A stretch of DNA of 64,000 nucleotides from Bdellovibrionales bacterium GWA2_49_15 (GTDB taxonomy: Bacteria > Bdellovibrionota > Bacteriovoracia > Bacteriovoracales > Bacteriovoracaceae). Location of the stretch: the NCBI GenBank assembly GCA_001769855.1, contig MEPP01000027.1, positions 21,072 to 85,071 of the forward strand. The letters are read 5' to 3'. A program made the translations under genes and the position numbers. Positions 1 through 64,000 of the stretch are shown in pieces. Under the pieces are notes generated by a model. The model ran no database searches. It was not told the DNA's origin and saw nothing but the letters and a program-made list of their open reading frames with translations. Position 1 is the first letter of the stretch, and each line of letters opens with the position of its first letter.

Positions 1-2
1 GG

Positions 3-1538
3 ACGACTGTAAGGGTGCCAACGCCTCAGGTGACACTGGCAAATCTCAAAACGGTGTTTGCTAAAACGGCCGGTAAGCGTGGCGTATTTGAGGTTTCTCA
101 AGACCCGATCATTATGCCCCAGGCCGCCTATGCTTCTGCCTATAACAGCGCTACATTCCCCACCAATGCTCTAGGACAGTATGTTCAGATAGCTGAGAAC
201 TCGAAGACGTTTAAGCCAATCAATGCAGCTGGTATTCTTCAGCCGCCTGTCACCATCCCATTGCAGCCCAAGGCCATGCATGACGAGATGGGGGGAGTCT
301 ACGACGATTACGGACGCATGAGCGGGATGCTTGGATTATCCACAAGTGTGACGTCGACTGCTGCTAATTTTGTGGCCTATGGTTATGCAAGTCCGCCCGT
401 CGATTTTTTCAAGGAGCCAATCTCTGGGGCTCAAATCGGATCGCTTGATGACGGCACCCAAATTTGGAGGATTGTTCATAACGGAGTGGATACCCACACC
501 ATTCATACTCATTTATTCACTTCACAGGTCATTAATCGCGTTTCGATGGATGGGGGAATGTTGCCTCCTGATGCCAATGAACTCGGCTGGAAAGATACCA
601 TTAGGGTCAATCCTCTAGAACATACCATCATTGCCATGAAACCTATGATACCGGTGGCCCCATTTGCAGTCCCCAACAGTATCCGACTGATTGATCCGAC
701 CATGCCAAGTGGGGTCCCGCTCACGGAACCGCCACCAGCAGGATGGTTTACCCCAGGTGGAGTGAGCATTCCACAAGTCCTCAACCATATGGTGAACTAT
801 GGCCAGGAACATGTGTGGCACTGTCATATTCTTGCTCATGAGGAGATGGACATGATGCACTCCTTGTCACTGGCGATTTCACCTGCGAAACCCTTCATCA
901 CCTCGGCCACACGAATTGGTGGCGGTAACAATCGAAGTATTGTTTTAAATTGGAAAGATTCCACCGTTCCATCACTTCCCGGTGCAGGTTTCGTGAATAC
1001 CACTAGCTTTGAGGTTCAAAGAGCAACCAACGTTAGCTTCACCAATAATCTTATGACTATCCCGCTGGGAGGACTGCTCTTACCGCCTGTACTCACCTAT
1101 ACTGATCCTATCGGCAGCCCGAACCAGGTACTCTATTACCGGGTCAATTCTGTTAATACGGTTGGTGATGTGGCCACGGCCGGTTTTCCAACGACAGTGC
1201 TTAGATCTGTCTCTAATACCGTAGCGTATCCTTCCTCGGCTCCTTTAGTCGCTCCGGCCGCTCCCAGTCCTTTGACGGCAGTAAATTTGGTTCAAAACAA
1301 TAGGCGAAGAGTAACGCTCAATTGGACCAATGTCGCCAACGAGAGTGGATACACAGTTCAGTATACGACTGACTCCACTTATACGAGTGGACTTGTGACG
1401 ACCGTTCTTGGTGCTAACGTCAACACCATGACGACCGGAAACTTGCTCAAAAACACGACGTACTATTTTAGAGTCCAAGCATTTAACAGTGCTGATCCAT
1501 CAGCGTGGGTCACCACCTCAATCACCACAGCTCCCTAG
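3..1538 (+). CDS. Exported multicopper oxidase, C-terminal part, with fibronectin-III tail (5' partial)
   Basis: The reading frame is open to the window edge, so the gene starts upstream. Numbering from the GTG at 15, residues 155-166 carry an HNGVDTHTIHTH stretch. Residues 269-280 carry HCHILAHEEMDM, the usual type 1/type 3 copper signature of multicopper oxidases, with the Cys ligand at about 270 and a candidate axial Met at 280. From about 290 to 507 the protein looks like two fibronectin type III repeats (for example the LNWTNVANESGYTVQY stretch), which suggests a secreted or surface enzyme. The family oxidises metals, phenols or bilirubin and reduces O2 to water; the substrate cannot be read from this fragment. 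Large enzymes of this sort include metal (Mn/Fe) oxidases, which would fit the multihaem cytochromes downstream, but that link is inference. A hairpin follows the stop codon. Confidence 0.85.
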   Translation, partial: TTVRVPTPQVTLANLKTVFAKTAGKRGVFEVSQDPIIMPQAAYASAYNSATFPTNALGQYVQIAENSKTFKPINAAGILQPPVTIPLQPKAMHDEMGGVYDDYGRMSGMLGLSTSVTSTAANFVAYGYASPPVDFFKEPISGAQIGSLDDGTQIWRIVHNGVDTHTIHTHLFTSQVINRVSMDGGMLPPDANELGWKDTIRVNPLEHTIIAMKPMIPVAPFAVPNSIRLIDPTMPSGVPLTEPPPAGWFTPGGVSIPQVLNHMVNYGQEHVWHCHILAHEEMDMMHSLSLAISPAKPFITSATRIGGGNNRSIVLNWKDSTVPSLPGAGFVNTTSFEVQRATNVSFTNNLMTIPLGGLLLPPVLTYTDPIGSPNQVLYYRVNSVNTVGDVATAGFPTTVLRSVSNTVAYPSSAPLVAPAAPSPLTAVNLVQNNRRRVTLNWTNVANESGYTVQYTTDSTYTSGLVTTVLGANVNTMTTGNLLKNTTYYFRVQAFNSADPSAWVTTSITTAP

Positions 1539-1545
1539 TTTCATT

Positions 1546-1573
1546 CGAGGGGAGGGAGAAATCCTTCCCCTCG
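1546..1573 (+). terminator. GC-rich hairpin after the multicopper oxidase gene
   Basis: A 12-bp stem with one G-T wobble (CGAGGGGAGGGA against TCCTTCCCCTCG) closes on a GAAA tetraloop, starting 8 bp after the oxidase stop. No clear T-tract follows, so termination may be weak or the hairpin may act on mRNA stability. Confidence 0.5.
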
Positions 1574-1596
1574 ATCGTCCAATCTTGACTGTTGTA

Positions 1597-2622
1597 ATGC
1601 GCCGTGCTAATATTAATCATCAAACGTCATTACCAATCGAATGTTTTTTTCTCCCCCAAAGAAAAAATCAATTTTTATGGCACTTCTTCGCAGAGGGACG
1701 AATGTACGACACACTCACCGCCATTAATTTAGCGCCGGGCACACCTTGCCTGGATCTACCCGTTGAATTGAGGGCGCGGTTATTTGAGATGAGCACCTGC
1801 CAACGGCGATTGTTCATCGGACTGGGTGTTTGGCCGGATAAGGCCCTGGCCTTTTTGAATGATCGCGGAAGGCACGGTTTGTCAGTCCACTTCGGAACTG
1901 ATGCCTATATTTATCTGCTGGAGGTTATCACCGGGCTCAAGAGTCGACTTCTCGGGGAAAGTGAAGTGGCAGGGCAATTTAAAAAGGCCTATGACCAGTA
2001 CAAGAGATTTTCGCATTTTAATTCGGTCACTGGTCAAATCATAGAAAAACTCATGAGAGATGGTAAGGAAATAAAATGTAAATATCTTCAGTCGATCGGT
2101 CAGTATTCTTATGCCGGCCTGGCCAAGCGCGTGTTACAAAAAAATTTCATCTCTGACCGCATCCTGATTGTTGGGACAGGGGCGCTGGCGAGAGATACCG
2201 GAACGCTCTTGGGAAAATATGACGATTTAAGTTTTACCGGACGAAATCAGGAAAAGCTTGAAGAGATTTGCAAAAAATTTGATCGTTCCGCCACGCCATG
2301 GTTAACCGGCCTTGAAAATTTTTCAGCAATTATTAATACTGTGGGAGCGGAAGAAATATTATTTGGGCCGACATTCTTTGAGCAATGGAATCATAAAATC
2401 TTTATCGATTTGGGCAGACCATCAGTCATTCAAACTTCCAAGGGAGTAGGTGATGGTGTTTATCGTTTGGAAGACCTGGTGACATTAGGCCAACGTTTCG
2501 ATGAAGCAAAATTATTACAGATACAAAAGGCCCACCAGGCCATTCATGAGCTGACACACAAGCGTTTCTTTGGCGCATTTGCTACGTTCCCTTTTGGCTG
2601 GGAAGAGTTGAACTTCGCCTAA
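1597..2622 (+). CDS. hemA: Divergent glutamyl-tRNA reductase (haem biosynthesis)
   Basis: Glutamyl-tRNA reductase makes glutamate-1-semialdehyde, the first committed step of tetrapyrrole synthesis by the C5 pathway. Visible family features are INHQTSLPIE at the N-terminus (family NHKTAPVE), FEMSTCQRRLF with the catalytic Cys at about 68, GLKSRLLGESEVAGQFKKAY (family GLDS-VLGEPQILGQVK-AY), and the Rossmann motif ILIVGTGALARDTG. From the ATG at 1597 it has 341 residues against about 420 usually; the C-terminal dimerisation region is short. The frame is open further upstream into the oxidase gene, but the NHQT motif fixes the start near 1597, and the later ATG at 1702 would remove it. It lies just upstream of genes for cytochromes with 67 haem-binding motifs in total, so a role in haem supply is a reasonable inference. 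Several positions differ from classical HemA. Confidence 0.8.
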   Translation: MRRANINHQTSLPIECFFLPQRKNQFLWHFFAEGRMYDTLTAINLAPGTPCLDLPVELRARLFEMSTCQRRLFIGLGVWPDKALAFLNDRGRHGLSVHFGTDAYIYLLEVITGLKSRLLGESEVAGQFKKAYDQYKRFSHFNSVTGQIIEKLMRDGKEIKCKYLQSIGQYSYAGLAKRVLQKNFISDRILIVGTGALARDTGTLLGKYDDLSFTGRNQEKLEEICKKFDRSATPWLTGLENFSAIINTVGAEEILFGPTFFEQWNHKIFIDLGRPSVIQTSKGVGDGVYRLEDLVTLGQRFDEAKLLQIQKAHQAIHELTHKRFFGAFATFPFGWEELNFA

Positions 2623-2666
2623 AACTGTACGGAATTATTTTTGAAAAAATCCAAGAGCACTCGATC

Positions 2667-2694
2667 TTGACAGAATTTTATGACGTGTTAAGAT
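2667..2694 (+). promoter_or_regulatory. Candidate sigma70-type promoter
   Basis: TTGACA (2667-2672) and TAAGAT (2689-2694) are separated by 16 bp, in the hemA-to-2786 intergenic gap. This would drive the membrane protein, ferredoxin oxidoreductase and 37-haem cytochrome genes. Confidence 0.5.
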
Positions 2695-2785
2695 TTCGCT
2701 AATCTGCACGATACGAATATTTTTAAAATAACTCAATAGACCGCCCCTCTTACTAAATACTAACGATACGAAAGGTTAATCAACC

Positions 2786-3610
2786 ATGATGAAGGTCATC
2801 AGCATTTTATCGCTGCTTATTTTAGTTGTGTACTATGGCATCCATTCTGAGAAAAAAGAGCCCCGTGCAACGAACATGGAATTTAAGGGCGAGTTTGTGA
2901 AGGAGGAAATCACGCCAGTGTCTGTGGAGAGAAAAATTGCCAATACTCCCAGGATAACCGTGCAGGAACTAAAAATCCCAAGAGAAATATTAGAGCGCAT
3001 TTCTCTTTCAGAAAAAGAAAAATTACTTTTGCAGGCGCTGATTATTCGCAACGAGTGGGATGAGAAAGTGGCGGCAATTCTGATTTTGAGCAGATTTATG
3101 AATCTCTTTGATGTGGTCAATTATGTTCGACAGCTTAAATCAGAAATAAAAAGTAATCCCACAGAATCGCTGAAAAGCCTTCAGCTGACCTGGAGTAATT
3201 TACTCGATGGTAATTTTATAGTTGAACGGGCCAATTGTATATTGCTGGCCTATGATCTCAAGATAGATAGGGCGATTGTTAACCAATTTGCTCTGGATGA
3301 GTTATTGAACCCCAGAAATGTCCAAGAGCTGATTGATAACAATCCCGCAGGAGTGAGTGATGACGCTGTCGACGTTGCCGATTCTGAGCAAGAACATCTG
3401 GCCGTTTCCAATGAGTGTGCCTTTAAAAAAGTATATGCCGTGTATTTGCAATCCTCGGCGGCCGATCCCGATGAAGTTTTAGATGGCGCTGTTAAGATTC
3501 TCGAGATGCATGAAAATAGGGTTTTGAAGAGTGAGCTGATAAAAAGTTTTCAGGTTGCATTCCCCCAGCAACAGCAGAAGCTATGGCAAATTCTAAGGCA
3601 TGAGAGTTAG
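2786..3610 (+). CDS. Membrane-anchored protein of unknown function at head of cytochrome operon
   Basis: I do not recognise the family. The 274-residue product starts with a single hydrophobic segment (residues 2-18, VISILSLLILVVYYGI), followed directly by charged residues. It is therefore probably an inner-membrane anchored or exported protein. The remainder is mostly helical and charged, with many Leu/Ile/Glu/Lys residues, and has only two Cys and no haem motif. The stop lies 9 bp before the next gene, the ferredoxin/FAD oxidoreductase, so the two are almost certainly co-transcribed from the TTGACA/TAAGAT promoter at 2667. By position it may be an accessory or assembly factor of the electron-transfer genes, but nothing in its sequence proves this. 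Confidence 0.7.
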   Translation: MMKVISILSLLILVVYYGIHSEKKEPRATNMEFKGEFVKEEITPVSVERKIANTPRITVQELKIPREILERISLSEKEKLLLQALIIRNEWDEKVAAILILSRFMNLFDVVNYVRQLKSEIKSNPTESLKSLQLTWSNLLDGNFIVERANCILLAYDLKIDRAIVNQFALDELLNPRNVQELIDNNPAGVSDDAVDVADSEQEHLAVSNECAFKKVYAVYLQSSAADPDEVLDGAVKILEMHENRVLKSELIKSFQVAFPQQQQKLWQILRHES

Positions 3611-3619
3611 GTCACAAAC

Positions 3620-4993
3620 ATGAAAAGTCTATTTATAGATTTGCTTGCAGATTATATTGGTCATTTCGGTTTTCTTCTTATGATCGCGCTTGCCGTAGTC
3701 AATGTCGCCAAGAAGAATAGAAAAAATAAAAATGCCGTGCGAACTTTGGTTAAAAATCAAAATAGCAACTTAAATGAACCGGTCAGTTTGCATCCCGAGA
3801 TTAACCCTGCTCTGTGTGTAGGGTGTGGCTCGTGCGTAAATGCCTGTCCCGAGGGTGAAATCTTACAGCTCATTAATCATAAATCATCTCTCGTCTCTCC
3901 TACCAAATGCGTCGGTCACGGTGCCTGTGAGCAGTCGTGCCCATTCGGTGCCATCGACTTGGTATTTGGAACAAAAACGCGTGGCATGGAAATTCCCAGA
4001 ATCAGTCCAGACTTTGAAACAAATATTCCCGGCCTCTATATCGCCGGAGAGTTAGGCGGGATGGGGCTGATTCGAAATGCCGTCAAGCAAGGAAGGCTGG
4101 CGGCGTATCATGCCATCTCCAAACTAAAAAATGTCAAGCGTACCACTGATGTGGATATTTTCATTGTTGGTGCTGGTGCCGCCGGTTTTAGCGCGACCCT
4201 GGCGGCGAAAGAACATCATTGCACTTACCGAGTCATTGATCAGAATACTTTTGGAGGAACAATTTATAATTTCCCCCGACAAAAAGTTGTTACCAGCCAT
4301 CCGCTCGATCTCTCCCTCGCCGGTCAGGTGAAATTTAAAAGTAATATTGTTCAAAAAGAAAAGCTATTAGAAATCTTCAGTCAAATCGTGGAGCGGAACC
4401 AGCTAGTCATCAGTGAGAAAGAAAATTTCATCAGCTTGAAAAAACTTGGCAATGACATATTTTCCATAGAAACCAGCAAGGGCGTGTACACGGCCAAAAA
4501 AGTCATCCTTTGTATGGGGGTCAGAGGCACCCCGAGACGTTTAGGGCTGGCGAATGAGGATTTGCCTAAGGTTGCGTATAGCTTAATTGATCCGAGCGAT
4601 TACCAGAACTCCGCTATCGCCATTGTTGGCGGTGGTAATGCTGGCCTGGAGGCCACTCAATATTTAAGTAAACAATCTTTGAAAAACAAGGTGCACTTAA
4701 TTGTCCGGGGTGGTCCGGAAGATGCTTTTAGTCGGGCGAATGAGCAGAATCAGAAACTAATTCGTGAGTTGGAAAAGAAAAAACAAATCACCATCCATTA
4801 TAATTCAGCCGTTCAGACCATTGAGAAAGATTTCATTTTGGTAAAAAAATTCAGTCACGATCTTAAATTGCAAAATAATTTTCTTTTTATTTTTACCGGT
4901 GCGGAAGTTCCTTTTAAATTCCTGATGTCTTTGGGAATCATTATAGATAAATCGTATGGAGAGAAGAGAAAATTAAGTATGGCCCAATACTGA
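3620..4993 (+). CDS. Membrane-tethered ferredoxin/FAD-NAD(P) oxidoreductase
   Basis: The 457-residue protein has, in order: an N-terminal hydrophobic segment (about 14-30); a ferredoxin-like module with one complete cluster motif (CVGCGSCVNACP, about residue 65) and a second motif in which the second Cys is His (CVGHGACEQSCP); a stretch with PGLYIAGELGGMGLIRNAV; an FAD-binding Rossmann motif IFIVGAGAAGFSA (about 175); and an NAD(P)-binding motif IAIVGGGNAGLEATQYL (about 335). The IAGELGGMG stretch resembles the C-terminal FAD-contact motif of thioredoxin-reductase-type flavoproteins, yet it precedes the FAD Rossmann fold, so the module looks permuted. The expected role is cytoplasmic electron transfer between NAD(P)H, flavin and Fe-S clusters at the inner membrane. 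It sits 9 bp after the preceding gene and just before the 37-haem cytochrome, suggesting the electron entry or exit point of that system. Confidence 0.8.
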   Translation: MKSLFIDLLADYIGHFGFLLMIALAVVNVAKKNRKNKNAVRTLVKNQNSNLNEPVSLHPEINPALCVGCGSCVNACPEGEILQLINHKSSLVSPTKCVGHGACEQSCPFGAIDLVFGTKTRGMEIPRISPDFETNIPGLYIAGELGGMGLIRNAVKQGRLAAYHAISKLKNVKRTTDVDIFIVGAGAAGFSATLAAKEHHCTYRVIDQNTFGGTIYNFPRQKVVTSHPLDLSLAGQVKFKSNIVQKEKLLEIFSQIVERNQLVISEKENFISLKKLGNDIFSIETSKGVYTAKKVILCMGVRGTPRRLGLANEDLPKVAYSLIDPSDYQNSAIAIVGGGNAGLEATQYLSKQSLKNKVHLIVRGGPEDAFSRANEQNQKLIRELEKKKQITIHYNSAVQTIEKDFILVKKFSHDLKLQNNFLFIFTGAEVPFKFLMSLGIIIDKSYGEKRKLSMAQY

Positions 4994-5013
4994 TTCAATC
5001 TTTGGTTTTAAAA

Positions 5014-7899
5014 ATGGAAAAAAATAATTATGTGCTACTCATCCTCTTGCTACTGTATGGTTGCATGGGGAACGATTTTACCATCTCCGCACCCAAGGCC
5101 CCCGGCGATGCTTCAAGTGGTCCTACTTTTGAGCATGCTCTTTTTCTTGCCACTAATTGCGTTGAATGCCATGCCAAGAATCGTCCAGTAGCGACGCCCG
5201 TGCATGGCGATGGTTATGATTGTAGCGCTTGCCATACTTCTTCACTTGACGGCCAAGGAGTGCGAAGCTGGAAGAATCTCGCCAATTTTAATCACTCACC
5301 CGCGCCAACTGCCTGCCTGAGTTGCCATCAAAAGGCCCGACCGCCCAGCACCTCTCCTCATCTCTCAGGACAATGGGGGGAGCTGCAGGATTGCGTTTCC
5401 TGCCACACTTATCCTCAGTGGACACCCACCCAATTTGATCATGCCAAACCACTGGTCAGCTGCATCGAATGCCATCGTATTTTAACCAAAGACGACAGAC
5501 CAGCGCCGGCATCGGGGCATCCCACTTCTTTTTATAATCAGATCGACTGTGTTCAGTGCCATACCAATTCTGACAATAACAAAAAATGGAGCAACCTCCT
5601 GTTTGACCATCGAACTCATTCACCCACCTCGAAGAGCTGTATGAGGTGTCATGAGATCAAGAGACCGCTTGCTCACCAGATTAATCCCGTCATCATTGGA
5701 ATGCTGAATGCTGATTGTGCCTCTTGCCACACTTCGACGAGTGATTGGAAGCAGGTTGCGGCCTTTGATCATGAGCTCATGAGGCCCACGACATGCATGG
5801 GCTGTCATGCTTCAAAGATTCCCTCAAATCAGGTCGCCCATCCTTCAGTGATTGGAAACTATTCTAAAATTGATTGCGCTCAATGCCACACTTACGATCT
5901 GGCAAACAGCGCAAGGTCATGGAGCAAAATTATATTTAATCATTATACCCACCTACCGTCGCCTGTCGGCTGTCGCGAATGTCATCAAATTGTAAATAAC
6001 TCTTTGCCTGCCAACGCATCTCATGCGGTGGCCAGTCGATCGGCCAATGACTGCGTTTCCTGCCATAGATATGATGCTGTTAAGTTCTGGACTAATTTTT
6101 CCGTTTTCCAGCATGGAATCATTGGCGCTACAGAACGCTGTGATTCCTGTCATAAGTCAGCGGTGAAAACTTTAACTTCTAAACCGCTCACCCATATTAC
6201 GACGGCCTTCGATTGTAATTCATGTCATAGTTCCAGTGCTTGGAAGCCTGCATCGTACACTCATTCCAATAAAAATACTGATTGCGTAAGCTGCCATAAT
6301 GGAACAATCGCGAGCGGGAAAACCCCTGCGCACGTAAGTACCGTTGCTCAGTGTAGTACCTGTCACACCAATATCGCGTGGAAACCGGCGACCTTTGTGC
6401 ACGCAACGACTGACACAAATTGTTTAACTTGCCACAACGGCACAACCGCGACGGGGAAAACCACCACCCACGTTCCGACAACGGCCCAGTGTAGTACCTG
6501 TCACTCAAAAACAGCGTGGAAGCCTGCAATCTACGTGCACGCAACAACCGATACAAATTGTTTAACTTGTCACAACGGCACAACCGCGACGGGCAAAACA
6601 ACCACCCACGTTCCGACCGTGGCCCAGTGTAGCATCTGTCACACTAATGCGGCCTGGAAACCGGCGACCTTTGTGCATGCAACAACCGATACAAATTGCT
6701 TAACTTGTCACAACGGAACAACGGCGACGGGGAAAACCACCACCCACGTTCCGACCGTGGCCCAGTGTAGTACCTGTCACTCAAAAACGGCCTGGAAACC
6801 AGCGACCTTTGTGCATGCAACAACCGATACAAATTGCTTAACTTGTCACAACGGCACAACCGCGACGGGGAAAACAACCACCCACGTTCCGACCGTGGCC
6901 CAGTGTAGTACCTGTCACACCAACGCGGCCTGGAAACCAGCGACCTTTGTGCACGCAACAACCGATACAAATTGTTTATCTTGCCACAACAGCACAACGG
7001 CGACGGGGAAAACCACCACCCACGTTCCGACCGTGGCCCAGTGTAGTACCTGTCACTCAAAAACGGCCTGGAAACCAGCGACCTTTGTGCACGCAACGAC
7101 TGACACAAATTGTTTATCTTGTCACAACGGCACAATTGCGACGGGGAAAACCACAACCCACGTTCCGACGACCGCACAATGTAGCATCTGTCACACTAAT
7201 GCGGCCTGGAAACCAGCAACCTATGTGCACGCAACGACTGACACAAATTGCTTAACTTGTCACAACGGCACAACGGCTACGGGGAAAACAACCACCCACG
7301 TTCCGACGACCGCACAATGTAGCATCTGTCACACCAATGCGGCATGGATACCGGCAACCTATACACACGCAACCGCGGACACAAATTGTTTGATCTGTCA
7401 CAACGGAACAACAGCAACAGGCAAACCTACTACCCACGTGGCGACAACCGCCCAGTGTAGTAATTGCCACACAAAAACGGCGTGGACACCGGCAGGTTAT
7501 ACACACGCAGTGACTGATACAAACTGTACCAGCTGTCATAACGGATCAGCAGCGACAGCCAGACCGGCGTCACATACTCTGCCTCTCGCTAATCATCAAT
7601 GTAGCGCATGTCACAGTCAGATTTCATTTTTGACGGTTGCTTTTAATACGACTTATAAGCACTCTACATCGGGGGGATTGCTACCAAAGGGAACCGCGTA
7701 TCACAAATCGCAAACCTCATGTACAAAGTGTCACCTAACGACAACCGATAGTGTTAAGTACAACGATACGTTGGCGAATTCAGTTCTTTCTCCAAAATGT
7801 GCTGGCTGTCATACTTCGAAGTTCGGGAATAAGCATGGCCAAACGACCATCACGACGAACAAGAATTGTCTGAGTTGCCATTCGTATAACGGCTGGTGA
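5014..7899 (+). CDS. Giant multihaem c-type cytochrome, 37 CXXCH motifs, predicted lipoprotein
   Basis: I count 37 CXXCH haem-attachment motifs in about 961 residues. The likely start is the ATG at 5014 (an in-frame TTG lies at 5002); it gives a signal peptide ending LLLLYGC, a lipobox with Cys17 as the lipidation site, so the mature protein is probably attached to a membrane. Residues up to about 395 carry 13 irregular haem motifs. These are followed by ten nearly identical 46-residue units, each with two haems (CSTCH...W-PA...H...CLTCHNGTTATGKTTTHV), then four more haems to the C-terminus. Conserved His residues between motifs (FVHA, THVP) are candidate distal haem ligands. Such proteins act as long haem wires; homology to a named subfamily cannot be settled here. 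It ends 2 bp from the stop of the convergent 30-haem cytochrome. Confidence 0.93.
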   Translation: MEKNNYVLLILLLLYGCMGNDFTISAPKAPGDASSGPTFEHALFLATNCVECHAKNRPVATPVHGDGYDCSACHTSSLDGQGVRSWKNLANFNHSPAPTACLSCHQKARPPSTSPHLSGQWGELQDCVSCHTYPQWTPTQFDHAKPLVSCIECHRILTKDDRPAPASGHPTSFYNQIDCVQCHTNSDNNKKWSNLLFDHRTHSPTSKSCMRCHEIKRPLAHQINPVIIGMLNADCASCHTSTSDWKQVAAFDHELMRPTTCMGCHASKIPSNQVAHPSVIGNYSKIDCAQCHTYDLANSARSWSKIIFNHYTHLPSPVGCRECHQIVNNSLPANASHAVASRSANDCVSCHRYDAVKFWTNFSVFQHGIIGATERCDSCHKSAVKTLTSKPLTHITTAFDCNSCHSSSAWKPASYTHSNKNTDCVSCHNGTIASGKTPAHVSTVAQCSTCHTNIAWKPATFVHATTDTNCLTCHNGTTATGKTTTHVPTTAQCSTCHSKTAWKPAIYVHATTDTNCLTCHNGTTATGKTTTHVPTVAQCSICHTNAAWKPATFVHATTDTNCLTCHNGTTATGKTTTHVPTVAQCSTCHSKTAWKPATFVHATTDTNCLTCHNGTTATGKTTTHVPTVAQCSTCHTNAAWKPATFVHATTDTNCLSCHNSTTATGKTTTHVPTVAQCSTCHSKTAWKPATFVHATTDTNCLSCHNGTIATGKTTTHVPTTAQCSICHTNAAWKPATYVHATTDTNCLTCHNGTTATGKTTTHVPTTAQCSICHTNAAWIPATYTHATADTNCLICHNGTTATGKPTTHVATTAQCSNCHTKTAWTPAGYTHAVTDTNCTSCHNGSAATARPASHTLPLANHQCSACHSQISFLTVAFNTTYKHSTSGGLLPKGTAYHKSQTSCTKCHLTTTDSVKYNDTLANSVLSPKCAGCHTSKFGNKHGQTTITTNKNCLSCHSYNGW
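6206..7585 (+). repeat. Ten tandem 138-bp repeats inside the 37-haem cytochrome gene
   Basis: The unit length is directly visible: the GCC/GCT-CAGTGTAG start recurs at 6346, 6484 and 6622, exactly 138 bp apart, and continues similarly. Each unit codes for 46 residues and two haem motifs. Inner units are nearly identical at DNA level and the outer ones more diverged, as expected from unequal crossing-over. Unit edges are approximate. Confidence 0.9.
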
Positions 7900-7901
7900 G
7901 A

Positions 7902-10400
7902 TTACTTAAAGATGAACTGATTGTGACAGGCCGAGCAGTCCTCGAAACCAGCAAGGTTATGGTTGAGTATCACCGACTTGGATCGATCTTTATAGTGGCA
8001 TGAGACACATTCACTGGACTTCCCTTGATAGACTCCATCACGATGACATTGATCACAACTGAGCACTCGATGACTTCCCCTCAGAGGGAAAGCGGTCAGA
8101 GAGTGTTTGAAGGTTGTGACCTCCCAAAAATCTTGCTTGTGGCATTCTTTGCAGTAGGGAAGGCGTCCGCTATGTTTGTCATCCTTCTGGTGGCAGAGTA
8201 AGCATGCATCCCCGATGCCGCCCAAACGCCGTTGATCCTTGTGACATTCGTCGCACCTGAGCGTGTAGTGAACTCCGGTCAAAAGAAAATCTTTGTGAAA
8301 TTTTTGATCGACTTTCCATTTTTTCGTTTCTTCGGAGTGACATTCAGTGCAGCTATTTCCAAAGTCACCCTTGTGGACATCTTTGTGACATCCTTTGCAA
8401 TTGTTGGTGAGCATGCCATCAAAAATAAATTTATGAATGGGATTGTTGGGGGGATTGCTGAAGAACTCTTCCGTCTTAACATGACATTTGGTGCATTCCG
8501 TCGTTTTATGTTGTCCGATCAGGAGGAAGCTGGTGGTTCCATGGTCAATATTTTTGATTGGTCGAAAGGCCTGATTGGTATGGCAGGTGGCACAGGGTTT
8601 TCTCAAGCTCTCTTTTGTAAATTGATTGAGGTGAACATTCTTATGACAGGCCTCGCATAATCCTTTTTCATCATCATAAAATTGAAAAATTCCTTTTGGG
8701 CGTACGTTAATCCGTTTATAGGTAATAAACTCCTTAGTGGGCCTATGACATTTTTCGCACGAAACTTTGGGGTCGAGATGTTTTCCGTCAAGGGGAAAAC
8801 TGGTTTTGCTATGATCAAATTTCTTGAGGTTCTTAAAGGCATTGCTATCGTGACACTCCATGCATGATTTGCTGGAAAACTTTTCGCTAAATTGCTTCTT
8901 GTGAACATTGGTATGGCACGCCTCACAGAACTGCTTGTCGTCGTACCTGAACTTATAGATCTTATTTTTTTCATTCTTATGGCAGGTGATACATTGGGTT
9001 TTGATATGTGCACCTTCGAGCGGAAATCGGGTATCAATATTGTGATTAAACTTGCCGGCCTTTCTCGTCTCTTTCCATGACGAGGTAACGTGGCAAGCGA
9101 CGCACTTTTGCAGAAGATTTTTCTGGGAGAAGGTTTTCAAGTGTGGGCCTTTGTGACAAATAGCACAGTTATCTTTTTCCAACTCCTGGAATCGGTAAAT
9201 TCTTGGTGACTCCTTATTCGCAAGATCAGTATTGAGGTGGCACTTGATACAGGTGAGTTCAGTGTGCTTCCCATCGACATTAAAACGTGTATCGAGCCTA
9301 TGATTAAAATTGGGAGTTTCCTTGAAGCTCCGCTCATTGTGGCAGGCCTGACATTGCGATAATTTTCCAAATCTGGTCGAGGTAAGACGATCAAAGAGAT
9401 GGATGTCTTTATGGCAGGAAATGCAGGCCGCTTGCAGGCCTTTCCATTGATAAGGGATGACCTTGGTCGGGCCACTCAACATTTTATAACTTGTTTCGGC
9501 AGGGAGAGGTGCCTGCTTGTGGCACTTGACACAGGTAATTTCCAAATGCTTTGCATTGATGCGCAGGCCAGTGACGGCATGTTTGAAAGTCGGGATCTTC
9601 CACGAACCCTGCTCATGACATTTTGAGCATTGCCCATCGTTGTATTTTTGCGAGAGGGTGCCAAGGTGAAAAGGCCTGTGGCAAGATAAGCAATTTTCAG
9701 TTTTTAAATTTTCCCACTTATATATAGCAGGACCGATCTTTTCGCCTTCAGGAGTATGGCACTTACCGCAGGACATCTCGACATGCTTGCCCTCCAGCTT
9801 AAATTTTGAGCTAACAAAATGATCAAAATTGGAGGTGCCCTTCCACTTAATTTCAGAGTGACACGCGTTGCAATCTTTAGTTGCGATCTCGCCTTTAAAT
9901 AAATGCACGTCCTGTTTTTTATGGCAGCTGGCGCAGCTTGCGATTAGTCCGGCAAAACGGACATCGTCCTGCCTGATGGCCTTCTTGGTTCTCTTGTCTT
10001 TGTGGCAATCCACACATTTGATCGTCTTATGTTTGCCATACAGAATATGCCCGGTCAGCTCGTGATTAAATTTTTCACCATCGACGAGAGTTGAATCGAA
10101 CTCTCGGCCTTTATGATCACTATGGCATTCAATGCAATGTTTGCTCGCAGAAGCTAAACCATGAAATGACTTTTTACGATCTATGGATTGCTTAATTTCT
10201 TTATGGCAACTTAAACACTGTGAACTCGGCACTCCCTTTCCGGCATTATGACAGGATAAGCAATCAACTTTTTCCAGGTTCTTATGTCCTTCAATCAATG
10301 GGCCCGGTGCCAGGAGCTTATTCAGCAGGCCTTGCTTAACTTCTTCTGCCAGGGTGACCGAAAAAAATAAATAAATAAAAATGAATCCTATTTTTTTCAT
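7902..10400 (-). CDS. Giant multihaem c-type cytochrome, 30 CXXCH motifs, periplasmic
   Basis: The 832-residue product starts with a signal peptide (MKKIGFIFIYLFFSVTLA, cleavage before EE) and has 30 CXXCH motifs by my count. Unlike the neighbouring 37-haem protein, the motifs are spread evenly over the whole length. They fall in a loose repeat of the form F-H-h--F-L-GkH---C--CH (for example FPLDGKHLD and FLLIGQHKT before a haem motif). The His in GKH is a likely distal ligand of a neighbouring haem. It is Lys-rich throughout. The start codon overlaps the stop of the upstream beta-barrel gene (ATGA), so the two are translationally coupled and probably act as a porin-cytochrome unit. Expected location is the periplasm or threaded through the barrel; this is inference. 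Confidence 0.93.
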   Translation of the reverse strand: MKKIGFIFIYLFFSVTLAEEVKQGLLNKLLAPGPLIEGHKNLEKVDCLSCHNAGKGVPSSQCLSCHKEIKQSIDRKKSFHGLASASKHCIECHSDHKGREFDSTLVDGEKFNHELTGHILYGKHKTIKCVDCHKDKRTKKAIRQDDVRFAGLIASCASCHKKQDVHLFKGEIATKDCNACHSEIKWKGTSNFDHFVSSKFKLEGKHVEMSCGKCHTPEGEKIGPAIYKWENLKTENCLSCHRPFHLGTLSQKYNDGQCSKCHEQGSWKIPTFKHAVTGLRINAKHLEITCVKCHKQAPLPAETSYKMLSGPTKVIPYQWKGLQAACISCHKDIHLFDRLTSTRFGKLSQCQACHNERSFKETPNFNHRLDTRFNVDGKHTELTCIKCHLNTDLANKESPRIYRFQELEKDNCAICHKGPHLKTFSQKNLLQKCVACHVTSSWKETRKAGKFNHNIDTRFPLEGAHIKTQCITCHKNEKNKIYKFRYDDKQFCEACHTNVHKKQFSEKFSSKSCMECHDSNAFKNLKKFDHSKTSFPLDGKHLDPKVSCEKCHRPTKEFITYKRINVRPKGIFQFYDDEKGLCEACHKNVHLNQFTKESLRKPCATCHTNQAFRPIKNIDHGTTSFLLIGQHKTTECTKCHVKTEEFFSNPPNNPIHKFIFDGMLTNNCKGCHKDVHKGDFGNSCTECHSEETKKWKVDQKFHKDFLLTGVHYTLRCDECHKDQRRLGGIGDACLLCHQKDDKHSGRLPYCKECHKQDFWEVTTFKHSLTAFPLRGSHRVLSCDQCHRDGVYQGKSSECVSCHYKDRSKSVILNHNLAGFEDCSACHNQFIFK

Positions 10401-11719
10401 AGCTGCCCCATGGGGGGCGAACCCTCACGAATAGGAGCTTGACCGCCCTGACCAAAACGATAGGAGATCTTTAACATGATACTGAAAATGGAAACATAGT
10501 TATCCCGAATATTTTGAATCGAAATAATGCCAAACAAGCTTCGATTGAAAAACTTTGTGTAGCTACCTTCACTGATATATGCGATATTCGGCTTTTGGGA
10601 GGCCCGCTGCTCAAATTGAACATCCTGATTGATTGATAATTCTCTAAAATTATTCGAATGCAATAGGCCAAGGCCCAAGAGCAGGTCATTGGAAATGAAA
10701 TTCTTTTTCACGCCTAGATTCGCCGTGCCGCTGATTTCATCCTTGATAATTCTTGGGATGAGGGCCCCAAACTTGAGCTCTGCCATGTTTTTCTTGTCCA
10801 CCTCTCGCAGGCCAACTGACAGTTTCGTTTCGTAAGAGGTCTGGCCATAATCGCTCGGGCTCCGTATGGAAAGTGAAGACTGATGGTAGCGCGAGGATGG
10901 AAGGGTTTCCCTGATATCCTGAACCCTAACGTAGTGGAGAGAGTCGATGGTCGAGAAGGATGCCCGCAGCTTGTATCTGTTGCTAAAATTCGTGGCGTAC
11001 GTCGACCAAAAATTCTGGACATAGACATGGGGTAAAAAATCCAAATACAGAATGGATGAAAAATTTTGTCCGTCGTCCGATTGCAAATTGGTATTGTTAT
11101 AATAGTAGAATCGATCCACCTCAGTTTTGTAAACCTGGCGCACCAATGCATTGATTGAAAAGAAATATCTTTCCCAGCTTTTGCCTTTGTTTTCTAAAGT
11201 GAAGTGCCCTCCATAGGCAGTGACGTCTCTGTTAATTCCTGTGTCTTGTGCTAGCTGTGGATTGAGACCATAGAAAAGTGAAAATTTTGCGGACAGGCCA
11301 AGAAGATTTTTTCTTAGCCCGAAATCAAGTCCATCTAAATAGATTGCACCGGCCTGAGGAAGTGGGAATCTGCCCACTGAAAAATCGACTTCATTACTCT
11401 CTGCTGGTTTGTGAAAACTAAATTGATGCAGCTGGAGCTTGTTTTTTTCCGTTAAGGTTTGTCTTTCTCTGTCCATCTTATCGAAGAAATTTTCTTTATC
11501 GCGTACATCAAGCGTGAAACCGGCCTTGTTCCAGATGAGATCATCAAAGTTCAAATATAACCGCTCGGATAATATGGCAACATCATTGTACCGATCGACT
11601 TGCGAGTCCCTGAAAACCTCTTTAGAGATAAAGGCCCCTGAAATAAATCGGCCAGAGTAACCGGCGTAGGAATTACTCAAAAAAAGAAATGTGATAAAGG
11701 CAACTAAGAAATTGATCAA
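10397..11719 (-). CDS. Outer-membrane beta-barrel partner of the 30-haem cytochrome
   Basis: The 440-residue protein begins at a TTG codon with a signal peptide (INFLVAFITFLFLSNSYA, cleavage before GYS). It then alternates short hydrophobic/aromatic strands with polar turns rich in Tyr, Phe, Asn and Arg, which is typical of a beta-barrel of around 20 strands. There is no haem motif. Its TGA stop overlaps the start of the 30-haem cytochrome by 4 bp. This resembles the pairing of MtrB/PioB/OmbB-type porins with multihaem cytochromes in known extracellular electron-transfer conduits, but I cannot confirm membership of any of those families by eye. Its start faces the cytochrome b-like gene across a 71-bp gap that holds a perfect inverted repeat. 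Confidence 0.75.
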   Translation of the reverse strand: MINFLVAFITFLFLSNSYAGYSGRFISGAFISKEVFRDSQVDRYNDVAILSERLYLNFDDLIWNKAGFTLDVRDKENFFDKMDRERQTLTEKNKLQLHQFSFHKPAESNEVDFSVGRFPLPQAGAIYLDGLDFGLRKNLLGLSAKFSLFYGLNPQLAQDTGINRDVTAYGGHFTLENKGKSWERYFFSINALVRQVYKTEVDRFYYYNNTNLQSDDGQNFSSILYLDFLPHVYVQNFWSTYATNFSNRYKLRASFSTIDSLHYVRVQDIRETLPSSRYHQSSLSIRSPSDYGQTSYETKLSVGLREVDKKNMAELKFGALIPRIIKDEISGTANLGVKKNFISNDLLLGLGLLHSNNFRELSINQDVQFEQRASQKPNIAYISEGSYTKFFNRSLFGIISIQNIRDNYVSIFSIMLKISYRFGQGGQAPIREGSPPMGQL

Positions 11720-11741
11720 TTAGACATCTGCATTTGATTAT

Positions 11742-11756
11742 AGTTTAATGTAAACT
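11742..11756. promoter_or_regulatory. Perfect inverted repeat in divergent promoter region
   Basis: AGTTTA-ATG-TAAACT is a perfect 6-bp inverted repeat with a 3-bp spacer, in the 71-bp gap between the porin gene (minus) and the cytochrome b-like gene (plus). It is placed to act as an operator shared by both transcripts. Confidence 0.4.
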
Positions 11757-11790
11757 GATTCGAAGTGATGAACACAATCCGAAGTATATT

Positions 11791-12633
11791 ATGAAGCTCA
11801 CCGTTTACAAATTAATTTATGTGACCATCAGTTTTTTTTTAGCATACGAATATGCCGTTTTAAACGGATTCTTTTTGTCAGAAAGCTTTATCGCGAAGGC
11901 TTTGATCATCTTTGCGCCCCAAAATAAGATAAATCTAAGTCCCGCTCCCGGATATCCGCTGAGTTTTTTACTCGGTTGCCTGGGCTTTAGTCTGTTACTT
12001 TTGATGAATGTATATTCGCTAAGAAAAAGAAGCGGTCTATTTAAAAGGTTCGGGCCTCTCTCCGCATGGCTGGAATTTCATATTTTTTGCGGAATCCTTG
12101 GGACGATATTAATTATCTTTCATTGTAACTTTAAGGTGCACGGCTTGGTTTCGATCAGCTTCTGGAGCATGATTATTTCTTCCACCAGTGGCATCTTTGG
12201 CAAGTACGTCTATGTACAAACGCTTCAAAAGAAAGAAGAAATTAAAAATTATATTTCGACTTTGAAAGATGAATTTATTCAAAGACATGCAACGAAATTC
12301 ACCCCAGATGATTTTGTACTGATTTTTCAGCATGCCTTTAAGGCCGCAGGTGTCAGTGATAATGTAAATAATCCTTTTATAGCCTTCTTTTCTTCGGTCA
12401 AGGCCGAAGCCATGCTGCTTTTCACAAACCCTGCAAAGCGCTTTGGCCTGGATAAGAAAGAAGGTGAATTTCTGAAAATACTTGGAAGAGAAAACCGGCG
12501 GGCGGTCCTGCTCGAACCTTTCAAACTCCTACTTGGCTACTGGCACTCCTTTCATTTTCCTTTTGCGATTTTTATGTATCTTGTCGCCTTTATTCATATT
12601 GCCGTCGCTTTGCTCTTTCGAGTCACGCATTAG
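11791..12633 (+). CDS. Integral membrane dihaem cytochrome b-like protein
   Basis: The 280-residue protein has about five hydrophobic helices (roughly 7-28, 53-73, 92-112, 120-140 and 248-275). Two of them carry paired His residues exactly 14 positions apart: H97/H111 and H255/H269. This spacing is that of the bis-His haem b ligands in bc1-type cytochrome b, so a dihaem quinol-oxidising or quinone-reducing subunit is likely. A soluble, charged loop of about 100 residues lies between the helix pairs. Extra His at 117 and 252 are also near the membrane edges. It is divergent from the porin/30-haem cytochrome pair and could link the quinone pool to periplasmic haems. The family name is not certain; the haem assignment rests on the His pattern. 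Confidence 0.7.
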   Translation: MKLTVYKLIYVTISFFLAYEYAVLNGFFLSESFIAKALIIFAPQNKINLSPAPGYPLSFLLGCLGFSLLLLMNVYSLRKRSGLFKRFGPLSAWLEFHIFCGILGTILIIFHCNFKVHGLVSISFWSMIISSTSGIFGKYVYVQTLQKKEEIKNYISTLKDEFIQRHATKFTPDDFVLIFQHAFKAAGVSDNVNNPFIAFFSSVKAEAMLLFTNPAKRFGLDKKEGEFLKILGRENRRAVLLEPFKLLLGYWHSFHFPFAIFMYLVAFIHIAVALLFRVTH

Positions 12634-12674
12634 AGTATGAGTCTGTCATTGGCTTTTGTGAATGCGATGGCATT

Positions 12675-13127
12675 TTACTCTTTTTCATGGCGGATTTTCG
12701 CCAATGCCCGATTAATGGCCTGGGGAAGCTCGGGGAAGTAGTCAGACTTCCTGAATTTTATCTCTTGGTCAACCTTCCCGGTATCTGCCATGTTTTGAAA
12801 GTGCTTTAAAACCCGGACAATTGGACCGGCCAAGCGATGGGAAAGTATAAGAGTGAGCAGGGCCGATACCATGATCACCACAAAGCTTGCGATTCCCACA
12901 GACCACAATACTTTTTTTAACTGCCAGTCAATGAAGACATAGTAAATATGATCGGCCGGTAGCTGCACATCATTGCCAAGTTTCTCAAGCCCTTTAAAAG
13001 ATTTCAGCAACTCATAAATGATGAAGCAGGCACTCATGGCCACCAAACCCACATTGATCAGAATCAGCTTCAATTGAAAAGCGGGATAGATAAACCATCG
13101 CACTCTTTTCTTGCTTGTCTCATTCAC
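12675..13127 (-). CDS. Small two-helix HAMP-like membrane protein
   Basis: The likely start is GTG at 13127, preceded by a GGAGG ribosome site 8 bases upstream; it overlaps the stop of the desaturase gene by 8 bp (GTGAATGA), so translation is coupled. The 150-residue product has two transmembrane helices (about 13-40 and 70-95) separated by a short periplasmic loop. A HAMP-like segment follows (LSHRLAGPIVRVLKHFQNMA). No kinase, cyclase or methyl-accepting domain follows, so it would be a stand-alone HAMP module that must act through a partner. The overlap with the CarF-like desaturase suggests a functional link, perhaps membrane-state sensing; that is inference. Confidence 0.7.
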   Translation of the reverse strand: MNETSKKRVRWFIYPAFQLKLILINVGLVAMSACFIIYELLKSFKGLEKLGNDVQLPADHIYYVFIDWQLKKVLWSVGIASFVVIMVSALLTLILSHRLAGPIVRVLKHFQNMADTGKVDQEIKFRKSDYFPELPQAINRALAKIRHEKE

Positions 13128-13833
13128 GAGCTTGTCCTCCGCGGTACTTGGCAAAATGCAGATCGGTTCCATTTTTGTAACCGGTAAAATATTTCCTGGC
13201 AATAATATTGACCAAGGGATCAGTCAGGCCATTTAAAAAAGTATAGCTGATATTATCCTCCCGATGATGAAGGGAGTGTTGCTTTTTTGACAAGAGTATC
13301 CTGAGGCGCGCCAGAAAATCCACCACCGGGGATCGCGAATTATGACAGAGATAATGGGAAACTTCCGCCACGGATGACAAGACCCCGATATAGACCAGCG
13401 TAAACAGCAAAACGGAATTTGGAGGAAAAAGAGGGGAGAGGCAGGCCACTAGTCCAAGATAAAAAACCAGCCAAATTTTGGAGCCAGTCTCGACAAAGTA
13501 GACAGCCAAAAGATTATGGTCCTGGTACTTGGGAGTTCGATGATGCAGATGAAAATTGGCGATTAACGGCCCGGCCCATGTTTCATAGCTGTCATTGTGG
13601 TCCATGTACAAATGAACCAGGCCATTAATAAAATCCGTGACTAGAAAGGCCAACAAAAGAGCGATGATTTGCCTCGGCCATCCAATGGAAAACGGCAGCA
13701 ACGCGAGTAGCAGGAAAATCTGTAAGGTGACGTTGCTGAAGGCGATACATTTTCCGAAGATTTTATAAAACCTATTTCGCTCATAGCGTTCCATGGCCAA
13801 ATTGAACTGCTGCTGTTTTAACTCTAGATCCAT
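13120..13833 (-). CDS. CarF/TMEM189-type lipid desaturase (plasmalogen synthesis)
   Basis: The 237-residue membrane protein has the His-cluster pattern of the Kua/TMEM189/CarF family: DFINGLVHLYMDH (H74, H79), FHLHHRTP (H95, H97, H98), HYLCH (H160, H164) and KKQHSLHH (H186, H189, H190). These His residues would bind a di-iron centre. Hydrophobic helices lie around 35-70 and 117-160. In Myxococcus xanthus, CarF is plasmanylethanolamine desaturase, which forms the vinyl-ether bond of plasmalogens and is needed for the singlet-oxygen/light response. The same reaction is likely here given the motifs, but the ether-lipid precursor genes are not in the window. It is divergent from an alpha/beta hydrolase and coupled to a HAMP-like protein. 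Confidence 0.82.
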   Translation of the reverse strand: MDLELKQQQFNLAMERYERNRFYKIFGKCIAFSNVTLQIFLLLALLPFSIGWPRQIIALLLAFLVTDFINGLVHLYMDHNDSYETWAGPLIANFHLHHRTPKYQDHNLLAVYFVETGSKIWLVFYLGLVACLSPLFPPNSVLLFTLVYIGVLSSVAEVSHYLCHNSRSPVVDFLARLRILLSKKQHSLHHREDNISYTFLNGLTDPLVNIIARKYFTGYKNGTDLHFAKYRGGQARE

Positions 13834-13892
13834 TGCTCAACCCTGGGGTTTGATTATGCCCTATGATAGGATGGATTGGGGAGAAAAATAAT

Positions 13893-14696
13893 GTGAAGAC
13901 GATTGAACGTTTAGGAACCAAAATTGCCTATGAAATGAAAGGGACCGGCGCTCCCTTACTACTCTGTCATGGCCTGCTGGACGATGGTTCATTTTGGGAT
14001 GACATCATTCTGAAACTCCAGCAGAAATTTTGCGTGATTGTTCCCGACTTGCGCGGCCACCGGCGCTCACCGGCCAGCACTCCATTCACTCTTTGGGATT
14101 TGGCCGATGACCTGGTCGCAATTCTCGATGCCGAAAAGATCACGGCGGTTCATGCCATTGGTTTTTCCATGGGAGGAATGGCAATCATGCGGATGGCGAT
14201 TAAATATCCCTCGCGCGTGGTAAGTCTGGGACTGCTGAGTACCGCTGCCTGCCAGGAGGGTCTAAAATCTAAAAAAAGAAATCTCCGCATCGCAAGCATA
14301 ATTCGCATCACCGGGCCGCTGCGCATTTTTGAGCCCATCGCCAAAAAGGCGATGTTTGGCCAAGCCTTTTTGCAATCAAGTCCGGACAAAGTTGAGGCCA
14401 TCATGAAAAGTATCCGCCGCCAAAAGGGCCCCTCCGTCGCCCATGCCATCGTCGCGGTTTTCTGTCGCGATGGTATCGTGCCATTCTTGAAAAATATTTC
14501 GGTCCCCACCTTGATTTTAGTCGGTGATCAGGACAGGTCTACCCCGCCAAAATGGGCGGCGGAAATGGCTTCGCACCTGACTCATGCCAAGTTTATTCAG
14601 CTTGAAGGTGTCGGCCATCTGGCCCCGATCGAACGACCCGAGGAGGTGACGAAGCATATTCTCGATCTTGTATGGCCTGAAAAACAGACCAATTGA
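13893..14696 (+). CDS. Alpha/beta-fold hydrolase
   Basis: The 267-residue protein (GTG start at 13893 preceded by GGGGAG; an in-frame ATG lies at 13863) has the standard alpha/beta hydrolase landmarks. These are the oxyanion-side HG in LLLCHGLLDDG, the nucleophile elbow GFSMGG (Ser about 92), the acid in LILVGDQDRSTPP, and the catalytic His in GVGHLAPIERPEEV. A DLRGHRRSP stretch is typical of esterase/epoxide-hydrolase/lactonase-like members. It has no signal peptide, so it is cytoplasmic. The substrate is unknown. Its start region lies 60 bp from the divergent CarF-like desaturase, which might hint at a lipid or ester substrate. Confidence 0.85.
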   Translation: MKTIERLGTKIAYEMKGTGAPLLLCHGLLDDGSFWDDIILKLQQKFCVIVPDLRGHRRSPASTPFTLWDLADDLVAILDAEKITAVHAIGFSMGGMAIMRMAIKYPSRVVSLGLLSTAACQEGLKSKKRNLRIASIIRITGPLRIFEPIAKKAMFGQAFLQSSPDKVEAIMKSIRRQKGPSVAHAIVAVFCRDGIVPFLKNISVPTLILVGDQDRSTPPKWAAEMASHLTHAKFIQLEGVGHLAPIERPEEVTKHILDLVWPEKQTN

Positions 14697-14859
14697 TGCC
14701 CAATGAAGAAAAGGCCCCCCAAGAAGTATGAAAAATATTCCCGCATTCTGACTTTCATGTGTACCGAGGCGGTAAAAGCTCTATAAAGATTGCACGCTCG
14801 GCACATACCTTTGGACAAATTTTCCGTTCCAAAGCAAATTGTGTGGCAAGGTGTAATTG

Positions 14860-16056
14860 ATGAGAATTAAAGGAATATTGTTTGTACTGCTGTGCCTTCT
14901 GCCAGTCCTCAATCTTGGATGGGCAGCGGATGCAGAAGAGGGTGTTAATCCAACGCCCAGGCAAACCTATCTCACCCATAAAGACTCGGTTCTCGGGTTT
15001 TATAATAATTTAAAATTTACTTTGATTGATGTGCGGGATTGGTTCCAGCCGATAGTGGATCGAAAAGATCTTAACGTCGGCCCGCTTCCCCAAGGTTTTC
15101 GACCTTTCTTCGAGGAGGTTAAAAGTACTATTGAGGGGATGGTGGTGGTGGGACAGTCGTGGGGGCTCGGGCTCGGACATTTTAGCGAGCAAGATGCCGG
15201 CCTCTTGGCGCGCATGCAAACGCAGCTCGAGAAGACAATACAATTTAAAACCGATCTGGCGCAGATTGCGCAGATCCTGCGCGCCTCCTCGTCCCCGGCG
15301 CTCGGAGATTACGCTCAGTCCAAGGTGACTGAGCTGACCGCTCGTAACAGTGATCTGCAAAAGGTCATGGCCTCCATGTCTGAATACCGTAACGGTCTCT
15401 TGCCTAATATCTCTTCGCTTTTTGGCGATGAGACCGTTGTCGCCCATCGCTCTTTTAACAATATTGTCCTCTCCCAGGTGAAGCTGACGGCGTCCAACGT
15501 TCCTGACCGGAATTATATTTTAATCTCCGTGGTCGGTGAGGAGCTGGCGCAAATGTCGCCCGAACTCAAAGAGATGTTGCGTGAGATCGTGACGCTTTTG
15601 CAGGAAAAGCGCATGAAAAAGGCCGCCCGTCATTTGCGAAGAGTGATCCGGCACTTGCGGAAGGAACGGAGCACGATCAATGGGAATGTGCTGATTAATT
15701 TTATCCTGCGCTCCCGCTTTTCCTTTCAAAATGCCGATGAAAATTTCGAGATCATCAAGGCCCGCGATCTCTTTGATCGGATCAAGTCAAAGCGAGAGTA
15801 TATAACAAACCTGCAAAAGCAGTGGGCCCTTTGCAATGCTACCGCCACCGCCTGCACCGTTTTGGAGCGGCAGAATTTGGATTCCGAATTTAGAAATCAT
15901 CGTGCCTCCCTGGTCACGCTGTATTCCCGTTTTCAGGAACAGTATCTCAAAATGTTCGAGATGTATGAGTCACTCCAGGACCTCATGCCCGAGTACCTCT
16001 ATCTGCACTCCCTCATCAAACGTCAGATCGAAAAAAGCCTGCTGTTTATTTTTTAG
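14860..16056 (+). CDS. Secreted helical protein of unknown function
   Basis: Starts at ATG 14860 after an AAGGTG ribosome site; a signal peptide (MRIKGILFVLLCLLPVLNLGWAADA) is clear. The mature part of about 370 residues is almost all helix-forming with heptad-like stretches. A basic patch near residue 250 has the sequence EKRMKKAARHLRRVIRHLRK. Two Cys occur close together near 330 (LCNATATACTVL) and could form a disulfide. I do not recognise the family. The upstream 163-bp gap has an imperfect stem (CTTTGGA...TCCAAAG, 14809-14834), possibly regulatory. Confidence 0.7.
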   Translation: MRIKGILFVLLCLLPVLNLGWAADAEEGVNPTPRQTYLTHKDSVLGFYNNLKFTLIDVRDWFQPIVDRKDLNVGPLPQGFRPFFEEVKSTIEGMVVVGQSWGLGLGHFSEQDAGLLARMQTQLEKTIQFKTDLAQIAQILRASSSPALGDYAQSKVTELTARNSDLQKVMASMSEYRNGLLPNISSLFGDETVVAHRSFNNIVLSQVKLTASNVPDRNYILISVVGEELAQMSPELKEMLREIVTLLQEKRMKKAARHLRRVIRHLRKERSTINGNVLINFILRSRFSFQNADENFEIIKARDLFDRIKSKREYITNLQKQWALCNATATACTVLERQNLDSEFRNHRASLVTLYSRFQEQYLKMFEMYESLQDLMPEYLYLHSLIKRQIEKSLLFIF

Positions 16057-16133
16057 ACGGCCCAACTAGCTGATTCACGGATGACCTGTCTAAATTGGCA
16101 CCAGCTATTTCCTGGGGGGCTGAAAAAATTACT

Positions 16134-16145
16134 AAGGGGCCCCTT
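16134..16145. other. 12-bp perfect palindrome
   Basis: AAGGGGCCCCTT lies in the gap after the helical secreted protein, followed by AAAAATTCTT. It could be a weak terminator or a binding site for the small downstream gene. Confidence 0.3.
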
Positions 16146-16202
16146 AAAAATTCTTACTTCGTTTAAGCTGGTTAGGAGGTTAACTTCTGATAAGGAGGTC
16201 CG

Positions 16203-16397
16203 ATGAAGATAACTCAAGTTGCCACCACACAAGACGAGGCCTTAAACCAGGCCATTTTACTTCAAGACGCTGCCAAAGAGGAAATTAAGAATGGCGATCT
16301 CAGCAAGGCCAAGCTGTTTTTGAAGCTGGCGCAGGATTTGTTCCGTCTGATTCCCGACCTGCCCAATGTTCCCTTTAATCAAGAAGACGTAGCGTAG
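16203..16397 (+). CDS. Small helical protein, 64 residues, with a very strong ribosome site
   Basis: The ATG is preceded by TAAGGAGGTCCG, a near-perfect Shine-Dalgarno match, and a second AGGAGG lies about 23 bases further upstream. The product is acidic and helical (AILLQDAAKEEIKNGDLSKA, then LFLKLAQDLF), resembling a single TPR-like helix pair. No signal peptide or membrane segment. A clear terminator follows the stop, so this is a self-contained transcription unit, probably well expressed. The family is unknown. Confidence 0.75.
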   Translation: MKITQVATTQDEALNQAILLQDAAKEEIKNGDLSKAKLFLKLAQDLFRLIPDLPNVPFNQEDVA

Positions 16398-16406
16398 CTA
16401 TAAAAC

Positions 16407-16442
16407 AGAAGGGGCCAGGATTTCTCCCGGCCCCTTCTTTTC
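16407..16442 (+). terminator. Rho-independent terminator
   Basis: AGAAGGGGCC pairs perfectly with GGCCCCTTCT across a 12-base loop and is followed by TTTT. It closes the small 64-residue gene and lies between convergent genes, so it may serve both. Confidence 0.8.
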
Positions 16443-16461
16443 ACACTTGAAGATCAGTTCA

Positions 16462-17079
16462 TTAAAAGTCGTTGTAACCAAAGTCAGGCGATGGTTGTCC
16501 GCAACGTTTCCACTGAATCTTATAAACAATTCCGGCCTTGAAGTCTGCCGTATCAACCGTGGCAAGAGCGTCTTGTCCGCTTGTTCTAAGAGTCATGGCG
16601 GAGTTTACACGAAGATTCACGTCGGCCCCGCAAGGAGACCATACCAACGCTTCAATTCCCAGATTATTGGTGATCAGGTAATCTGTATCTTGATAGCCGA
16701 CAAAGGTTCTATCAGCACGTGGTCCTCTCTGTCCCGCAAAGAAATATTCGGCGGAAAAACGCGCCTGAGCGCCGACAGGAAGAGTGACGTAACCACGATA
16801 GTCGGCCGTGATAATACTGATAGAGTAACCTTGGGGAACATGCACGGGGATGGCAATGTTACATGACTTACGATCAAGTCTTTTATAGCGATCCACCTGC
16901 ACCGCAAACTGATCAAAAATTAAAGTGAGGGCCTTGGCATCAGGACTGAGTGTGACAGAAGCACTGCCGGCAGGGCAGCCTGTTCCACCGTATCCTGGAT
17001 TGCCAAGACTAATGTCATCGGCCATAACGGGTGCAGAGATCAATGCGAGCGTAACCAGTTTCAATAAAAATTTCTTCAT
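16462..17079 (-). CDS. Secreted DUF4360-like protein (paralogue 1)
   Basis: The start is set at 17079 (ATG after GGGAGAAG), giving 205 residues with a signal peptide (MKKFLLKLVTLALISAPVMA). The mature region has GYGGTGCPAGSASVTLSPD, ALTLIFDQFAVQ and a paired Cys set, matching the general pattern of DUF4360 secreted proteins (G-GCP-G--SV-LS-D---LT--FD-F). The function of the family is not established. It is divergent from a second, longer member at 17368 with which it shares the LSP-...LFDQF core, so the two are paralogues that probably arose by duplication and inversion. The long reading frame upstream to 17226 is an extension across the promoter and is not used. Confidence 0.75.
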   Translation of the reverse strand: MKKFLLKLVTLALISAPVMADDISLGNPGYGGTGCPAGSASVTLSPDAKALTLIFDQFAVQVDRYKRLDRKSCNIAIPVHVPQGYSISIITADYRGYVTLPVGAQARFSAEYFFAGQRGPRADRTFVGYQDTDYLITNNLGIEALVWSPCGADVNLRVNSAMTLRTSGQDALATVDTADFKAGIVYKIQWKRCGQPSPDFGYNDF

Positions 17080-17209
17080 AACAACTTCTCCCTTTTCTTG
17101 AGTTGCAAAGAAAGCGCAAGTCCAAATCTGCTTTTCTTCGATGGGGCCAGAATAGAAAAAAAAAAAAATAAAGGAAAGCAAAACAAACAAGTGTGAACTA
17201 GAAACTGCA

Positions 17210-17272
17210 CCACGTGGAAGCACCAAAAAAATTGTATATAAGGATGCACGAGCACTCTCACTCCACGTGGAG
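17210..17272. promoter_or_regulatory. Two CCACGTGG boxes in the shared DUF4360 promoter region
   Basis: CCACGTGG occurs at 17210-17217 and again at 17263-17270, the second inside the 12-bp palindrome CTCCACGTGGAG. The centres are 53 bp apart, close to five helical turns, in the gap between the two divergent paralogues. The arrangement fits a dimeric or looping regulator controlling both genes. Confidence 0.45.
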
Positions 17273-17367
17273 CGTTTTGTAATGCGCAGTCATGAAAATA
17301 TATTTCACTTTTTTGCGCCCGGGTGTAGTTGTTTTGTGTCGGGAAGGGGTTTCAAAAGGAGAGAGAA

Positions 17368-18225
17368 ATGAAAAAAAAGTTTTTGCTGGGTGCGGTGATG
17401 ATGGTTAGCACCATCCTCTATAGTGCGGAGTTACCGTTTCAATTTACCAATATCTCTTTGCAGGGTACCGGTTGCCCGGAGGGAACCTATCAGGTGGTCC
17501 TCTCTCCTAATAACCAGGCGCTCTCGGTCTTGTTTGATCAGTTTACCGTCCAGGCCCCTATGGAAAGTACCAACGCTGGTGGACGACGAGTTGATAACAC
17601 CATCAATAATAAGATTTGCGACATTATTGTTAAGGCGAATCTAAAAGAGGGTGAGCAGGTCGCGAACATTAAAGTCAATGTGGATCTTCGCGGCGCCGTT
17701 CAGCTCGATCCCATGGCAGAAGCTCTGGTGCGGACCCTCTTCCTGGAATGGACCGGCCCCCGAGGTTTCGGCTCGGCAGGGCGTGCGGTCGTAGGTGAAA
17801 AGCAATGGCGCAATTTGACCCCCGATCCGCTGGATGAAGAATGGCAACTGTCGCAGGAAAAAAATATTTTAACCGATCGCAGTCACTGTGCGCGCGGGCA
17901 TGATCGCGAAATTAAATTTGTCATTAAAAACGTTATTTTTTCGCGTATCAATCCTGCCGCTCCCAACTCTCTGGCAGTCTTGAGTCTTGATAGTGCCGAC
18001 GTGGCCGGGTCCTTGCGCATGCAAATTGGCACGAGGCCCTGCACAGGTGGGGCACCGTCTGTTGGTAACGGCAATGGGAATGGAGGAGGAAGGCCTACCC
18101 CCCCGATAACTCCGGGCCCTAATCGTCCATTCCCTGCGCCGGGGCCATCTGTCGGAGGAGGAGCGCCTGGGCATTCCTGTCCGGGTGGTGTGTGGAATCC
18201 GGGGCTTAGGAGATGTGTTTTTTAA
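17368..18225 (+). CDS. Secreted DUF4360-like protein with Gly/Pro-rich tail (paralogue 2)
   Basis: Start at ATG 17368 after AAAAGGAGAG gives 285 residues with a signal peptide ending LYSA. The N-terminal two thirds match paralogue 1 (GTGCPEGTYQVVLSPNNQAL, VLFDQFTVQ, ICDIIVKANL). After about residue 220 comes a low-complexity tail rich in Gly, Asn and Pro (GNGNGNGGGRPTPP...GPNRPF), ending in CPGGVWNPGLRRCVF, whose two Cys may form a small disulfide loop. The tail is likely flexible, perhaps for wall or surface contact. The family role is unknown; the tail marks a difference in job from its divergent paralogue. Confidence 0.75.
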   Translation: MKKKFLLGAVMMVSTILYSAELPFQFTNISLQGTGCPEGTYQVVLSPNNQALSVLFDQFTVQAPMESTNAGGRRVDNTINNKICDIIVKANLKEGEQVANIKVNVDLRGAVQLDPMAEALVRTLFLEWTGPRGFGSAGRAVVGEKQWRNLTPDPLDEEWQLSQEKNILTDRSHCARGHDREIKFVIKNVIFSRINPAAPNSLAVLSLDSADVAGSLRMQIGTRPCTGGAPSVGNGNGNGGGRPTPPITPGPNRPFPAPGPSVGGGAPGHSCPGGVWNPGLRRCVF

Positions 18226-18414
18226 TGATTGTAAAGTGGCCTGTAAGGATTACTGAGTGTCAAAACATCACCGAAGGACCCTTCTTGCGGTGTTGGAATT
18301 TGAAAAAATATTACATTTGGCGAGTTTATGCCTTTTGACGGACTAATTTTTTTCCCCCCCCTTGAATCCTTGGTAAGGTGTGCCCATGGAAAGCAACCTA
18401 TTAAGGGAAGGGGT

Positions 18415-19185
18415 ATGACCTTAGTTGAACAGCTGAAAGATGTCATAAACGAATACTTTTCGAAGTATCCCAATACTTCGATCAACGGGCTGGCGATGCG
18501 CTCGAGCGTCGGCGCCACCACTCTTCGAAGAATTTTATCCTTGGAGATAAAAGGCGATCCCTCGCCGCACACGGTTTTAAATATTGCCAGCGCCATTTCA
18601 AAAGAAAAACGCCTCTCCAAGCTGGTGCAGATGTTTGACGGGCCGATGGGGGAGTTGATACGCGAATCCTTTTCGACCTATGTCGAGGTGGATGCCCCCC
18701 ATAAGTTTGATCCCGATTTGAACGAAGTGCTGCGGGATCGGTTGAGTTATTTTGTCTATAAACTAACCGCCAACCGCAGTGGTGCCCGCGAGGATGAGAT
18801 TTTTGATTTGTTCGGGCTTCCCGGCGTCGAGCGTTTGAAGAAGTTACGCAAAGAAAATCTGGTCAGGCTTGAAGGTGCGCAATATCACGCCGTGGAAAAA
18901 AACTTTTCCCTGGATTTGAGCGTGGCCAAAGAACATCTGCCCGAGCTGGTCAAATTTTATCGCCCGGAAAACCTCGATCGCGGTCTCAATATCTTCTACA
19001 CCCTGTCAGAATCCTTGAATGAGGAGGCGATCAAGAAAGTTAAGGCCATTCAACATGAAGCTGCCAAGAAAATATATGAAATCATGAACGCGCCCGAAAG
19101 TGACGGCACGATCCCATACTTTACCGTTCAGCTTGCCGATGTGCTTGGTGCGTGCGAAAAACGTGAGCAAGGAGTACTCCAATGA
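18415..19185 (+). CDS. TIGR02147-like regulator with N-terminal HTH
   Basis: The start at ATG 18415 follows an AGGGAAGGGG site; the 256-residue product has a helix-turn-helix-like stretch (SINGLAMRSSVGATTLRRIL) and then a helical region with DLFGLPGVERLKKLRKENLV, where the C-terminal half looks like a second winged helix. The layout resembles the TIGR02147 paralogous family known from Fibrobacter and Bdellovibrio, which supports the taxonomic guess. The stop overlaps the start of the following small secreted protein (ATGA), so the two are translationally coupled. The regulator may therefore control, or respond to, the secreted product; this is inference. Confidence 0.6.
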   Translation: MTLVEQLKDVINEYFSKYPNTSINGLAMRSSVGATTLRRILSLEIKGDPSPHTVLNIASAISKEKRLSKLVQMFDGPMGELIRESFSTYVEVDAPHKFDPDLNEVLRDRLSYFVYKLTANRSGAREDEIFDLFGLPGVERLKKLRKENLVRLEGAQYHAVEKNFSLDLSVAKEHLPELVKFYRPENLDRGLNIFYTLSESLNEEAIKKVKAIQHEAAKKIYEIMNAPESDGTIPYFTVQLADVLGACEKREQGVLQ

Positions 19186-19589
19186 AAAGCCTCATTTTAA
19201 TGGCCTTTCTACTTTTGATCTGTTTTTCCAACTCCCGCGCGGGGGAGTTCACCGGGGCCGGGAAAAGGGCGGTTGCGGTGTTGGAAGCACAGGCCATCTC
19301 CTGGGCCAATCTGGAGCGAAGCGGACATGGGCTGGTTGCCAACGGGGAATTCACCGGTGGTGGCAAATCGGTGAGTATGCCTAAGCTCAAATATGTGGTG
19401 GCCCCAGACGAGGCCTACGAAATTAGTGATATCGACAGCATCAAATTTAAGCCTGCGTCGGGCAATATGATACGTCCTGCGGTTGATGGCCTGCCCGCCA
19501 ATAAGACTTGGAGTGATGTGGAATTTCTTGAGGCCCATGGGCGGAGACTGAATCCCGCCGCTTTGGAAGCCGTCATCTACAAAAAGTAA
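19182..19589 (+). CDS. Small secreted protein coupled to the regulator
   Basis: The 135-residue product has a signal peptide (MKSLILMAFLLLICFSNSRA). The mature form has two copies of a GEFTG-GK motif (GEFTGAGKRAVA and GEFTGGGKSVSM) about 33 residues apart. No known domain is recognised. The ATG overlaps the regulator stop by 4 bp. A gap of about 16 bp to the first candidate ung start means it may share a transcript with ung as well. Confidence 0.65.
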   Translation: MKSLILMAFLLLICFSNSRAGEFTGAGKRAVAVLEAQAISWANLERSGHGLVANGEFTGGGKSVSMPKLKYVVAPDEAYEISDIDSIKFKPASGNMIRPAVDGLPANKTWSDVEFLEAHGRRLNPAALEAVIYKK

Positions 19590-19626
19590 CTGGCCTTAAT
19601 ATTGCGTGCAGTTTATCTTTTGTCCC

Positions 19627-20298
19627 ATGACAGGGAAATTGCACGCAAGCTGGCAGGAGCATCTGGGGAAAGAGTTAAATGCTCCCTATATGCTCGAGCT
19701 AAAGAAATTTTTAGCCGCCGAGTTAAAAAAGAAAAAAATTATCTATCCCCACGGGCGTGATATTTTCAATGCCTTCAATCTGACGCCCCTTGATCAGGTC
19801 AAGGTTGTGATCATCGGCCAAGATCCTTATCATGGCCCCGGCCAGGCGCACGGGCTGTGTTTTTCTGTCTTACCAGGGGTCCCCATCCCCCCCTCTCTGG
19901 TGAATATTTACAAGGAAATTGCCAGCGAATTCAAAACCACGATGCCCAGTCACGGGTGCCTGGTTGATTGGGCCCGCCAGGGGGTCTTGCTTCTCAATAC
20001 CACCCTAACCGTTGAGCAACATCAGGCTATGTCCCATGCCGGTAAAGGCTGGGAGCAGTTCACCGATTATGTGGTCGAGATTCTCAACTCCACTCGGCAA
20101 AATCTGGTTTTTTTTCTGTGGGGTTCCCATGCTCAAAAAAAGGCCCAGAATGTGGATCGAAAAAAACATCTCGTGCTGACCGCTCCCCATCCATCACCCT
20201 TGTCCGCCTATCGCGGTTTTCTGGGGTGTGGACATTTTCAAAAGGCCAACCAGTACCTGACCGATCATGGTCAGACTGCCATCAATTGGGTGCTGTAG
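19627..20298 (+). CDS. ung: Uracil-DNA glycosylase, family 1
   Basis: Family-1 enzymes remove uracil from DNA after cytosine deamination or dUTP incorporation. The catalytic motif [18 protein letters not shown] is intact (Asp at about 66), as are LLLNTTLTV and the DNA-intercalation loop HPSPLSA. From the ATG at 19627 the length is 223 residues, matching the usual 220-230; a GTG at 19606 is an alternative start and neither has a good Shine-Dalgarno site. Cytoplasmic. Its context, after a regulator and a secreted protein and before fliN, is not functionally informative. Confidence 0.95.
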
Positions 20299-20389
20299 GA
20301 AAAAAAATCCCTTTTTCAAAAAGCTCATATATTCCATGGTATATATATTCTATGGGGAATCAGGAAAACTGACTTTTTTGGACGGCATA

Positions 20390-20644
20390 ATGGAAGACGT
20401 AGGCGAGTTGTCGTGGCTGCATAATGTTCCGATGAAGGTTACGGTCGAACTTGGACAGGGGCAACTCTCCATTCGCGATCTGCTGCTCATGGTACAGGGG
20501 ACGGTGCTGGAATTAGATAAGTTGGCCGGAGAGCCTTTGGAGGTTCTGGTAAATGACCGACTTGTCAGCCGTGGTGAAGTGGTTATGATCAATGAAAAAT
20601 ATGGAATCCGACTCACGGATGTTATCAATCCCGACGAGAAGTGA
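20390..20644 (+). CDS. fliN: Flagellar motor switch protein FliN
   Basis: The 84-residue product is essentially one SpoA/FliN C-terminal domain: VPMKVTVELGQGQLSIRDLL, then GTVLELDKLAGEPLEVLVN and GEVVMINEKYGIRLTDVI. FliN forms part of the C-ring that binds CheY-P and couples to the export apparatus. Type III secretion SctQ proteins share this domain, but the short single-domain form and motifs fit FliN better. It stands alone: no fliM, fliG or other flagellar gene is in the window. The start is taken at ATG 20390, although the frame extends upstream to 20267 through an AT-rich stretch without domain match. Confidence 0.85.
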   Translation: MEDVGELSWLHNVPMKVTVELGQGQLSIRDLLLMVQGTVLELDKLAGEPLEVLVNDRLVSRGEVVMINEKYGIRLTDVINPDEK

Positions 20645-20721
20645 GCTGATCGTTAAACTCGCAACACTTTAATCTGAAATCCGCTAGAATATCTATATGG
20701 TTGCTACTCTGGGTTTCGTCC

Positions 20722-23583
20722 ATGTTTTCAAAGCATGAAAAAAAAAGTTTGAGCTGCGGGATATTTGCTCTTGCCATCAGCTTTCTTGTTCTTGGCATGT
20801 GGTTCACCCGTGGTGCGGGCATTCTTGCCTTTGGAAGTAACTATATCCCCATGGCCCCAAGTACCGCCTTGCTTTTTGCCCTATGTGGAATGGGCCTGAT
20901 CATTCGCAATATAAAAATCAGGGAAGCGATTCAATTTTGGCTCTTTCTCATTTTTAGTTTTGTGATCTTTTCATTTTCGGCCTTAAAACTGTCTGAGGTG
21001 CTGCTCGATCTAACTTTTCAATTTGAAAAGTTTTTTTGGAGTCACGAAGGTCTCATTAATGGGGTTCCCACCGGTCGAATGTCGCCCTTGACGGCGTCGG
21101 GATTAATGATCTTGAGCGGTATTTTTCTTGCTTACGCCTATAATAAAAAAATGATCGCCGCCATCCTAAACATGCCCCTTTTGTTTATGAGTATGGTGCT
21201 GCTGATCGGCTACGCCTTCGAAACTCCATTCTTCTATGGCGGCACGGTTGTCCCTGTCGCTCTGCTTACCGCCTTTGTATTTCTTGTGATGAGTGTGGGG
21301 ATTCTCTACGCCAATGGAGCTGACACATGGCCTGTCCGCTTAATCGCTGACGGAAAGTCTTATGCCTTACTAATCCGCTGGATTCTTCCACTCTCGTTGT
21401 TCTTTGTTTTTTTTAGCGGTTTTATTACCTTGAAGCTGGCGGCCATCACCAGTGTCGGCCATGCCACCGCCGCGGCCCTGTCTTCGGTGGTGGCGATCTT
21501 AATCGTTCCCTATGTTGCCATTCGCATCTCGCAGAAAATAGGCATGGCCCTGGATAAAAGAACGGAGGAGCTAAGCCAAAACCTGACTCTGCTTCAAACC
21601 ACCAACAATCAACTGAATTCTGCCGTTGCTCAGTTGCAGGCCTCAGAGCAGCAGCTCCGCGCGATGAACCAGCATCTACGCGCCTCAGGTGAGCAGCTCG
21701 ACGTTAGTGAAAGTCGCTTTAAAACCATCATTAGCGAGGCCCCGATGGGGATCGCCTTGATTGACTCGGTTTCCGGACTTATCCAAGAGGTCAACCCGAT
21801 GTTCGCTTCTATTGCCGGTCGAAGCGCGCAGGAGCTTGTCTCTATGGACTGGATGAGCATCACCCATCCTGAAGATATCACAGAAGTGGTGACCAACATG
21901 ACCCTTCTCAAGGCGGGAAAGATTTCCAAATTTAACATGCAGAAGCGTTATCTCCGCAAAGACGGTAATATTGTCTGGGTTGAGATGACTCTTTCACCAA
22001 TGGCGGTGGGCCCTAAAACACCGATGCGCTACCTTTGCATGGTGGCGGATATTACCGAACGGAAAAAGGCCGAGTCCGATCTCAAAAACCAACAGCTTCT
22101 CCTCAATAAAACAAGTAAGATTGCCAAGCTGGGTGGCTGGGAAATTAATTTGATAACAGAGGAGCTGGCCTGGACAGAAGAGGTCTATCGTATCCATGAG
22201 GTTGATGCGGCCTTCCTCCCCACCGTCAGAAAGGCCATTTCCTTTTATGCACCGACCTCAATTCCCATCATCGAAAAAGCCGTTCAACGGGCGATGGAAT
22301 TGAAAGAGCCTTTTGACTTGAATCTTGAGATCATCACGGCGAAAGGCAATCATCGCTGGGTCAGGGCGATCGGGGAGTACGATAGCGAAAAGCGAATCTA
22401 TGGAATTTTCCAGGATGTCTCGGAAAAATATAAACTCGAGCAGGAAAAGGTCCAAATTCAGGCGCAGCTCCTGCATTCAGCCAAACTTGCCTCCATCGGA
22501 ACGCTTGCGGCAGGCGTCGCTCACGAGATTAACAATCCCTTGGCAATTATCGCCGGTAATACCGAAATCATGCAAGCTAAATGCACAGACACCTGCATGC
22601 AAGAGAACCCTGTGCGGCTGAAGAAAATTCAAAGCGCGATTACCCGAATCGCGGGAATCGTCAATGGCCTGAGGTCCTATGCCAGAGTCGATAGTGAGAA
22701 GATTGAGAGTGTGGATCTGCATCGGTGTATCAGCGAAATGTTACTGCTGATCAAGGACATGTACGAAAAGGAAAACATCAAGATTGAAACGAATTTTCAT
22801 GCTGAAAATTTTATGGTCAAGGGAAATGTTGGAAAGCTCCAACAGGTTATCTTAAATATTATTGGAAATTCCAAAGATGCCTTGGTCGGAATCCAAAATG
22901 GCACCATCATAATTTCTACCGGAGATCAAAATGAAAATGTACTATTGGAGATTGGGGATAATGGCCCGGGAATTCCAAAAAATCTGATGCCTCAAATCTT
23001 CGATCCTTTCTTCACCACCAAGGAAACAGGAAAAGGAACTGGGCTTGGTCTTGCCATCAGTCAAACCATCATCAGCTCTTTCGGCGGCACGATCCAGGTG
23101 GAAAAAAACCAAGAGAGTGGTGCCACCTTTAAAATATTCCTGCCCAGGTCTCTGGTGCAAAAACAAACCTGTGAAAAAGCTCTGGCGACAGAGGATGATG
23201 ATTTTCAGCTTTCTGGCTCCGCGCTGGTGGTTGATGACGAGGAGTATATTCGCGATATTTTAACCGCATATTTATCTTCCTTCGGTTTAGAGGTCGTCCA
23301 GGCGCAAGATGGGGATGCGGCCTATAATATTATTTTGAAAAAGAAATTTGATTATATTATTACGGATTTGCAGATGCCCAAGATGAATGGCGATGAGTTT
23401 TTGGAGAAAATAAAAGGTGAAAATCTGGCGGGCGATGCAAAATGTCTGGTGATCACAGGCGGTCTCATGGGTGATTACTTTCCCGAGAGGCGTCAGGCCC
23501 TGGAGAGAAACACCGATGCTTATCTCTATAAACCATTTCAGAAAAGCGACATCATCAAGATATTAAAGTTCTTAAAGTCATAA
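20722..23583 (+). CDS. Membrane hybrid histidine kinase with PAS domains and receiver
   Basis: This 953-residue sensor has about eight hydrophobic helices in the first 280 residues (a MASE-like integral sensory region), then a coiled coil (about 285-330), and two PAS domains (about 330-450 and 455-575). A HisKA region has the phospho-acceptor His at 601 (GVAHEINNPLAIIAGN). The ATPase domain has NIIGNSKDAL, GDNGPGIP and GTGLGLAI motifs, and a C-terminal receiver has the acceptor Asp at 882 (DYIITDLQMPKMNG). All catalytic residues appear intact. The signal is unknown and no partner regulator is adjacent. The start at ATG 20722 is chosen over the earlier TTG at 20701. Its 3' end overlaps sbcC by 6 bp on the opposite strand. 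Confidence 0.92.
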   Translation: MFSKHEKKSLSCGIFALAISFLVLGMWFTRGAGILAFGSNYIPMAPSTALLFALCGMGLIIRNIKIREAIQFWLFLIFSFVIFSFSALKLSEVLLDLTFQFEKFFWSHEGLINGVPTGRMSPLTASGLMILSGIFLAYAYNKKMIAAILNMPLLFMSMVLLIGYAFETPFFYGGTVVPVALLTAFVFLVMSVGILYANGADTWPVRLIADGKSYALLIRWILPLSLFFVFFSGFITLKLAAITSVGHATAAALSSVVAILIVPYVAIRISQKIGMALDKRTEELSQNLTLLQTTNNQLNSAVAQLQASEQQLRAMNQHLRASGEQLDVSESRFKTIISEAPMGIALIDSVSGLIQEVNPMFASIAGRSAQELVSMDWMSITHPEDITEVVTNMTLLKAGKISKFNMQKRYLRKDGNIVWVEMTLSPMAVGPKTPMRYLCMVADITERKKAESDLKNQQLLLNKTSKIAKLGGWEINLITEELAWTEEVYRIHEVDAAFLPTVRKAISFYAPTSIPIIEKAVQRAMELKEPFDLNLEIITAKGNHRWVRAIGEYDSEKRIYGIFQDVSEKYKLEQEKVQIQAQLLHSAKLASIGTLAAGVAHEINNPLAIIAGNTEIMQAKCTDTCMQENPVRLKKIQSAITRIAGIVNGLRSYARVDSEKIESVDLHRCISEMLLLIKDMYEKENIKIETNFHAENFMVKGNVGKLQQVILNIIGNSKDALVGIQNGTIIISTGDQNENVLLEIGDNGPGIPKNLMPQIFDPFFTTKETGKGTGLGLAISQTIISSFGGTIQVEKNQESGATFKIFLPRSLVQKQTCEKALATEDDDFQLSGSALVVDDEEYIRDILTAYLSSFGLEVVQAQDGDAAYNIILKKKFDYIITDLQMPKMNGDEFLEKIKGENLAGDAKCLVITGGLMGDYFPERRQALERNTDAYLYKPFQKSDIIKILKFLKS

Positions 23584-25617
23584 ATTTCTCATGGCAATCG
23601 TGGAGCTGCCTTTGGCATTTTTAGTAATCTGAAAATGGGTGGGAAGCTGGTCGTTGAGTGAGGGAATATGGGAAATAATGCCCACCTGCTTTCCTTGACT
23701 TGCCAGAAGCTGCAGACCCTCCAGTGTTTCCTGCAAAGAATCGGCATCCAAGCTGCCCAGACCTTCATCAATAAAAAACGATTCGATTTCTGCATTACCC
23801 TTGAAAAGTTCCGACAGGGCCAGGGCCAGGGCCAGGCCGACGAGGAACGTTTCTCCCCCCGAAAGGGAAGCCATTTTGCGCCGGTGTCCGGATTTATTAC
23901 CGGCGATAAAGAAGGTGTCCTGAACAAAAAATTCGTGCCCGTGGGAGCTGGCACCGGCGAGTAAACGGTAGCGCCCCTGACAGAAGGCCGCCAGCTCACG
24001 GTTGGCAAGATGAATGAGATAATCCTCTATGGAGGTCAAAATATAGTCGCGAAATTCGCCTCGCCCCAAGACCTTGAGCAGATCAGTGAGGGGAAGATAT
24101 CGACCCATCAGCTCGTCCAGCGCGTGCTTAACCTGGCCCAGGTCGACAATAACCTGAGACTGGAACTGCCGGGCGACAGAGTCCTCCTTGAGCTGGTTTT
24201 TCAGAAAAGCAAGATCACTTTCAATTTGTATTTTCTGCTGGGCCAGTTCGTTTTTGAGAAACAAATCCAGCGAGGAAAAAAGTTGCTGAGGATTGAGGGC
24301 CTCATCTTTTTGGGCGATAAAGGTCAGCGACTGCACGGATGTTTTAAAGCCCTCATTAAAATCATCAAGGGTTAACTTCCTGGCGAGGACATCCAAGGTC
24401 TGGAGTATTGAGACCACCGTGGCTTCAATTTCTCTGATCTGCCCGTCACAAAGGTCACGCTGATTGAGGTAGTAATCGCGTTTCCTTTTGTGCTCAAAAA
24501 GCTGACTTTGAAGCTGGTCACGTTTCTGCTGGAGTGAATTGAGGACATCACTGTATTTGGCAAGGGGCCCATTAATAGAAATGGCAGGTCCCTCGGTTCT
24601 GGCCTTTTTGAGAAGGGCCAGGCGATCTTCCCATTTTTGAAATAGAAGCTGGATTTTGCTCATGATCGGTGAGGCATCGGCAACCACCTTCTGGAGTGCA
24701 AGCTCTTCACCTTGAATATGCTTGAGCTTCCCATAGGCACGAAGCGAGGTTTCGAAATCAGACTGGGCGGTGGCGATCTCCTCAGAGATCACCTCCAGCT
24801 CGCGAAAAGATTTTCGATATAAAATTTGCGTCTGATCAGAGGCGCGCTCATGATTTTGGCGTTCTTGAATGGAACTTTGAAGCTTGGCATAAATGGCGAG
24901 GGCACCTTTGGCCTCTTTTTCAAAAGAGCTGAGAACATTCAAGGCATTTACCTTGGTGAGGATGGAGGCCTCCAAAGCTTCGTCGGGGCAATGACGGGCG
25001 GGAGAGCGTTCTTGAATTTCCTGAAGCTGGGAATGTTTGGCCTTCAGGATATTGATCTCAGTGAGCATGGCATTGGCCTTTACCCACAAGAGAGAGTTGA
25101 ACTCTTTCATCGAAGGACCATGCCAGAGAGTTTCCAAAATATCCCGTCGCTCATTGGGGCTGGCGAGGATAAAGCGGGAAAACTCACCCTGAGGCAGGAT
25201 GACCGTTTTGGTAAATTGCTCAAAACTCAGACCAAGAATTTCCTCCGCTCCGCCTTCGACCGGCACACCTTCCTTAAAAATATCACGCTTCACCACGGGA
25301 TTTTTAAAGACCGTGCCGTCAACCTTGCGCAATCGGCAGGACCAGATGGCCTCAAAATTATGTGGGCCATGGGAAAAGGAAAGACGAATAGAACCTTCGG
25401 CTTCTCCTTGGGAAATAAAATCGGCGGAGCTGAGGGCCTTTTTTGGAGAGCGCCCATAAAGCGCGAGGCAAAGGGTCGCCAGAATGGTTGATTTTCCCGC
25501 ACCGGTGGCCCCGGTGATGGCGAAGAGCTCCTGCTCGCCACGGGTTCGCTCAATCTCGATTGAGTGCACCCCCTTAAAGCAGGCAATATTATGAAGGGTG
25601 AGCAGCTTGATTCTCAT
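23578..25617 (-). CDS. sbcC: Exonuclease SbcC, short form
   Basis: SbcC is the SMC-like ATPase of the SbcCD nuclease, which opens hairpins and removes protein-blocked DNA ends. Walker A (GATGAGKST, about residue 35), the ABC signature SLSGGETFLVGLALALAL and Walker B FFIDEGLGSLD are intact. The protein is only 679 residues, compared with about 1000 in well-studied members, so the coiled coil is much shorter. I see no CXXC zinc hook in the middle: only isolated Cys residues occur (RHCPDE, RDLCDG). The region near residue 345 (INGPLAKYSDVL) may be the hinge. It overlaps sbcD by 29 bp, consistent with a coupled operon. Confidence 0.92.
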   Translation of the reverse strand: MRIKLLTLHNIACFKGVHSIEIERTRGEQELFAITGATGAGKSTILATLCLALYGRSPKKALSSADFISQGEAEGSIRLSFSHGPHNFEAIWSCRLRKVDGTVFKNPVVKRDIFKEGVPVEGGAEEILGLSFEQFTKTVILPQGEFSRFILASPNERRDILETLWHGPSMKEFNSLLWVKANAMLTEINILKAKHSQLQEIQERSPARHCPDEALEASILTKVNALNVLSSFEKEAKGALAIYAKLQSSIQERQNHERASDQTQILYRKSFRELEVISEEIATAQSDFETSLRAYGKLKHIQGEELALQKVVADASPIMSKIQLLFQKWEDRLALLKKARTEGPAISINGPLAKYSDVLNSLQQKRDQLQSQLFEHKRKRDYYLNQRDLCDGQIREIEATVVSILQTLDVLARKLTLDDFNEGFKTSVQSLTFIAQKDEALNPQQLFSSLDLFLKNELAQQKIQIESDLAFLKNQLKEDSVARQFQSQVIVDLGQVKHALDELMGRYLPLTDLLKVLGRGEFRDYILTSIEDYLIHLANRELAAFCQGRYRLLAGASSHGHEFFVQDTFFIAGNKSGHRRKMASLSGGETFLVGLALALALSELFKGNAEIESFFIDEGLGSLDADSLQETLEGLQLLASQGKQVGIISHIPSLNDQLPTHFQITKNAKGSSTIAMRNL

Positions 25618-26881
25618 CGGTGAGCATCATCTCCTTGGCCGGCGTTGCGTGGGACCATTCTTCCAGCGAGTTTAAAAAGGTTTGCATCAAGGCCTCGGAA
25701 GGTTCCGCCCCTTGATATTTTTGCCGATGAAAGGCCTGAAAAACCTTGGGTAGGCTTAGAGAGGTTGGGAAGTCGTGGGACGCAAGAGCGCTGGGAGCGT
25801 CTGCTTCAGGCCTCTCGTGCCCTGATGTTTGATACGACATCTTCAAAATTGTGCCGCCGAACTCTTTGGCAATGTCAAACAGACGGGTCTCATCGGCACC
25901 TTCGATTGGAGACCCTTCACATCGGAGCTCGATAAAAGGCGGTAAGGTTGAGACATGGGTCTGAAGAGCGGCCAAAAGTTTTTCGGCCAACTCACCGGCC
26001 TGTCCGGCAACGGATAAAATCATGCGAAAGGAGGGAATGGCCTTCCAGCTTTGGAAAAATTCAGGTCGGTCTCGGTGACCTGCAAGCTCCAGAAGGGAGA
26101 CGGATTTACGATTGCTCTCTCCGAAGTGCAAGGGGATCGGGGCCCCGGGATAGATGCCAAGAGGTGCTGGGGAGGAGACTTGGGCACCGTGAAGATGGCC
26201 CAAGGCCAGGTAGTCAAACTTATCCGAAAAAATTGTGGCCGGAATGCTTTCCAGCCCGGAAAGGCCCAGGAAAAGTTCTGAGCCGGCATAGTGGGTGTTG
26301 CCAAATAGATGATGGGCCATGAGAATCGAAAAATTTGCACCCTGCTGAACCAGAAGATTTTTCGCCCTTATGACCGTTCTCTCAAGAGCGCGCAAAACTA
26401 CATGCTCATGCAAAATGGCATCGCACTCAAAGTCAGCATCGTCGTGCATGAGCAGATCACTGATTTTGAAATGAGGGAGTAAAAACAGTCCCACCTTTTT
26501 ATCTTCAAAGGGGAGACAGAAAATGTGCTCGCGCAGCTCTTGGCGAAAACGTCCCACCACTTCGATTCGCGAGGGCCGTAAAAAAGGCAGGGGGGCCTCG
26601 AGAAAGCGACCGCTGTCATGATTCCCAGAGATAATATAAATCCGGCACGCGGTCTGTTCCGTGGCGTCTTTCAAAAATTGAAAGTAGGTTTCCTGCGCCT
26701 CGGCGGTGGGAATAGGGGAGTCGAAGATATCACCAGAAATAAGGAGGAGACTGATCTTTTCTTGTCTGAGGGTTTGCAGCAACCACTGGAGAAAGAGCTT
26801 CTGTTCTTCCATTCGTGAAGCGCGAAAAAGTTTTTTTCCGAGGTGCCAGTCAGAGGTATGGAGGATTTTAACAGTCTGCAC
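25589..26881 (-). CDS. sbcD: Exonuclease SbcD
   Basis: The Mre11-like nuclease subunit of SbcCD. Metal-binding phosphoesterase motifs are visible: LHTSDWHLGK at the N-terminus, LLISGDIFDSP, IISGNHDSGR and YLALGHLHGAQ. The C-terminal part would contact SbcC. The start is taken as GTG 26881 (after GAGGGGGAAA), which places the SDWH motif near residue 10 as in relatives; a TTG at 26893 is also possible. It is followed by sbcC with 29 bp overlap and preceded closely by the PSP1 gene, so it is the fourth gene of the tmk-holB-PSP1-sbcDC cluster. Confidence 0.93.
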   Translation of the reverse strand: MQTVKILHTSDWHLGKKLFRASRMEEQKLFLQWLLQTLRQEKISLLLISGDIFDSPIPTAEAQETYFQFLKDATEQTACRIYIISGNHDSGRFLEAPLPFLRPSRIEVVGRFRQELREHIFCLPFEDKKVGLFLLPHFKISDLLMHDDADFECDAILHEHVVLRALERTVIRAKNLLVQQGANFSILMAHHLFGNTHYAGSELFLGLSGLESIPATIFSDKFDYLALGHLHGAQVSSPAPLGIYPGAPIPLHFGESNRKSVSLLELAGHRDRPEFFQSWKAIPSFRMILSVAGQAGELAEKLLAALQTHVSTLPPFIELRCEGSPIEGADETRLFDIAKEFGGTILKMSYQTSGHERPEADAPSALASHDFPTSLSLPKVFQAFHRQKYQGAEPSEALMQTFLNSLEEWSHATPAKEMMLTDENQAAHPS

Positions 26882-26901
26882 TTTCCCCCTCAATGGATGA
26901 A

Positions 26902-28347
26902 TCAGCGCCTTTTCGTTCTCTTCTTAAAACGTTGCAAGGCCCTTTCTTTCTGCTTTTTTCTTTCCTGCTCCTGCTCCTTTTCACTGAGTGGGGAGGGGGC
27001 CGGACTCTGTGGAACGGGACGCGGAGCTGGTCCTGTGGGGGCCGCCGCGGGATGATGCACTTCCGAAGCGATATCCTGGTCACTGGCGGCATCATCGTCG
27101 TCTTCATTCTCATCATTGTCTTTATCAGAATCAAGGTCTGCCTCATCGGCATCGTACTCTGTCCCGGTCTCGACCTCTTCCTCCACTTCCTCCGTCGCTT
27201 CCACGGGGGCAGGGACCGCAACCTTCGGGAGGTACTGGGGTAAAAGATTCAAGCAGGTCGCCAGCGTGATCATGGGGCCGGTATCCCTGGTGACAAATTC
27301 AAAGCTCTCGGGAAATTTTTTACCGACAGGGGCCGCCAGCTGGGAGTCAAACATATCCCCTGAATAGTTTCGGATGATGCCCTTGTCGGTCAGCATCTCA
27401 AACTGTTCTTCTAAGATGGTGAGCTGTAAAACTTTTCCAAAATCCCCATTTTTCGTTTGAATGAAAGAATTTTCCCGCGGCAGGCGGCTGCGTTTTTCAG
27501 CATAAACTTCGTCTTCATATTTGATACAGCATTTGATCTGACCGCAGACACCATTAAGCTTTGAGGGTACCAGGGCCAGGTTTTGGTTTTTGGCCATTTT
27601 TATGCTGACATTTCCATAGGCGGATAAAAAGGAACTGCAACAGGTTTGCAGCCCGCAGACCCCGATACCACCAATGGCGGCGGCGCGATCGCGCAGCGAG
27701 ATTTGGCGCAGCTCAATGCGCATGCGCAGTCGACCGACCAGCTCTTTGACCAGATCACGAAAATCAACTCGTGCGGGGGCGGTAAAAAAGAATACCGCCT
27801 TCTTGCCAAACTGAGTGTACTCAACATGAGTCAACACCATGTCCAGCTTATATCTTTCGATCAGCTCCAGACAGATTCGTTCGGATTCCTTTTCTTTGAT
27901 AATAAAATCGTCTTGCTGTTTGATATCTTCAGGCGTTGCCACGCGGGCAATACTTCGGATGGGATGAAGAGACTTTTCAAAAACCTTCTCATAGGGAAAC
28001 GAGTTGATATATCCGACCATCATGCCACGGTCCGACATGGCGACCACGGTCTGGCCGTATTGAAACTGTCGCTTCCCGATATAAAAGGGAAAGGCCTTGG
28101 CATTTCCTGAAAAGCGGACTTTTACAAAGCGCAGAATTTGACCGTCTTTAAATCTTGACTCCTGCTCTCGGTCTTCATCCTTGTTGGATTCGGCCCCGAT
28201 TTCGTCATCGCTTTCGGGCCCCTGCTCATTTTGACCGTCACTGGGCTCGGTAACCGGCAACTGCTCCTGCTCCCAGCCTGATTCATCTTCAAGTGGGTTG
28301 GTGCTTGCTTTAATATCGTTCGAAGAGGAATTTTGAAAGTCTGACAT
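26902..28347 (-). CDS. PSP1-domain protein, RicT/YaaT-like, with long charged tails
   Basis: The core (about 60-330) matches the PSP1 family: the Cys-rich stretch GGIGVCGLQTCCSSFL, then NGVCGQIKCCIKYE. These Cys residues are the ones expected to hold an Fe-S cluster in the RicT/YaaT group (in Bacillus, part of the RicAFT complex tied to RNase Y and development). The 481-residue length exceeds the roughly 275 of Bacillus RicT because of a Gln/Glu-rich N-terminal tail and a C-terminal tail that is first acidic (EDDDDAASDQD), then Pro/Ala-rich and finally strongly basic (RFKKRTKRR). The tails are probably disordered. It lies between holB and sbcD, as tmk-holB-psp1 often occurs in bacteria. Start ATG 28347 has an AAGGGAA ribosome site. 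Confidence 0.85.
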   Translation of the reverse strand: MSDFQNSSSNDIKASTNPLEDESGWEQEQLPVTEPSDGQNEQGPESDDEIGAESNKDEDREQESRFKDGQILRFVKVRFSGNAKAFPFYIGKRQFQYGQTVVAMSDRGMMVGYINSFPYEKVFEKSLHPIRSIARVATPEDIKQQDDFIIKEKESERICLELIERYKLDMVLTHVEYTQFGKKAVFFFTAPARVDFRDLVKELVGRLRMRIELRQISLRDRAAAIGGIGVCGLQTCCSSFLSAYGNVSIKMAKNQNLALVPSKLNGVCGQIKCCIKYEDEVYAEKRSRLPRENSFIQTKNGDFGKVLQLTILEEQFEMLTDKGIIRNYSGDMFDSQLAAPVGKKFPESFEFVTRDTGPMITLATCLNLLPQYLPKVAVPAPVEATEEVEEEVETGTEYDADEADLDSDKDNDENEDDDDAASDQDIASEVHHPAAAPTGPAPRPVPQSPAPSPLSEKEQEQERKKQKERALQRFKKRTKRR

Positions 28348-28399
28348 AGATTCCCTTACATTTATTTGGCCTTAAATCTCATAAACAGACAAGGCTTAT

Positions 28400-29143
28400 C
28401 TACTTAACGTTCTCCAAACTTTTAAGCAGGTGCCAAAGAGGCACTATACGTTCGTAGGCAGGGTTTTTAAAGGCCGATGACGTTACATTTCGCGACAAAA
28501 TTTTGCATAAGAGCAAGGAATTATCTCCCTGATCAAAATTTGCATGTTGGAGAATAAGGTTCAACAAATCGCTCTCCCATCGTCGAGCGGCTTCTGTATT
28601 TTTCTGAATATCTTTCAAGAGGTCCTGTAAATCCTGGGGCGGTTTGATGGTAAGCTTGCCGTCTTCGGACATGCTGCCGGTCAAATCTTCAGGACTCAAA
28701 TTGATATTGACGGCGCGACTTTCAACCGTGGGAAGGAGGGGACGCGTCGAATCACATAGGAGAAAATGCACGCACCAAGGGGGAGAAAATTCCAAGGACA
28801 TGAGGAGCTTATTGGCCACCACCGTAGGAATACGGTCGGCCGATTCGATAATAATGTAGCGAAACCCCCACTGCCCAGGGCGATAGTTTAGCTCGCGAAA
28901 ATATTCTTCAAAATCCTGCACCACATAGTTCGCTCGGCCTTCTTCCGGTCGAATGACGAGCATATCTGAGTGGCCAAGTCCGCTGGACTTGCTTTTCTCC
29001 CAGGTGTGAATATGCAGCGCCAGCTTTTGCCCCCAAAGGGACATGGCCCCTTCGGCGGCACCACACGGGGGCAAGATCAAATAAACATTCGCCAATTTTT
29101 TTTGAGCATGGAGATCTTGAAGATTTTTAAGAGCGGCTGCCAT
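28400..29143 (-). CDS. holB: DNA polymerase III delta-prime-like subunit
   Basis: Delta-prime belongs to the clamp-loader complex. The 247-residue protein shows the family pattern: the VQDFEEYFRELNYRP region (sensing of partner helices), IIIESADRIPTVVANKLLMS (ESAD is the degenerate Walker B of delta-prime) and LPTVESRAVNI (sensor-like SRC/SRA motif). A P-loop is not evident, as is normal for delta-prime. It is somewhat short (E. coli 334) and the zinc-module Cys set is not visible. The start overlaps tmk by 17 bp, and PSP1 follows: the conserved tmk-holB-psp1 order strongly supports the assignment. Confidence 0.82.
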   Translation of the reverse strand: MAAALKNLQDLHAQKKLANVYLILPPCGAAEGAMSLWGQKLALHIHTWEKSKSSGLGHSDMLVIRPEEGRANYVVQDFEEYFRELNYRPGQWGFRYIIIESADRIPTVVANKLLMSLEFSPPWCVHFLLCDSTRPLLPTVESRAVNINLSPEDLTGSMSEDGKLTIKPPQDLQDLLKDIQKNTEAARRWESDLLNLILQHANFDQGDNSLLLCKILSRNVTSSAFKNPAYERIVPLWHLLKSLENVK

Positions 29144-29837
29144 CTTTTTCTACAGGTGCATCTGCTTTAATTAAGCCAATGAGTTGTTGTTGTATTTTGG
29201 CAAAGACTTCATCCGGTACAAGTTCACCATCAAGTGTGAAAATGCGCGCTGGAAAAAGCTCGCGGACTTCCTGGTAACCTTCAATTAACTTGCGATAGAA
29301 GCCCTCACCTTGGCCTTCAAAATAATCTTTGGGATTATTGCGGATACGCTGGCGATCCTTGGAAGTTTTGAGCCCAATCTCCAGGAAGAAAGTTATATGG
29401 GGAGTGAGGTTCAAAGGAAAGTGCTGGTGAATTTCCAGGACGAGGCGATGCCCCAGATTGCGGGCCTTGCCCTGATACACCAGGGTGCTGTCGATATAGC
29501 GATCACAGATGACGACGGTATTAGGAATGGACAGCTCTTTCATGACAACTTCGTGGAGGAGCTGGGCCCGTGAGGCGGCAAAGAGATAAGCTTCGGCCAA
29601 GGGATGAAGCTGAGTGGTGGTTGAAAGTACCGCCTGGCGCAAGTGCTCGCCGAAGGTCGTCCCACCGGGCTCCCTTAGAATAAGAACGCGAAAATTTCTT
29701 TCTTCTAAAAATTCTTTAGTGCGGCGAATTTGAGTGGTTTTGCCCGAGCCCTCAATACCTTCAAAACTCAGAAAATAAGAGTGATGGAATGCTGGCGGGC
29801 GAAAAGATTGTAAAAGTTCTTGCGGTATATGTTCCAT
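29127..29837 (-). CDS. tmk: Thymidylate kinase
   Basis: Converts dTMP to dTDP. Motifs are clear: P-loop FEGIEGSGKTTQ, the DRX-like LREPGGTTFGE, ICDRYIDSTLVYQG (DRY), and the LID region near RIRNNPKDYFEGQGE. The start is uncertain: ATG 29837 (MEHIPQELL) is used, with an alternative ATG at 29864; neither has a good Shine-Dalgarno site. Both leave a 20 to 30 residue extension before the P-loop that most family members lack. It is second in a minus-strand cluster after the GYF_2-like membrane protein. Confidence 0.92.
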   Translation of the reverse strand: MEHIPQELLQSFRPPAFHHSYFLSFEGIEGSGKTTQIRRTKEFLEERNFRVLILREPGGTTFGEHLRQAVLSTTTQLHPLAEAYLFAASRAQLLHEVVMKELSIPNTVVICDRYIDSTLVYQGKARNLGHRLVLEIHQHFPLNLTPHITFFLEIGLKTSKDRQRIRNNPKDYFEGQGEGFYRKLIEGYQEVRELFPARIFTLDGELVPDEVFAKIQQQLIGLIKADAPVEKDGSRS

Positions 29838-29898
29838 GGGCAAAAAGAATGCCCAGAATCCCATGATCTGTAAAGCTTCAAGGAATAGTTACACAGAA

Positions 29899-31155
29899 TC
29901 AGTCTTGAACATCGATAAAAGTTTCTGCCGGTTGGGCCGGCTGGATGATATCGCGACCTTCTTCGTCAACTGGTGGTGGTGGAGGAGGCGTGGTTTCTCC
30001 CATCGGACCGTCTTCGGGGGCGATCGTTTCTCGCGCCAATTTACGACGAATTTCATCTTGCTGAACCGGGTCCTCTTGCTGATCATAGGGCTGATCGTTG
30101 CCCACCTCTCCATCTCCGCCGCCGTCATACTGATTGTTCTGTGACTCTTGGTAGGCATTGGATTTGGTAAATGAGGTATTCGAGGTGTTAATGACCGGTG
30201 GCCGACTATTTCGATAGGCCTCGGTTTTGCTTGTTTTGGAACTGGGCGTCCGTTTGACACGAGTTCGGGGTGCGCCTTCGCCCGAATCGGAGTTTTCGGA
30301 AATACTTTCGCCGCTCGACTCATCGCTCAGAACGGGCGAATCGGATCTCAACATCTGAACAAAAATAAATGTCAAAAGAACTAAAAAGCCGCATGCCACT
30401 GTCACGCCGGCAATCACTTTTTTTGTTTTGCTATCTAAAATCTGCGAGATCGGGCCGGACAAATGTTCCGTCAGCTTCGAATAGACGAGTCGAGGTATGG
30501 GGAACAGGACATTGGTGGCGGCAATTTTAGCGGCACTTAAGAAGCCATTATCGGCCATGCCTCGAAACAGGTTATTGGGTTTAACCTCGAGAGATTTCAT
30601 TTGAAAGAATTGGACCTGGAGTGAGGCCTCCTGGGCGGCGATGGGAACCGCTTTGGGCAGCCGTTCGGCATTGAGTTTTGTGCGGCGATTGAGCGCCTCG
30701 ATATTATGCAGACGATCCCAGGTTTTACCGTTGTCGATACTGTATGAATCAGTCAGGGTAAATTCACCGCTCTCCACCAGGCTTAAGACTTCGTGGTAAG
30801 GATACGGCCCATTTTCATTGCCGCCTTTTCTAATCACGATTAAGGCATCCTCAAGGGGATTTTCAGGAATTCTTGGGGCCAGTGAAGGTTTACGTCGGCC
30901 AAACGAGGGATGCTCCCAAAGTTCCATAGACTGCTCGCTGCCAAAGATGCGCAGTCGACAGGAGTCATAGAGTTCTGGAAATCTATCGAGGACTTTTTTT
31001 ACATCGCGAATCCATAAGGGCCCGTAGCTTGTCTCGGCCAACTCAAGGACACACAGCTCTTCCAGGGGAATATTGGCGGCAAAGATCCGCTCTTCAGTCA
31101 GGACCAGTTCTGACAGGTCATTGTGATAATCAATTTTGAGGGCCACTGAGGACAT
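29899..31155 (-). CDS. GYF_2-like single-pass membrane protein with disordered tail
   Basis: ATG 31155 follows a strong AGGGGGGAAGAAT site and gives 418 residues. Around residues 105-155 the segment ENGPYPYHEVLSLVESGEFT followed by SIDNGKTWDRL matches the GYF_2 (GYF-like) domain pattern of a Gly-Pro-Tyr core and trailing Trp. A single hydrophobic helix lies near 255-278 (VIAGVTVACGFLVLLTFIFV). The last 130 residues are low-complexity and probably disordered, with Ser, Gln, Asn, Pro and a TPPPPPP stretch. This topology places the GYF-like part in the cytoplasm, and it may bind a Pro-rich partner. The function is unknown. It is 62 bp upstream of tmk in the same direction. Confidence 0.65.
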   Translation of the reverse strand: MSSVALKIDYHNDLSELVLTEERIFAANIPLEELCVLELAETSYGPLWIRDVKKVLDRFPELYDSCRLRIFGSEQSMELWEHPSFGRRKPSLAPRIPENPLEDALIVIRKGGNENGPYPYHEVLSLVESGEFTLTDSYSIDNGKTWDRLHNIEALNRRTKLNAERLPKAVPIAAQEASLQVQFFQMKSLEVKPNNLFRGMADNGFLSAAKIAATNVLFPIPRLVYSKLTEHLSGPISQILDSKTKKVIAGVTVACGFLVLLTFIFVQMLRSDSPVLSDESSGESISENSDSGEGAPRTRVKRTPSSKTSKTEAYRNSRPPVINTSNTSFTKSNAYQESQNNQYDGGGDGEVGNDQPYDQQEDPVQQDEIRRKLARETIAPEDGPMGETTPPPPPPVDEEGRDIIQPAQPAETFIDVQD

Positions 31156-31267
31156 ATTCTTCCCCCCTAATATTTTAACCCATATTGGGCCTATCGGGGT
31201 ATCTGGGCAAAATTTGGAGGAATACGCTTCGTTTCCATTGAGGGCGGAAGAATGTACCCTTTTGCAT

Positions 31268-31299
31268 AAAAAAAGGGCCCGCAAAAAGCAGGCCCTTTT
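31268..31299 (-). terminator. Rho-independent terminator of the beta-barrel gene
   Basis: On the minus strand AAAAGGGCCTGC pairs with GCGGGCCCTTTT around a TTTTT loop with one bulge, followed by a run of T. It lies just after the stop of the gene at 31321, before the GYF_2-like gene on the same strand. Confidence 0.8.
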
Positions 31300-31320
31300 C
31301 AAGGACTTATCTAACGGATA

Positions 31321-32166
31321 CTAGAAAACTGTAAGACTCAAATAAGCGGCATAGGTCAAATTCTCGCTCTTTTCCCAATCTGGAGTCGTTACCCAGCGAT
31401 CTTTGCTGGCAACGGGTGAGCCTGAAACGAAAGCGCCGATACTGAAATCAGGTGTCAGTGACTTGCCGAGATCTAGGTAGAGATCAGCGGTTTTCAGCTC
31501 GCCTTCGTTACCTGGGTTGTTTCTCATCACGATATCTTGGGCCAAGGAGAGTCCCAAGGTGTCTGTGATGTTATAAGTTTGCACCAAATAGTGTTCCCAG
31601 GTGCTGGTGGTTTTTGTGTCGGCCGTATTGATACGTTGCGGACGTGCATAGTAGTTCGTCATAGAAAGACTAACTGGACCAATGTTTTTAGAAAAATTGG
31701 CGCTGACCCGGGCCTGACCGTAAGAGTTGGTGGCAACGCGCACGCTACCTTGTGGGCGGTAACGAACATCAACAGTGGCCTTCATCGCGACACCATGGTC
31801 GGCTTCAGTCAAAATGTTCTTACGTGAGTAACCGAGGTTGATACGGTCATAAGAGTAAGAAGCGTCTGTATTTTGCTGTTTTACAAAGTTATAATCATTT
31901 TCAAGAGTCATGCTGTCATTAGGAGAAAATTTGTAGCCTAAGTAAGCCGCATTCACCTGTGTTACACCATCAATTTTCTTGGTTTCTTCATTTCTGGTGG
32001 TGTCCGACTCAATCGCAATACTGAGTGACAGGGGTGATTCTTTCAAAGCATTCCAAGTATTCCCGATACTTGATGTGCTTACGCTGGTCTGTCCAGTAGT
32101 TCCTTGAGCCAATGCTGACACAGTTAATGCCAGGCCCATGGCAGAAACTAAAAGTTGCTTTTTCAT
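31321..32166 (-). CDS. Outer-membrane beta-barrel protein
   Basis: The 281-residue protein has a signal peptide (MKKQLLVSAMGLALTVSALA, before QGT) after a strong AAGGAGAATAACGG site. The mature part alternates short strands (LSLSIAIESDT, NAAYLGYKFSP, YSYDRINLGYSRK, VSLSMTNYYARP and others) with polar turns, and ends in Phe (AAYLSLTVF), the usual C-terminal signal for BamA recognition. About 10-12 strands are plausible. No specific porin family is recognised. It has its own terminator and a 224-bp divergent promoter region shared with the waaA-like gene. Confidence 0.78.
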   Translation of the reverse strand: MKKQLLVSAMGLALTVSALAQGTTGQTSVSTSSIGNTWNALKESPLSLSIAIESDTTRNEETKKIDGVTQVNAAYLGYKFSPNDSMTLENDYNFVKQQNTDASYSYDRINLGYSRKNILTEADHGVAMKATVDVRYRPQGSVRVATNSYGQARVSANFSKNIGPVSLSMTNYYARPQRINTADTKTTSTWEHYLVQTYNITDTLGLSLAQDIVMRNNPGNEGELKTADLYLDLGKSLTPDFSIGAFVSGSPVASKDRWVTTPDWEKSENLTYAAYLSLTVF

Positions 32167-32390
32167 CCGTTATTCTCCTTATTATTTACAGGTCAAAAAA
32201 ACTTCGTGATTTTGCATCAGGTAAAGCAATATCGCAAGAAACAAGTCGGGTATTTGTAAAGTTTATCTGATCGATCACGGCGCTGGAATGTGAAACTGGC
32301 TTTAAGTTTTTGAAAGTACGTTGCGGCCTTGCTAGACTTAACAAATACATTTTAAAGCTTCATTACAAATGAGGCCATTTTGACACTGGA

Positions 32391-33752
32391 GTGGTCCTGA
32401 TTCTTTCCATCTACATCCTCGGATCATCGGTTTTAAGAACCTTCCTCTATCCCCTTATATGGGGTCTTCGCTGGTTCTGCCCGCCTTTACAGCGGCGTTG
32501 GCGCTTTGAAGTGAAAAATCTCTCTGATCCCCTGGCCCAATCCTTTAGAGCTGATGGGCGGCGGGCCCATGTGGCCTTTGAGGTCAGCTCGGAAGGTGAG
32601 TTTGAGCAGATTATTCCCCTGGTAAAAGGGTTACTGGCCAAAAAACGCTTTGTGGAGATTCTTTACTGCTCGCCTTCGGTGGAGAAGAAGGTGATCAATT
32701 TTTGTCAGAGCTATCCGGGTCTGATTCGCGCCAAAAGAATGCCTCTGGTGACTTATTTTTCCCACCTGGCCCCCATTGGGCAGAATGTCGCTCGTTGGAT
32801 GACCGCCAAAACGCTCATCCTGTGCCGCTATGACTTCTTCCCCGAGCTGCTGGCCATCGGAAGGCGACGGGATTGCCATTTCATTTTGATAAGCGGCACC
32901 TTGAAAAATAAAAATTTGGGCCCTTTCAAAAATTTTCTGCGCTACTTTTTTTGGAAAGAGTTAGTGTCCTCCTTTGATTTCATGGCCGTACCTGTGGCCC
33001 GAGATCGAGAACGTTTTGTCGCCTTGGGCGTCCCGTCCTCCAAGATTTACACTTTAGAATTTCGGGTGCTGCAAATTGAGGAGCGACTTACGAACGCAAT
33101 CACGGTTTTAAAGGAGAGGCTTCCCGCTCCTTACGCAAGCTTTTTGACCGCACGCCAGCGCGGCCAGAATATGATCTTCGGGCAGGCCCACCCCGTTGAT
33201 ATCGAATTGCTTCTCGACTCGGAGCTACTGCGGAAGATTGTTCAAAAGAAATTGCATCTATCCATTGTTCCCCATCACCTGGCGCCAGAGAATCTTCAGT
33301 CGCTGGAGCAAGGTCTCAGAGAAAAGATTCAGCGGGCGGGCCTGGAAAATGCGCTCCATTTCCGCATGATAACCTCGGATACACAGGAACCGTTGCCCAC
33401 CGATTTACCTTTGATTACCCTGGTGGCGATCAAAGGAGTCCTACTTGAACTTTTTACTCATTTTTCCGCTAGCTATATCGGGGGTGGGCATGGACGCTCC
33501 ATCCATTCGGTGTTGGAGCCCTACATGGCCGGCTGTAACGTGTTTTGCGGGCCTAAGGTTCACCGCTCGACGGAGTATGACTATATCAAGGACTGTGCTC
33601 CTGAACGCCTGGTGATAGTTCGAACCGGGGCGGAGCTGTCCCGGGCCCTCGAAGGCCTTGGGGCGAATGATCCAGCAACCCCGCGGCCCTCTATCTTGGA
33701 AAATCGCAAAAATTGGCATGGCCTGGTCAGTGCCCTGGAGGAATTGTGTTGA
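32391..33752 (+). CDS. waaA: Kdo transferase-like glycosyltransferase (lipid A core)
   Basis: WaaA/KdtA adds 3-deoxy-D-manno-octulosonate to lipid A. The 453-residue protein starts with a hydrophobic anchor (about 3-20). It has FEVSSEGEFEQIIPLVKGLL (family SVGE-----PL---L), LCRYDFFPELLAIGRRRDCH (family ETELWPNLL) and LISGTLKNKNLG. Near the C-terminus, YIGGGHGRSIHSVLEP followed by GCNVFCGPKVHRSTEYD matches the family GGHNPLEP...GPH pattern. Similarity is moderate and several family residues differ, so it may be a divergent paralogue. The start is GTG 32391 with no clear ribosome site. The downstream Rossmann-like gene overlaps its stop. Confidence 0.7.
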   Translation: MVLILSIYILGSSVLRTFLYPLIWGLRWFCPPLQRRWRFEVKNLSDPLAQSFRADGRRAHVAFEVSSEGEFEQIIPLVKGLLAKKRFVEILYCSPSVEKKVINFCQSYPGLIRAKRMPLVTYFSHLAPIGQNVARWMTAKTLILCRYDFFPELLAIGRRRDCHFILISGTLKNKNLGPFKNFLRYFFWKELVSSFDFMAVPVARDRERFVALGVPSSKIYTLEFRVLQIEERLTNAITVLKERLPAPYASFLTARQRGQNMIFGQAHPVDIELLLDSELLRKIVQKKLHLSIVPHHLAPENLQSLEQGLREKIQRAGLENALHFRMITSDTQEPLPTDLPLITLVAIKGVLLELFTHFSASYIGGGHGRSIHSVLEPYMAGCNVFCGPKVHRSTEYDYIKDCAPERLVIVRTGAELSRALEGLGANDPATPRPSILENRKNWHGLVSALEELC

Positions 33753-35266
33753 ACAGACATTATGAATGGGTTCTCTTGGGCCATAACCTGGCCTCCTTGA
33801 CTCTCGGCCGGCATCTCCTGGCACAAAAGAAGAGTGTGCTCATTTTAGATGACAACCGTTTTATGTATCCCGGGGCCTTTGAGAACTATTTGTCCCTGAT
33901 CCCCAAAGAGGCCTATAAATTTTGGCTGGAGGGCCATGGGCTGTCGTCCTCGGTAAAACTAGACTCCTTTCTAACCAGCACCAATTATCATCTGTGCTTT
34001 GGCACCCACCTCATCCAATTAGGCGCCCGGCCAAGTCAAAATATCCGCGAGCTGTTTCGCAAAGTTCCTTTCCTGTTTATCAGCGAGCAAGACCAGGGAT
34101 CGCGTACCCTCTTGCTGGAACTCATGGGCATGGGAGAGCTTTTTGACCAGGAAATATCGGACCTCGGCCCGAAAATCGCCGGCATGTTCACCAGTGCGAA
34201 CGCGCGTAAATTTCCCTCTTTTCACCAGGTCATTGAGGAGTCTCCCTTTTATTTAAAAAAGCTCTTCCTGCTTTTTCTGGGGCGTTTTCAAGATGCTATC
34301 GCCAAGGCCTCCCATGGGGACGCCGAGGCATGGGAGAAGCTGGTCTTTTATTTTCTCGCCAATGGCTTTCATCATAAGAAGCTGGCCCTGCCGGAGAGTG
34401 AGTCTGAGCTTTTCTTCCTGCTTGCCGGTCTTTTGATGCCGGCATTTTATCTGGATAACCCTTCGCTTAAGAGTGAGCTGTCGAAAAATTTTATCGCCTA
34501 TGGGGGCGACATCAGAACTTCTAAGGTACAGCAGGTGATGCGACAAAATGGTCAGCAGGTCTGGGGACTGGAGCTGGATACCTATGATGGGATTGTCCAT
34601 CCTCAAAATCTTGTCATGGCCGGTGGCCCGGTAAGCGAGCATCCTTTCCGCGGGCAGGTGGCCGATATCTGCCAGTTTGTAAAAATCCCGGCCTCCGTTT
34701 TTCCTCCTCCCTTTGGGCCTCAAAATGAAAGGCCGAGGGGGGCGGAGCGAAAGGTCTTTTATTATGGCAATACCATGTGCATGGGTCAGGATTCGCCTTT
34801 GGCCATTTTGGAGCTGGCGGGTCTGCAAGGCGAGTTAATGACATTAAGTATCCCAGTTCGCAAGTCCTTGGGGATGAAAGAAAGTTTTATCGAAAAAGAT
34901 CTCCTCCAGGTTGTGCAGTCGCTGGTGAAGTGGCCGGTGGACTCGGCACCTTTTGTGGCCAGTATCCGCAGGGGGGATTTTCATCTCACCGAGGCCTGCT
35001 GGCCGATTGGTCCCATGGAAAAAGTTTTTCAAAAAATTCCCGCCACTCCTGTCATTAAGGGTCACGTTAGAAGGCATCTTGAATGGCAAGAGATGGTCAG
35101 GACGGTCAAGGTAGGAATTTCCCAGGCCATCGAGCGCGAAGGGCTACCGAAACCCTCACCCGGCGTGAGCAATTATGGGGGGCAGGTTCATGGCCTGTCA
35201 CTTATAGAGGCCGGTGAACTCGGACAGCTTTCCTTGCTTGTCCATTTGGCCCAGTTGCTCGCATAA
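33746..35266 (+). CDS. Rossmann-fold (FAD/NAD-like) protein coupled to waaA-like gene
   Basis: The start is a GTG (33746) or TTG (33749) overlapping the previous stop and preceded by GGAGGAA, so translation is coupled. An N-terminal motif VLLGHNLASLTLGRHLLAQK followed by SVLILDDN resembles a dinucleotide-binding beta-alpha-beta unit with the acidic end of strand 2, but the first Gly-rich turn is non-standard (GHNLAS). The middle has many Phe/Leu residues and MAGGPVSEHPF, a possible second nucleotide contact. No signal peptide. A flavin-dependent or amine-oxidase-like enzyme is possible; the substrate is unknown. Coupling to a lipid A-type glycosyltransferase suggests a role in envelope synthesis. 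Confidence 0.6.
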   Translation: MLNRHYEWVLLGHNLASLTLGRHLLAQKKSVLILDDNRFMYPGAFENYLSLIPKEAYKFWLEGHGLSSSVKLDSFLTSTNYHLCFGTHLIQLGARPSQNIRELFRKVPFLFISEQDQGSRTLLLELMGMGELFDQEISDLGPKIAGMFTSANARKFPSFHQVIEESPFYLKKLFLLFLGRFQDAIAKASHGDAEAWEKLVFYFLANGFHHKKLALPESESELFFLLAGLLMPAFYLDNPSLKSELSKNFIAYGGDIRTSKVQQVMRQNGQQVWGLELDTYDGIVHPQNLVMAGGPVSEHPFRGQVADICQFVKIPASVFPPPFGPQNERPRGAERKVFYYGNTMCMGQDSPLAILELAGLQGELMTLSIPVRKSLGMKESFIEKDLLQVVQSLVKWPVDSAPFVASIRRGDFHLTEACWPIGPMEKVFQKIPATPVIKGHVRRHLEWQEMVRTVKVGISQAIEREGLPKPSPGVSNYGGQVHGLSLIEAGELGQLSLLVHLAQLLA

Positions 35267-35285
35267 TAGAAGGATGGGAAAAAGG

Positions 35286-35525
35286 ATGAATCAGCGTAGA
35301 TTTCGGGGCGTCTTGGGCATCATGCTTGGGCAGGAACGCGGGCAGACCGCTGTTGAGTACATCCTGATGCTGGTTGTTTTGGCCGCCATTATCATCCCTA
35401 TAACCAAGAAAATTCGGGAGCATTTTTTGAACGATGACGGAACTTGTACGCAGGTTAACAAGTCCGTGATTTGTTTTTTTAAACGTGGCCTTTCCGCCAA
35501 CTACAAGACTTATAAGGTCCCTTAG
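35286..35525 (+). CDS. Flp-like pilin/short membrane protein
   Basis: The product is about 79 residues with a short basic N-terminus, then GQTAVEYILMLVVLAAIIIP, a hydrophobic segment preceded by Glu-Tyr. The G-QTAVEY-hydrophobic layout is the mark of Flp/TadE-type pilins (prepilin cleavage before or near the Glu). Two Cys follow in the C-terminal part. Two in-frame ATG codons (35274 and 35286) compete as starts. No other tad/flp assembly gene is seen nearby. It could be a singleton pilin served by machinery elsewhere. Confidence 0.65.
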   Translation: MNQRRFRGVLGIMLGQERGQTAVEYILMLVVLAAIIIPITKKIREHFLNDDGTCTQVNKSVICFFKRGLSANYKTYKVP

Positions 35526-35704
35526 CTAAGCTAATTCATTGAAATTACGAAGCATTAACGAAAAGTTACAAATTTTAACATTGTAAAATCTTCACTCGGT
35601 GCGCAAAAGAATGCACTGCGCATAAATTTTATGGTATGACAGGGCGATTTTTCAAAAAACGTGCTCGCTGAAGGTTCTCAAGGCCTTCCCCAAGGAGTGA
35701 AGTT

Positions 35705-36856
35705 ATGAAAGTGAACAAGCAGAAATCCAAGACCATCGCCGTCATGATTGTACTGGCATTGGCAACTCAGATGGCCGTGACTGCTGCCCACGGGCAAGAT
35801 GGATTAGATGGCGCCGGACTCGAAGGCGATGACGTCCTTGCTTCTCCCCAGATTGATATCGACGGCACACTTAATAAGAAGACTGAAGCTGATCGCATGC
35901 AAGAGATGCGCAAGCGTATGGAAAAGCAACACGAAGAGATGGTTTCCAAGAAGATTGAAGATATTCGCATGAAAGAAGAGCAACGTTTGGGTAAAAAGTT
36001 GCGTGGCGCCTTCGAAGGGACACCCGCAACCGATGAGGTCTCTACCGCCGCCGCCGCTCCTCAAAAGATTGAGGCCCCATTGCCCACACCTGCACCCGTG
36101 GTTGAGGAAAGACCTAGCTTTAAAATTATTCCTTCCTATGGAGTCAAAAATATTGCCAGCTCCAGTATCGATCTGGAATCCAAGGTCAATGGCCAGCTGG
36201 CGCTTGAGGCCATGGTTAGTCCACGAATCTCAGTAGGGGTGGCGATTGGTTATACCTCTCTTGATATGACTTCTATCTCACAAACCGGATATGGCTCGGC
36301 CTATAACTACAACTACAATTACAACGCCAGCTCGACCTACAATTACTATGCCCCGTATTATGGAAGCAGCTACAGTGGTTTCAATAACAACTTTTATAAC
36401 CAGAACTATTACAACGCTTATGGAATAAGCGGCCGGGAAATGGAATATGAGCAATACTCGATGGAAATGAACTCGAAGTTTTTCATTGTCGAGGCCGGAC
36501 GCATCCGCCCTTATCTTGGTTTGGGTGTCAGCTACAATCGTGCCACGCTTAATTATAAGGCCGCTGATCCCAATGCTGCTAACTACCAATGGAACGGCTT
36601 CTCCCTGGGCGACGAGCAGTTCAGAACAAGCTATGTTGGTGGAAGCGCCATGCTGGGTTCTGAAGTTTATTTTACCAAGAATGTGGGTCTGAACTTAGAT
36701 GCGCGTTATTCCCGTGCTATCACAACGGGCATCGCCAATCAGAGTGGAAATACTTTTGCTTATAACCCAGACCAGATAAAGCTGGAGCAAACTGGTAAGG
36801 AAATCCAGGAGACCAATAGCTACTCACTGACTGCTGGTATTTTGATGGCGTTCTAG
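35705..36856 (+). CDS. Outer-membrane beta-barrel with N-terminal coiled coil and Tyr/Asn-rich loop
   Basis: A signal peptide (MKVNKQKSKTIAVMIVLALA...AHG) is followed by a charged coiled coil (about 58-100, MQEMRKRMEKQHEEMVSKK). A Pro/Ala linker comes next, and then about eight beta strands from residue 140 to the C-terminus (SRAITTGIA, YSLTAGILMAF). The chain ends in Phe. Residues about 195-245 form a long Tyr/Asn/Ser loop (YNYNYNYNASSTYNYY). This resembles an OmpA-like eight-stranded barrel with the coiled coil on the periplasmic side, but no OmpA peptidoglycan-binding domain is seen. An AAGGAGTGAAG ribosome site precedes it and a terminator follows it. Confidence 0.78.
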   Translation: MKVNKQKSKTIAVMIVLALATQMAVTAAHGQDGLDGAGLEGDDVLASPQIDIDGTLNKKTEADRMQEMRKRMEKQHEEMVSKKIEDIRMKEEQRLGKKLRGAFEGTPATDEVSTAAAAPQKIEAPLPTPAPVVEERPSFKIIPSYGVKNIASSSIDLESKVNGQLALEAMVSPRISVGVAIGYTSLDMTSISQTGYGSAYNYNYNYNASSTYNYYAPYYGSSYSGFNNNFYNQNYYNAYGISGREMEYEQYSMEMNSKFFIVEAGRIRPYLGLGVSYNRATLNYKAADPNAANYQWNGFSLGDEQFRTSYVGGSAMLGSEVYFTKNVGLNLDARYSRAITTGIANQSGNTFAYNPDQIKLEQTGKEIQETNSYSLTAGILMAF

Positions 36857-36886
36857 AAATCTTCTTTCACTTCAAAGTTTTTTCAT

Positions 36887-36914
36887 AAGGCCCTCTCTTC
36901 AGAGGGCCTTTTTT
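36887..36914 (+). terminator. Rho-independent terminator
   Basis: AAGGCCCTCT pairs with AGAGGGCCTT across a CTTC tetraloop and is followed by TTTT. It ends the beta-barrel gene. Confidence 0.88.
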
Positions 36915-36951
36915 ATGCTGACACTTTCCTTGTCCACAGGCATCGGACTGG

Positions 36952-36979
36952 TTTACACTTTTTACAAATCATTTAAATT
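36952..36979 (+). promoter_or_regulatory. Candidate promoter for the thiolase/FadJ operon
   Basis: TTTACA (36952-36957) and TAAATT (36974-36979) lie 16 bp apart, just after the preceding terminator and 37 bp before the ATG at 37017. Weak consensus match. Confidence 0.35.
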
Positions 36980-37016
36980 TCAAGAAATTGGCCAATACTT
37001 TGAAGGAGGCCCTTGT

Positions 37017-38318
37017 ATGAGTGCGATGAAACTGCGTGATGTTTATCTGGTCATGGGGAAACGATCACCCCAGGCCAAGGCCGGTACCGAGTTGAGGAAT
37101 GTTGGTGTGCCGTATTTGGCGAGTTATTTGGTTCGCCATCTGATGGACAGCTTTAATCTGCCCTCGGATGCGGTGGATGAGGTGGTCTTTGGGAATGTGG
37201 GAGCGCCCGCGAAATATCCCAATATTGGCAGAGTGGTGGCGTTGGAAGCAGGCCTGGATAAAAAAACCTCGGCCTACACGGTTCATCGCAACTGTGCCTC
37301 TGGAATGGAGGCCATGAGCCAGGCCTTTGTCAAAATCGCTTCAGGGCGCTCAGACCTGATGGTGGCCGGCGGTGTGGAATCCATGTCGCAGATGCCTCTC
37401 ATTTACAACAAAGAGATGACGGACCTTTTTATCCACCTGATGAAGGCCAAATCCCTGCCGGAGAAGTTAAAGGCCCTGAGTGCTTTTCGTCCGCCATTTT
37501 TATCCCCCATCGTGGCGATCGAGCAGGGACTGACTGATCCATTTTGCGGACTCAATATGGGACAGACGGCAGAAGTCTTGGCGCGAGAAATGAATATCAC
37601 TCGCGAGGAGCAAGATACCTTCGCCAACAACAGCCACCTCAAGGCGATCAAGGCCCAGAGTGAAGGCAAGTTTAAAGACGAGATCGTTCCCATCTTGATT
37701 GGTTCGAAGCTGGATAAACTTCTCGATCTGGACACCGGTCCCCGTGCCAATAGTACGGTGGAGGGGCTGGGCAAGATGAAGCCCTACTTCGAAAAAGTTT
37801 CGGGCACGGTCACAGTGGGTAATTCTTGTCCCATTACCGATGGGGCGTCGACCTTTTTGATGGCCAGTGAGGAGGCCTTGAAAAAATATAATTTGAAACC
37901 CATGGCCCGGATGACCGATTTTGATTTTGCCGGTCTGGAGCCCGAGCGCATGGGCATGGGCCCGCTGGTGGCCATCGATGGCGTGCTTAAGCGCGTCGGC
38001 AAAGAGCTGCGGGATATGGATGTGGTGGAAATTAACGAAGCCTTTTCCGCCCAAGTTCTCGGGGTCCTGCGAGGCTTAAAAGATTTGACCATCGCCCGTC
38101 GCTTTGGCCTGAGTAAGGCCTGGGGCGAGATTCCTGAAGGGAATTTGAATCCCAACGGCGGAGGCATCGCCATGGGGCATCCTGTGGGAAGCTCAGGCTG
38201 TCGAATCGTGGTGACCCTGGCCCATGAGCTAAAACGGCGCAAGGCCCGTTTTGGTCTCGCCACCCTCTGTATCGGGGGCGGGCAAGGTGGTGCCGTGGTC
38301 ATCGAAAACATTCTGTAA
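37017..38318 (+). CDS. fadI: Acetyl-CoA acyltransferase (thiolase), FadI/FadA-like
   Basis: Thiolase cleaves 3-ketoacyl-CoA to acetyl-CoA in fatty-acid beta-oxidation. The nucleophile region HRNCASGMEAM, the FLASEEAL-like FLMASEEAL, NEAFSAQVLG, NPNGGGIAMGHPVGSSG and the C-terminal CIGGGQGGA are intact. The ATG at 37017 follows GAAGGAGG; the upstream open frame to 36915 covers the promoter and is not coding. The protein has 433 residues, about normal. fadJ starts 15 bp after the stop, so the two form an operon. Cytoplasmic. Confidence 0.95.
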   Translation: MSAMKLRDVYLVMGKRSPQAKAGTELRNVGVPYLASYLVRHLMDSFNLPSDAVDEVVFGNVGAPAKYPNIGRVVALEAGLDKKTSAYTVHRNCASGMEAMSQAFVKIASGRSDLMVAGGVESMSQMPLIYNKEMTDLFIHLMKAKSLPEKLKALSAFRPPFLSPIVAIEQGLTDPFCGLNMGQTAEVLAREMNITREEQDTFANNSHLKAIKAQSEGKFKDEIVPILIGSKLDKLLDLDTGPRANSTVEGLGKMKPYFEKVSGTVTVGNSCPITDGASTFLMASEEALKKYNLKPMARMTDFDFAGLEPERMGMGPLVAIDGVLKRVGKELRDMDVVEINEAFSAQVLGVLRGLKDLTIARRFGLSKAWGEIPEGNLNPNGGGIAMGHPVGSSGCRIVVTLAHELKRRKARFGLATLCIGGGQGGAVVIENIL

Positions 38319-38333
38319 AATAAGGGGTGCTAT

Positions 38334-40457
38334 ATGGTTGGGAACAAGCGCATTAAGTACGAAACAAAAGAACAAATCGCTTACGTTGGCTTTGGACATA
38401 ATAACGAAAAGGCCCAGACGGTTTTGGATGAGGAAACGCTGCGCGAGCTGGGCGATATCATGTTGGATGTAAAGGCCCAGGAAAAGGCGCTGAAAGGTGT
38501 CATCTTTCACTCCGTGAAGGTGGGCTGCTTTCTGGCGGGCGCGGATATTAAATTGATTGAAACCATGCAGACCGAAAGTGATGCCGCGTCGGGTGCTGAA
38601 AAAGGCCAGATGCTTTACAACGGAATTGAGGATCTCAAAATACCCACCGTCGCCGCGATTGACGGACCTTGCCTGGGGGGCGGGCTTGAGCTGGTCTTAT
38701 CATGTAAATCAATTCTTTGCTCCGACAGCAGCAAAACTGTCTTAGGTCTACCCGAGGTGAAGCTGGGTATCTTACCGGGCTTCGGCGGAACCTATCGGCT
38801 ACCTCGCAGAATCGGGCTACCGAAGGCCCTGGATATTATTTTAACCGGTAAGATGGTGAAGCCCAAGAGTGCCTACAAGTTGCATCTGGTGGATGGTGTC
38901 TTTCCCAAGGAAAGATTACTGGCCCAGGCCATTAATGCTTTGAAGAGGATTCCAAAAGGCAAATCGTTCAAGGACACCCTGGAGTCCTTTGCCACGGACA
39001 ATTTTGTCACCCGGAAAATTATTTTTCAAAAGGCACGGGAGAGTGTTTTAAAAAAGACCAAAGGTTTTTATCCTTCTCCGCTTAAAATACTTGATGTGAT
39101 GGAGTCCGGGGCAGGTAAAGGTCGCAGCAGCTACCTGGCCCACGAGGCCCAGGCATTCGGCGAGCTTTGCGTGTCTGATACCAGCCGAAATTTGCGCCAT
39201 CTCTTTTTTCTGATGGAAGGGGCGAAAAAATATAATGGGCCGAAAAGCACCCGGCCTATCCCTGAGCTAAAGCGCGGTGCCGCCCTTGGGGCGGGAACCA
39301 TGGGCGGAGGAATTGCCTGGCTCATGGCCGATAATGGAATGGCCCCTCTCATGAAAGATTTGAATAAAGATGCGCTGGAGCTGGGCATGAAGCAAGCGGC
39401 CCGCAATTTTTCCGGGGCACTTAAACGTCGCAAGATGACGCCGGATGAGTTTGAGCGCAAGCAACGGTCCATCGTGCCCGTCACCGATTTCACCGGTTTT
39501 AAAAATGTGGACCTGGTGATCGAAGCCATTGTAGAAAATTTGGAAATCAAACAGAAGGTCTTTAAAGAGCTGGAGCAGTACATCCGACCGGATTGCGTGG
39601 TGGCCTCAAATACCTCAAGCCTGCGCGTGACTCAAATGGCCCAGGCGCTGGAACATCCCGAGCGATTTGCCGGCCTGCATTTTTTCAATCCGGTTCATCT
39701 GATGCCGTTGGTGGAGATTGTGACTCACGATAAGGCCGATCCATCCACTATCGAAGCTTTGTATAACTGGGTTATAAAAGTGAAGAAGACGCCCGTCATT
39801 GTAAAAGATGGCCCGGGTTTTCTCGTCAATCGAATCCTCATGCCCTACTTAAACGAGGCCGGCTTTCTTTTGGAAGAAGGCGTGAGCATAAAAGACCTGG
39901 ATGATGCCTGCCTGAACTTCGGCATGCCCATGGGCCCCTGCCGCCTTTTGGATGAGATCGGGATTGATGTGGCGGTGAAAGTTGCAAAGATCATGCATCA
40001 TGAGCTGGGCGAGCGTGCCAAGTCGAGTACCTCAAGCCAGCAGCTGGTGGACAATAAATTTTTTGGCAAAAAGAGCAAGAAGGGTTTTTATCTGTATGAT
40101 GAAAACGAAAAGGAAATCGGCCTTAATGAGGCGGTGGTGAATGCCCTTCCAAAATCCAAAAAAATGGACGAGATTGATATCCAGATGCGGGTCTTTCTGC
40201 CCATGTTAAATGAGGCGGCTTATATTCTCTCGGAAGGTCTGGTGTTGCGTCCTTCCGATGTGGACCTGGCCTTAATTTTTGGCATTGGCTTTCCGCCATT
40301 TAGGGGAGGACTCCTTCGGTATGCCGATAGTGAAGGGGTCGATCGTATTTATCGCGCCATCGAAAATTTCAGCAAGTCGGTCGATGCCGATCGATATTGC
40401 CCTTCACCTTTTTTGAAAAAAATGGTGGATGATAAAAAGAAATTTTATGATCTGTAA
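38334..40457 (+). CDS. fadJ: Multifunctional enoyl-CoA hydratase/3-hydroxyacyl-CoA dehydrogenase
   Basis: The 707-residue alpha-subunit combines an N-terminal enoyl-CoA hydratase domain (FLAGADIKLIE, PCLGGGLELVLSC, GLPEVKLGILPGFGGTYRLP) and a C-terminal hydroxyacyl-CoA dehydrogenase with the NAD motif GAGTMGGGIAW. HFFNPVHLMPLVEIV and GPGFLVNRILMPYLNEA follow, as in FadB/FadJ. Together with the upstream thiolase it forms the trifunctional beta-oxidation complex. The start has an AAGGGG site. A predator or lipid-feeding bacterium would use this for host fatty acids, but that is only context. Confidence 0.95.
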   Translation: MVGNKRIKYETKEQIAYVGFGHNNEKAQTVLDEETLRELGDIMLDVKAQEKALKGVIFHSVKVGCFLAGADIKLIETMQTESDAASGAEKGQMLYNGIEDLKIPTVAAIDGPCLGGGLELVLSCKSILCSDSSKTVLGLPEVKLGILPGFGGTYRLPRRIGLPKALDIILTGKMVKPKSAYKLHLVDGVFPKERLLAQAINALKRIPKGKSFKDTLESFATDNFVTRKIIFQKARESVLKKTKGFYPSPLKILDVMESGAGKGRSSYLAHEAQAFGELCVSDTSRNLRHLFFLMEGAKKYNGPKSTRPIPELKRGAALGAGTMGGGIAWLMADNGMAPLMKDLNKDALELGMKQAARNFSGALKRRKMTPDEFERKQRSIVPVTDFTGFKNVDLVIEAIVENLEIKQKVFKELEQYIRPDCVVASNTSSLRVTQMAQALEHPERFAGLHFFNPVHLMPLVEIVTHDKADPSTIEALYNWVIKVKKTPVIVKDGPGFLVNRILMPYLNEAGFLLEEGVSIKDLDDACLNFGMPMGPCRLLDEIGIDVAVKVAKIMHHELGERAKSSTSSQQLVDNKFFGKKSKKGFYLYDENEKEIGLNEAVVNALPKSKKMDEIDIQMRVFLPMLNEAAYILSEGLVLRPSDVDLALIFGIGFPPFRGGLLRYADSEGVDRIYRAIENFSKSVDADRYCPSPFLKKMVDDKKKFYDL

Positions 40458-40472
40458 AAAATCTGCCGGCCC

Positions 40473-41657
40473 ATGCAGACTGTAATGTTACCCAAGCAGC
40501 TCTTTCGACATTTTTTGAGTTCGATTTTTCAGGCAAGATCAAGGCAGAAGCTACTGGTGCTGGCGGCCTTCGGTCTTGCCATCTCCTCCTTTTCACTGAT
40601 CACCTTACAGGGAGTCATGGGGGGGCTTCAGCGCAATTTAATTTTGCGTTCCAAGGCCGTCCTGGGGCATGGTCATTTCATCGTCGATCATCTGTCTCTC
40701 GATCAGGCGGTGCAGTTACAGGATTATTTTAACGCTCAGAATGTGCCCGCCCGTTTGGAATACGAGATCGAGCTTTTGGCACGATCCGGGGCCGCGCTGG
40801 TGCCGGTTGTGGCCCATGGGATTGGCTGGAAAGAGAGCATGCAACCCCAGATTTTAAACGGCCATCGGCGCGGCCTGGTCATCCCTTATGATTTGGCCAT
40901 GAAGCTCAAGGTCGGTGAGGGAGAGCAGATTAATCTGATTGCGCCGGGGGTGGTGGATTCACTTTTAGGTGATACCTTGCGGATGATCAGCCTTTCTGTT
41001 TCCGGCCTGGTTGCCAGCGATGTGCCCGAGGTGGACGCGCTTCATGTTTGGCCCCCCATTGAGTCTATCTGGAATTTGATCAAGCTCAAGAAGTACAATC
41101 GCCTTGGCCTGTTTGATCTGAGCGCAAATTTTAATCTTGAAAAATTCCAGCATACCGGGCCCGAATTTGCCCGTGGCCTGCGTTACATTTCCTGGGAGGA
41201 GCAAAACAGTGCCTTGATGTATGCCCTGCGGCTGGAGACGACCGTGATGGCCTTTTTATTCGCCTCCATGACCATTCTAATCTCCCTTTGCATTGTGGCG
41301 GGAGTCCACATTTATCTTGATAAGATCAAGGTCGATTTGACCGCCTTGTGGATCTTAGGCGCAAGCGAACGGACTATTCAAAAATTGTATCGAAATTTTT
41401 TTGGCGTCTTCGGTCCCATCTTTATTGTGCTGGGAATGGTGTTGGGCCTGCTGTTTTTAAAGATTCTCGATTCTTCCTCACTGGAGATTATGCCTGCCGT
41501 CTTTGTGGAAAGAAAAATTCCGATTCATTATGGCCCATGGGCCGTGATCATCGGTTTGACCTTGCCATGTCTGATCTATCTCCTGCTCGTGAGCTGGTCT
41601 CTCCTGCAGTTTAAAAAGTTAAATTTCCTTGAGTATCTGCGCTCGGTCGGTCGCTAA
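40473..41657 (+). CDS. LolC/LolE-like ABC transporter permease
   Basis: The 394-residue protein has one N-terminal transmembrane helix (about 28-45), a large periplasmic domain of about 210 residues, and three C-terminal helices (about 255-280, 305-330, 355-385). The motif ALWILGASERTIQKLYRNF, just after a helix, is the mechanotransmission-type coupling helix of the FtsX/LolC superfamily. It would act in moving lipoproteins or other lipidated cargo out of the inner membrane. No ATPase (LolD) gene is adjacent. It starts 15 bp after fadJ. Its 3' end overlaps the next convergent gene by 4 bp. Confidence 0.75.
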   Translation: MQTVMLPKQLFRHFLSSIFQARSRQKLLVLAAFGLAISSFSLITLQGVMGGLQRNLILRSKAVLGHGHFIVDHLSLDQAVQLQDYFNAQNVPARLEYEIELLARSGAALVPVVAHGIGWKESMQPQILNGHRRGLVIPYDLAMKLKVGEGEQINLIAPGVVDSLLGDTLRMISLSVSGLVASDVPEVDALHVWPPIESIWNLIKLKKYNRLGLFDLSANFNLEKFQHTGPEFARGLRYISWEEQNSALMYALRLETTVMAFLFASMTILISLCIVAGVHIYLDKIKVDLTALWILGASERTIQKLYRNFFGVFGPIFIVLGMVLGLLFLKILDSSSLEIMPAVFVERKIPIHYGPWAVIIGLTLPCLIYLLLVSWSLLQFKKLNFLEYLRSVGR

Positions 41658-42919
41658 ATCTTTTTACAGGAAAGCAAATTAAAGGTGAAGGCGATGCTGC
41701 TAATGTCAGTGTCGGAGAGTAGGGCGGAGGGCGTACTGGAGAGCATTTTGATCCCTTCGACCTCGGAGCTGACCGGATTGCGCAGTGATAACTTTAAAGA
41801 GCTGGCGATAATTGTGATGGACTCATCTAAAACGGTCACATCAAAATTTTTCGCAGGGGCACTGGGATCATTATTGGTGAAATGGATGGTCTTTCCGGTT
41901 TCCACTTCTTTTTGAGCGTAGAGATTGACCGTGGCAAAAAGAATCGTATGGACGACGGCGTTGAGTTTGCCGGTAATTCTGACCTTCTCGGTTTCAAAAC
42001 GGCCGGTAAAATAGGCCATATTTTTTTCGCCCAGGCCGGCCTTCTGTTCGTCGCTAAAGGAAAAAGAGATATTATTTTCAACTCCCACACTTTGAAGATT
42101 AACCGTCCCGTCAGGGGTGCCCTTGAGACGAAAAGACATGGGGGAGGAGGTAGGGAAAATGGTTTTGGCCGGGGGGAGGTCGGGGAGATAGGCGCGAAAG
42201 ATCTGTTCCGGTAAATTGCTCTCCAGTTGGCAGGAGTAAATTTCGTCAAGCTCCACTAAGGCCTTGGGGCCTGTGGCCACTGTACTCAGCGAACGAAGGT
42301 GGAGATCGGTCATAAATTGATCTTTGGGGGCCATATTTTCCCGCGAGATATTCTTGTGCGCACCTTCAAGGGCGGTCCAATCCGAGGGGATGACGAGATT
42401 GAAGGAGAAGTATTTCACACTTCCATTTCTGCGTGGATGCCCCCAGGTATATTTGAGCTGCACCTCTTCCTTGCCTTCGCGCTTGCCCTCGCGCAAGGCA
42501 CCTTGTATCTCATACTCGATGGCGAGGTTATAGGTTTTGTTGGGGGTGATCGGGAGCTCTATCGTTAAGACATTTTGAAGGGAGTAAGTGTAATAGATGG
42601 CAGGGGCGATTGCGGTGGTGCTGGTTTTCTCTTTGGCCGATGGGGCCGGAGGGAGCGGTGGGATGGGCAGGGTCTGATTTTTGATCATATCAATCAGCTC
42701 AATTTTTTTCAGGACAATGCTTTGCTTGTCGGTGGCGAAAAAGGGTAAGACGATGCTTTGATCCCCTTCTTCGAAGATAAGATCATGCTTTTCCTTCACC
42801 GCCACCTTTTTATCCGCAAAAACCTCCACGCTGACGTCCATATTTTTCCAGACGACGGCCAAGGCCGGAGGGGCATAGAACTGCAAGAAAAATGTGATCA
42901 GGGTGATGATATTTTTCAA
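41654..42919 (-). CDS. Secreted protein of unknown function
   Basis: The 421-residue product has a signal peptide (MKNIITLITFFLQFYAPPALA). The mature part is mostly beta-rich, with VSVEVFADKKVAVKEKHDLI near the start, a Pro-rich linker (LPIPPLPPAPSAKEK) and several strand-like repeats. Only two Cys are seen after the signal peptide. I do not recognise the domain; an immunoglobulin-like or surface-layer type fold is possible from the strand pattern. It lies 4 bp after tex on the same strand and so may be co-transcribed with it. Confidence 0.65.
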   Translation of the reverse strand: MKNIITLITFFLQFYAPPALAVVWKNMDVSVEVFADKKVAVKEKHDLIFEEGDQSIVLPFFATDKQSIVLKKIELIDMIKNQTLPIPPLPPAPSAKEKTSTTAIAPAIYYTYSLQNVLTIELPITPNKTYNLAIEYEIQGALREGKREGKEEVQLKYTWGHPRRNGSVKYFSFNLVIPSDWTALEGAHKNISRENMAPKDQFMTDLHLRSLSTVATGPKALVELDEIYSCQLESNLPEQIFRAYLPDLPPAKTIFPTSSPMSFRLKGTPDGTVNLQSVGVENNISFSFSDEQKAGLGEKNMAYFTGRFETEKVRITGKLNAVVHTILFATVNLYAQKEVETGKTIHFTNNDPSAPAKNFDVTVLDESITIIASSLKLSLRNPVSSEVEGIKMLSSTPSALLSDTDISSIAFTFNLLSCKKI

Positions 42920-42923
42920 TGGC

Positions 42924-45218
42924 TCACCTCAACTTAAAGTTTTTCAAGGCAGAAAAGGCGTTATTTTTTGGAGCTGTTTCATTCTTAGGCGGCGGCGTGT
43001 ATTTGCCACTTCCGGGAGGAGGAGCATTTTGATATTCCGGTTTTGGAGAGTCTACCTTCCGGGTGAGGGAAATGCGTTTGCGCTCAAAATCAATGGCCAA
43101 AACTTTTACCTTAACTTCCTCGCCCACCTTGAGCTCATCCATGGGATTGGTGACAAATTTATCGGCAATCTGTGAAACATGCAGGAGTCCTGATTCTTTG
43201 ACCCCAATATCGACGAAGGCCCCGAATTGAGTGATGTTGTTGACGATGCCGGGATACCATTCGCCGATTTTTAAATCTTCGATGCGGCTGGCATCTTTTC
43301 GAAACTCGGTGGATTTAAAGGTTGATCTGGGGTCCTGGACCGGTGCCTGAATTGATTTTACGATATCGAGGTGGGTGAAGTCTCCCAGCTTCGCTCGAAT
43401 CCTGGTGTCAGCGGCAAATTGTGAAATGAGCTTGGGGTCGCCCGCTAAAGTCTTGATGGTAATGTCTTTCTCCTTGGCCCATTCTTCCAGCACCGGATAA
43501 GTTTCCGGGTGAATAAAGGTTGAGTCCAAAGGATTTTTGCCATTGTAGATTCGCAAAAAACCGGCGGCCTGCTGAAAAATCTTCTGGGTAAAACGCCCGA
43601 TTTTCAGCAGCTCTTGCCTTTCCTTAAAAGCGCCTTTTTCCTCTCGATACTTGACGATGCTCTTTGCCATCCCCGGACCGATGCCGGAAATAAAACTTAA
43701 AAGGGGCGCTGAAGCCGTGTTGAGGTCCACGCCCACGAAGTTAACACAACTCTCGACCACGTTTTGCAGCGACTTTTTTAACTTAACCTGATTGACATCG
43801 TGCTGATACTGGCCCACGCCGATTGACTTGGGATCGATCTTGACCAGTTCGGCCAAGGGATCTTGAAAGCGGCGGGCGATGGAGATGGCACCGCGGACCG
43901 TGGCATCCTTATCCGGAAATTCCTCCCGCGCAATTTCAGAGGCGGAGTAGACGCTGGCGCCGGCCTCATTGACTAAGGTGGCATGGACGGTGCCGGCCTT
44001 TACCGAGGGAATGCTTTCTTCGATAAACTGTAAGGTCTCACGGCCATGGGTTCCGTTGCCGATGGCAATGTGGTGAATCTGAAACTTTTCGCATAAGGCA
44101 TCAATGATTTTGGCGGACTCATCCGGATTGCGATCGGGGTAGAGCACATAATCAAAGAGAAATTTTCCGGTAAGGTCCACCACGGCGATCTTGCAGCCGG
44201 TGCGAATCCCCGGATCGACCCCCATGACGGTCTTGGGCCCAAGATAAGGTTGGAGCAGAAGATTTTTTAAATTTTTACCGAAGATCTCAATGGCAAATTC
44301 ATCCGCCACTTTTTTCAACTCCGTTTTGACCTCTAAATCAAGGGACGGATCGATATAGAGAGTGAAGGCCTTCTCAATGATGGCATCGAGGATGGGGCGG
44401 ACGGTGCTGTGGCAGGTTTTCGAAATAAAAAACTGGCCTAAAACCGCACAGGCCTTTTCTTTGGGAAAGGTGGCCTGGGCCGAAAGCACATTGACCGACA
44501 TCCCGCGACGAATGGCCATGAAACGATGGGCATTCTTTTCCAGCTTAAGCTCGCTGATCTTTTGGGAAAATTCAAAGTAGTCTTTGTACTTCTGGCAATC
44601 TTCCACCTTGTCCGCATCTTTGCGCTTATGGGTCACGAAAAGGGCCTCACTCCAAAAGTGCCCGCGCAGCTTTTCTTTGGCCTCAGCATGATGGGCGATC
44701 TTCTCAATCAAGATGGCGCGCGCCCCTTCCAGGGCCTCCTCGGGGGTGGTGACTTTATGTTCTGGCTTAAGAAACTTGGTGGCCTCCTCCTGGATCTTGC
44801 TCCAGGGCAGGGTCGCCGCCAGAATCAGCTCGGCGAGAGGGGCCAGACCGGCCTCGACCGCCGCCTGGCCTTTGGTTTTTTTCTTTGATTTATAAGGCGC
44901 GTAGAGATCCTCCAGCTCCTGGATAGTTTTGGCCGCTTTGATATTTTTTTCCAACTCGGGCGTCAGCAGCTCCATCTTTTTAATCGTGTCTAAAATATAC
45001 TCGCGCCGTTTGGTTGTTTCCTGGAACACCTCATAGCTGTCCAGGATTTTGGCAATGACAACTTCGTCGAGATTTCCCGTCACCTCTTTTCGATAGCGGG
45101 TAATGAAGGGGATGGTGCATTCCTCAACCAAGGCCAACTTGAGAACGCTCGTGACTTGAGCGGCTGAAACGGCGGTTTCAGAGGCAATAGAACGCAATGC
45201 CTCAGAAGATAATTCCAT
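42924..45218 (-). CDS. tex: Tex RNA-binding transcription accessory protein
   Basis: The 764-residue protein has all Tex regions: an N-terminal helical domain (ECTIPFITRYRKEVTGNLDE), the YqgF-like nuclease fold (VMGVDPGIRTGCKIAVVD), HhH motifs (SFISGIGPGMAKSIVKYREE) and a C-terminal S1 RNA-binding domain (YPGIVNNITQFGAFVDIG...GLLHVSQIAD). Tex is the bacterial relative of Spt6 and acts on transcription and nucleic acid. The length is typical (about 770). Cytoplasmic. Confidence 0.97.
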   Translation of the reverse strand: MELSSEALRSIASETAVSAAQVTSVLKLALVEECTIPFITRYRKEVTGNLDEVVIAKILDSYEVFQETTKRREYILDTIKKMELLTPELEKNIKAAKTIQELEDLYAPYKSKKKTKGQAAVEAGLAPLAELILAATLPWSKIQEEATKFLKPEHKVTTPEEALEGARAILIEKIAHHAEAKEKLRGHFWSEALFVTHKRKDADKVEDCQKYKDYFEFSQKISELKLEKNAHRFMAIRRGMSVNVLSAQATFPKEKACAVLGQFFISKTCHSTVRPILDAIIEKAFTLYIDPSLDLEVKTELKKVADEFAIEIFGKNLKNLLLQPYLGPKTVMGVDPGIRTGCKIAVVDLTGKFLFDYVLYPDRNPDESAKIIDALCEKFQIHHIAIGNGTHGRETLQFIEESIPSVKAGTVHATLVNEAGASVYSASEIAREEFPDKDATVRGAISIARRFQDPLAELVKIDPKSIGVGQYQHDVNQVKLKKSLQNVVESCVNFVGVDLNTASAPLLSFISGIGPGMAKSIVKYREEKGAFKERQELLKIGRFTQKIFQQAAGFLRIYNGKNPLDSTFIHPETYPVLEEWAKEKDITIKTLAGDPKLISQFAADTRIRAKLGDFTHLDIVKSIQAPVQDPRSTFKSTEFRKDASRIEDLKIGEWYPGIVNNITQFGAFVDIGVKESGLLHVSQIADKFVTNPMDELKVGEEVKVKVLAIDFERKRISLTRKVDSPKPEYQNAPPPGSGKYTPPPKNETAPKNNAFSALKNFKLR

Positions 45219-45274
45219 GAGTTTTTCCCTGTCAAAGGTGTGAGGACTATTGTCCGTGAAAATCGTTAAATGGC

Positions 45275-45302
45275 AAGAGGCCCAGGAAATCCCGGGCCTC
45301 TT
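45275..45302 (-). terminator. Hairpin in the tex upstream gap
   Basis: AAGAGGCCCAGG pairs with CCCGGGCCTCTT (one mismatch). It lies after the stop of the large coiled-coil gene and before tex, both on the minus strand. It has a weak T-tract, so termination may be partial. Confidence 0.5.
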
Positions 45303-45351
45303 GGTGAACTATTCTCTTTTGAAGTTTCTTTTGACGCTTCTGTGCTTTCGC

Positions 45352-48300
45352 CTATCTGGAGGGGAAAGGTCTGTAGAGATTGGCCTGCTCGGCCGCCTTT
45401 TTATGTGGCTTACTGATGTTTTTCAATTGAGCTTTCACAATTTTCTCTGCCTTATCCAGCAAACCATCGAAGGATTTTTCATAGGCCTTGCGCATCTTTC
45501 GAATGGCCTTGGCAAAACCATATTCGCCATCGAGGGCCTCTTGGCTGGCATTTTGAACCGCGTAGGCGGCGAGGGCAATACCCAGTTTCTCGCTTTGGGG
45601 TACGGCATCAAGCTTGGCCTTCATCTTATTGACGAAGAGATTTGGATCTTCTTTTACCCGTTTCAGGTAATTTTTGTCGCGCAGTTTGAAGAACAGAAAG
45701 TGGCGTGCTCCAAGGCTGCGATCATAAACATCCGCCAAAGTTTCTGCCTCTTCCAGGTTGCGCAGACCGGCAACTTTTAGCAGCATCTTGGTATCACTAT
45801 TGGCACTGAAATAACCGTCAGCGGTGACTCGCCCTGCGATCTCGCTCAGCAATTCATCGTTGGTCAGCTTCAGCACTCTTTCAATTTTCGCAACGGTGCC
45901 AAGATTCTGACTGTCAACTTCGATCAGAGATGTGGTGACACTGAGATCGCTAACCACTTCCGGTGAGGTCGAAACGATTTGAACAACCTGACCATCGAGA
46001 TCAAACGGAATCTTGGTGGCATGGGCGAGATGTTCCAGACGACCTTGGGCCTCATCGAGGGCACCACGGTTAGCTTCATTGGCAACAAAGGCCAGGAGAA
46101 GATTTTTGGTATTCAGGGCCTTATCCAAAAGGGGAACAAGGGAGTTTGCGCGATCATTGATCACGTAGACTGTTTTCCCGGCCAGCTGGCGCTCCAGAAT
46201 ATTTTGATGGAAGGCGCCTCCGGCAAGATCCAGAATGGAAATCTGATCGGCCCCACCTAAATCACCGGCAATATCTTTAAAGAATTCGCGAGAGAAACGG
46301 CCGGTTGAATTTAGCACCACCACCGGGCGTCCTGCGCGTTCAACATAAGGCGCTTTTACATAGTCGCGAGCGGCATTGCTGATACTTCCCAGCAGCACGC
46401 CGTTTTTGTAAAGAGAAAGACTGAAATCCAACTCCTGGAAGATCATCTCGGGACGATTGATCATGACCTCTGCCGAGTTGAGTGTCGCCTGAGCGGCAAG
46501 CGTATCAAGGTTGGCATAAGTTTGAGTAAAGATTGTGCGTCCTGCTGATGAGTCAAGATTGAGCGTGATCGGGCCTGAAATAGTGCGTGAAGAGATGTTC
46601 TGTAGCTGGGCCACGACCTGAGAAGGATGATTGAGGATCAAAGGGTTTGAAAGGCTCAGCCCTGTGACCTGGACAGGGAGCTGTGCGGTTACCTGAGCGG
46701 TCATCTGGGCCTTCAAAATGTTCTGGGCAGCCGATTCAAAGTGACGGCCTTGGACCTGAGCTTCGGCGCTCGTTAAGTCCATCTTAAGGCCTGTGACGAT
46801 ATTGTAGCTGCGGCCGAGACGGGCATTCGAATCGAGCACTGATTTACCGGCACCTAGAACGGTCACGGTAGAGCGAGCGGGAAGCTCATCGAGAGCAAAC
46901 TTTTCTCCCGCGGCGTTGGTTAAGGTAATGCCTTTGGCGGCGACATCAGAGTAGTTGGTGATCGTCACGTTATGGGCAATTGATTCTCCCGGCATATAAA
47001 CGTTATCGTTAATCCCCACGAGCTCATTGCCGATGTCAGTGATGGTTGCAGATTGAAATTTAACCACCGCAAAGCGCTGATAGATTTCAGTGACTTCCTG
47101 CAAGCGGCGCTGACGTGCCTTTTCCGTTTCTGCCGCAATGTTTTGGTTGAAAGTTTCACGAGCGGCCGTCTCAAGATTGGTGTTGCGAATTTGCAGGTAG
47201 CGTGCCTCGAAAGTCGCTGTCTCTTTGGCCTTGTAGGCATTTTTAAAGATCGAAGAATTGCGATCGGGGTGTGCCAGAGCGGTGGCACGGGCGGCCTCAA
47301 AAGTCTGACGATAGTAGATATCAAATTCACGCTGCCAGGCCTTGCGGAACTGCTCGTCCTTTCCTTGGCGGAAGGCCTCAGGATAGGCGCGGTTGACAGC
47401 GGCCTGGTAAGTTGCCTGATAAAAGCGATTATAGGATTCAGTGTAAATGGCTTCGATATTGGCGTAATAGATTTCTTCTGCGGCACGGTCATAACCGACA
47501 GAGTAGCCGGCGATATAGGCCAAGCGGATTATTCGCCGTGAGTGTCCGGACTCATCGTTGCGGTAGGTTCCCCGTGCTCCAGGGAAAGCAGGAAGAGTTA
47601 ATTTATTGGCGAAGGTTCCGGCAAATCGGCCACGGATAACCTCGGCCTTGATCTGACGGTTTTCCATCTGCTGGATGGCCTCAGCTTCTCCGGCGCCACG
47701 TCCCAGACGTTCACCTTCCACGCGGGCCCGTTGCACACCTTCTTGCAAACCTAAACGGCGGCCAACCTGAGCGGCATCAGAGCTTTCAGCGCGCGCCAAT
47801 CCAGCGGCCTCACCTTCTTTCGCTCCGGCCAACTGATAGCCTTCTTCATTTCCACGTTGAGTTCCTTGGGCCAGGCCATCTTCGCGACCTTTGATGGCGC
47901 CTTCTTTCTCACCCTGGTCACGGCCTCGGGCATACTCACGAGCGCGGCCGTCAGTTTGACCTCGGGCCTCGCCTTCTGCTTTACCATTTTGCTCACCAAG
48001 CTGATCGCCCGCCACGCGGGCAACTTCAATGCCGTCGCGCTGGCCATCGCTGCGGGATTTGGCATAACCCATGCGGTTGGCGGAGAGGACGTCTTCAATA
48101 AGCTGATCTTCAAGTTTTTTAAAGAGGTTCTGCTCGTTAGCATAGCCAACTTCTTGCTGGGTAATAATATTGGCAATGCGGGTAACATCTTGAGACAGGA
48201 CGGTCACTTCGGCCGTCAGCTTATCCAGGTCATGGGTGAGCTCACCGACCTTGGTAATAAGCAGGGGAATCTCTTCCCGCAACTTTGTGTTGTCGGTTGT

Positions 48301-49071
48301 AAGAGTCTGAATGCGGGCCTGCTTCTGTTCCTTCTGGGTGCGTGAGGTGGCGATGGTCGATTGAGAGCTGGCAATCGAAGCTTGGGCATCGCGAACCAAT
48401 TGGTCATAGTGGGCCACTTGCTCGCTTAAATACTGAAGGCGCTCTTTGGCACGATCCAGGTAATGTTTGGCGACGATAACAGAGGCCTCATCACTACAGG
48501 CGGTGTTTCCGGTTTGCTGACAGGCCGCGATTGCAGCATCATAGGCGGCCTGTTTTTCATTTTTAGCGGTGGTGGCCTCGGCAAACTGATCTTTGAGAGG
48601 ATTGAGCGTGTTATTAAGGGTAATGAGCTCGTTTTCCTTGACTCGAATATTGGATGTTCCGGCGGCAATGGCATTATCGTAAGATGTCACCAGCGCGGTG
48701 GCGGTTTGAATTTCCGCAATATTCTTATCTAAGGTATCATTTTTTTGCTCAAGAGATTTTCTGGTTTGATCCAGCTCGGTGACCTTCTGGGCCTTGGCCT
48801 TATTTTTTTGCTCCAAGGATTGGGTCTTGCTCTGATACAAGGCCTTGGTGGTGTTGAGTTCGGTGAGGAGTCCACCTAAAATATTTTGCTTTTCAGCATA
48901 GACGGGGTCATCTACTAAACGAAAGGTGATGGGTCCGTAAAACTCTTTGGCCCATGGTGGTCGAGGCGCATCCGCGAAGACCGGCCCACTCGCCAACGAC
49001 ATGAGGATGGTGGCACTTAAGAGTGATCCCAATAATTTTCTACCCAACAGATTCCGCTTCAGTGATGCCAT
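45352..49071 (-). CDS. Large exported coiled-coil protein with a long GxxxG array
   Basis: The 1239-residue protein has a signal peptide (residues 1-34, ASGPVFA before DAP). Residues 65-330 form a coiled coil. Residues about 335-462 form a helix with Gly at four-residue or near-four-residue spacing (GKAEGEARGQTDG, GRDQGEKEGAIKG and similar), in a charged background, a pattern like that known in FliH/SctL. Residues 505-660 are rich in Tyr, Ala, Arg and Glu (another long helix). From about 670 there are Ig-like beta regions (VYMPGESIAHNVTITNYSD), and then a mixed domain with FVANEANRG and similar. No enzymatic motif was recognised. It may be a periplasmic or surface filament/scaffold. The family is unknown. 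Confidence 0.75.
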   Translation of the reverse strand: MASLKRNLLGRKLLGSLLSATILMSLASGPVFADAPRPPWAKEFYGPITFRLVDDPVYAEKQNILGGLLTELNTTKALYQSKTQSLEQKNKAKAQKVTELDQTRKSLEQKNDTLDKNIAEIQTATALVTSYDNAIAAGTSNIRVKENELITLNNTLNPLKDQFAEATTAKNEKQAAYDAAIAACQQTGNTACSDEASVIVAKHYLDRAKERLQYLSEQVAHYDQLVRDAQASIASSQSTIATSRTQKEQKQARIQTLTTDNTKLREEIPLLITKVGELTHDLDKLTAEVTVLSQDVTRIANIITQQEVGYANEQNLFKKLEDQLIEDVLSANRMGYAKSRSDGQRDGIEVARVAGDQLGEQNGKAEGEARGQTDGRAREYARGRDQGEKEGAIKGREDGLAQGTQRGNEEGYQLAGAKEGEAAGLARAESSDAAQVGRRLGLQEGVQRARVEGERLGRGAGEAEAIQQMENRQIKAEVIRGRFAGTFANKLTLPAFPGARGTYRNDESGHSRRIIRLAYIAGYSVGYDRAAEEIYYANIEAIYTESYNRFYQATYQAAVNRAYPEAFRQGKDEQFRKAWQREFDIYYRQTFEAARATALAHPDRNSSIFKNAYKAKETATFEARYLQIRNTNLETAARETFNQNIAAETEKARQRRLQEVTEIYQRFAVVKFQSATITDIGNELVGINDNVYMPGESIAHNVTITNYSDVAAKGITLTNAAGEKFALDELPARSTVTVLGAGKSVLDSNARLGRSYNIVTGLKMDLTSAEAQVQGRHFESAAQNILKAQMTAQVTAQLPVQVTGLSLSNPLILNHPSQVVAQLQNISSRTISGPITLNLDSSAGRTIFTQTYANLDTLAAQATLNSAEVMINRPEMIFQELDFSLSLYKNGVLLGSISNAARDYVKAPYVERAGRPVVVLNSTGRFSREFFKDIAGDLGGADQISILDLAGGAFHQNILERQLAGKTVYVINDRANSLVPLLDKALNTKNLLLAFVANEANRGALDEAQGRLEHLAHATKIPFDLDGQVVQIVSTSPEVVSDLSVTTSLIEVDSQNLGTVAKIERVLKLTNDELLSEIAGRVTADGYFSANSDTKMLLKVAGLRNLEEAETLADVYDRSLGARHFLFFKLRDKNYLKRVKEDPNLFVNKMKAKLDAVPQSEKLGIALAAYAVQNASQEALDGEYGFAKAIRKMRKAYEKSFDGLLDKAEKIVKAQLKNISKPHKKAAEQANLYRPFPSR

Positions 49072-49208
49072 AGGAGAACTCCTTAACGTTCAAAAGAGGT
49101 TTGGGCCTAATCCTATGGCCAAATATCATTCCTGCGATTCTGGGGGCAAATGTGCAGGCCCCATGCCAGAACCCTGTCCGGCGGTCATTGTAATGATTTT
49201 TAATATGA

Positions 49209-50063
49209 TTACTTTAGAAAAGTGATGGCCTTGTAAATTTTTCCGGCTTTTGCCAGCGGGGATTTTATTGACTGCTCACGGCCGCTCTCCTCGAGACAGC
49301 GCAGGAGTGAGGCCTTATCCCAGTTTCGACATTGGGAAAGTATGTAGGCCGCGGTACGCGCCACGGCGTAGCTTGACCCTGTGGGATAAACAGACGCTTC
49401 AGGGGCCTTCACCACGAAGTCGAGGCCATTTTGTTCAAATACACCAGTGTCGAGTTGGCCCTGGACCGCCCCTTTTTGTCCCTTGGTTTGGTAGGGGATA
49501 TAGCTGGCAAGCAGGATTTTACGGACGCTCTTGGAGGCCTGAGGCCATAAAAAGTTGGGATTTTGGATGGTTTCATCTTTTGCACCGGCGGCCAGAAGAA
49601 AAACACCCTGAAAATTTTTCACACCTTGTTCGAGCAAGGAATGATCCGGACCGTAAAAGGCGGAGGCCATGATTATGACGTCGGGTGGGGCCTTCATCAA
49701 CTTCCCCAGCATGTCTTCCCAATCCTTAAAGGTATAAGTCCCCTCGTCATTAAAGATCTTATAAGGATGAATTTCCATCACCAGGTCTATCGGATATCGT
49801 TTGGCCAACTCCTGGGTGAAAATTTTAAGTACGTGGTGTCCGTGGGCCCATCGCTCTTTGGGGACATTTTTATGAGTACATAAGGGGCCTTGGGCGGTGG
49901 TGGGAGCGAGGATTATTTTGGCCTTAAGGGGGCCGGGAATACTAATATTGGCCGGGCAAAATTCTGTATCTATAATGGCGATGCGACGAGTGGCAGCTGA
50001 TGTTGCTAACGTCGGTGAGCATAAAAAAAGAACGAGCAATGAAAATGGGGTTAGAACACGCAT
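49209..50063 (-). CDS. Secreted subtilase-like protein (S8 fold) with altered oxyanion site
   Basis: The 284-residue protein has a signal peptide (MRVLTPFSLLVLFLCSPTLA). The S8 subtilase triad pattern is visible in order: Asp32 in IAIIDTEF, His74 in WAHGHHVLKIF (family HGTHVAG), and Ser231 in YPTGSSYAVARTAAYIL (family GTSMA-P). The strand FLLAAGAKD matches the family AAGN-G stretch, where the oxyanion Asn would sit, but here it is Ala-Lys. The protease may therefore be altered or inactive, or a pseudo-peptidase. It lies immediately upstream (same strand) of the giant coiled-coil gene, which suggests processing of that protein. The assignment is from motif order, not overall similarity. Confidence 0.6.
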   Translation of the reverse strand: MRVLTPFSLLVLFLCSPTLATSAATRRIAIIDTEFCPANISIPGPLKAKIILAPTTAQGPLCTHKNVPKERWAHGHHVLKIFTQELAKRYPIDLVMEIHPYKIFNDEGTYTFKDWEDMLGKLMKAPPDVIIMASAFYGPDHSLLEQGVKNFQGVFLLAAGAKDETIQNPNFLWPQASKSVRKILLASYIPYQTKGQKGAVQGQLDTGVFEQNGLDFVVKAPEASVYPTGSSYAVARTAAYILSQCRNWDKASLLRCLEESGREQSIKSPLAKAGKIYKAITFLK

Positions 50064-50152
50064 ACAAATATGATCCAGTCGTTGTGACCTTTACTAACGC
50101 TAACATCTTTTGCAGAATAAGAGGATAAATACAATCATTCTGGGTGGAAATA

Positions 50153-51088
50153 ATGCAATCAAAAAGTCGCGGGTTTTCTTTAGTGGAAGTGATCATTGCC
50201 ATGGGCATAATGGGTGGAATGGGTTTGATCATGATGAAAGGCTCAGAGATGATGAATACCCAGTCGGCCTTGATGGATGCCAAGCTGGCCGAGCAAGATT
50301 TAATGCAGCAGATTAGGATGGTGGTCTTGAACAAATCGGGCTGTGGAAATACGGTGGGAGATCATTGTTCTAATCGTACATATTTAGATCAGGTGAGCTG
50401 TGTCGGTGCCGGACAGACGTGGACAAACGGTTTAAATCTCACGGTGGCCGCGGCAACAGCATTGCCGACGATTTATGATCATAGGGGGCGGGCCTTATTT
50501 ACGGCACCCCAGGATTTTGGAGGCGAATTAAGAATAAATAGTTTTGAACTTATCAATCATTCCGTTGCCGAGGGAGGCGTGCCCGCGGCCGGAGGCGAAG
50601 GGCTCGTTGATATCCAGGTAAGTTTGACCTACTCCAAAAAAGTTCTGAATAATAAAACGGTAGCAAAAAGAGTCGCGATTAAAGTCGATGCTCCGGCGGC
50701 CTTGCCGAGTGCCATTGGATCATGTGAGACGACCGTTGCTATCCCGGATAATGGGATCAGCCCAACCTGTGTATGGGAAAATGAAACACTTCTGAACGCC
50801 AGTTGGGGCATTCGAAAATGCTCTGGGCGAAAGCGTGTGCTGACCGGCGGATGCGCGTGCGCGAGCACAAACTGTTCTGGTGGCAATGCCCGCGTTTACC
50901 AGTCTGCTCCTCTTTCATTTGAACCCGCGAATGATGCCATTCTTAATTGTGCAAATATGGCCGGGTGTAATACCGCCAATCGAATAGTTTGCTCAGGGAC
51001 TAATTGCAATGCCTGGGATTGTCGGTTCAATGATCCCATGGGTGAGCTGTATATCAGCGTCTTATGTTGCGATCCGGCCATCCCATAG
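50153..51088 (+). CDS. Cys-rich type IV pilin-like (pseudopilin) protein
   Basis: The start ATG is at 50153 (an in-frame GTG lies at 50144). The N-terminus MQSKSRGFSLVEVIIAMGIM is a type IV prepilin/pseudopilin leader: basic, then Gly-Phe cleavage site, Glu at position 5 of the mature form and a hydrophobic helix. The 311-residue product is long for a pilin. It has 16 Cys residues, many in the C-terminal third (KCSGRK, GCACASTNCSGG, CANMAGCN, VLCCDP). It is likely a disulfide-rich minor pilin or adhesin, processed by PilD and assembled by a type II/IV system not in this window. Confidence 0.78.
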   Translation: MQSKSRGFSLVEVIIAMGIMGGMGLIMMKGSEMMNTQSALMDAKLAEQDLMQQIRMVVLNKSGCGNTVGDHCSNRTYLDQVSCVGAGQTWTNGLNLTVAAATALPTIYDHRGRALFTAPQDFGGELRINSFELINHSVAEGGVPAAGGEGLVDIQVSLTYSKKVLNNKTVAKRVAIKVDAPAALPSAIGSCETTVAIPDNGISPTCVWENETLLNASWGIRKCSGRKRVLTGGCACASTNCSGGNARVYQSAPLSFEPANDAILNCANMAGCNTANRIVCSGTNCNAWDCRFNDPMGELYISVLCCDPAIP

Positions 51089-51091
51089 GGA

Positions 51092-51919
51092 TTAATTCTT
51101 GAAAGAAGCAACCACGATCATCTGAGTGCAAGCATTGCCGGTGGATTTGGTCATTAAAAAATCTAAAAAATAATAGATCGGCATCAGCACTTTCCACTGG
51201 GGCAAAAAGCGCAGTCCCATATTGCCGGAGATAAACGGGCCAATGGATAAGTGAATTTTGACATCCCTAAATCCCGCCCTGGCCAACACTTCTTCCATCT
51301 CTGTGGGGGTATATAAAAACAGATGGCCATCGCTGTCGGGTTTAAATTGATTGGCCTCAAGGAGCGAAAAATCCTTAATCTGACTATGGGTAGGAAGGCG
51401 TGAACGAAAGTAGGAGCCGTTGGGGGTGGTGATGAGAATTCGACCTTCGGGATTGAGAAAACTTTTTATCTTTTCAATAAATTGATCGCAATGGGCAATA
51501 TGCTCGATAATTTCGCAGGCCATGATCAGATCAAATTTTCCTAATTGGGCAGGGGAAAGATCCAAAATATTCCCTTGAACAAATTGAAGCTTGTCGCCGT
51601 CTTTGTAGTTGTGATGTTCCTGCCCCAACGGCAGCAGATCGTTGGTGACGATCTCATTGTCCGACTCAAGCAGGCAGGCGGCATTGAAGCCGCTCCCGGA
51701 GGCAATTTCCAGAATTCTCTTGGCCTTAAAGGCCTGAGCGATTTGTAAGGTTTTTAAAAAGCGCGCCCGGGCCTTGGCACCATAAGAGGGAGGATAGGCA
51801 CTTTTAAAATGCCAGGGATTGGCCTTGAAGGCCTCATCCACCTGAAGTGATCGGCCAAGGTAAGAGTATCCCTCTTGGCAGATCTTTTTAAAGCAAGAGT
51901 AAAAGTCGGTGATTTGCAT
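51092..51919 (-). CDS. Class I SAM-dependent methyltransferase
   Basis: The 275-residue protein has the SAM-binding motif I region (ILEIASGSGFNAACLL), a motif II acidic turn (EIVTNDLLPL), FVQGNILDL, FDLIMACEIIEHIAH (motif IV-like) and RILITTPNGSYF. This matches the Methyltransf_11/UbiG-like class. The acceptor is unknown; sugar, quinone or O-antigen substrates all fit. It is convergent to the pilin-like gene, 3 bp away. Confidence 0.85.
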   Translation of the reverse strand: MQITDFYSCFKKICQEGYSYLGRSLQVDEAFKANPWHFKSAYPPSYGAKARARFLKTLQIAQAFKAKRILEIASGSGFNAACLLESDNEIVTNDLLPLGQEHHNYKDGDKLQFVQGNILDLSPAQLGKFDLIMACEIIEHIAHCDQFIEKIKSFLNPEGRILITTPNGSYFRSRLPTHSQIKDFSLLEANQFKPDSDGHLFLYTPTEMEEVLARAGFRDVKIHLSIGPFISGNMGLRFLPQWKVLMPIYYFLDFLMTKSTGNACTQMIVVASFKN

Positions 51920-51985
51920 TAATTCATACGCTTTTTTTTCTAAGGTGCGCTAATATTATAAGCATCAATTGAAGAGGATGGCCAA

Positions 51986-52426
51986 ATGGAAAAACTCAGC
52001 GAAAGTAAATTGCATATGTGGCGCGCCTGTATGACCGTCTTTCATCTCGATGGCAAAATCTCTGCGATGGAGAAACAGTGGGCAGAGGACAAAATTAACT
52101 CCCTGCCTATTTCCAACGAGGAAAAAGATATTCTCCGCAATGATTTTAAGACCCCCTCCTCCCTGAAGACCCTCATTCCCAAGATTACCCACCCTCCGGA
52201 CAAGGCCTTTTTACTCCATATGATAAACGTCCTGGGCCATCTTGATGGAGAGTTCCACGAAAGTGAAAGACAGGTATTTCTGACCTTGCAAAAAGAGATC
52301 ATGGGCGGTCTCAAGATGTCGAACATTGAAGATGAAGTGAAAAAGATGGAAGAAGAGTCTTATGCCATCAACAACAAGGCCTCACTGCTCGAGCACGTCT
52401 TTAAGAAGGCGCGGCACGGTTTCTGA
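51986..52426 (+). CDS. TerB-like helical protein
   Basis: The 146-residue protein has two copies of the pattern HLDG-h---E: FHLDGKISAMEKQWA and LGHLDGEFHESERQVF. In the TerB/TerB-like family this repeated Asp-Gly...Glu pair forms a metal-binding helical bundle. No membrane segment or signal peptide. TerB-like proteins occur in stress and tellurite systems, but no other ter gene is nearby. It ends 1 bp before the convergent glucosidase-like gene, so the two stops adjoin. Confidence 0.6.
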   Translation: MEKLSESKLHMWRACMTVFHLDGKISAMEKQWAEDKINSLPISNEEKDILRNDFKTPSSLKTLIPKITHPPDKAFLLHMINVLGHLDGEFHESERQVFLTLQKEIMGGLKMSNIEDEVKKMEEESYAINNKASLLEHVFKKARHGF

Positions 52427-53608
52427 TTATTTCATGAGCCCCGCATCCACGATAAACGCGGCACCCCAGCTAAATGGGTTTTCTGAACGATAAAAAGCTT
52501 TTTTGAAGGGAAGTGAGGTGGCAGGAGTGTAAATCTCCTGCACGGCCAAATCTCGCATTAAGATGGTATTTAATCTTGCCTCAAGCTGACGTACTTCTGC
52601 GGTGTCATGGAAAAGCTTGGCGACTTTCAAGCAAAGGCCCTGGAGCCAGGACCAGAGCATCTGATCGTGATAGTGGACCAGGCCCACCATCTTGGTGGTC
52701 CAACTTTTTTGGCCCGGCGGATAATTGGGCACTGTCGCCAGGCCGAAATTTTTCCACAGAGGGGACCGTTTTAAACGCTGGTAAAAGTGCGCCCGTTCTT
52801 CTGTGGTTCTCCAGAAATCAGCTCGAAGTAAGGCAAAGAGATTTCCATCGAGGGAAAGCTGTTCCTGTTTGGGAAGACTTCTGAATAATCCCGCTCTTTG
52901 AAGATAGAAAGTTTTCCACAGCAGGGCCTTGAGCGAGTCCAGCTCCTGCTGTGAGAGCTCAAAGTTAAACTGTCTCTTGAGTTCAAGCGACGTTTCCCAA
53001 AAGAGAAAATTGGTGAGAAAGGTTGCCGTATTTCTCGCGACGCTGTCTTGCCAGTCGGAAAATTTGGGCTGAACAATCAGACCGTTTTTTATAAATGGCC
53101 GGTAAAAATCCAACAACCCTCTGAGCTCAGGCCCGTAGACATCTTGAAAGAAACGGTCGCCCGTGGCCTTAAAGTAGAGTAGGACTCCGCGCAGTACCAG
53201 GAGGTTGGAGTCAATGGCCAAGGTGCCGTGCTCTCCTTTAAATTCCGGTTTTAACGGGTCATGGAGTTTAGGTGAAGTCCTGAGGATATTTTCCAGCAAT
53301 ACTCTGGTGACGGTAGGAATGCTGTCCAGTGATCGCGGGACGAGATTGTCAGAGCGACGTCGGGCGAGAATCAGCTTTTCCAGATGATTTTTAACCAACG
53401 GGGCATGTCCCAGTTTAAGCAGGCCTTCAATCGAGAAGCAAAAGTCCCGCGTCCAGAGGCCACCGAAATGATGGGCCCCGGCCCGCAGATAGGGTCCGGA
53501 GGAAAGGGTCACAATATTGTCTTCCAAGGATTTCTTGGCGATAAAAGAGTAGGGCGAAAGCTCAGAGGCGTGGAGGTTCAAGGAAAAGAACGAAAGAACC
53601 GTCAACAA
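52427..53608 (-). CDS. Secreted (alpha/alpha)6 glycoside hydrolase-like protein
   Basis: The N-terminal start is approximate: a signal-peptide-like stretch (LLTVLSFFSLNLHA before SEL) begins at a TTG near 53608, which avoids the tRNA lying just upstream. The frame itself extends through the tRNA but is not used there. About 393 residues follow. The motif HFGGLWTRDFCFSIEGLLKLG resembles the Trp-Thr-Arg-Asp (TRD) core of amylo-alpha-1,6-glucosidase/invertase-type (alpha/alpha)6 toroid hydrolases. Further FSDWQDS and NPFSWGAAFIVDAG also fit the family. A role in polysaccharide degradation is likely; the exact GH family is open. Confidence 0.65.
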   Translation of the reverse strand: MLTVLSFFSLNLHASELSPYSFIAKKSLEDNIVTLSSGPYLRAGAHHFGGLWTRDFCFSIEGLLKLGHAPLVKNHLEKLILARRRSDNLVPRSLDSIPTVTRVLLENILRTSPKLHDPLKPEFKGEHGTLAIDSNLLVLRGVLLYFKATGDRFFQDVYGPELRGLLDFYRPFIKNGLIVQPKFSDWQDSVARNTATFLTNFLFWETSLELKRQFNFELSQQELDSLKALLWKTFYLQRAGLFRSLPKQEQLSLDGNLFALLRADFWRTTEERAHFYQRLKRSPLWKNFGLATVPNYPPGQKSWTTKMVGLVHYHDQMLWSWLQGLCLKVAKLFHDTAEVRQLEARLNTILMRDLAVQEIYTPATSLPFKKAFYRSENPFSWGAAFIVDAGLMK

Positions 53609-53651
53609 CCAGGGAAAAATGTGATAAGTATACGAATAATGAGGAGAACAA

Positions 53652-53728
53652 TGGTGGCCTGAGGCAGAATCGAACTGCCGACCTAGAGGATATGAATCTC
53701 TCGCTCTAACCAACTGAGCTATCAGGCC
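53652..53728 (-). tRNA. tRNA with anticodon CAT (Met or lysidine-modified Ile)
   Basis: On the minus strand: acceptor GGCCTGA pairs with TCAGGCC, discriminator A, then an encoded CCA. The D-arm GCTCAGTTGGTTAGAGC, a seven-base anticodon loop TTCATAT (anticodon CAT) and T-arm GGCAGTTCGATTCTGCC are all intact. The anticodon stem has one A-C mismatch next to the loop. CAT reads Met, or Ile (AUA) after lysidine modification by TilS. tilS lies 55 bp away on the opposite strand, so Ile2 cannot be excluded. The acceptor has C4-G69 as in Ile2, but U5-A68, so the call stays open. Confidence 0.9.
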
Positions 53729-53782
53729 ATTTTGGGGTAAGATCATAAAAAGAAACTGCCGCGATACTAGATCAAGGAAATT

Positions 53783-55216
53783 ATGTTCGTCAAGCAAACC
53801 AACAACTTAGAGGCCTTAGCAGAATGGCCTTTTTCTTATCAAAAGAATGGGCCTTTTTTCCTTATGAAAATGGCAACCTACCTTTTGCAATTTATGCAAA
53901 AGCATCAGCTTTTAGGACCGGCGCAGGCGGTAAATTATTTTATTGGTGTCTCGGGTGGGGCCGATTCCATGGCCCTTCTCAGTCTTCTGTGGGCCATTCG
54001 CAGACTTAACCCTGAAATTTTTCAGTCCTTAACTGTGATTCATATCAATCATGGAACCCGAAAGGCCTGTGGGGAAGAACAGGATTTCGTGGAGCAGGTG
54101 GCGCGGCAGTTGGGGGTAGGATTTAAGGCCCATCAGTTATCTTTGGATTTAAAAGAAGGGAATTTTGAAATGCGGGCGCGCCATGAGCGCTATCGGATTT
54201 TTAGAAGTTATGTTAACGACAGCGGTAACAATCATTGGTTTTATCTGGCCCACCAGCTGGACGATTCCTTTGAGTGGTCGCTTCTCCAGAGTTTGAAAAG
54301 CTCAAATCCCGCATCAACTCTGGGAATTCCGCTGGTCAATGGGGCCTTTGCCCGTCCTCTTTTGTGTCTGTCACGACAGCAGTTATTGAAGCTGATCCGT
54401 GCCATCGGCCTTCCCTATAAGCATGATGTGAGCAATCTTGATCCGAAATTTGAACGGGGATATCTGCGCCAAAGGATTATTCCGTCAATTCAAGCGCGTT
54501 ATCCCCAGTATCTTGCCAACTACGTCTCCCGCGCCAATCAGTGGGCGCATTATTTTAAGCTTCACCGTTTGGAGCATCCTCGCCATGATTTTCAGCTGAT
54601 CGACGATGGATTGGGCGGGAAGCTGCTTTTGCTTCATGGGGTCAATAAAAATATTGAAAGGATTGAGGAAGTTTTGCGGCGAGAAATTGAACAGCTCTCA
54701 ACTCAAGGTCGAGGACGCCTGCGAAATCAGCTGGCCCGACTCTTCCAGGCCTACGGCAATCAGAAAATCGGCCCCCTGCATTTTTCAGGAGGAGTTTTGG
54801 CCTATCTCTTACCCGGCATGATTCATCTCGTAAGCAAACAAAAATTGCCGGCCTATCAGGCCATGGACCGAAGCCTGGCCCCGCTCCTTTCCAAGGGGGC
54901 ATTGTTCATGACAGCACGGCCGTCTCATTTACCTGAGACCTCTGTCTATATATTGCCCATCCCCATCCGGGTAAAATTGGGTAAGAATGGTCCTAGGGGC
55001 CATTTTGGTGTTCACCCTTTATTAGAGCAAAGTTGTTCTGTCCTGCGTGAAAAGATATGGAAGATGAGAAAGGCCAATAAAAATGATCAAGAACTTGCTC
55101 CAGGTTTGAGCACTTTGAGCTTTCTCCTCACCGAGGGGGCACAAGATGTCTTGCATTCTCAGTTGCCGACATTGTCGACAATGACTATCCTTGAATTATC
55201 CCCTGTCGAGTTTTAA
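53783..55216 (+). CDS. tilS: tRNA(Ile)-lysidine synthase
   Basis: TilS modifies C34 of tRNA-Ile2 to lysidine so that it reads AUA. The PP-loop SGGADSM (Ser at about 57) is followed by the family's HINHGTRKACGEEQDFV, RHERYRIF, LAHQLDDSFE and FARPLLCLSRQQL motifs (the last one precedes the RNA-binding part). The C-terminal half differs from E. coli TilS. A good ribosome site (AAGGAAATT) precedes the ATG at 53783. It is upstream of ftsH by 49 bp and may be co-transcribed; tilS-ftsH adjacency is common in bacteria. A CAT-anticodon tRNA is encoded next to it. Confidence 0.93.
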   Translation: MFVKQTNNLEALAEWPFSYQKNGPFFLMKMATYLLQFMQKHQLLGPAQAVNYFIGVSGGADSMALLSLLWAIRRLNPEIFQSLTVIHINHGTRKACGEEQDFVEQVARQLGVGFKAHQLSLDLKEGNFEMRARHERYRIFRSYVNDSGNNHWFYLAHQLDDSFEWSLLQSLKSSNPASTLGIPLVNGAFARPLLCLSRQQLLKLIRAIGLPYKHDVSNLDPKFERGYLRQRIIPSIQARYPQYLANYVSRANQWAHYFKLHRLEHPRHDFQLIDDGLGGKLLLLHGVNKNIERIEEVLRREIEQLSTQGRGRLRNQLARLFQAYGNQKIGPLHFSGGVLAYLLPGMIHLVSKQKLPAYQAMDRSLAPLLSKGALFMTARPSHLPETSVYILPIPIRVKLGKNGPRGHFGVHPLLEQSCSVLREKIWKMRKANKNDQELAPGLSTLSFLLTEGAQDVLHSQLPTLSTMTILELSPVEF

Positions 55217-55265
55217 AATTAAACAATCCGCCATGTCGGATAAGAAACTATTTTGAAAGGAAATT

Positions 55266-57188
55266 ATGAGGCCTCAACAACGTACAATGATTCTTTGGAT
55301 CGTCATCATACTCATGCTGGCCGTGGTGGCCCGTGTAGTGAACAAGGGAAAAACCCAAAGTCGCACGCTCACCTATAGCAACTTCGTGCGCCATGTAGAG
55401 GCCGACCGGGTGGCCGAGATTACCTTCAAAGGTAAAAATCAAATGGCCGGACGTTTTAAGGATACCTACGATAACGGGCGATCCTTTCAGCTGACCGGCA
55501 ATACCGGTGATTCAACCATTAAATTATTGCGCGACCACGGCATTATTGAGAATTACGAGGAAGAGGAAAAGGCCGATTTACTCACCACCATTTTAGTAAA
55601 CTGGGGGCCGTTTCTCCTCTTGCTGGTCATTTTTTATTTCTTTCTGCGACAGCTTCAGGTGGGAGGAGGTAAGGCCATGAGCTTTGGGAAAAGCAAGGCC
55701 CGGATGCTCAATCCCAGCGATAAGAAAATTGTCTTTGCCGATGTGGCCGGAGTGGAGGAGGCCAAAGAGGAACTGCGCGAGGTGGTGGATTTCCTAAAGG
55801 ATCCTAAAAAATATACCGCTCTCGGTGGCAAGATTCCCAAGGGAGTGATCCTGGTGGGACCACCCGGAACCGGCAAAACCCTGTTGGCGCGAGCTGTGGC
55901 GGGGGAAGCCGATGTTCCTTTCTTTTCAATCTCCGGTTCTGATTTTGTGGAAATGTTTGTCGGTGTGGGTGCCTCAAGAGTGCGCGATCTCTTTGAACAG
56001 GGCAAGAAACATGCACCCTGCATTGTCTTCATTGACGAAATTGATGCCGTCGGACGCCATCGCGGTGCCGGTCTGGGCGGTGGACACGATGAGCGCGAAC
56101 AAACCTTGAACCAACTGCTGGTTGAGATGGATGGCTTTGAATCCAATGAAGGCGTCATTCTGATCGCCGCCACCAATAGGATCGACGTTCTCGATCCGGC
56201 GCTCTTACGACCAGGACGCTTTGATCGTCGCGTGACGGTGAGCCGTCCCGATGTTCGCGGGCGTCTGGAAATTCTCAAAGTGCATACCCGTAAAACCCCC
56301 ATGGGAGTGGCGGTCGATCTGGAGGTCATTGCCAAAGGGACGCCGGGCTTTACCGGTGCCGATCTGGCCAATTTGGTCAATGAGGCGGCGCTTGGGGCCG
56401 CTCGACATAATAAAAAGAAACTGGAGCTGGAAGACTTTGAGATGGCGAAAGATAAAGTGCTCATGGGGCCGGAGCGCAAATCCATGGTGATCAGCGATCG
56501 TGAAAAGCGGGTCACCGCCTATCATGAGGCCGGTCATACCTTGGTGGGAATCAATCTTCCCCATACTGACCCGATCCATAAGGTGAGTATCATTCCGCGA
56601 GGGCATGCTTTGGGTGTTACCCAAACCCTTCCCACAGAGGAGATGCTCAACTTAACCCGCGACAAGGCCCATAACTACCTGGCCTTTTTGATGGGAGGTC
56701 GCTGTGCCGAGGAGCTGGTTTTTCACGAGATGACCAACGGAGCTTCCAATGATATTGAGCGCGCCACCGGCCTTGCCACGGCCATGGTCTGTCAATGGGG
56801 CATGAGTGATAAGTTGGGGCCGATCAACTTTAAAAAGTCTGGCATCACACCCTTTGGCTACAATGAAAGTGCCACCGATTATTCCGAGCGGACGGCCGTT
56901 TTGATTGATGAGGAAGTCTCGCGGCTGGTGCGTGAAAATCATGATCAGGCCATGAGGATTTTACAGGATAAACGCGAGATCCTGGATCGCGTGGCGAATG
57001 CCTTGATCTTGTGGGAGACGTTGGACCTGGAGCAAGTCAAAAATCTTATCAGTGGAAAAGATATTGGTGTTCCGATCAAAGCCGAACCGATTCCACCGAC
57101 TGACGGCGGTAAAGCGCCTGAAGGCACCGCCACTCCTGCGGTCGCCGGACCGGGAAATGTCGGGCCTAAGACTCCGGTGATGGCCTAG
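55266..57188 (+). CDS. ftsH: ATP-dependent zinc metalloprotease FtsH
   Basis: The 640-residue protein has two N-terminal transmembrane helices (about 8-25 and 108-128) around a short periplasmic domain. The AAA module follows, with Walker A GPPGTGKT (about 198-205), Walker [13 protein letters not shown], and second-region [20 protein letters not shown]. The zinc-binding protease site is HEAGH (420-424), with the third ligand Asp in the later [11 protein letters not shown]. It degrades misfolded membrane proteins and short-lived regulators. It precedes folP by 5 bp. Confidence 0.98.
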
Positions 57189-57193
57189 GCGCT

Positions 57194-58066
57194 GTGAGTG
57201 CTCAGGCGCTCATTATTCTCAATCTCTCTGACGAATCTTTTTCCGATGGCGGCGAGCTGTCGTCGGGAAGTCTTTTTGTCCGGAGGTTACAAGCTTTAAA
57301 AAAGCTCGGTCACTCTTCTTTCGATGTGGGTGCCCAAAGTACCGCTCCTAAACGGACGCGACTCATTGATGGGGACGAGGAATGTCGACGTTTTCTCACC
57401 ATTTTTGAGGAGGCCTTGCACCTTGATAAAGATTTATGGTCGGGCATTCGTTTTTTGAGTCTCGATACCTTTCGACCAGCGACGTTCGTGAAGATATTTC
57501 AATGGCTGCGGGCCAAGGGTTACCACGGCGCTCTTGCTTTTAACGATGTAAGCGGATGTTATCGGGAAGGCATTGTGGAAACGGTCAAGCTTTTGAGCGC
57601 GCCATTTTTCTATGTCCTCTGCCATAATCGGGTGCCCTCCCGCGAGGAAACGCCTTTGCATATGAATTATCTCAGGGGCGGTCGGCCGGGAGATATTCTC
57701 GCTGAGGTTCAAAATTACTTTACCGAGGGGGCGAAGTTTTTGGAAGACTCTATCCCTCGGGCCCAGCTCATCTTTGATCCCTGCCTGGGCTTTGCCAAAA
57801 GCTACGAGGAGAATTGGCAGCTCATGCAGAATGTGGCGCATTTGCAGTGCCCATCTGCGCTTCTGATCGGCATTTCCCGCAAATCATTTTTACGCCAGAA
57901 GGTGCGCGAGATGATTCCGGGCCTTTCAGAGAGTGAGGCCATGAACTTATCAGAGTTCTATCACTATGAGTTTCTCAAGAGATGGCGGAGTGAACGGCAA
58001 GATAATTTGTGGTTGAGAGTTCATGATCCGCATCTTGCCCTCCTGGCCTTGGGGGAATCGCCTTGA
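57194..58066 (+). CDS. folP: Dihydropteroate synthase
   Basis: FolP condenses p-aminobenzoate with dihydropterin pyrophosphate in folate synthesis. Motifs are recognisable with some divergence: LNLSDESFSDGG (family LNVTPDSFSDGG), SFDVGAQSTAP (DIGGESTRPG), FLSLDTFRP, AFNDVSGCY, LIFDPCLGFAKS and LIGISRKSFL. Residues in the substrate loops differ, so activity should be confirmed. The GTG start at 57194 is 6 bp after ftsH, and ftsH-folP is a frequent order. Confidence 0.9.
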   Translation: MSAQALIILNLSDESFSDGGELSSGSLFVRRLQALKKLGHSSFDVGAQSTAPKRTRLIDGDEECRRFLTIFEEALHLDKDLWSGIRFLSLDTFRPATFVKIFQWLRAKGYHGALAFNDVSGCYREGIVETVKLLSAPFFYVLCHNRVPSREETPLHMNYLRGGRPGDILAEVQNYFTEGAKFLEDSIPRAQLIFDPCLGFAKSYEENWQLMQNVAHLQCPSALLIGISRKSFLRQKVREMIPGLSESEAMNLSEFYHYEFLKRWRSERQDNLWLRVHDPHLALLALGESP

Positions 58067-59064
58067 AACGATCACTGGCCTTGTTTTTTGTCTGCATCGT
58101 GCTCTCACTTCTTGGCTCATACTATGCCGTGGTCAAGTCAGGTTTTAAATTGGCTGACTTGGAATTGTTAAAACAGATCGGCCCCCGCCATATTATGATG
58201 ATCCTGATCTTTGGGGTAGGGATCTATGTCTCGGATTCTTTTCGTTACATGATTCTGGGGCATTTTTTAAATCAGAAGCTAAATTTTTTTAAGGCGTTGG
58301 AACTTTCCGCCGTGAATTTCTATTTTTCCTGGATCTCACCCTGGTCCTTTCTGGGGCCGGCAAGTGTCATGCTGATGCTCAAGAGGGAAGGGGTCCCGGT
58401 GGAAAATAGTGTTTTGATTTCTTTTGGAAAATCTATCGTGGGGGCCTTTCTGCTTTTTTCCACCAGCTTCCTCGTCCTGATTATCTTTCCCGGCAACTTA
58501 TGGGGAAATCAGCTCGTCATGGCGCCTCTTCTCTCGGTCTTAGGCTTTTATGTGGTGTTTCTTTCCCTGGCCATCTCCTTGTCCTATTTCGAGGCGATCC
58601 ATTTGAAGATGATAAGTTTGAAGATCAATCTGCCTCACGTTCCAAACTTCCTCAATAAAGTATTGACCCTCGTCCTGCAATCCTTGGGAAATACCGCCAA
58701 AAAAACTCGCTCCCTCTATCGCATCGGTATCCCAGGCCTGGTGACCTATCTGTTTTTTAACGCTCTTTATTTCTTAATTTTCGTGGGACTGCTGATCTAC
58801 TTATTGAGTGACTTAGGAGGCGTGCCCGCAGTCAAATCATTTGCCTCCGCCCTGCTCCATACCACCTTGGCCTACATTTCTCCCTCGCCCAACGGTGCCG
58901 GAATTGCCGAGGCCCTCATTCATATTTTTTTTGGAGGACTTCTGCCTTTGAAGTCGGCCCTCGTTTGCGTGCTTCTCTATCGCGTTTCAACCTTCTACAT
59001 GCAAATGTTGGTGGGGCTTTTTTATACTATTTTTGTGCTCAAAGATTACTTCACGAAGGATTAG
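58063..59064 (+). CDS. Flippase-like membrane protein (LPG synthase TM/UPF0104 family)
   Basis: The 333-residue protein has about eight transmembrane helices spread over its length. The family signature near the C-terminus, SPSPNGAGIAEALIHIFFGG, matches the conserved P-G-G-EA region of the UPF0104/AglD-like/LPG-synthase transmembrane family, and SWISPWSFLGPASVMLML is a second conserved region. Members are thought to move lipids or lipid-linked sugars across the membrane. The TTG start overlaps the folP stop. It is convergent with the radical SAM gene (overlap 14 bp). Confidence 0.75.
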   Translation: MKRSLALFFVCIVLSLLGSYYAVVKSGFKLADLELLKQIGPRHIMMILIFGVGIYVSDSFRYMILGHFLNQKLNFFKALELSAVNFYFSWISPWSFLGPASVMLMLKREGVPVENSVLISFGKSIVGAFLLFSTSFLVLIIFPGNLWGNQLVMAPLLSVLGFYVVFLSLAISLSYFEAIHLKMISLKINLPHVPNFLNKVLTLVLQSLGNTAKKTRSLYRIGIPGLVTYLFFNALYFLIFVGLLIYLLSDLGGVPAVKSFASALLHTTLAYISPSPNGAGIAEALIHIFFGGLLPLKSALVCVLLYRVSTFYMQMLVGLFYTIFVLKDYFTKD

Positions 59065-60358
59065 GAAAAAAATGACCGCCCAGCTTCTTGGTAACAGGAT
59101 AGGAAACGTAGGGCCCGCAGCAGCGGTTGCAGATCGGTAGAAGTTCCTTTTCAACTTTCTTCCGTAGCTGGGTTGAGGCGGCTCCGTAGTATAAATCGCG
59201 AAAATCATTCTCGAGCACATTGCCGGGTAAAATATCGGGGTGGCCGGGGCAGTAGAGGAGGTTTCCCAGCGAGTCAATGCGGGCCCAGTAGGAAGGCATG
59301 AGGCAGCCTTTGATGCCGAACGTTTCGTTATAGTTTTGATAATAGAGCAGAGCATCCGATTCTTTCAATCCCTTGGGAATCATATTGATGTAGGGGGGAA
59401 GGAGTCGAAAGGTATTAATTTTTTGGTACAGTTTTTTTATCACCGGGCCGATATTTTCAAACTTATTATCGGTCACCCAGCCGGTCCAGGCACCCGTCGG
59501 TTTGACCTTGAATTCCTTGATCAGAACCTGATCATACTCTTCGCCCTTGCCGGGGGATATGTACCAGCGAAAATTATAGTTGATGAGGAAGGCGCCCAAT
59601 CTGCGTGCGATAACTTCCACATCATCCAGGGCCTGGGGGTTGTGCTCACATAGGCAATAGTTAATCATGATTTTTGGAAGGCCGGTGCCGGCCTTGGCGC
59701 AGGCCTGGCGTAAAAGGTCGACCTGCTCGATAATTTTTTTGGTGGCGCCTTGGCCGCGAATTTTATCGTTGGTATCCTCACCGCCGTCAACGGAAATGTA
59801 ATAGGCAGCATGGCGATTGATTTTTGCCAAACGATCCACTGAATTTTTTAACAGTGTGCCGTTGGTGGTAAAAAGCACGTCAACTTTTGTTTCATCGATC
59901 CAATCGAGAAGGGTGGAGATGTGCTTGTAGGCAAAGGGTTCGCCACCGTGGACGCTTAAGGTGAAGTCGGGATTGAGGGTTTTAAAATGATTGAGAAATT
60001 GCACCAGCTTGGTTCCATCGAGATGGGAGGCCTCTTTTTTACCTGTTAAAAAATAGCCCTTTTCACCCCATTGATTGCACATGGGACAGCGCAAGTTACA
60101 GTGTTCAGTGGCGGTGAGCTGGACCACCGCGGGCAGAGGCGGTTTTTCCTGCCGGCCTGCCAAGTATTGTTTGTATTCTCCAACCCAACGCTTGGCGCGG
60201 GTGTTGACCCTGCTGTTGTAGCGGAAAAATTGCCATAAATAGCGAACACGATCAAATAAACGACGCATGATCAAGGCTTTAACGTATGTGGCCCAATTAG
60301 GCAGGCCGGTATGTAAAAATGTTTCTAGATAATGACCCGTTCCATGGACCTTAGACAT
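59051..60358 (-). CDS. Radical SAM enzyme with SPASM-like C-terminus
   Basis: The radical SAM cluster motif CNLRCPMC has Cys at 87, 91 and 94 (CX3CX2C), and HGGEPFAYKH fits the SAM contacts. The C-terminus has further Cys residues (GCLMPSYW, LLYCPGHPD, CNRCCGPY) that resemble an auxiliary-cluster SPASM/twitch domain. Such proteins modify peptides or build cofactors. The substrate is unknown. A 70-residue basic N-terminal helix precedes the core. The start codon lies inside the HD-GYP gene (34 bp overlap), so the two are translated in tandem and may share a pathway. Confidence 0.85.
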   Translation of the reverse strand: MSKVHGTGHYLETFLHTGLPNWATYVKALIMRRLFDRVRYLWQFFRYNSRVNTRAKRWVGEYKQYLAGRQEKPPLPAVVQLTATEHCNLRCPMCNQWGEKGYFLTGKKEASHLDGTKLVQFLNHFKTLNPDFTLSVHGGEPFAYKHISTLLDWIDETKVDVLFTTNGTLLKNSVDRLAKINRHAAYYISVDGGEDTNDKIRGQGATKKIIEQVDLLRQACAKAGTGLPKIMINYCLCEHNPQALDDVEVIARRLGAFLINYNFRWYISPGKGEEYDQVLIKEFKVKPTGAWTGWVTDNKFENIGPVIKKLYQKINTFRLLPPYINMIPKGLKESDALLYYQNYNETFGIKGCLMPSYWARIDSLGNLLYCPGHPDILPGNVLENDFRDLYYGAASTQLRKKVEKELLPICNRCCGPYVSYPVTKKLGGHFFPNPS

Positions 60359-61305
60359 TTGCCCAGAATTTTTGGGTCAAACATCTTGCCCTGGTCACTT
60401 TCCAGCACCCGAAAGGCCTTAATCTGGCGGCCTTTGATTTCCCCTTGCGAGGCCATCACAAGATTGTCGAAGACGTTGGCAATGGAAATAATTTTGGTCA
60501 GATCGTAAATTTTGCTGCCTTTGATCCCCTTAGGATAACCCGTTCCATCCTGGCGTTCATGATGTTCGCCCACAATTCGCAAAACCTCTTCAGAAAAACC
60601 GCTATCCAGCAGCAGTGAGGTTTTGCCTAACTCGGGATGCTTGCGAATGGCCGTCTGATATTTTTTGGAAGTTTGAGGTTCTTCTAAAACTTTCGGGTCA
60701 ATTTTGGTTTTCCCGAAATCATGCAGGAGTCCGCCGAGATAGATGTTCTCCAAAATAAGCTGCTGGGAGTATCCGGTATTGAGCGCCAGAAAAACAGACA
60801 GGTTGGCAACGTTGGTTGAATGATCCGCCACATGCTGGGAGTAGCTTAAAAGTTTGGCGGTAAACTTATCGGCGTTGTGCTTCTCTTTGATGGTTTGAAT
60901 AAAGTTGCGAGTTTTGGTCAGGACCTCTTTGACACTTTCCTCGGTCACTTCTTTCGAGACAAAACTTAAGTACTCGTCCCGCACCTCCAGATGCTGTTCG
61001 ACTACCCCGACGTTCTCTTGACCGACTCCCGTAATGAGCTCTTCCTTCACCTGTCCGGAAAGCCGATCGGACCACGATTTATAGGCGGGAGCATCTTGCT
61101 TGGTCACGAAGACATATTGCACTTTTTGTAGCACGAAAAGCTCAAATTTCTGTTGAGAGATATTGTCGTCTTTTGTCTTATACTTAACAAAATGACCGTT
61201 GAGGAATAAGTACAAGTCCCCTGGTAGAGATTGTTCTGGAAAGACCTTTAAAATCGGATAGGAAACATACTCGAATTCATTTTTTTTGCCGGGACCTTTT
61301 TCCAA
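60325..61305 (-). CDS. HD-GYP cyclic-di-GMP phosphodiesterase
   Basis: The HD motif GGLLHDFGKTKID (His195, Asp196) and the GYP extension GEHHERQDGTGYPKG (about 247-260) are intact, so c-di-GMP hydrolysis to GMP is expected. Other conserved bits are YSQHVADHSTNVA (metal-binding His), KHPELGK and ISIANVFDNL. The N-terminal 110 residues have no recognised domain. No membrane segment is visible; the protein is cytoplasmic. It is translated with the radical SAM enzyme. Confidence 0.92.
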   Translation of the reverse strand: MEKGPGKKNEFEYVSYPILKVFPEQSLPGDLYLFLNGHFVKYKTKDDNISQQKFELFVLQKVQYVFVTKQDAPAYKSWSDRLSGQVKEELITGVGQENVGVVEQHLEVRDEYLSFVSKEVTEESVKEVLTKTRNFIQTIKEKHNADKFTAKLLSYSQHVADHSTNVANLSVFLALNTGYSQQLILENIYLGGLLHDFGKTKIDPKVLEEPQTSKKYQTAIRKHPELGKTSLLLDSGFSEEVLRIVGEHHERQDGTGYPKGIKGSKIYDLTKIISIANVFDNLVMASQGEIKGRQIKAFRVLESDQGKMFDPKILGKCLRSMERVII

Positions 61306-61422
61306 AATGATCTTCCCCTATAGTACTGCTGAGATTAATTTTATTATAAAGCAAAGAGTAATAATTTCAACCGCGTACTTAACGCATGGCCATTTAAAAA
61401 CTCCCAAGGCATTCTATAGGGG

Positions 61423-61881
61423 ATGATAAATTTAAAATCTTTTATCTTTGCCATCTTTTTGCTCTTTTCCACGCTGGCCCAGGCTGCGGGACTTGAAGCT
61501 ATTTTAAACGGACCCGTGTCGGTGAAAATTTTGTCCGGTCTGATTCTTTTGTTTGTTGTCATCAGTTTTGTACTTATCAGGCGCCTGGCCTTTAAACCCA
61601 GTGATCTCTGGAAGTCCCGCAAGAAGCTGGACATCTATCAACACCATATTGAGCAGATCGATAGTGTACTGGCGCGCGCCTTGGAACTGGGAAAGATGAA
61701 AAAAAGCGGTGATGCTCATTGGATTGAGAAAAAGACTGAGATTGAGGCCGAGATCAAAGAGCTACTCAAACAGTCACCCCTGGGCAAGCTCCCCCAAGAC
61801 ATCAAGAATACATCAAAGCTTGATATCCGAGCAAAGCTATCAGATAGTAAACTTTCTGGAAAACAGTCCACCAAGCAATAG
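61423..61881 (+). CDS. Small membrane protein of unknown function
   Basis: The 152-residue product starts with a signal-like hydrophobic stretch (LKSFIFAIFLLFSTLAQAA) and then a transmembrane helix (about 34-50, ILSGLILLFVVISFVLI). A charged, mostly helical C-terminal domain of 100 residues follows (HHIEQIDSVLARALELG, KKTEIEAEIKELLKQ). The family is not recognised. It is divergent from the HD-GYP gene and 44 bp before the mannanase-like gene. Confidence 0.65.
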   Translation: MINLKSFIFAIFLLFSTLAQAAGLEAILNGPVSVKILSGLILLFVVISFVLIRRLAFKPSDLWKSRKKLDIYQHHIEQIDSVLARALELGKMKKSGDAHWIEKKTEIEAEIKELLKQSPLGKLPQDIKNTSKLDIRAKLSDSKLSGKQSTKQ

Positions 61882-61925
61882 TGTTCTAATTTGATTTTAA
61901 TTCCCCATTGACCGAATAGATTCAC

Positions 61926-63089
61926 GTGGTGAAGTGTTTCCGCTTTTCTCTTATTTTAGGGCTTCTCTTGTGTAGCTCTGCCAGCTGGAGTGGAGGGGGC
62001 AAACGTGCGCCGGAGTTAAAGCATCCCAGGCCCAGTGATAAACATCTGACGCCGCTCACTCAAAAGTTATTTGAGATGCTGGCCCAGCTCAAAGGGCGAG
62101 GTGTTCTTTTTGGACATCAGGACGTCATGCGCACCGGCCATACTCGCGCTGACATTGCCTATGAATCCGATGTCCAGCAGGTTTCAGGCAAATGGCCGGC
62201 GATGATGGGTCTGGATTTTCGTGAGCCCATCACCTGGCCCCAGGTCTTTTGGGAATCCTATAAAAATATGATCCAGCACTATGATGCCCTAGGTGGCGTG
62301 GTAACTCTGGCGTGGCATATGCATAATCCGGTCACCATGGAAGATCAGTATGATAAAACTCCTGCGGTTCGGGCCATCCTTCCCGGGGGAAGCAAGCATG
62401 CCCTTTATCTGACGTGGCTTGATACACTCGCGCGTTTTCTGCTGGATCTGAAAGATGGGCAAGGGCGTCAGATTCCTATTTTATTTCGCCCCTTTCATGA
62501 GCACAACGGCGACTGGTTCTGGTGGTCGATGACTGATCGAAAATGTGAAATGCTGTGTTTTATCCCCCTGATTCGAGACCACTATCTCTCCAAGGCCGAT
62601 GACGATTTTGTGAAGTTATTTCGCTTTACCGTCAACTATCTAAGACGCGTGCGCAATGTGCATAACATTCTGATCGTCTATTCCCCGGGCCTGCATCGCG
62701 AGGGCAAGGATTATCTCTGGCGCTATCCGGGTGATGATTACGTGGATGTCATGGGATTCGATCGCTATGAGCCCTCAGTCGCCACGATCCTACCTTCCAT
62801 CCATAGAACCGTGGAAGAGGCCCAGCGTAGGGGGAAAATTGCGGCGCTGACTGAAACCGGTTCAGAAGGGATTCCAAGTGCCAATTATTGGACTGAGGAT
62901 TTTCTCAGGCCCATAAAAAATGATCCCGTGGCACGCCTGATCAGCTATGTCATGGTTTGGCGTAATAGTGGAACACAGCCCGAGCATTATTATGCTCCTT
63001 TTCCGGGGCATCCTTCGGTGCCGAGCTTTCTTGAGATGGAGCGGGATCCCTATTCACTTTTTGCAGGGGAATTGCCCAAACATGATTAA
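61926..63089 (+). CDS. Secreted GH26 beta-mannanase-like glycoside hydrolase
   Basis: A signal peptide starts at GTG 61926 (VKCFRFSLILGLLLCSSASW). The family GH26 landmarks are visible: GVLFGHQDVMRTG, the acid/base region RPFHEHNGDWFWW (Glu192), and the nucleophile region ALTETGSEG (Glu310), together with YPGDDYVDVMGFDRYE. The 387-residue length fits a single catalytic domain. The expected reaction is hydrolysis of beta-1,4-mannan or related glucan. It is followed with 8 bp overlap by a glycerophosphodiesterase gene. The gain of a secreted mannanase fits external polymer use. Confidence 0.88.
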   Translation: MVKCFRFSLILGLLLCSSASWSGGGKRAPELKHPRPSDKHLTPLTQKLFEMLAQLKGRGVLFGHQDVMRTGHTRADIAYESDVQQVSGKWPAMMGLDFREPITWPQVFWESYKNMIQHYDALGGVVTLAWHMHNPVTMEDQYDKTPAVRAILPGGSKHALYLTWLDTLARFLLDLKDGQGRQIPILFRPFHEHNGDWFWWSMTDRKCEMLCFIPLIRDHYLSKADDDFVKLFRFTVNYLRRVRNVHNILIVYSPGLHREGKDYLWRYPGDDYVDVMGFDRYEPSVATILPSIHRTVEEAQRRGKIAALTETGSEGIPSANYWTEDFLRPIKNDPVARLISYVMVWRNSGTQPEHYYAPFPGHPSVPSFLEMERDPYSLFAGELPKHD

Positions 63090-64000
63090 CTGGCCATTTT
63101 TAAGATATTGTCTTGTCCGCTTTGTACCCGCCTGTTTTGCACTTTGGGCCATGCTCTTCATGCTGCTTTTTTCCTCAGACAAGAAAGTGAGGATGCCGGC
63201 CGACTCCGGCCAGACTTGTACTCCCCAGGGGGCAGGATGTCCGTTTCTCATCATAGGACACCGGGGCGCCCCATATATTGTGGCCGAAAATACTTTAGGG
63301 TCTTTTGAAGAGGCCCTCAAACGGGGTGCCAACGCCATCGAGATGGATATTTCTTTAACGAAAGATCACCATGTGGCGATCATGCATGACAATAGTCCTG
63401 ATAATTTCTTGGCCCTCCTGCGACAGACCGGCGCGGAAAACCTTCCTTACGTGCCATACACTCCTGATATTGGAGATTCCATGCGCCGTCCGGTGGATCA
63501 ATTGACCTTGGCCGAGCTTCGCCAATATTACGGTTATTCTCCCTCCGCCGGTCCGGTCCTCGATATTTTTGCCAGTGGAACCTTGGATCGAACCGCCGTC
63601 ATTCCCACCTTTGAAGATTTCGTGAAGTGGGCCCGGGGGCGCTCGGGACTTAAGGCCATCATTCTTGATGTGAAATTGGAAAATCATCAAGAAAAGCAGG
63701 CGGTCATTCTGGCCCGGGAGATTATCAAACATGCTCGCGGGTCCGAGTTTAATATTTATTTTTCCACTCCCAAACCACTTATCTTCCGCGCCTTCCGCCA
63801 CTGGCCGAGGCTCGAACGCCATTTTCAGCAGATCGGTCCCGTTTTGATGGATTTTGAAAGTGATGGTGGTGTGGCGGTTTTGAAAAGTGGGGAGACCACG
63901 GGACTTTTAACCGGCAAGACCCTTTTGCGTCCATGGCAAAATTATCTGAACGATTTGACCGAAATTATATCCTATCGCAAAGTGCGGCGGGACCTGTATC
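63082..64000 (+). CDS. Glycerophosphodiester phosphodiesterase-like protein (3' partial)
   Basis: The frame from ATG 63082 stays open to the window end, so the C-terminus is missing; at least 306 residues are present. It has an N-terminal hydrophobic segment (about 9-30, signal or anchor). IIGHRGAPYIVAENTLGSF and AIEMDISLTKDHHVAIMHD then carry the catalytic His, Glu, Asp and His of the GDPD family. It hydrolyses glycerophosphodiesters to glycerol-3-phosphate and alcohol. It overlaps the mannanase stop by 8 bp, so the two are co-expressed. Confidence 0.9.
   Translation, partial: MINWPFLRYCLVRFVPACFALWAMLFMLLFSSDKKVRMPADSGQTCTPQGAGCPFLIIGHRGAPYIVAENTLGSFEEALKRGANAIEMDISLTKDHHVAIMHDNSPDNFLALLRQTGAENLPYVPYTPDIGDSMRRPVDQLTLAELRQYYGYSPSAGPVLDIFASGTLDRTAVIPTFEDFVKWARGRSGLKAIILDVKLENHQEKQAVILAREIIKHARGSEFNIYFSTPKPLIFRAFRHWPRLERHFQQIGPVLMDFESDGGVAVLKSGETTGLLTGKTLLRPWQNYLNDLTEIISYRKVRRDLY

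Follow-up and report, generated by a model that had tools for sequence, protein, structure and literature searches.

The window, by which we mean the whole 64-kb stretch of DNA that was analyzed, covers positions 21072–85071 of contig C27 in genome G000, whose assembly amounts to 4.86 Mb in 32 contigs. An earlier reading of the bare letters (here called the sequence-only reading) had placed five parts of a possible electron conduit in it, and frame and motif checks found all five where they had been placed, as listed in Table 1. From left to right, the genes encode a flavoprotein (+), a 37-CXXCH lipoprotein (+), a 30-CXXCH cytochrome (-), a β-barrel (-) and a cytochrome b (+). The 37-CXXCH gene is convergent with the 30-CXXCH gene, and the barrel gene is divergent from the cytochrome b gene. 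The 67 CXXCH motifs in the two adjacent cytochrome frames are not a matter of chance, because CXXCH is absent from every other frame of more than 80 residues in the window.

Table 1. Positions of the five genes and associated features within the window.
Feature	Position	Strand	Details
Flavoprotein, Fe-S, inner-membrane-anchored	3620..4993	+	457 aa; Pfam Pyr_redox_3, Fer4
37-CXXCH lipoprotein cytochrome	5014..7899	+	961 aa; lipobox; Cytochrome_C7
138-bp tandem repeat within 37-CXXCH gene	6349..7490	+	8.3 copies, 87% matches (Tandem Repeats Finder)
30-CXXCH exported cytochrome	7902..10400	-	832 aa; signal peptide; ten trihaem units
Outer-membrane β-barrel	10397..11719	-	440 aa; signal peptide; no Cys; start TTG
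Intergenic region separating the barrel-cytochrome pair from the divergent cytochrome b gene	11720..11790	.	71 bp; from coordinates
Putative dihaem cytochrome b	11791..12633	+	280 aa; His97/111, His255/269

Two genes to the left were considered as further members and rejected: a 274-residue gene at 2786–3610, 9 bp 5' of the flavoprotein gene, has no homologue in the locus of any relative, and a glutamyl-tRNA reductase gene at 1489–2622 is not seen as a neighbor in relatives.

The nearest named relative of the cytochrome b comes from a Bdellovibrionales MAG (72–74% identity), followed by MAGs labelled Bacteriovoracaceae and Bdellovibrio, and in the tree the window falls within this group with full support. 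The sequence-only reading, which had taken the genome to be of Bdellovibrionota type, was therefore right. The named relatives are almost all MAGs, so that no cultured host is known from the present data. We note that G000 has a contamination of 5.1%; the nearest relatives of the five genes are nonetheless all from Bdellovibrionota.

Sequences and predicted structures of the five proteins

Hydropathy identifies an N-terminal transmembrane helix in the flavoprotein at approximately residues 12–30, followed by Lys/Arg. Ferredoxin cluster motifs come next (Cys 66/69/72/76, then Cys 97/103/107 with His100), and are followed by an FAD motif, GxGxxG, at about 184–189 and an NAD(P) motif, GGGNAG, at about 338–343. 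Pfam identifies Pyr_redox_3 (7.9e-36) as well as Fer4, and the matches in the PDB are to YpdA/TrxR. All of this bears out the suggestion of a membrane-tethered ferredoxin/FAD oxidoreductase. The second Fe-S motif consists of three Cys and the near-invariant His100, where four Cys would be expected. With His100 standing in for the eighth expected Cys ligand, it is not certain that the protein carries two [4Fe-4S] clusters, and the second may instead be a 3Fe-4S cluster or have His as a ligand.

Residues 128–170, approximately, align with the FAD-closing segment usually found at the end of thioredoxin reductases (best E 0.015; the 13 matches in this search were all flavoproteins of the thioredoxin reductase superfamily). 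This segment here lies between the ferredoxin part and the FAD motif, and the flavin domain is therefore circularly permuted. In an alignment of 24 sequences the only invariant Cys are C66, C69, C72, C76, C97, C103 and C107, and the flavin domain contains no conserved redox dithiol or CXXC. Since no Cys outside the Fe-S motifs is invariant, thiol reduction by this protein is unlikely. It scores 134.8 bits against a cut-off of 339.9 for the YpdA/thioredoxin reductase family, from which it differs in its domain order and in lacking the redox-active Cys.

The frame of the 37-CXXCH lipoprotein can be read from TTG 5002 as well, but a start at ATG 5014 is more likely and yields MEKNNYVLLILLLLYGC, a lipobox, with Met following the Cys of LLYGC. 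On the strength of this lipobox, the protein is probably located at the outer-membrane surface. Both the 37 motifs and the lipoprotein character noted by the sequence-only reading were thereby confirmed. There are 77 His, 37 of them proximal and 40 others, and Pfam identifies Cytochrome_C7. The 138-bp repeat corresponds to a dihaem unit of 46 residues, in which a haem spacing of 23 residues recurs; because a tandem repeat of this length is present in 8.3 copies, the exact haem count of the gene could depend on the assembly. Relatives carry a second multihaem cytochrome of 4–45 haems at a similar place, usually adjoining the cytochrome b and flavoprotein genes.

The motif layout of the 30-CXXCH protein divides it into ten trihaem units of 63–94 residues each. 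Its 63 His comprise 30 proximal and 33 others, enough for bis-His ligation throughout. A PDB sequence search gave nothing relevant and no solved homologue. The start of its gene shares ATGA with the stop of the barrel gene, which is the coupling that had been noticed originally. In the relatives, the cytochromes that partner the barrel have 21, 24, 27, 30 or 33 haems, a multiple of three in 28/28 complete copies (the window is included, as are a few near-identical pairs, so that the independent number is slightly lower; the count excludes copies that are frame-split or truncated at a contig end). We therefore conclude that the length of these proteins has changed by whole trihaem units. The barrel stays at approximately 440–480 residues as the haem number of its partner shifts in this way. 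MtrA is a 10-haem wire of 80 Å (PMC7198977); by extrapolation, the 30-haem chain would be about 240 Å long if the 8 Å per haem of MtrA were kept. We propose that it lies partly inside the barrel and reaches into the periplasm.

The structure of the barrel was predicted using AlphaFold2 from 21 sequences, in a model built without haem and partner. The model (mean pLDDT 80.9, pTM 0.71) has approximately 22 membrane strands after the signal helix. Foldseek against the PDB matched it to MOMP, Occ-family porins, AlgE and the ushers FimD and PapC with a probability of 1.00, at TM-scores of only 0.2–0.5. The two predictions agree with the original assignment as an outer-membrane β-barrel, and a non-porin fold was not observed. 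The sequence has no match in Pfam, NCBIfam or the PDB, and together with the predicted fold this indicates an outer-membrane barrel of a family that is absent from all three. A profile of the family shows weak but significant similarity (E 2e-7 to 4e-4) to barrels in Acidobacteriota and Zixibacteria MAGs, which adjoin cytochromes of 20–46 haems.

In the AlphaFold2 model of the cytochrome b (pLDDT 91.6), five long helices, hydrophobic or amphipathic, occupy residues 3–24, 56–80, 90–111, 119–143 and 241–275, and a soluble helical domain occupies 148–239. The two His pairs noticed in the sequence-only reading, His97/His111 and His255/His269, are each 14 residues apart, lie on two transmembrane helices as in a dihaem cytochrome b, and are invariant in 36/36 homologues from several phyla. 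Positive charge follows helix 2, and the domain at 148–239 is large and charged; this charge distribution assigns both regions to the cytoplasm, with His97 and His255 on the cytoplasmic side and His111 and His269 on the periplasmic side. Two haems would then be stacked so as to span the membrane, a putative assignment made solely from the His spacing. Sub-threshold family leads among the 36 homologues were DUF4405 (22/36) and cytochrome b561 and Ferric_reduct (5/36 each, with a best E of 0.0065 for Ferric_reduct), and an NCBIfam scan of the same members gave noise only. The sequence has no match in the PDB at E 0.001 or better, and no fold shared with a solved haem b protein was found. Foldseek found no significant match for the model, which bears neither way on haem binding.

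Conservation of the gene cluster

Profiles of the barrel, cytochrome b and flavoprotein were run over 369 Bdellovibrionota genomes. Strong matches were found in 28, 27 and 27 genomes respectively, and 26 genomes have all three. This co-occurrence has a hypergeometric p of about 1e-37 to 1e-40 if relatedness is ignored; the true p is larger given the relatedness of the genomes, yet relatedness would hardly yield such exclusivity across many families. In one of the exceptions, G301 (720 contigs, 80% complete), the barrel and cytochrome b are present and the flavoprotein is not; in the other, G114, the barrel and flavoprotein are present and the cytochrome b is not. The occurrence of the genes is patchy, in that they are absent from the third member of the window's genus (G002, 99% complete), and they are kept together in several families of the phylum.

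The gene order is also conserved. A multihaem cytochrome is immediately downstream of 32 of 33 distinct barrel genes, the remaining one being cut by a contig end, and the two genes overlap by 4 bp in 19 of the 33. A barrel apart from a large cytochrome was not found. In 23 of the 25 loci L070–L094 the flavoprotein is no more than four genes from the cytochrome b, and in the other two the contigs end early. The flavoprotein and cytochrome b genes remain adjacent in L083, L086, L088 and L089, where the barrel gene lies in another place or is not on the contig. A lone cytochrome b occurs in L097, and L088 and L089 are among the few separated loci. Synteny thus holds in the relatives, as the sequence-only reading had proposed to check, and phyletic co-occurrence is near-perfect. 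The five genes form a real module.

At least 10 of the same 25 loci contain, in addition, a pair of genes of approximately 600 and 550 residues. The latter bears WGRFWGWDPKETWALI, the tryptophan-rich motif of CcsA, and the two genes resemble a ResB-family (PF05140) gene and its neighbor on contig C31 of G000. We therefore identify the pair as CcsBA, cytochrome c maturation System II. Outside the phylum, a related arrangement, in which a cytochrome b is directly followed by cytochromes of 20–53 haems, is found in Acidobacteriota, Calditrichota and Nitrospirota, and MAGs of Acidobacteriota and Zixibacteria carry the barrel and flavoprotein together with multihaem cytochromes.

Proposed function and alternatives

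The locus likely encodes a single porin-cytochrome conduit that crosses the cell envelope and serves extracellular electron transfer, with electrons supplied by an Fe-S flavoprotein and a dihaem cytochrome b of its own. The sequence-only reading had seen here a complete route from cytoplasm or quinol to the outside; the parts and their association in a module stand, and the transfer of electrons along them is a proposal, for which we infer haem attachment, complex formation, outward direction, donor, acceptor and quinone-independence. The flavoprotein, at the cytoplasmic face, would take electrons from NAD(P)H or reduced ferredoxin and pass them to the cytochrome b, whose haems, at His97–His255 and then at His111–His269, would carry them across the inner membrane. 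The 30-haem chain would accept them from the cytochrome b in the periplasm. The 22-strand barrel would sheath one end of this chain and so insulate its passage through the outer membrane, and the 37-haem lipoprotein would be the surface terminal, delivering electrons to metal oxides, electrodes, humics or partner cells.

In a variant that is possible but somewhat doubtful, the cytochrome b is a quinol dehydrogenase, in the role of CbcL, ImcH or CymA, the flavoprotein is involved only indirectly, and the whole amounts to a conventional conduit that depends on quinol. Quinone binding is common among dihaem b proteins. Acidobacteriota-type loci often show no flavoprotein close to the cytochrome b, and the best known Gram-negative conduit is fed by menaquinol via CymA (PMC7198977). 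However, within Bdellovibrionota the flavoprotein occurs only in genomes that have the barrel, and in all of those but one, and it keeps its place beside the cytochrome b in the four loci where the barrel is not close by, both of which argue against this variant.

The conduit might also run inward, drawing electrons from Fe(II) or from a partner cell and using them to reduce NAD(P)+ or ferredoxin. Systems of the PioAB type bring electrons in, the wire is reversible in principle, and a flavoprotein that has NAD(P) and ferredoxin motifs could act as the acceptor. Outward flow is downhill, whereas transfer inward to NAD(P)+ through the b haems alone would be uphill in redox and against the membrane potential, and we regard this direction as unlikely. 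Nor does it seem probable that the barrel serves as a porin for solutes and the cytochromes as a capacitor in the periplasm or as a soluble reductase of oxyanions, with no electrons crossing the outer membrane: its best Foldseek matches are indeed ordinary porins such as MOMP, and ExtI, a comparable barrel of Geobacter, is tied to selenite and tellurite reduction (PMC5877670), but the pairing of barrel and cytochrome is fixed, usually with the 4-bp overlap, a surface-type lipoprotein cytochrome accompanies them, and haem counts shift by whole trihaem units behind a barrel of near-constant size.

A further alternative would assign the cytochrome b and flavoprotein to cytochrome c maturation, as the reductant for haem or CXXCH thiols, and leave the barrel and the 30- and 37-haem cytochromes alone as the conduit. 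The CcsBA genes adjoin the cytochrome b in many relatives, and the flavoprotein is thioredoxin-reductase-like. However, its flavin domain has no conserved CXXC, the pair is absent from approximately 340 other genomes of the phylum although maturation is needed more widely, and the ResB-family gene of G000 is on another contig, which makes such a role quite improbable. Finally, a member of the MtrCAB, PioAB or MtoAB families that has diverged past recognition would have the same roles, and there are PF22113 (MtrC/MtrF) matches and sub-threshold matches to TIGR03508, driven by haem repeats, but this is barely credible when 0/21 barrels match MtrB_PioB, the decahaem models fall far below cut-off, there are about 22 strands rather than 26, and a true mtrAB pair coexists in G000.

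In extracellular electron transfer, the genes for the entry at the inner membrane usually lie separate from those for the outer-membrane conduit, and this entry is usually linked to quinol. Beyond the self-fed conduit that we prefer, we tentatively suggest that the module represents a new and widely distributed conduit family, in which flavoprotein and cytochrome b drive electrons from cytosolic NAD(P)H/ferredoxin straight into the 30-haem wire, without recourse to the quinone pool or to soluble carriers in the periplasm, and with the whole wire in one locus. It would be part of this reading, and is offered with the same reserve, that the 30-haem wire spans the periplasm and outer membrane alone. 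A single locus holding both ends would explain mineral electron exchange by uncultured relatives of predators. The profiles of the barrel, cytochrome b and flavoprotein provide a marker for conduits that MtrB-based searches miss, and the variation by whole trihaem units provides a natural series in which to compare wire length with periplasm width.

Comparison with known systems

The module was described originally as corresponding to MtrCAB in role, not in obvious sequence, and a search of the barrel against the MtrB family was suggested. Neither the window barrel nor any of the 21 barrel homologues matches MtrB_PioB (PF11854/TIGR03509), consistent with that description. The 30-haem protein scores 81.9 bits on the decahaem MtrA model TIGR03508 (cut-off 192.2), and the scores for OmcA/MtrC TIGR03507 (77.6 bits, cut-off 209.3) and for the ExtN and ExtO models (28.8 and 28.6 bits, cut-off 200) are likewise too low. 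G000 itself provides a positive control, with a true mtrAB pair on the same contig, approximately 75 kb to the right of the module, in which the decahaem MtrA-type protein scores 229 bits on TIGR03508, over the cut-off, and MtrB matches PF11854 at 4e-47. The detection of this pair makes it firmer that the module is not MtrCAB.

Of the 369 genomes, 12 have MtrB, six of them together with the module, and 22 of the 28 module-bearing genomes have no strong MtrB match. MtrAB was reported in 2026 in magnetotactic Bdellovibrionota (PMC13200544); it is an outer-membrane conduit from the same phylum, but belongs to the true MtrA/MtrB family, unlike the module. The potential for extracellular electron transfer in Bdellovibrionota is therefore already known. 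Thus the sequence-only reading placed the conduit in the right phylum, and its expectation that this would be unusual does not extend to a conduit without precedent, given this report, the 12 genomes with MtrB and the mtrAB pair of G000. The MtrAB report is the only one on multihaem or extracellular electron transfer loci in Bdellovibrionota in the literature found, where the module is undescribed; subscription journals and preprints were mostly outside this coverage, so that it gives weak support for novelty.

The module, as proposed here, resembles MtrCAB, PioAB and MtoAB in having a barrel-sheathed periplasmic multihaem cytochrome, an outer-surface multihaem lipoprotein and bis-His haems. 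It differs from MtrCAB in its approximately 22 strands, where MtrB has 26 (PMC7198977), in its 30 haems arranged in trihaem units, in having its own cytochrome b and flavoprotein, and in the lack of any family match.

Geobacter conduits are recognized by a periplasmic multihaem cytochrome, an outer-membrane barrel and a redox lipoprotein (PMC6148476). These three elements of extABCD, extEFG, extHIJKL and ombB-omaB-omcB are common to the module, in which the first has 30 CXXCH and a signal peptide, the second has about 22 predicted strands, porin and usher matches and the 32/33 pairing with a cytochrome, and the third has, by sequence, a lipobox and 37 CXXCH. Compared by their descriptions, the Geobacter conduits have periplasmic cytochromes of 5 to 15 haems and no Fe-S flavoprotein. 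The extHIJKLMNOPQS cluster combines a barrel, several multihaem cytochromes and a cytochrome b, ExtP (PMC5877670); it differs from the module in its rhodanese, Rieske protein and selenocysteine cytochrome, and its barrel ExtI was compared by description only. OetABI of ANME-partner sulfate reducers consists of a periplasmic cytochrome, a barrel and an extracellular lipoprotein cytochrome (PMC10553843), and its named core, again compared by description only, is without a cytochrome b or flavoprotein, unlike the module.

The inner-membrane part recalls NADPH oxidases and ferric reductases, in which a cytosolic NAD(P)H-FAD part feeds two b haems ligated by two helices. In the module, however, the flavoprotein is encoded on its own and is YpdA/TrxR-like, with ferredoxin motifs, and Ferric_reduct is a lead in only 5/36 of the cytochrome b homologues. 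The 30-CXXCH protein shares its linear c7-type trihaem repeats with the Geobacter cytochromes of the GSU1996 type (TIGR04257). GSU1996 is a dodecahaem protein that is not known to have a barrel partner, whereas the partner cytochromes of the module have 7 to 11 trihaem units behind a barrel. As judged from these comparisons, the function of the module is putatively of a kind already known, while its components are new and its feed at the inner membrane is self-contained.

Genes beside the module and a repeat within it

Among the features in the table are two genes to the left of the module. The first encodes the C-terminal part of a protein with Cu-oxidase_2 (multicopper oxidase) and fibronectin III domains, which seems to start to the left of the window, and the second a divergent, HemA-like glutamyl-tRNA reductase, which scores far below the NCBIfam cut-offs. 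The tandem repeat in the 37-haem gene is a possible route for fast shifts in haem number, or else a possible assembly hazard.

Features in the window and on the same contig (C27) of the source genome
Feature	Position	Remark
Cu-oxidase_2 and fibronectin III protein, C-terminal part	window 15-1538	
Divergent HemA-like glutamyl-tRNA reductase	window 1489-2622	near haem-rich genes
138-bp tandem repeat, 8.3 copies	window 6349-7490	within 37-haem gene; encodes dihaem unit
mtrA-mtrB pair	C27:114375-117510 (locus L160:9376-12510)	right of module

Module copies and cytochrome b loci in other genomes

The flavoprotein gene is in two frames in genome G060 (L072/L154), and the 30-haem-type gene of G093 (L058/L080) is broken into 11-haem and 20-haem frames; these splits may be sequencing errors or decay. 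The cytochrome b of G280 is left as fragments only (C37:3183-3565), possibly a module in decay. A second copy of the barrel, a 21-haem cytochrome, the flavoprotein and an 8-haem lipoprotein, without cytochrome b, occurs in G165 (C21, L176).

At five Acidobacteriota loci (L100, L102, L104, L110, L113) a gene that either encodes cytochrome b or fits its pattern is followed directly by one for a single cytochrome with 37-53 CXXCH motifs, and no barrel of the module's family was recognised near it. Cytochrome b also occurs with a 23-haem cytochrome in a record titled Bifidobacterium breve (L111); because this locus groups with Acidobacteriota, the record is a MAG that is either mislabelled or mixed.

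Other multihaem cytochromes and an mtrA-mtrB pair in the source genome

Many more multihaem cytochrome genes, with 2 to 17 CXXCH motifs, are found on contigs C31, C14, C7, C1, C8, C18 and C32 (L162-L171), including a C31 cluster of 7-, 10-, 10- and 11-haem genes adjoining CcsBA. A true mtrA-mtrB pair lies approximately 75 kb from the module: its decahaem MtrA belongs to the DmsE/MtrA family, scoring over the cut-off, and its MtrB matches MtrB_PioB (E 4e-47). The genome therefore has two predicted outer-membrane conduits, unrelated to each other, one of them of the MtrA-MtrB type.
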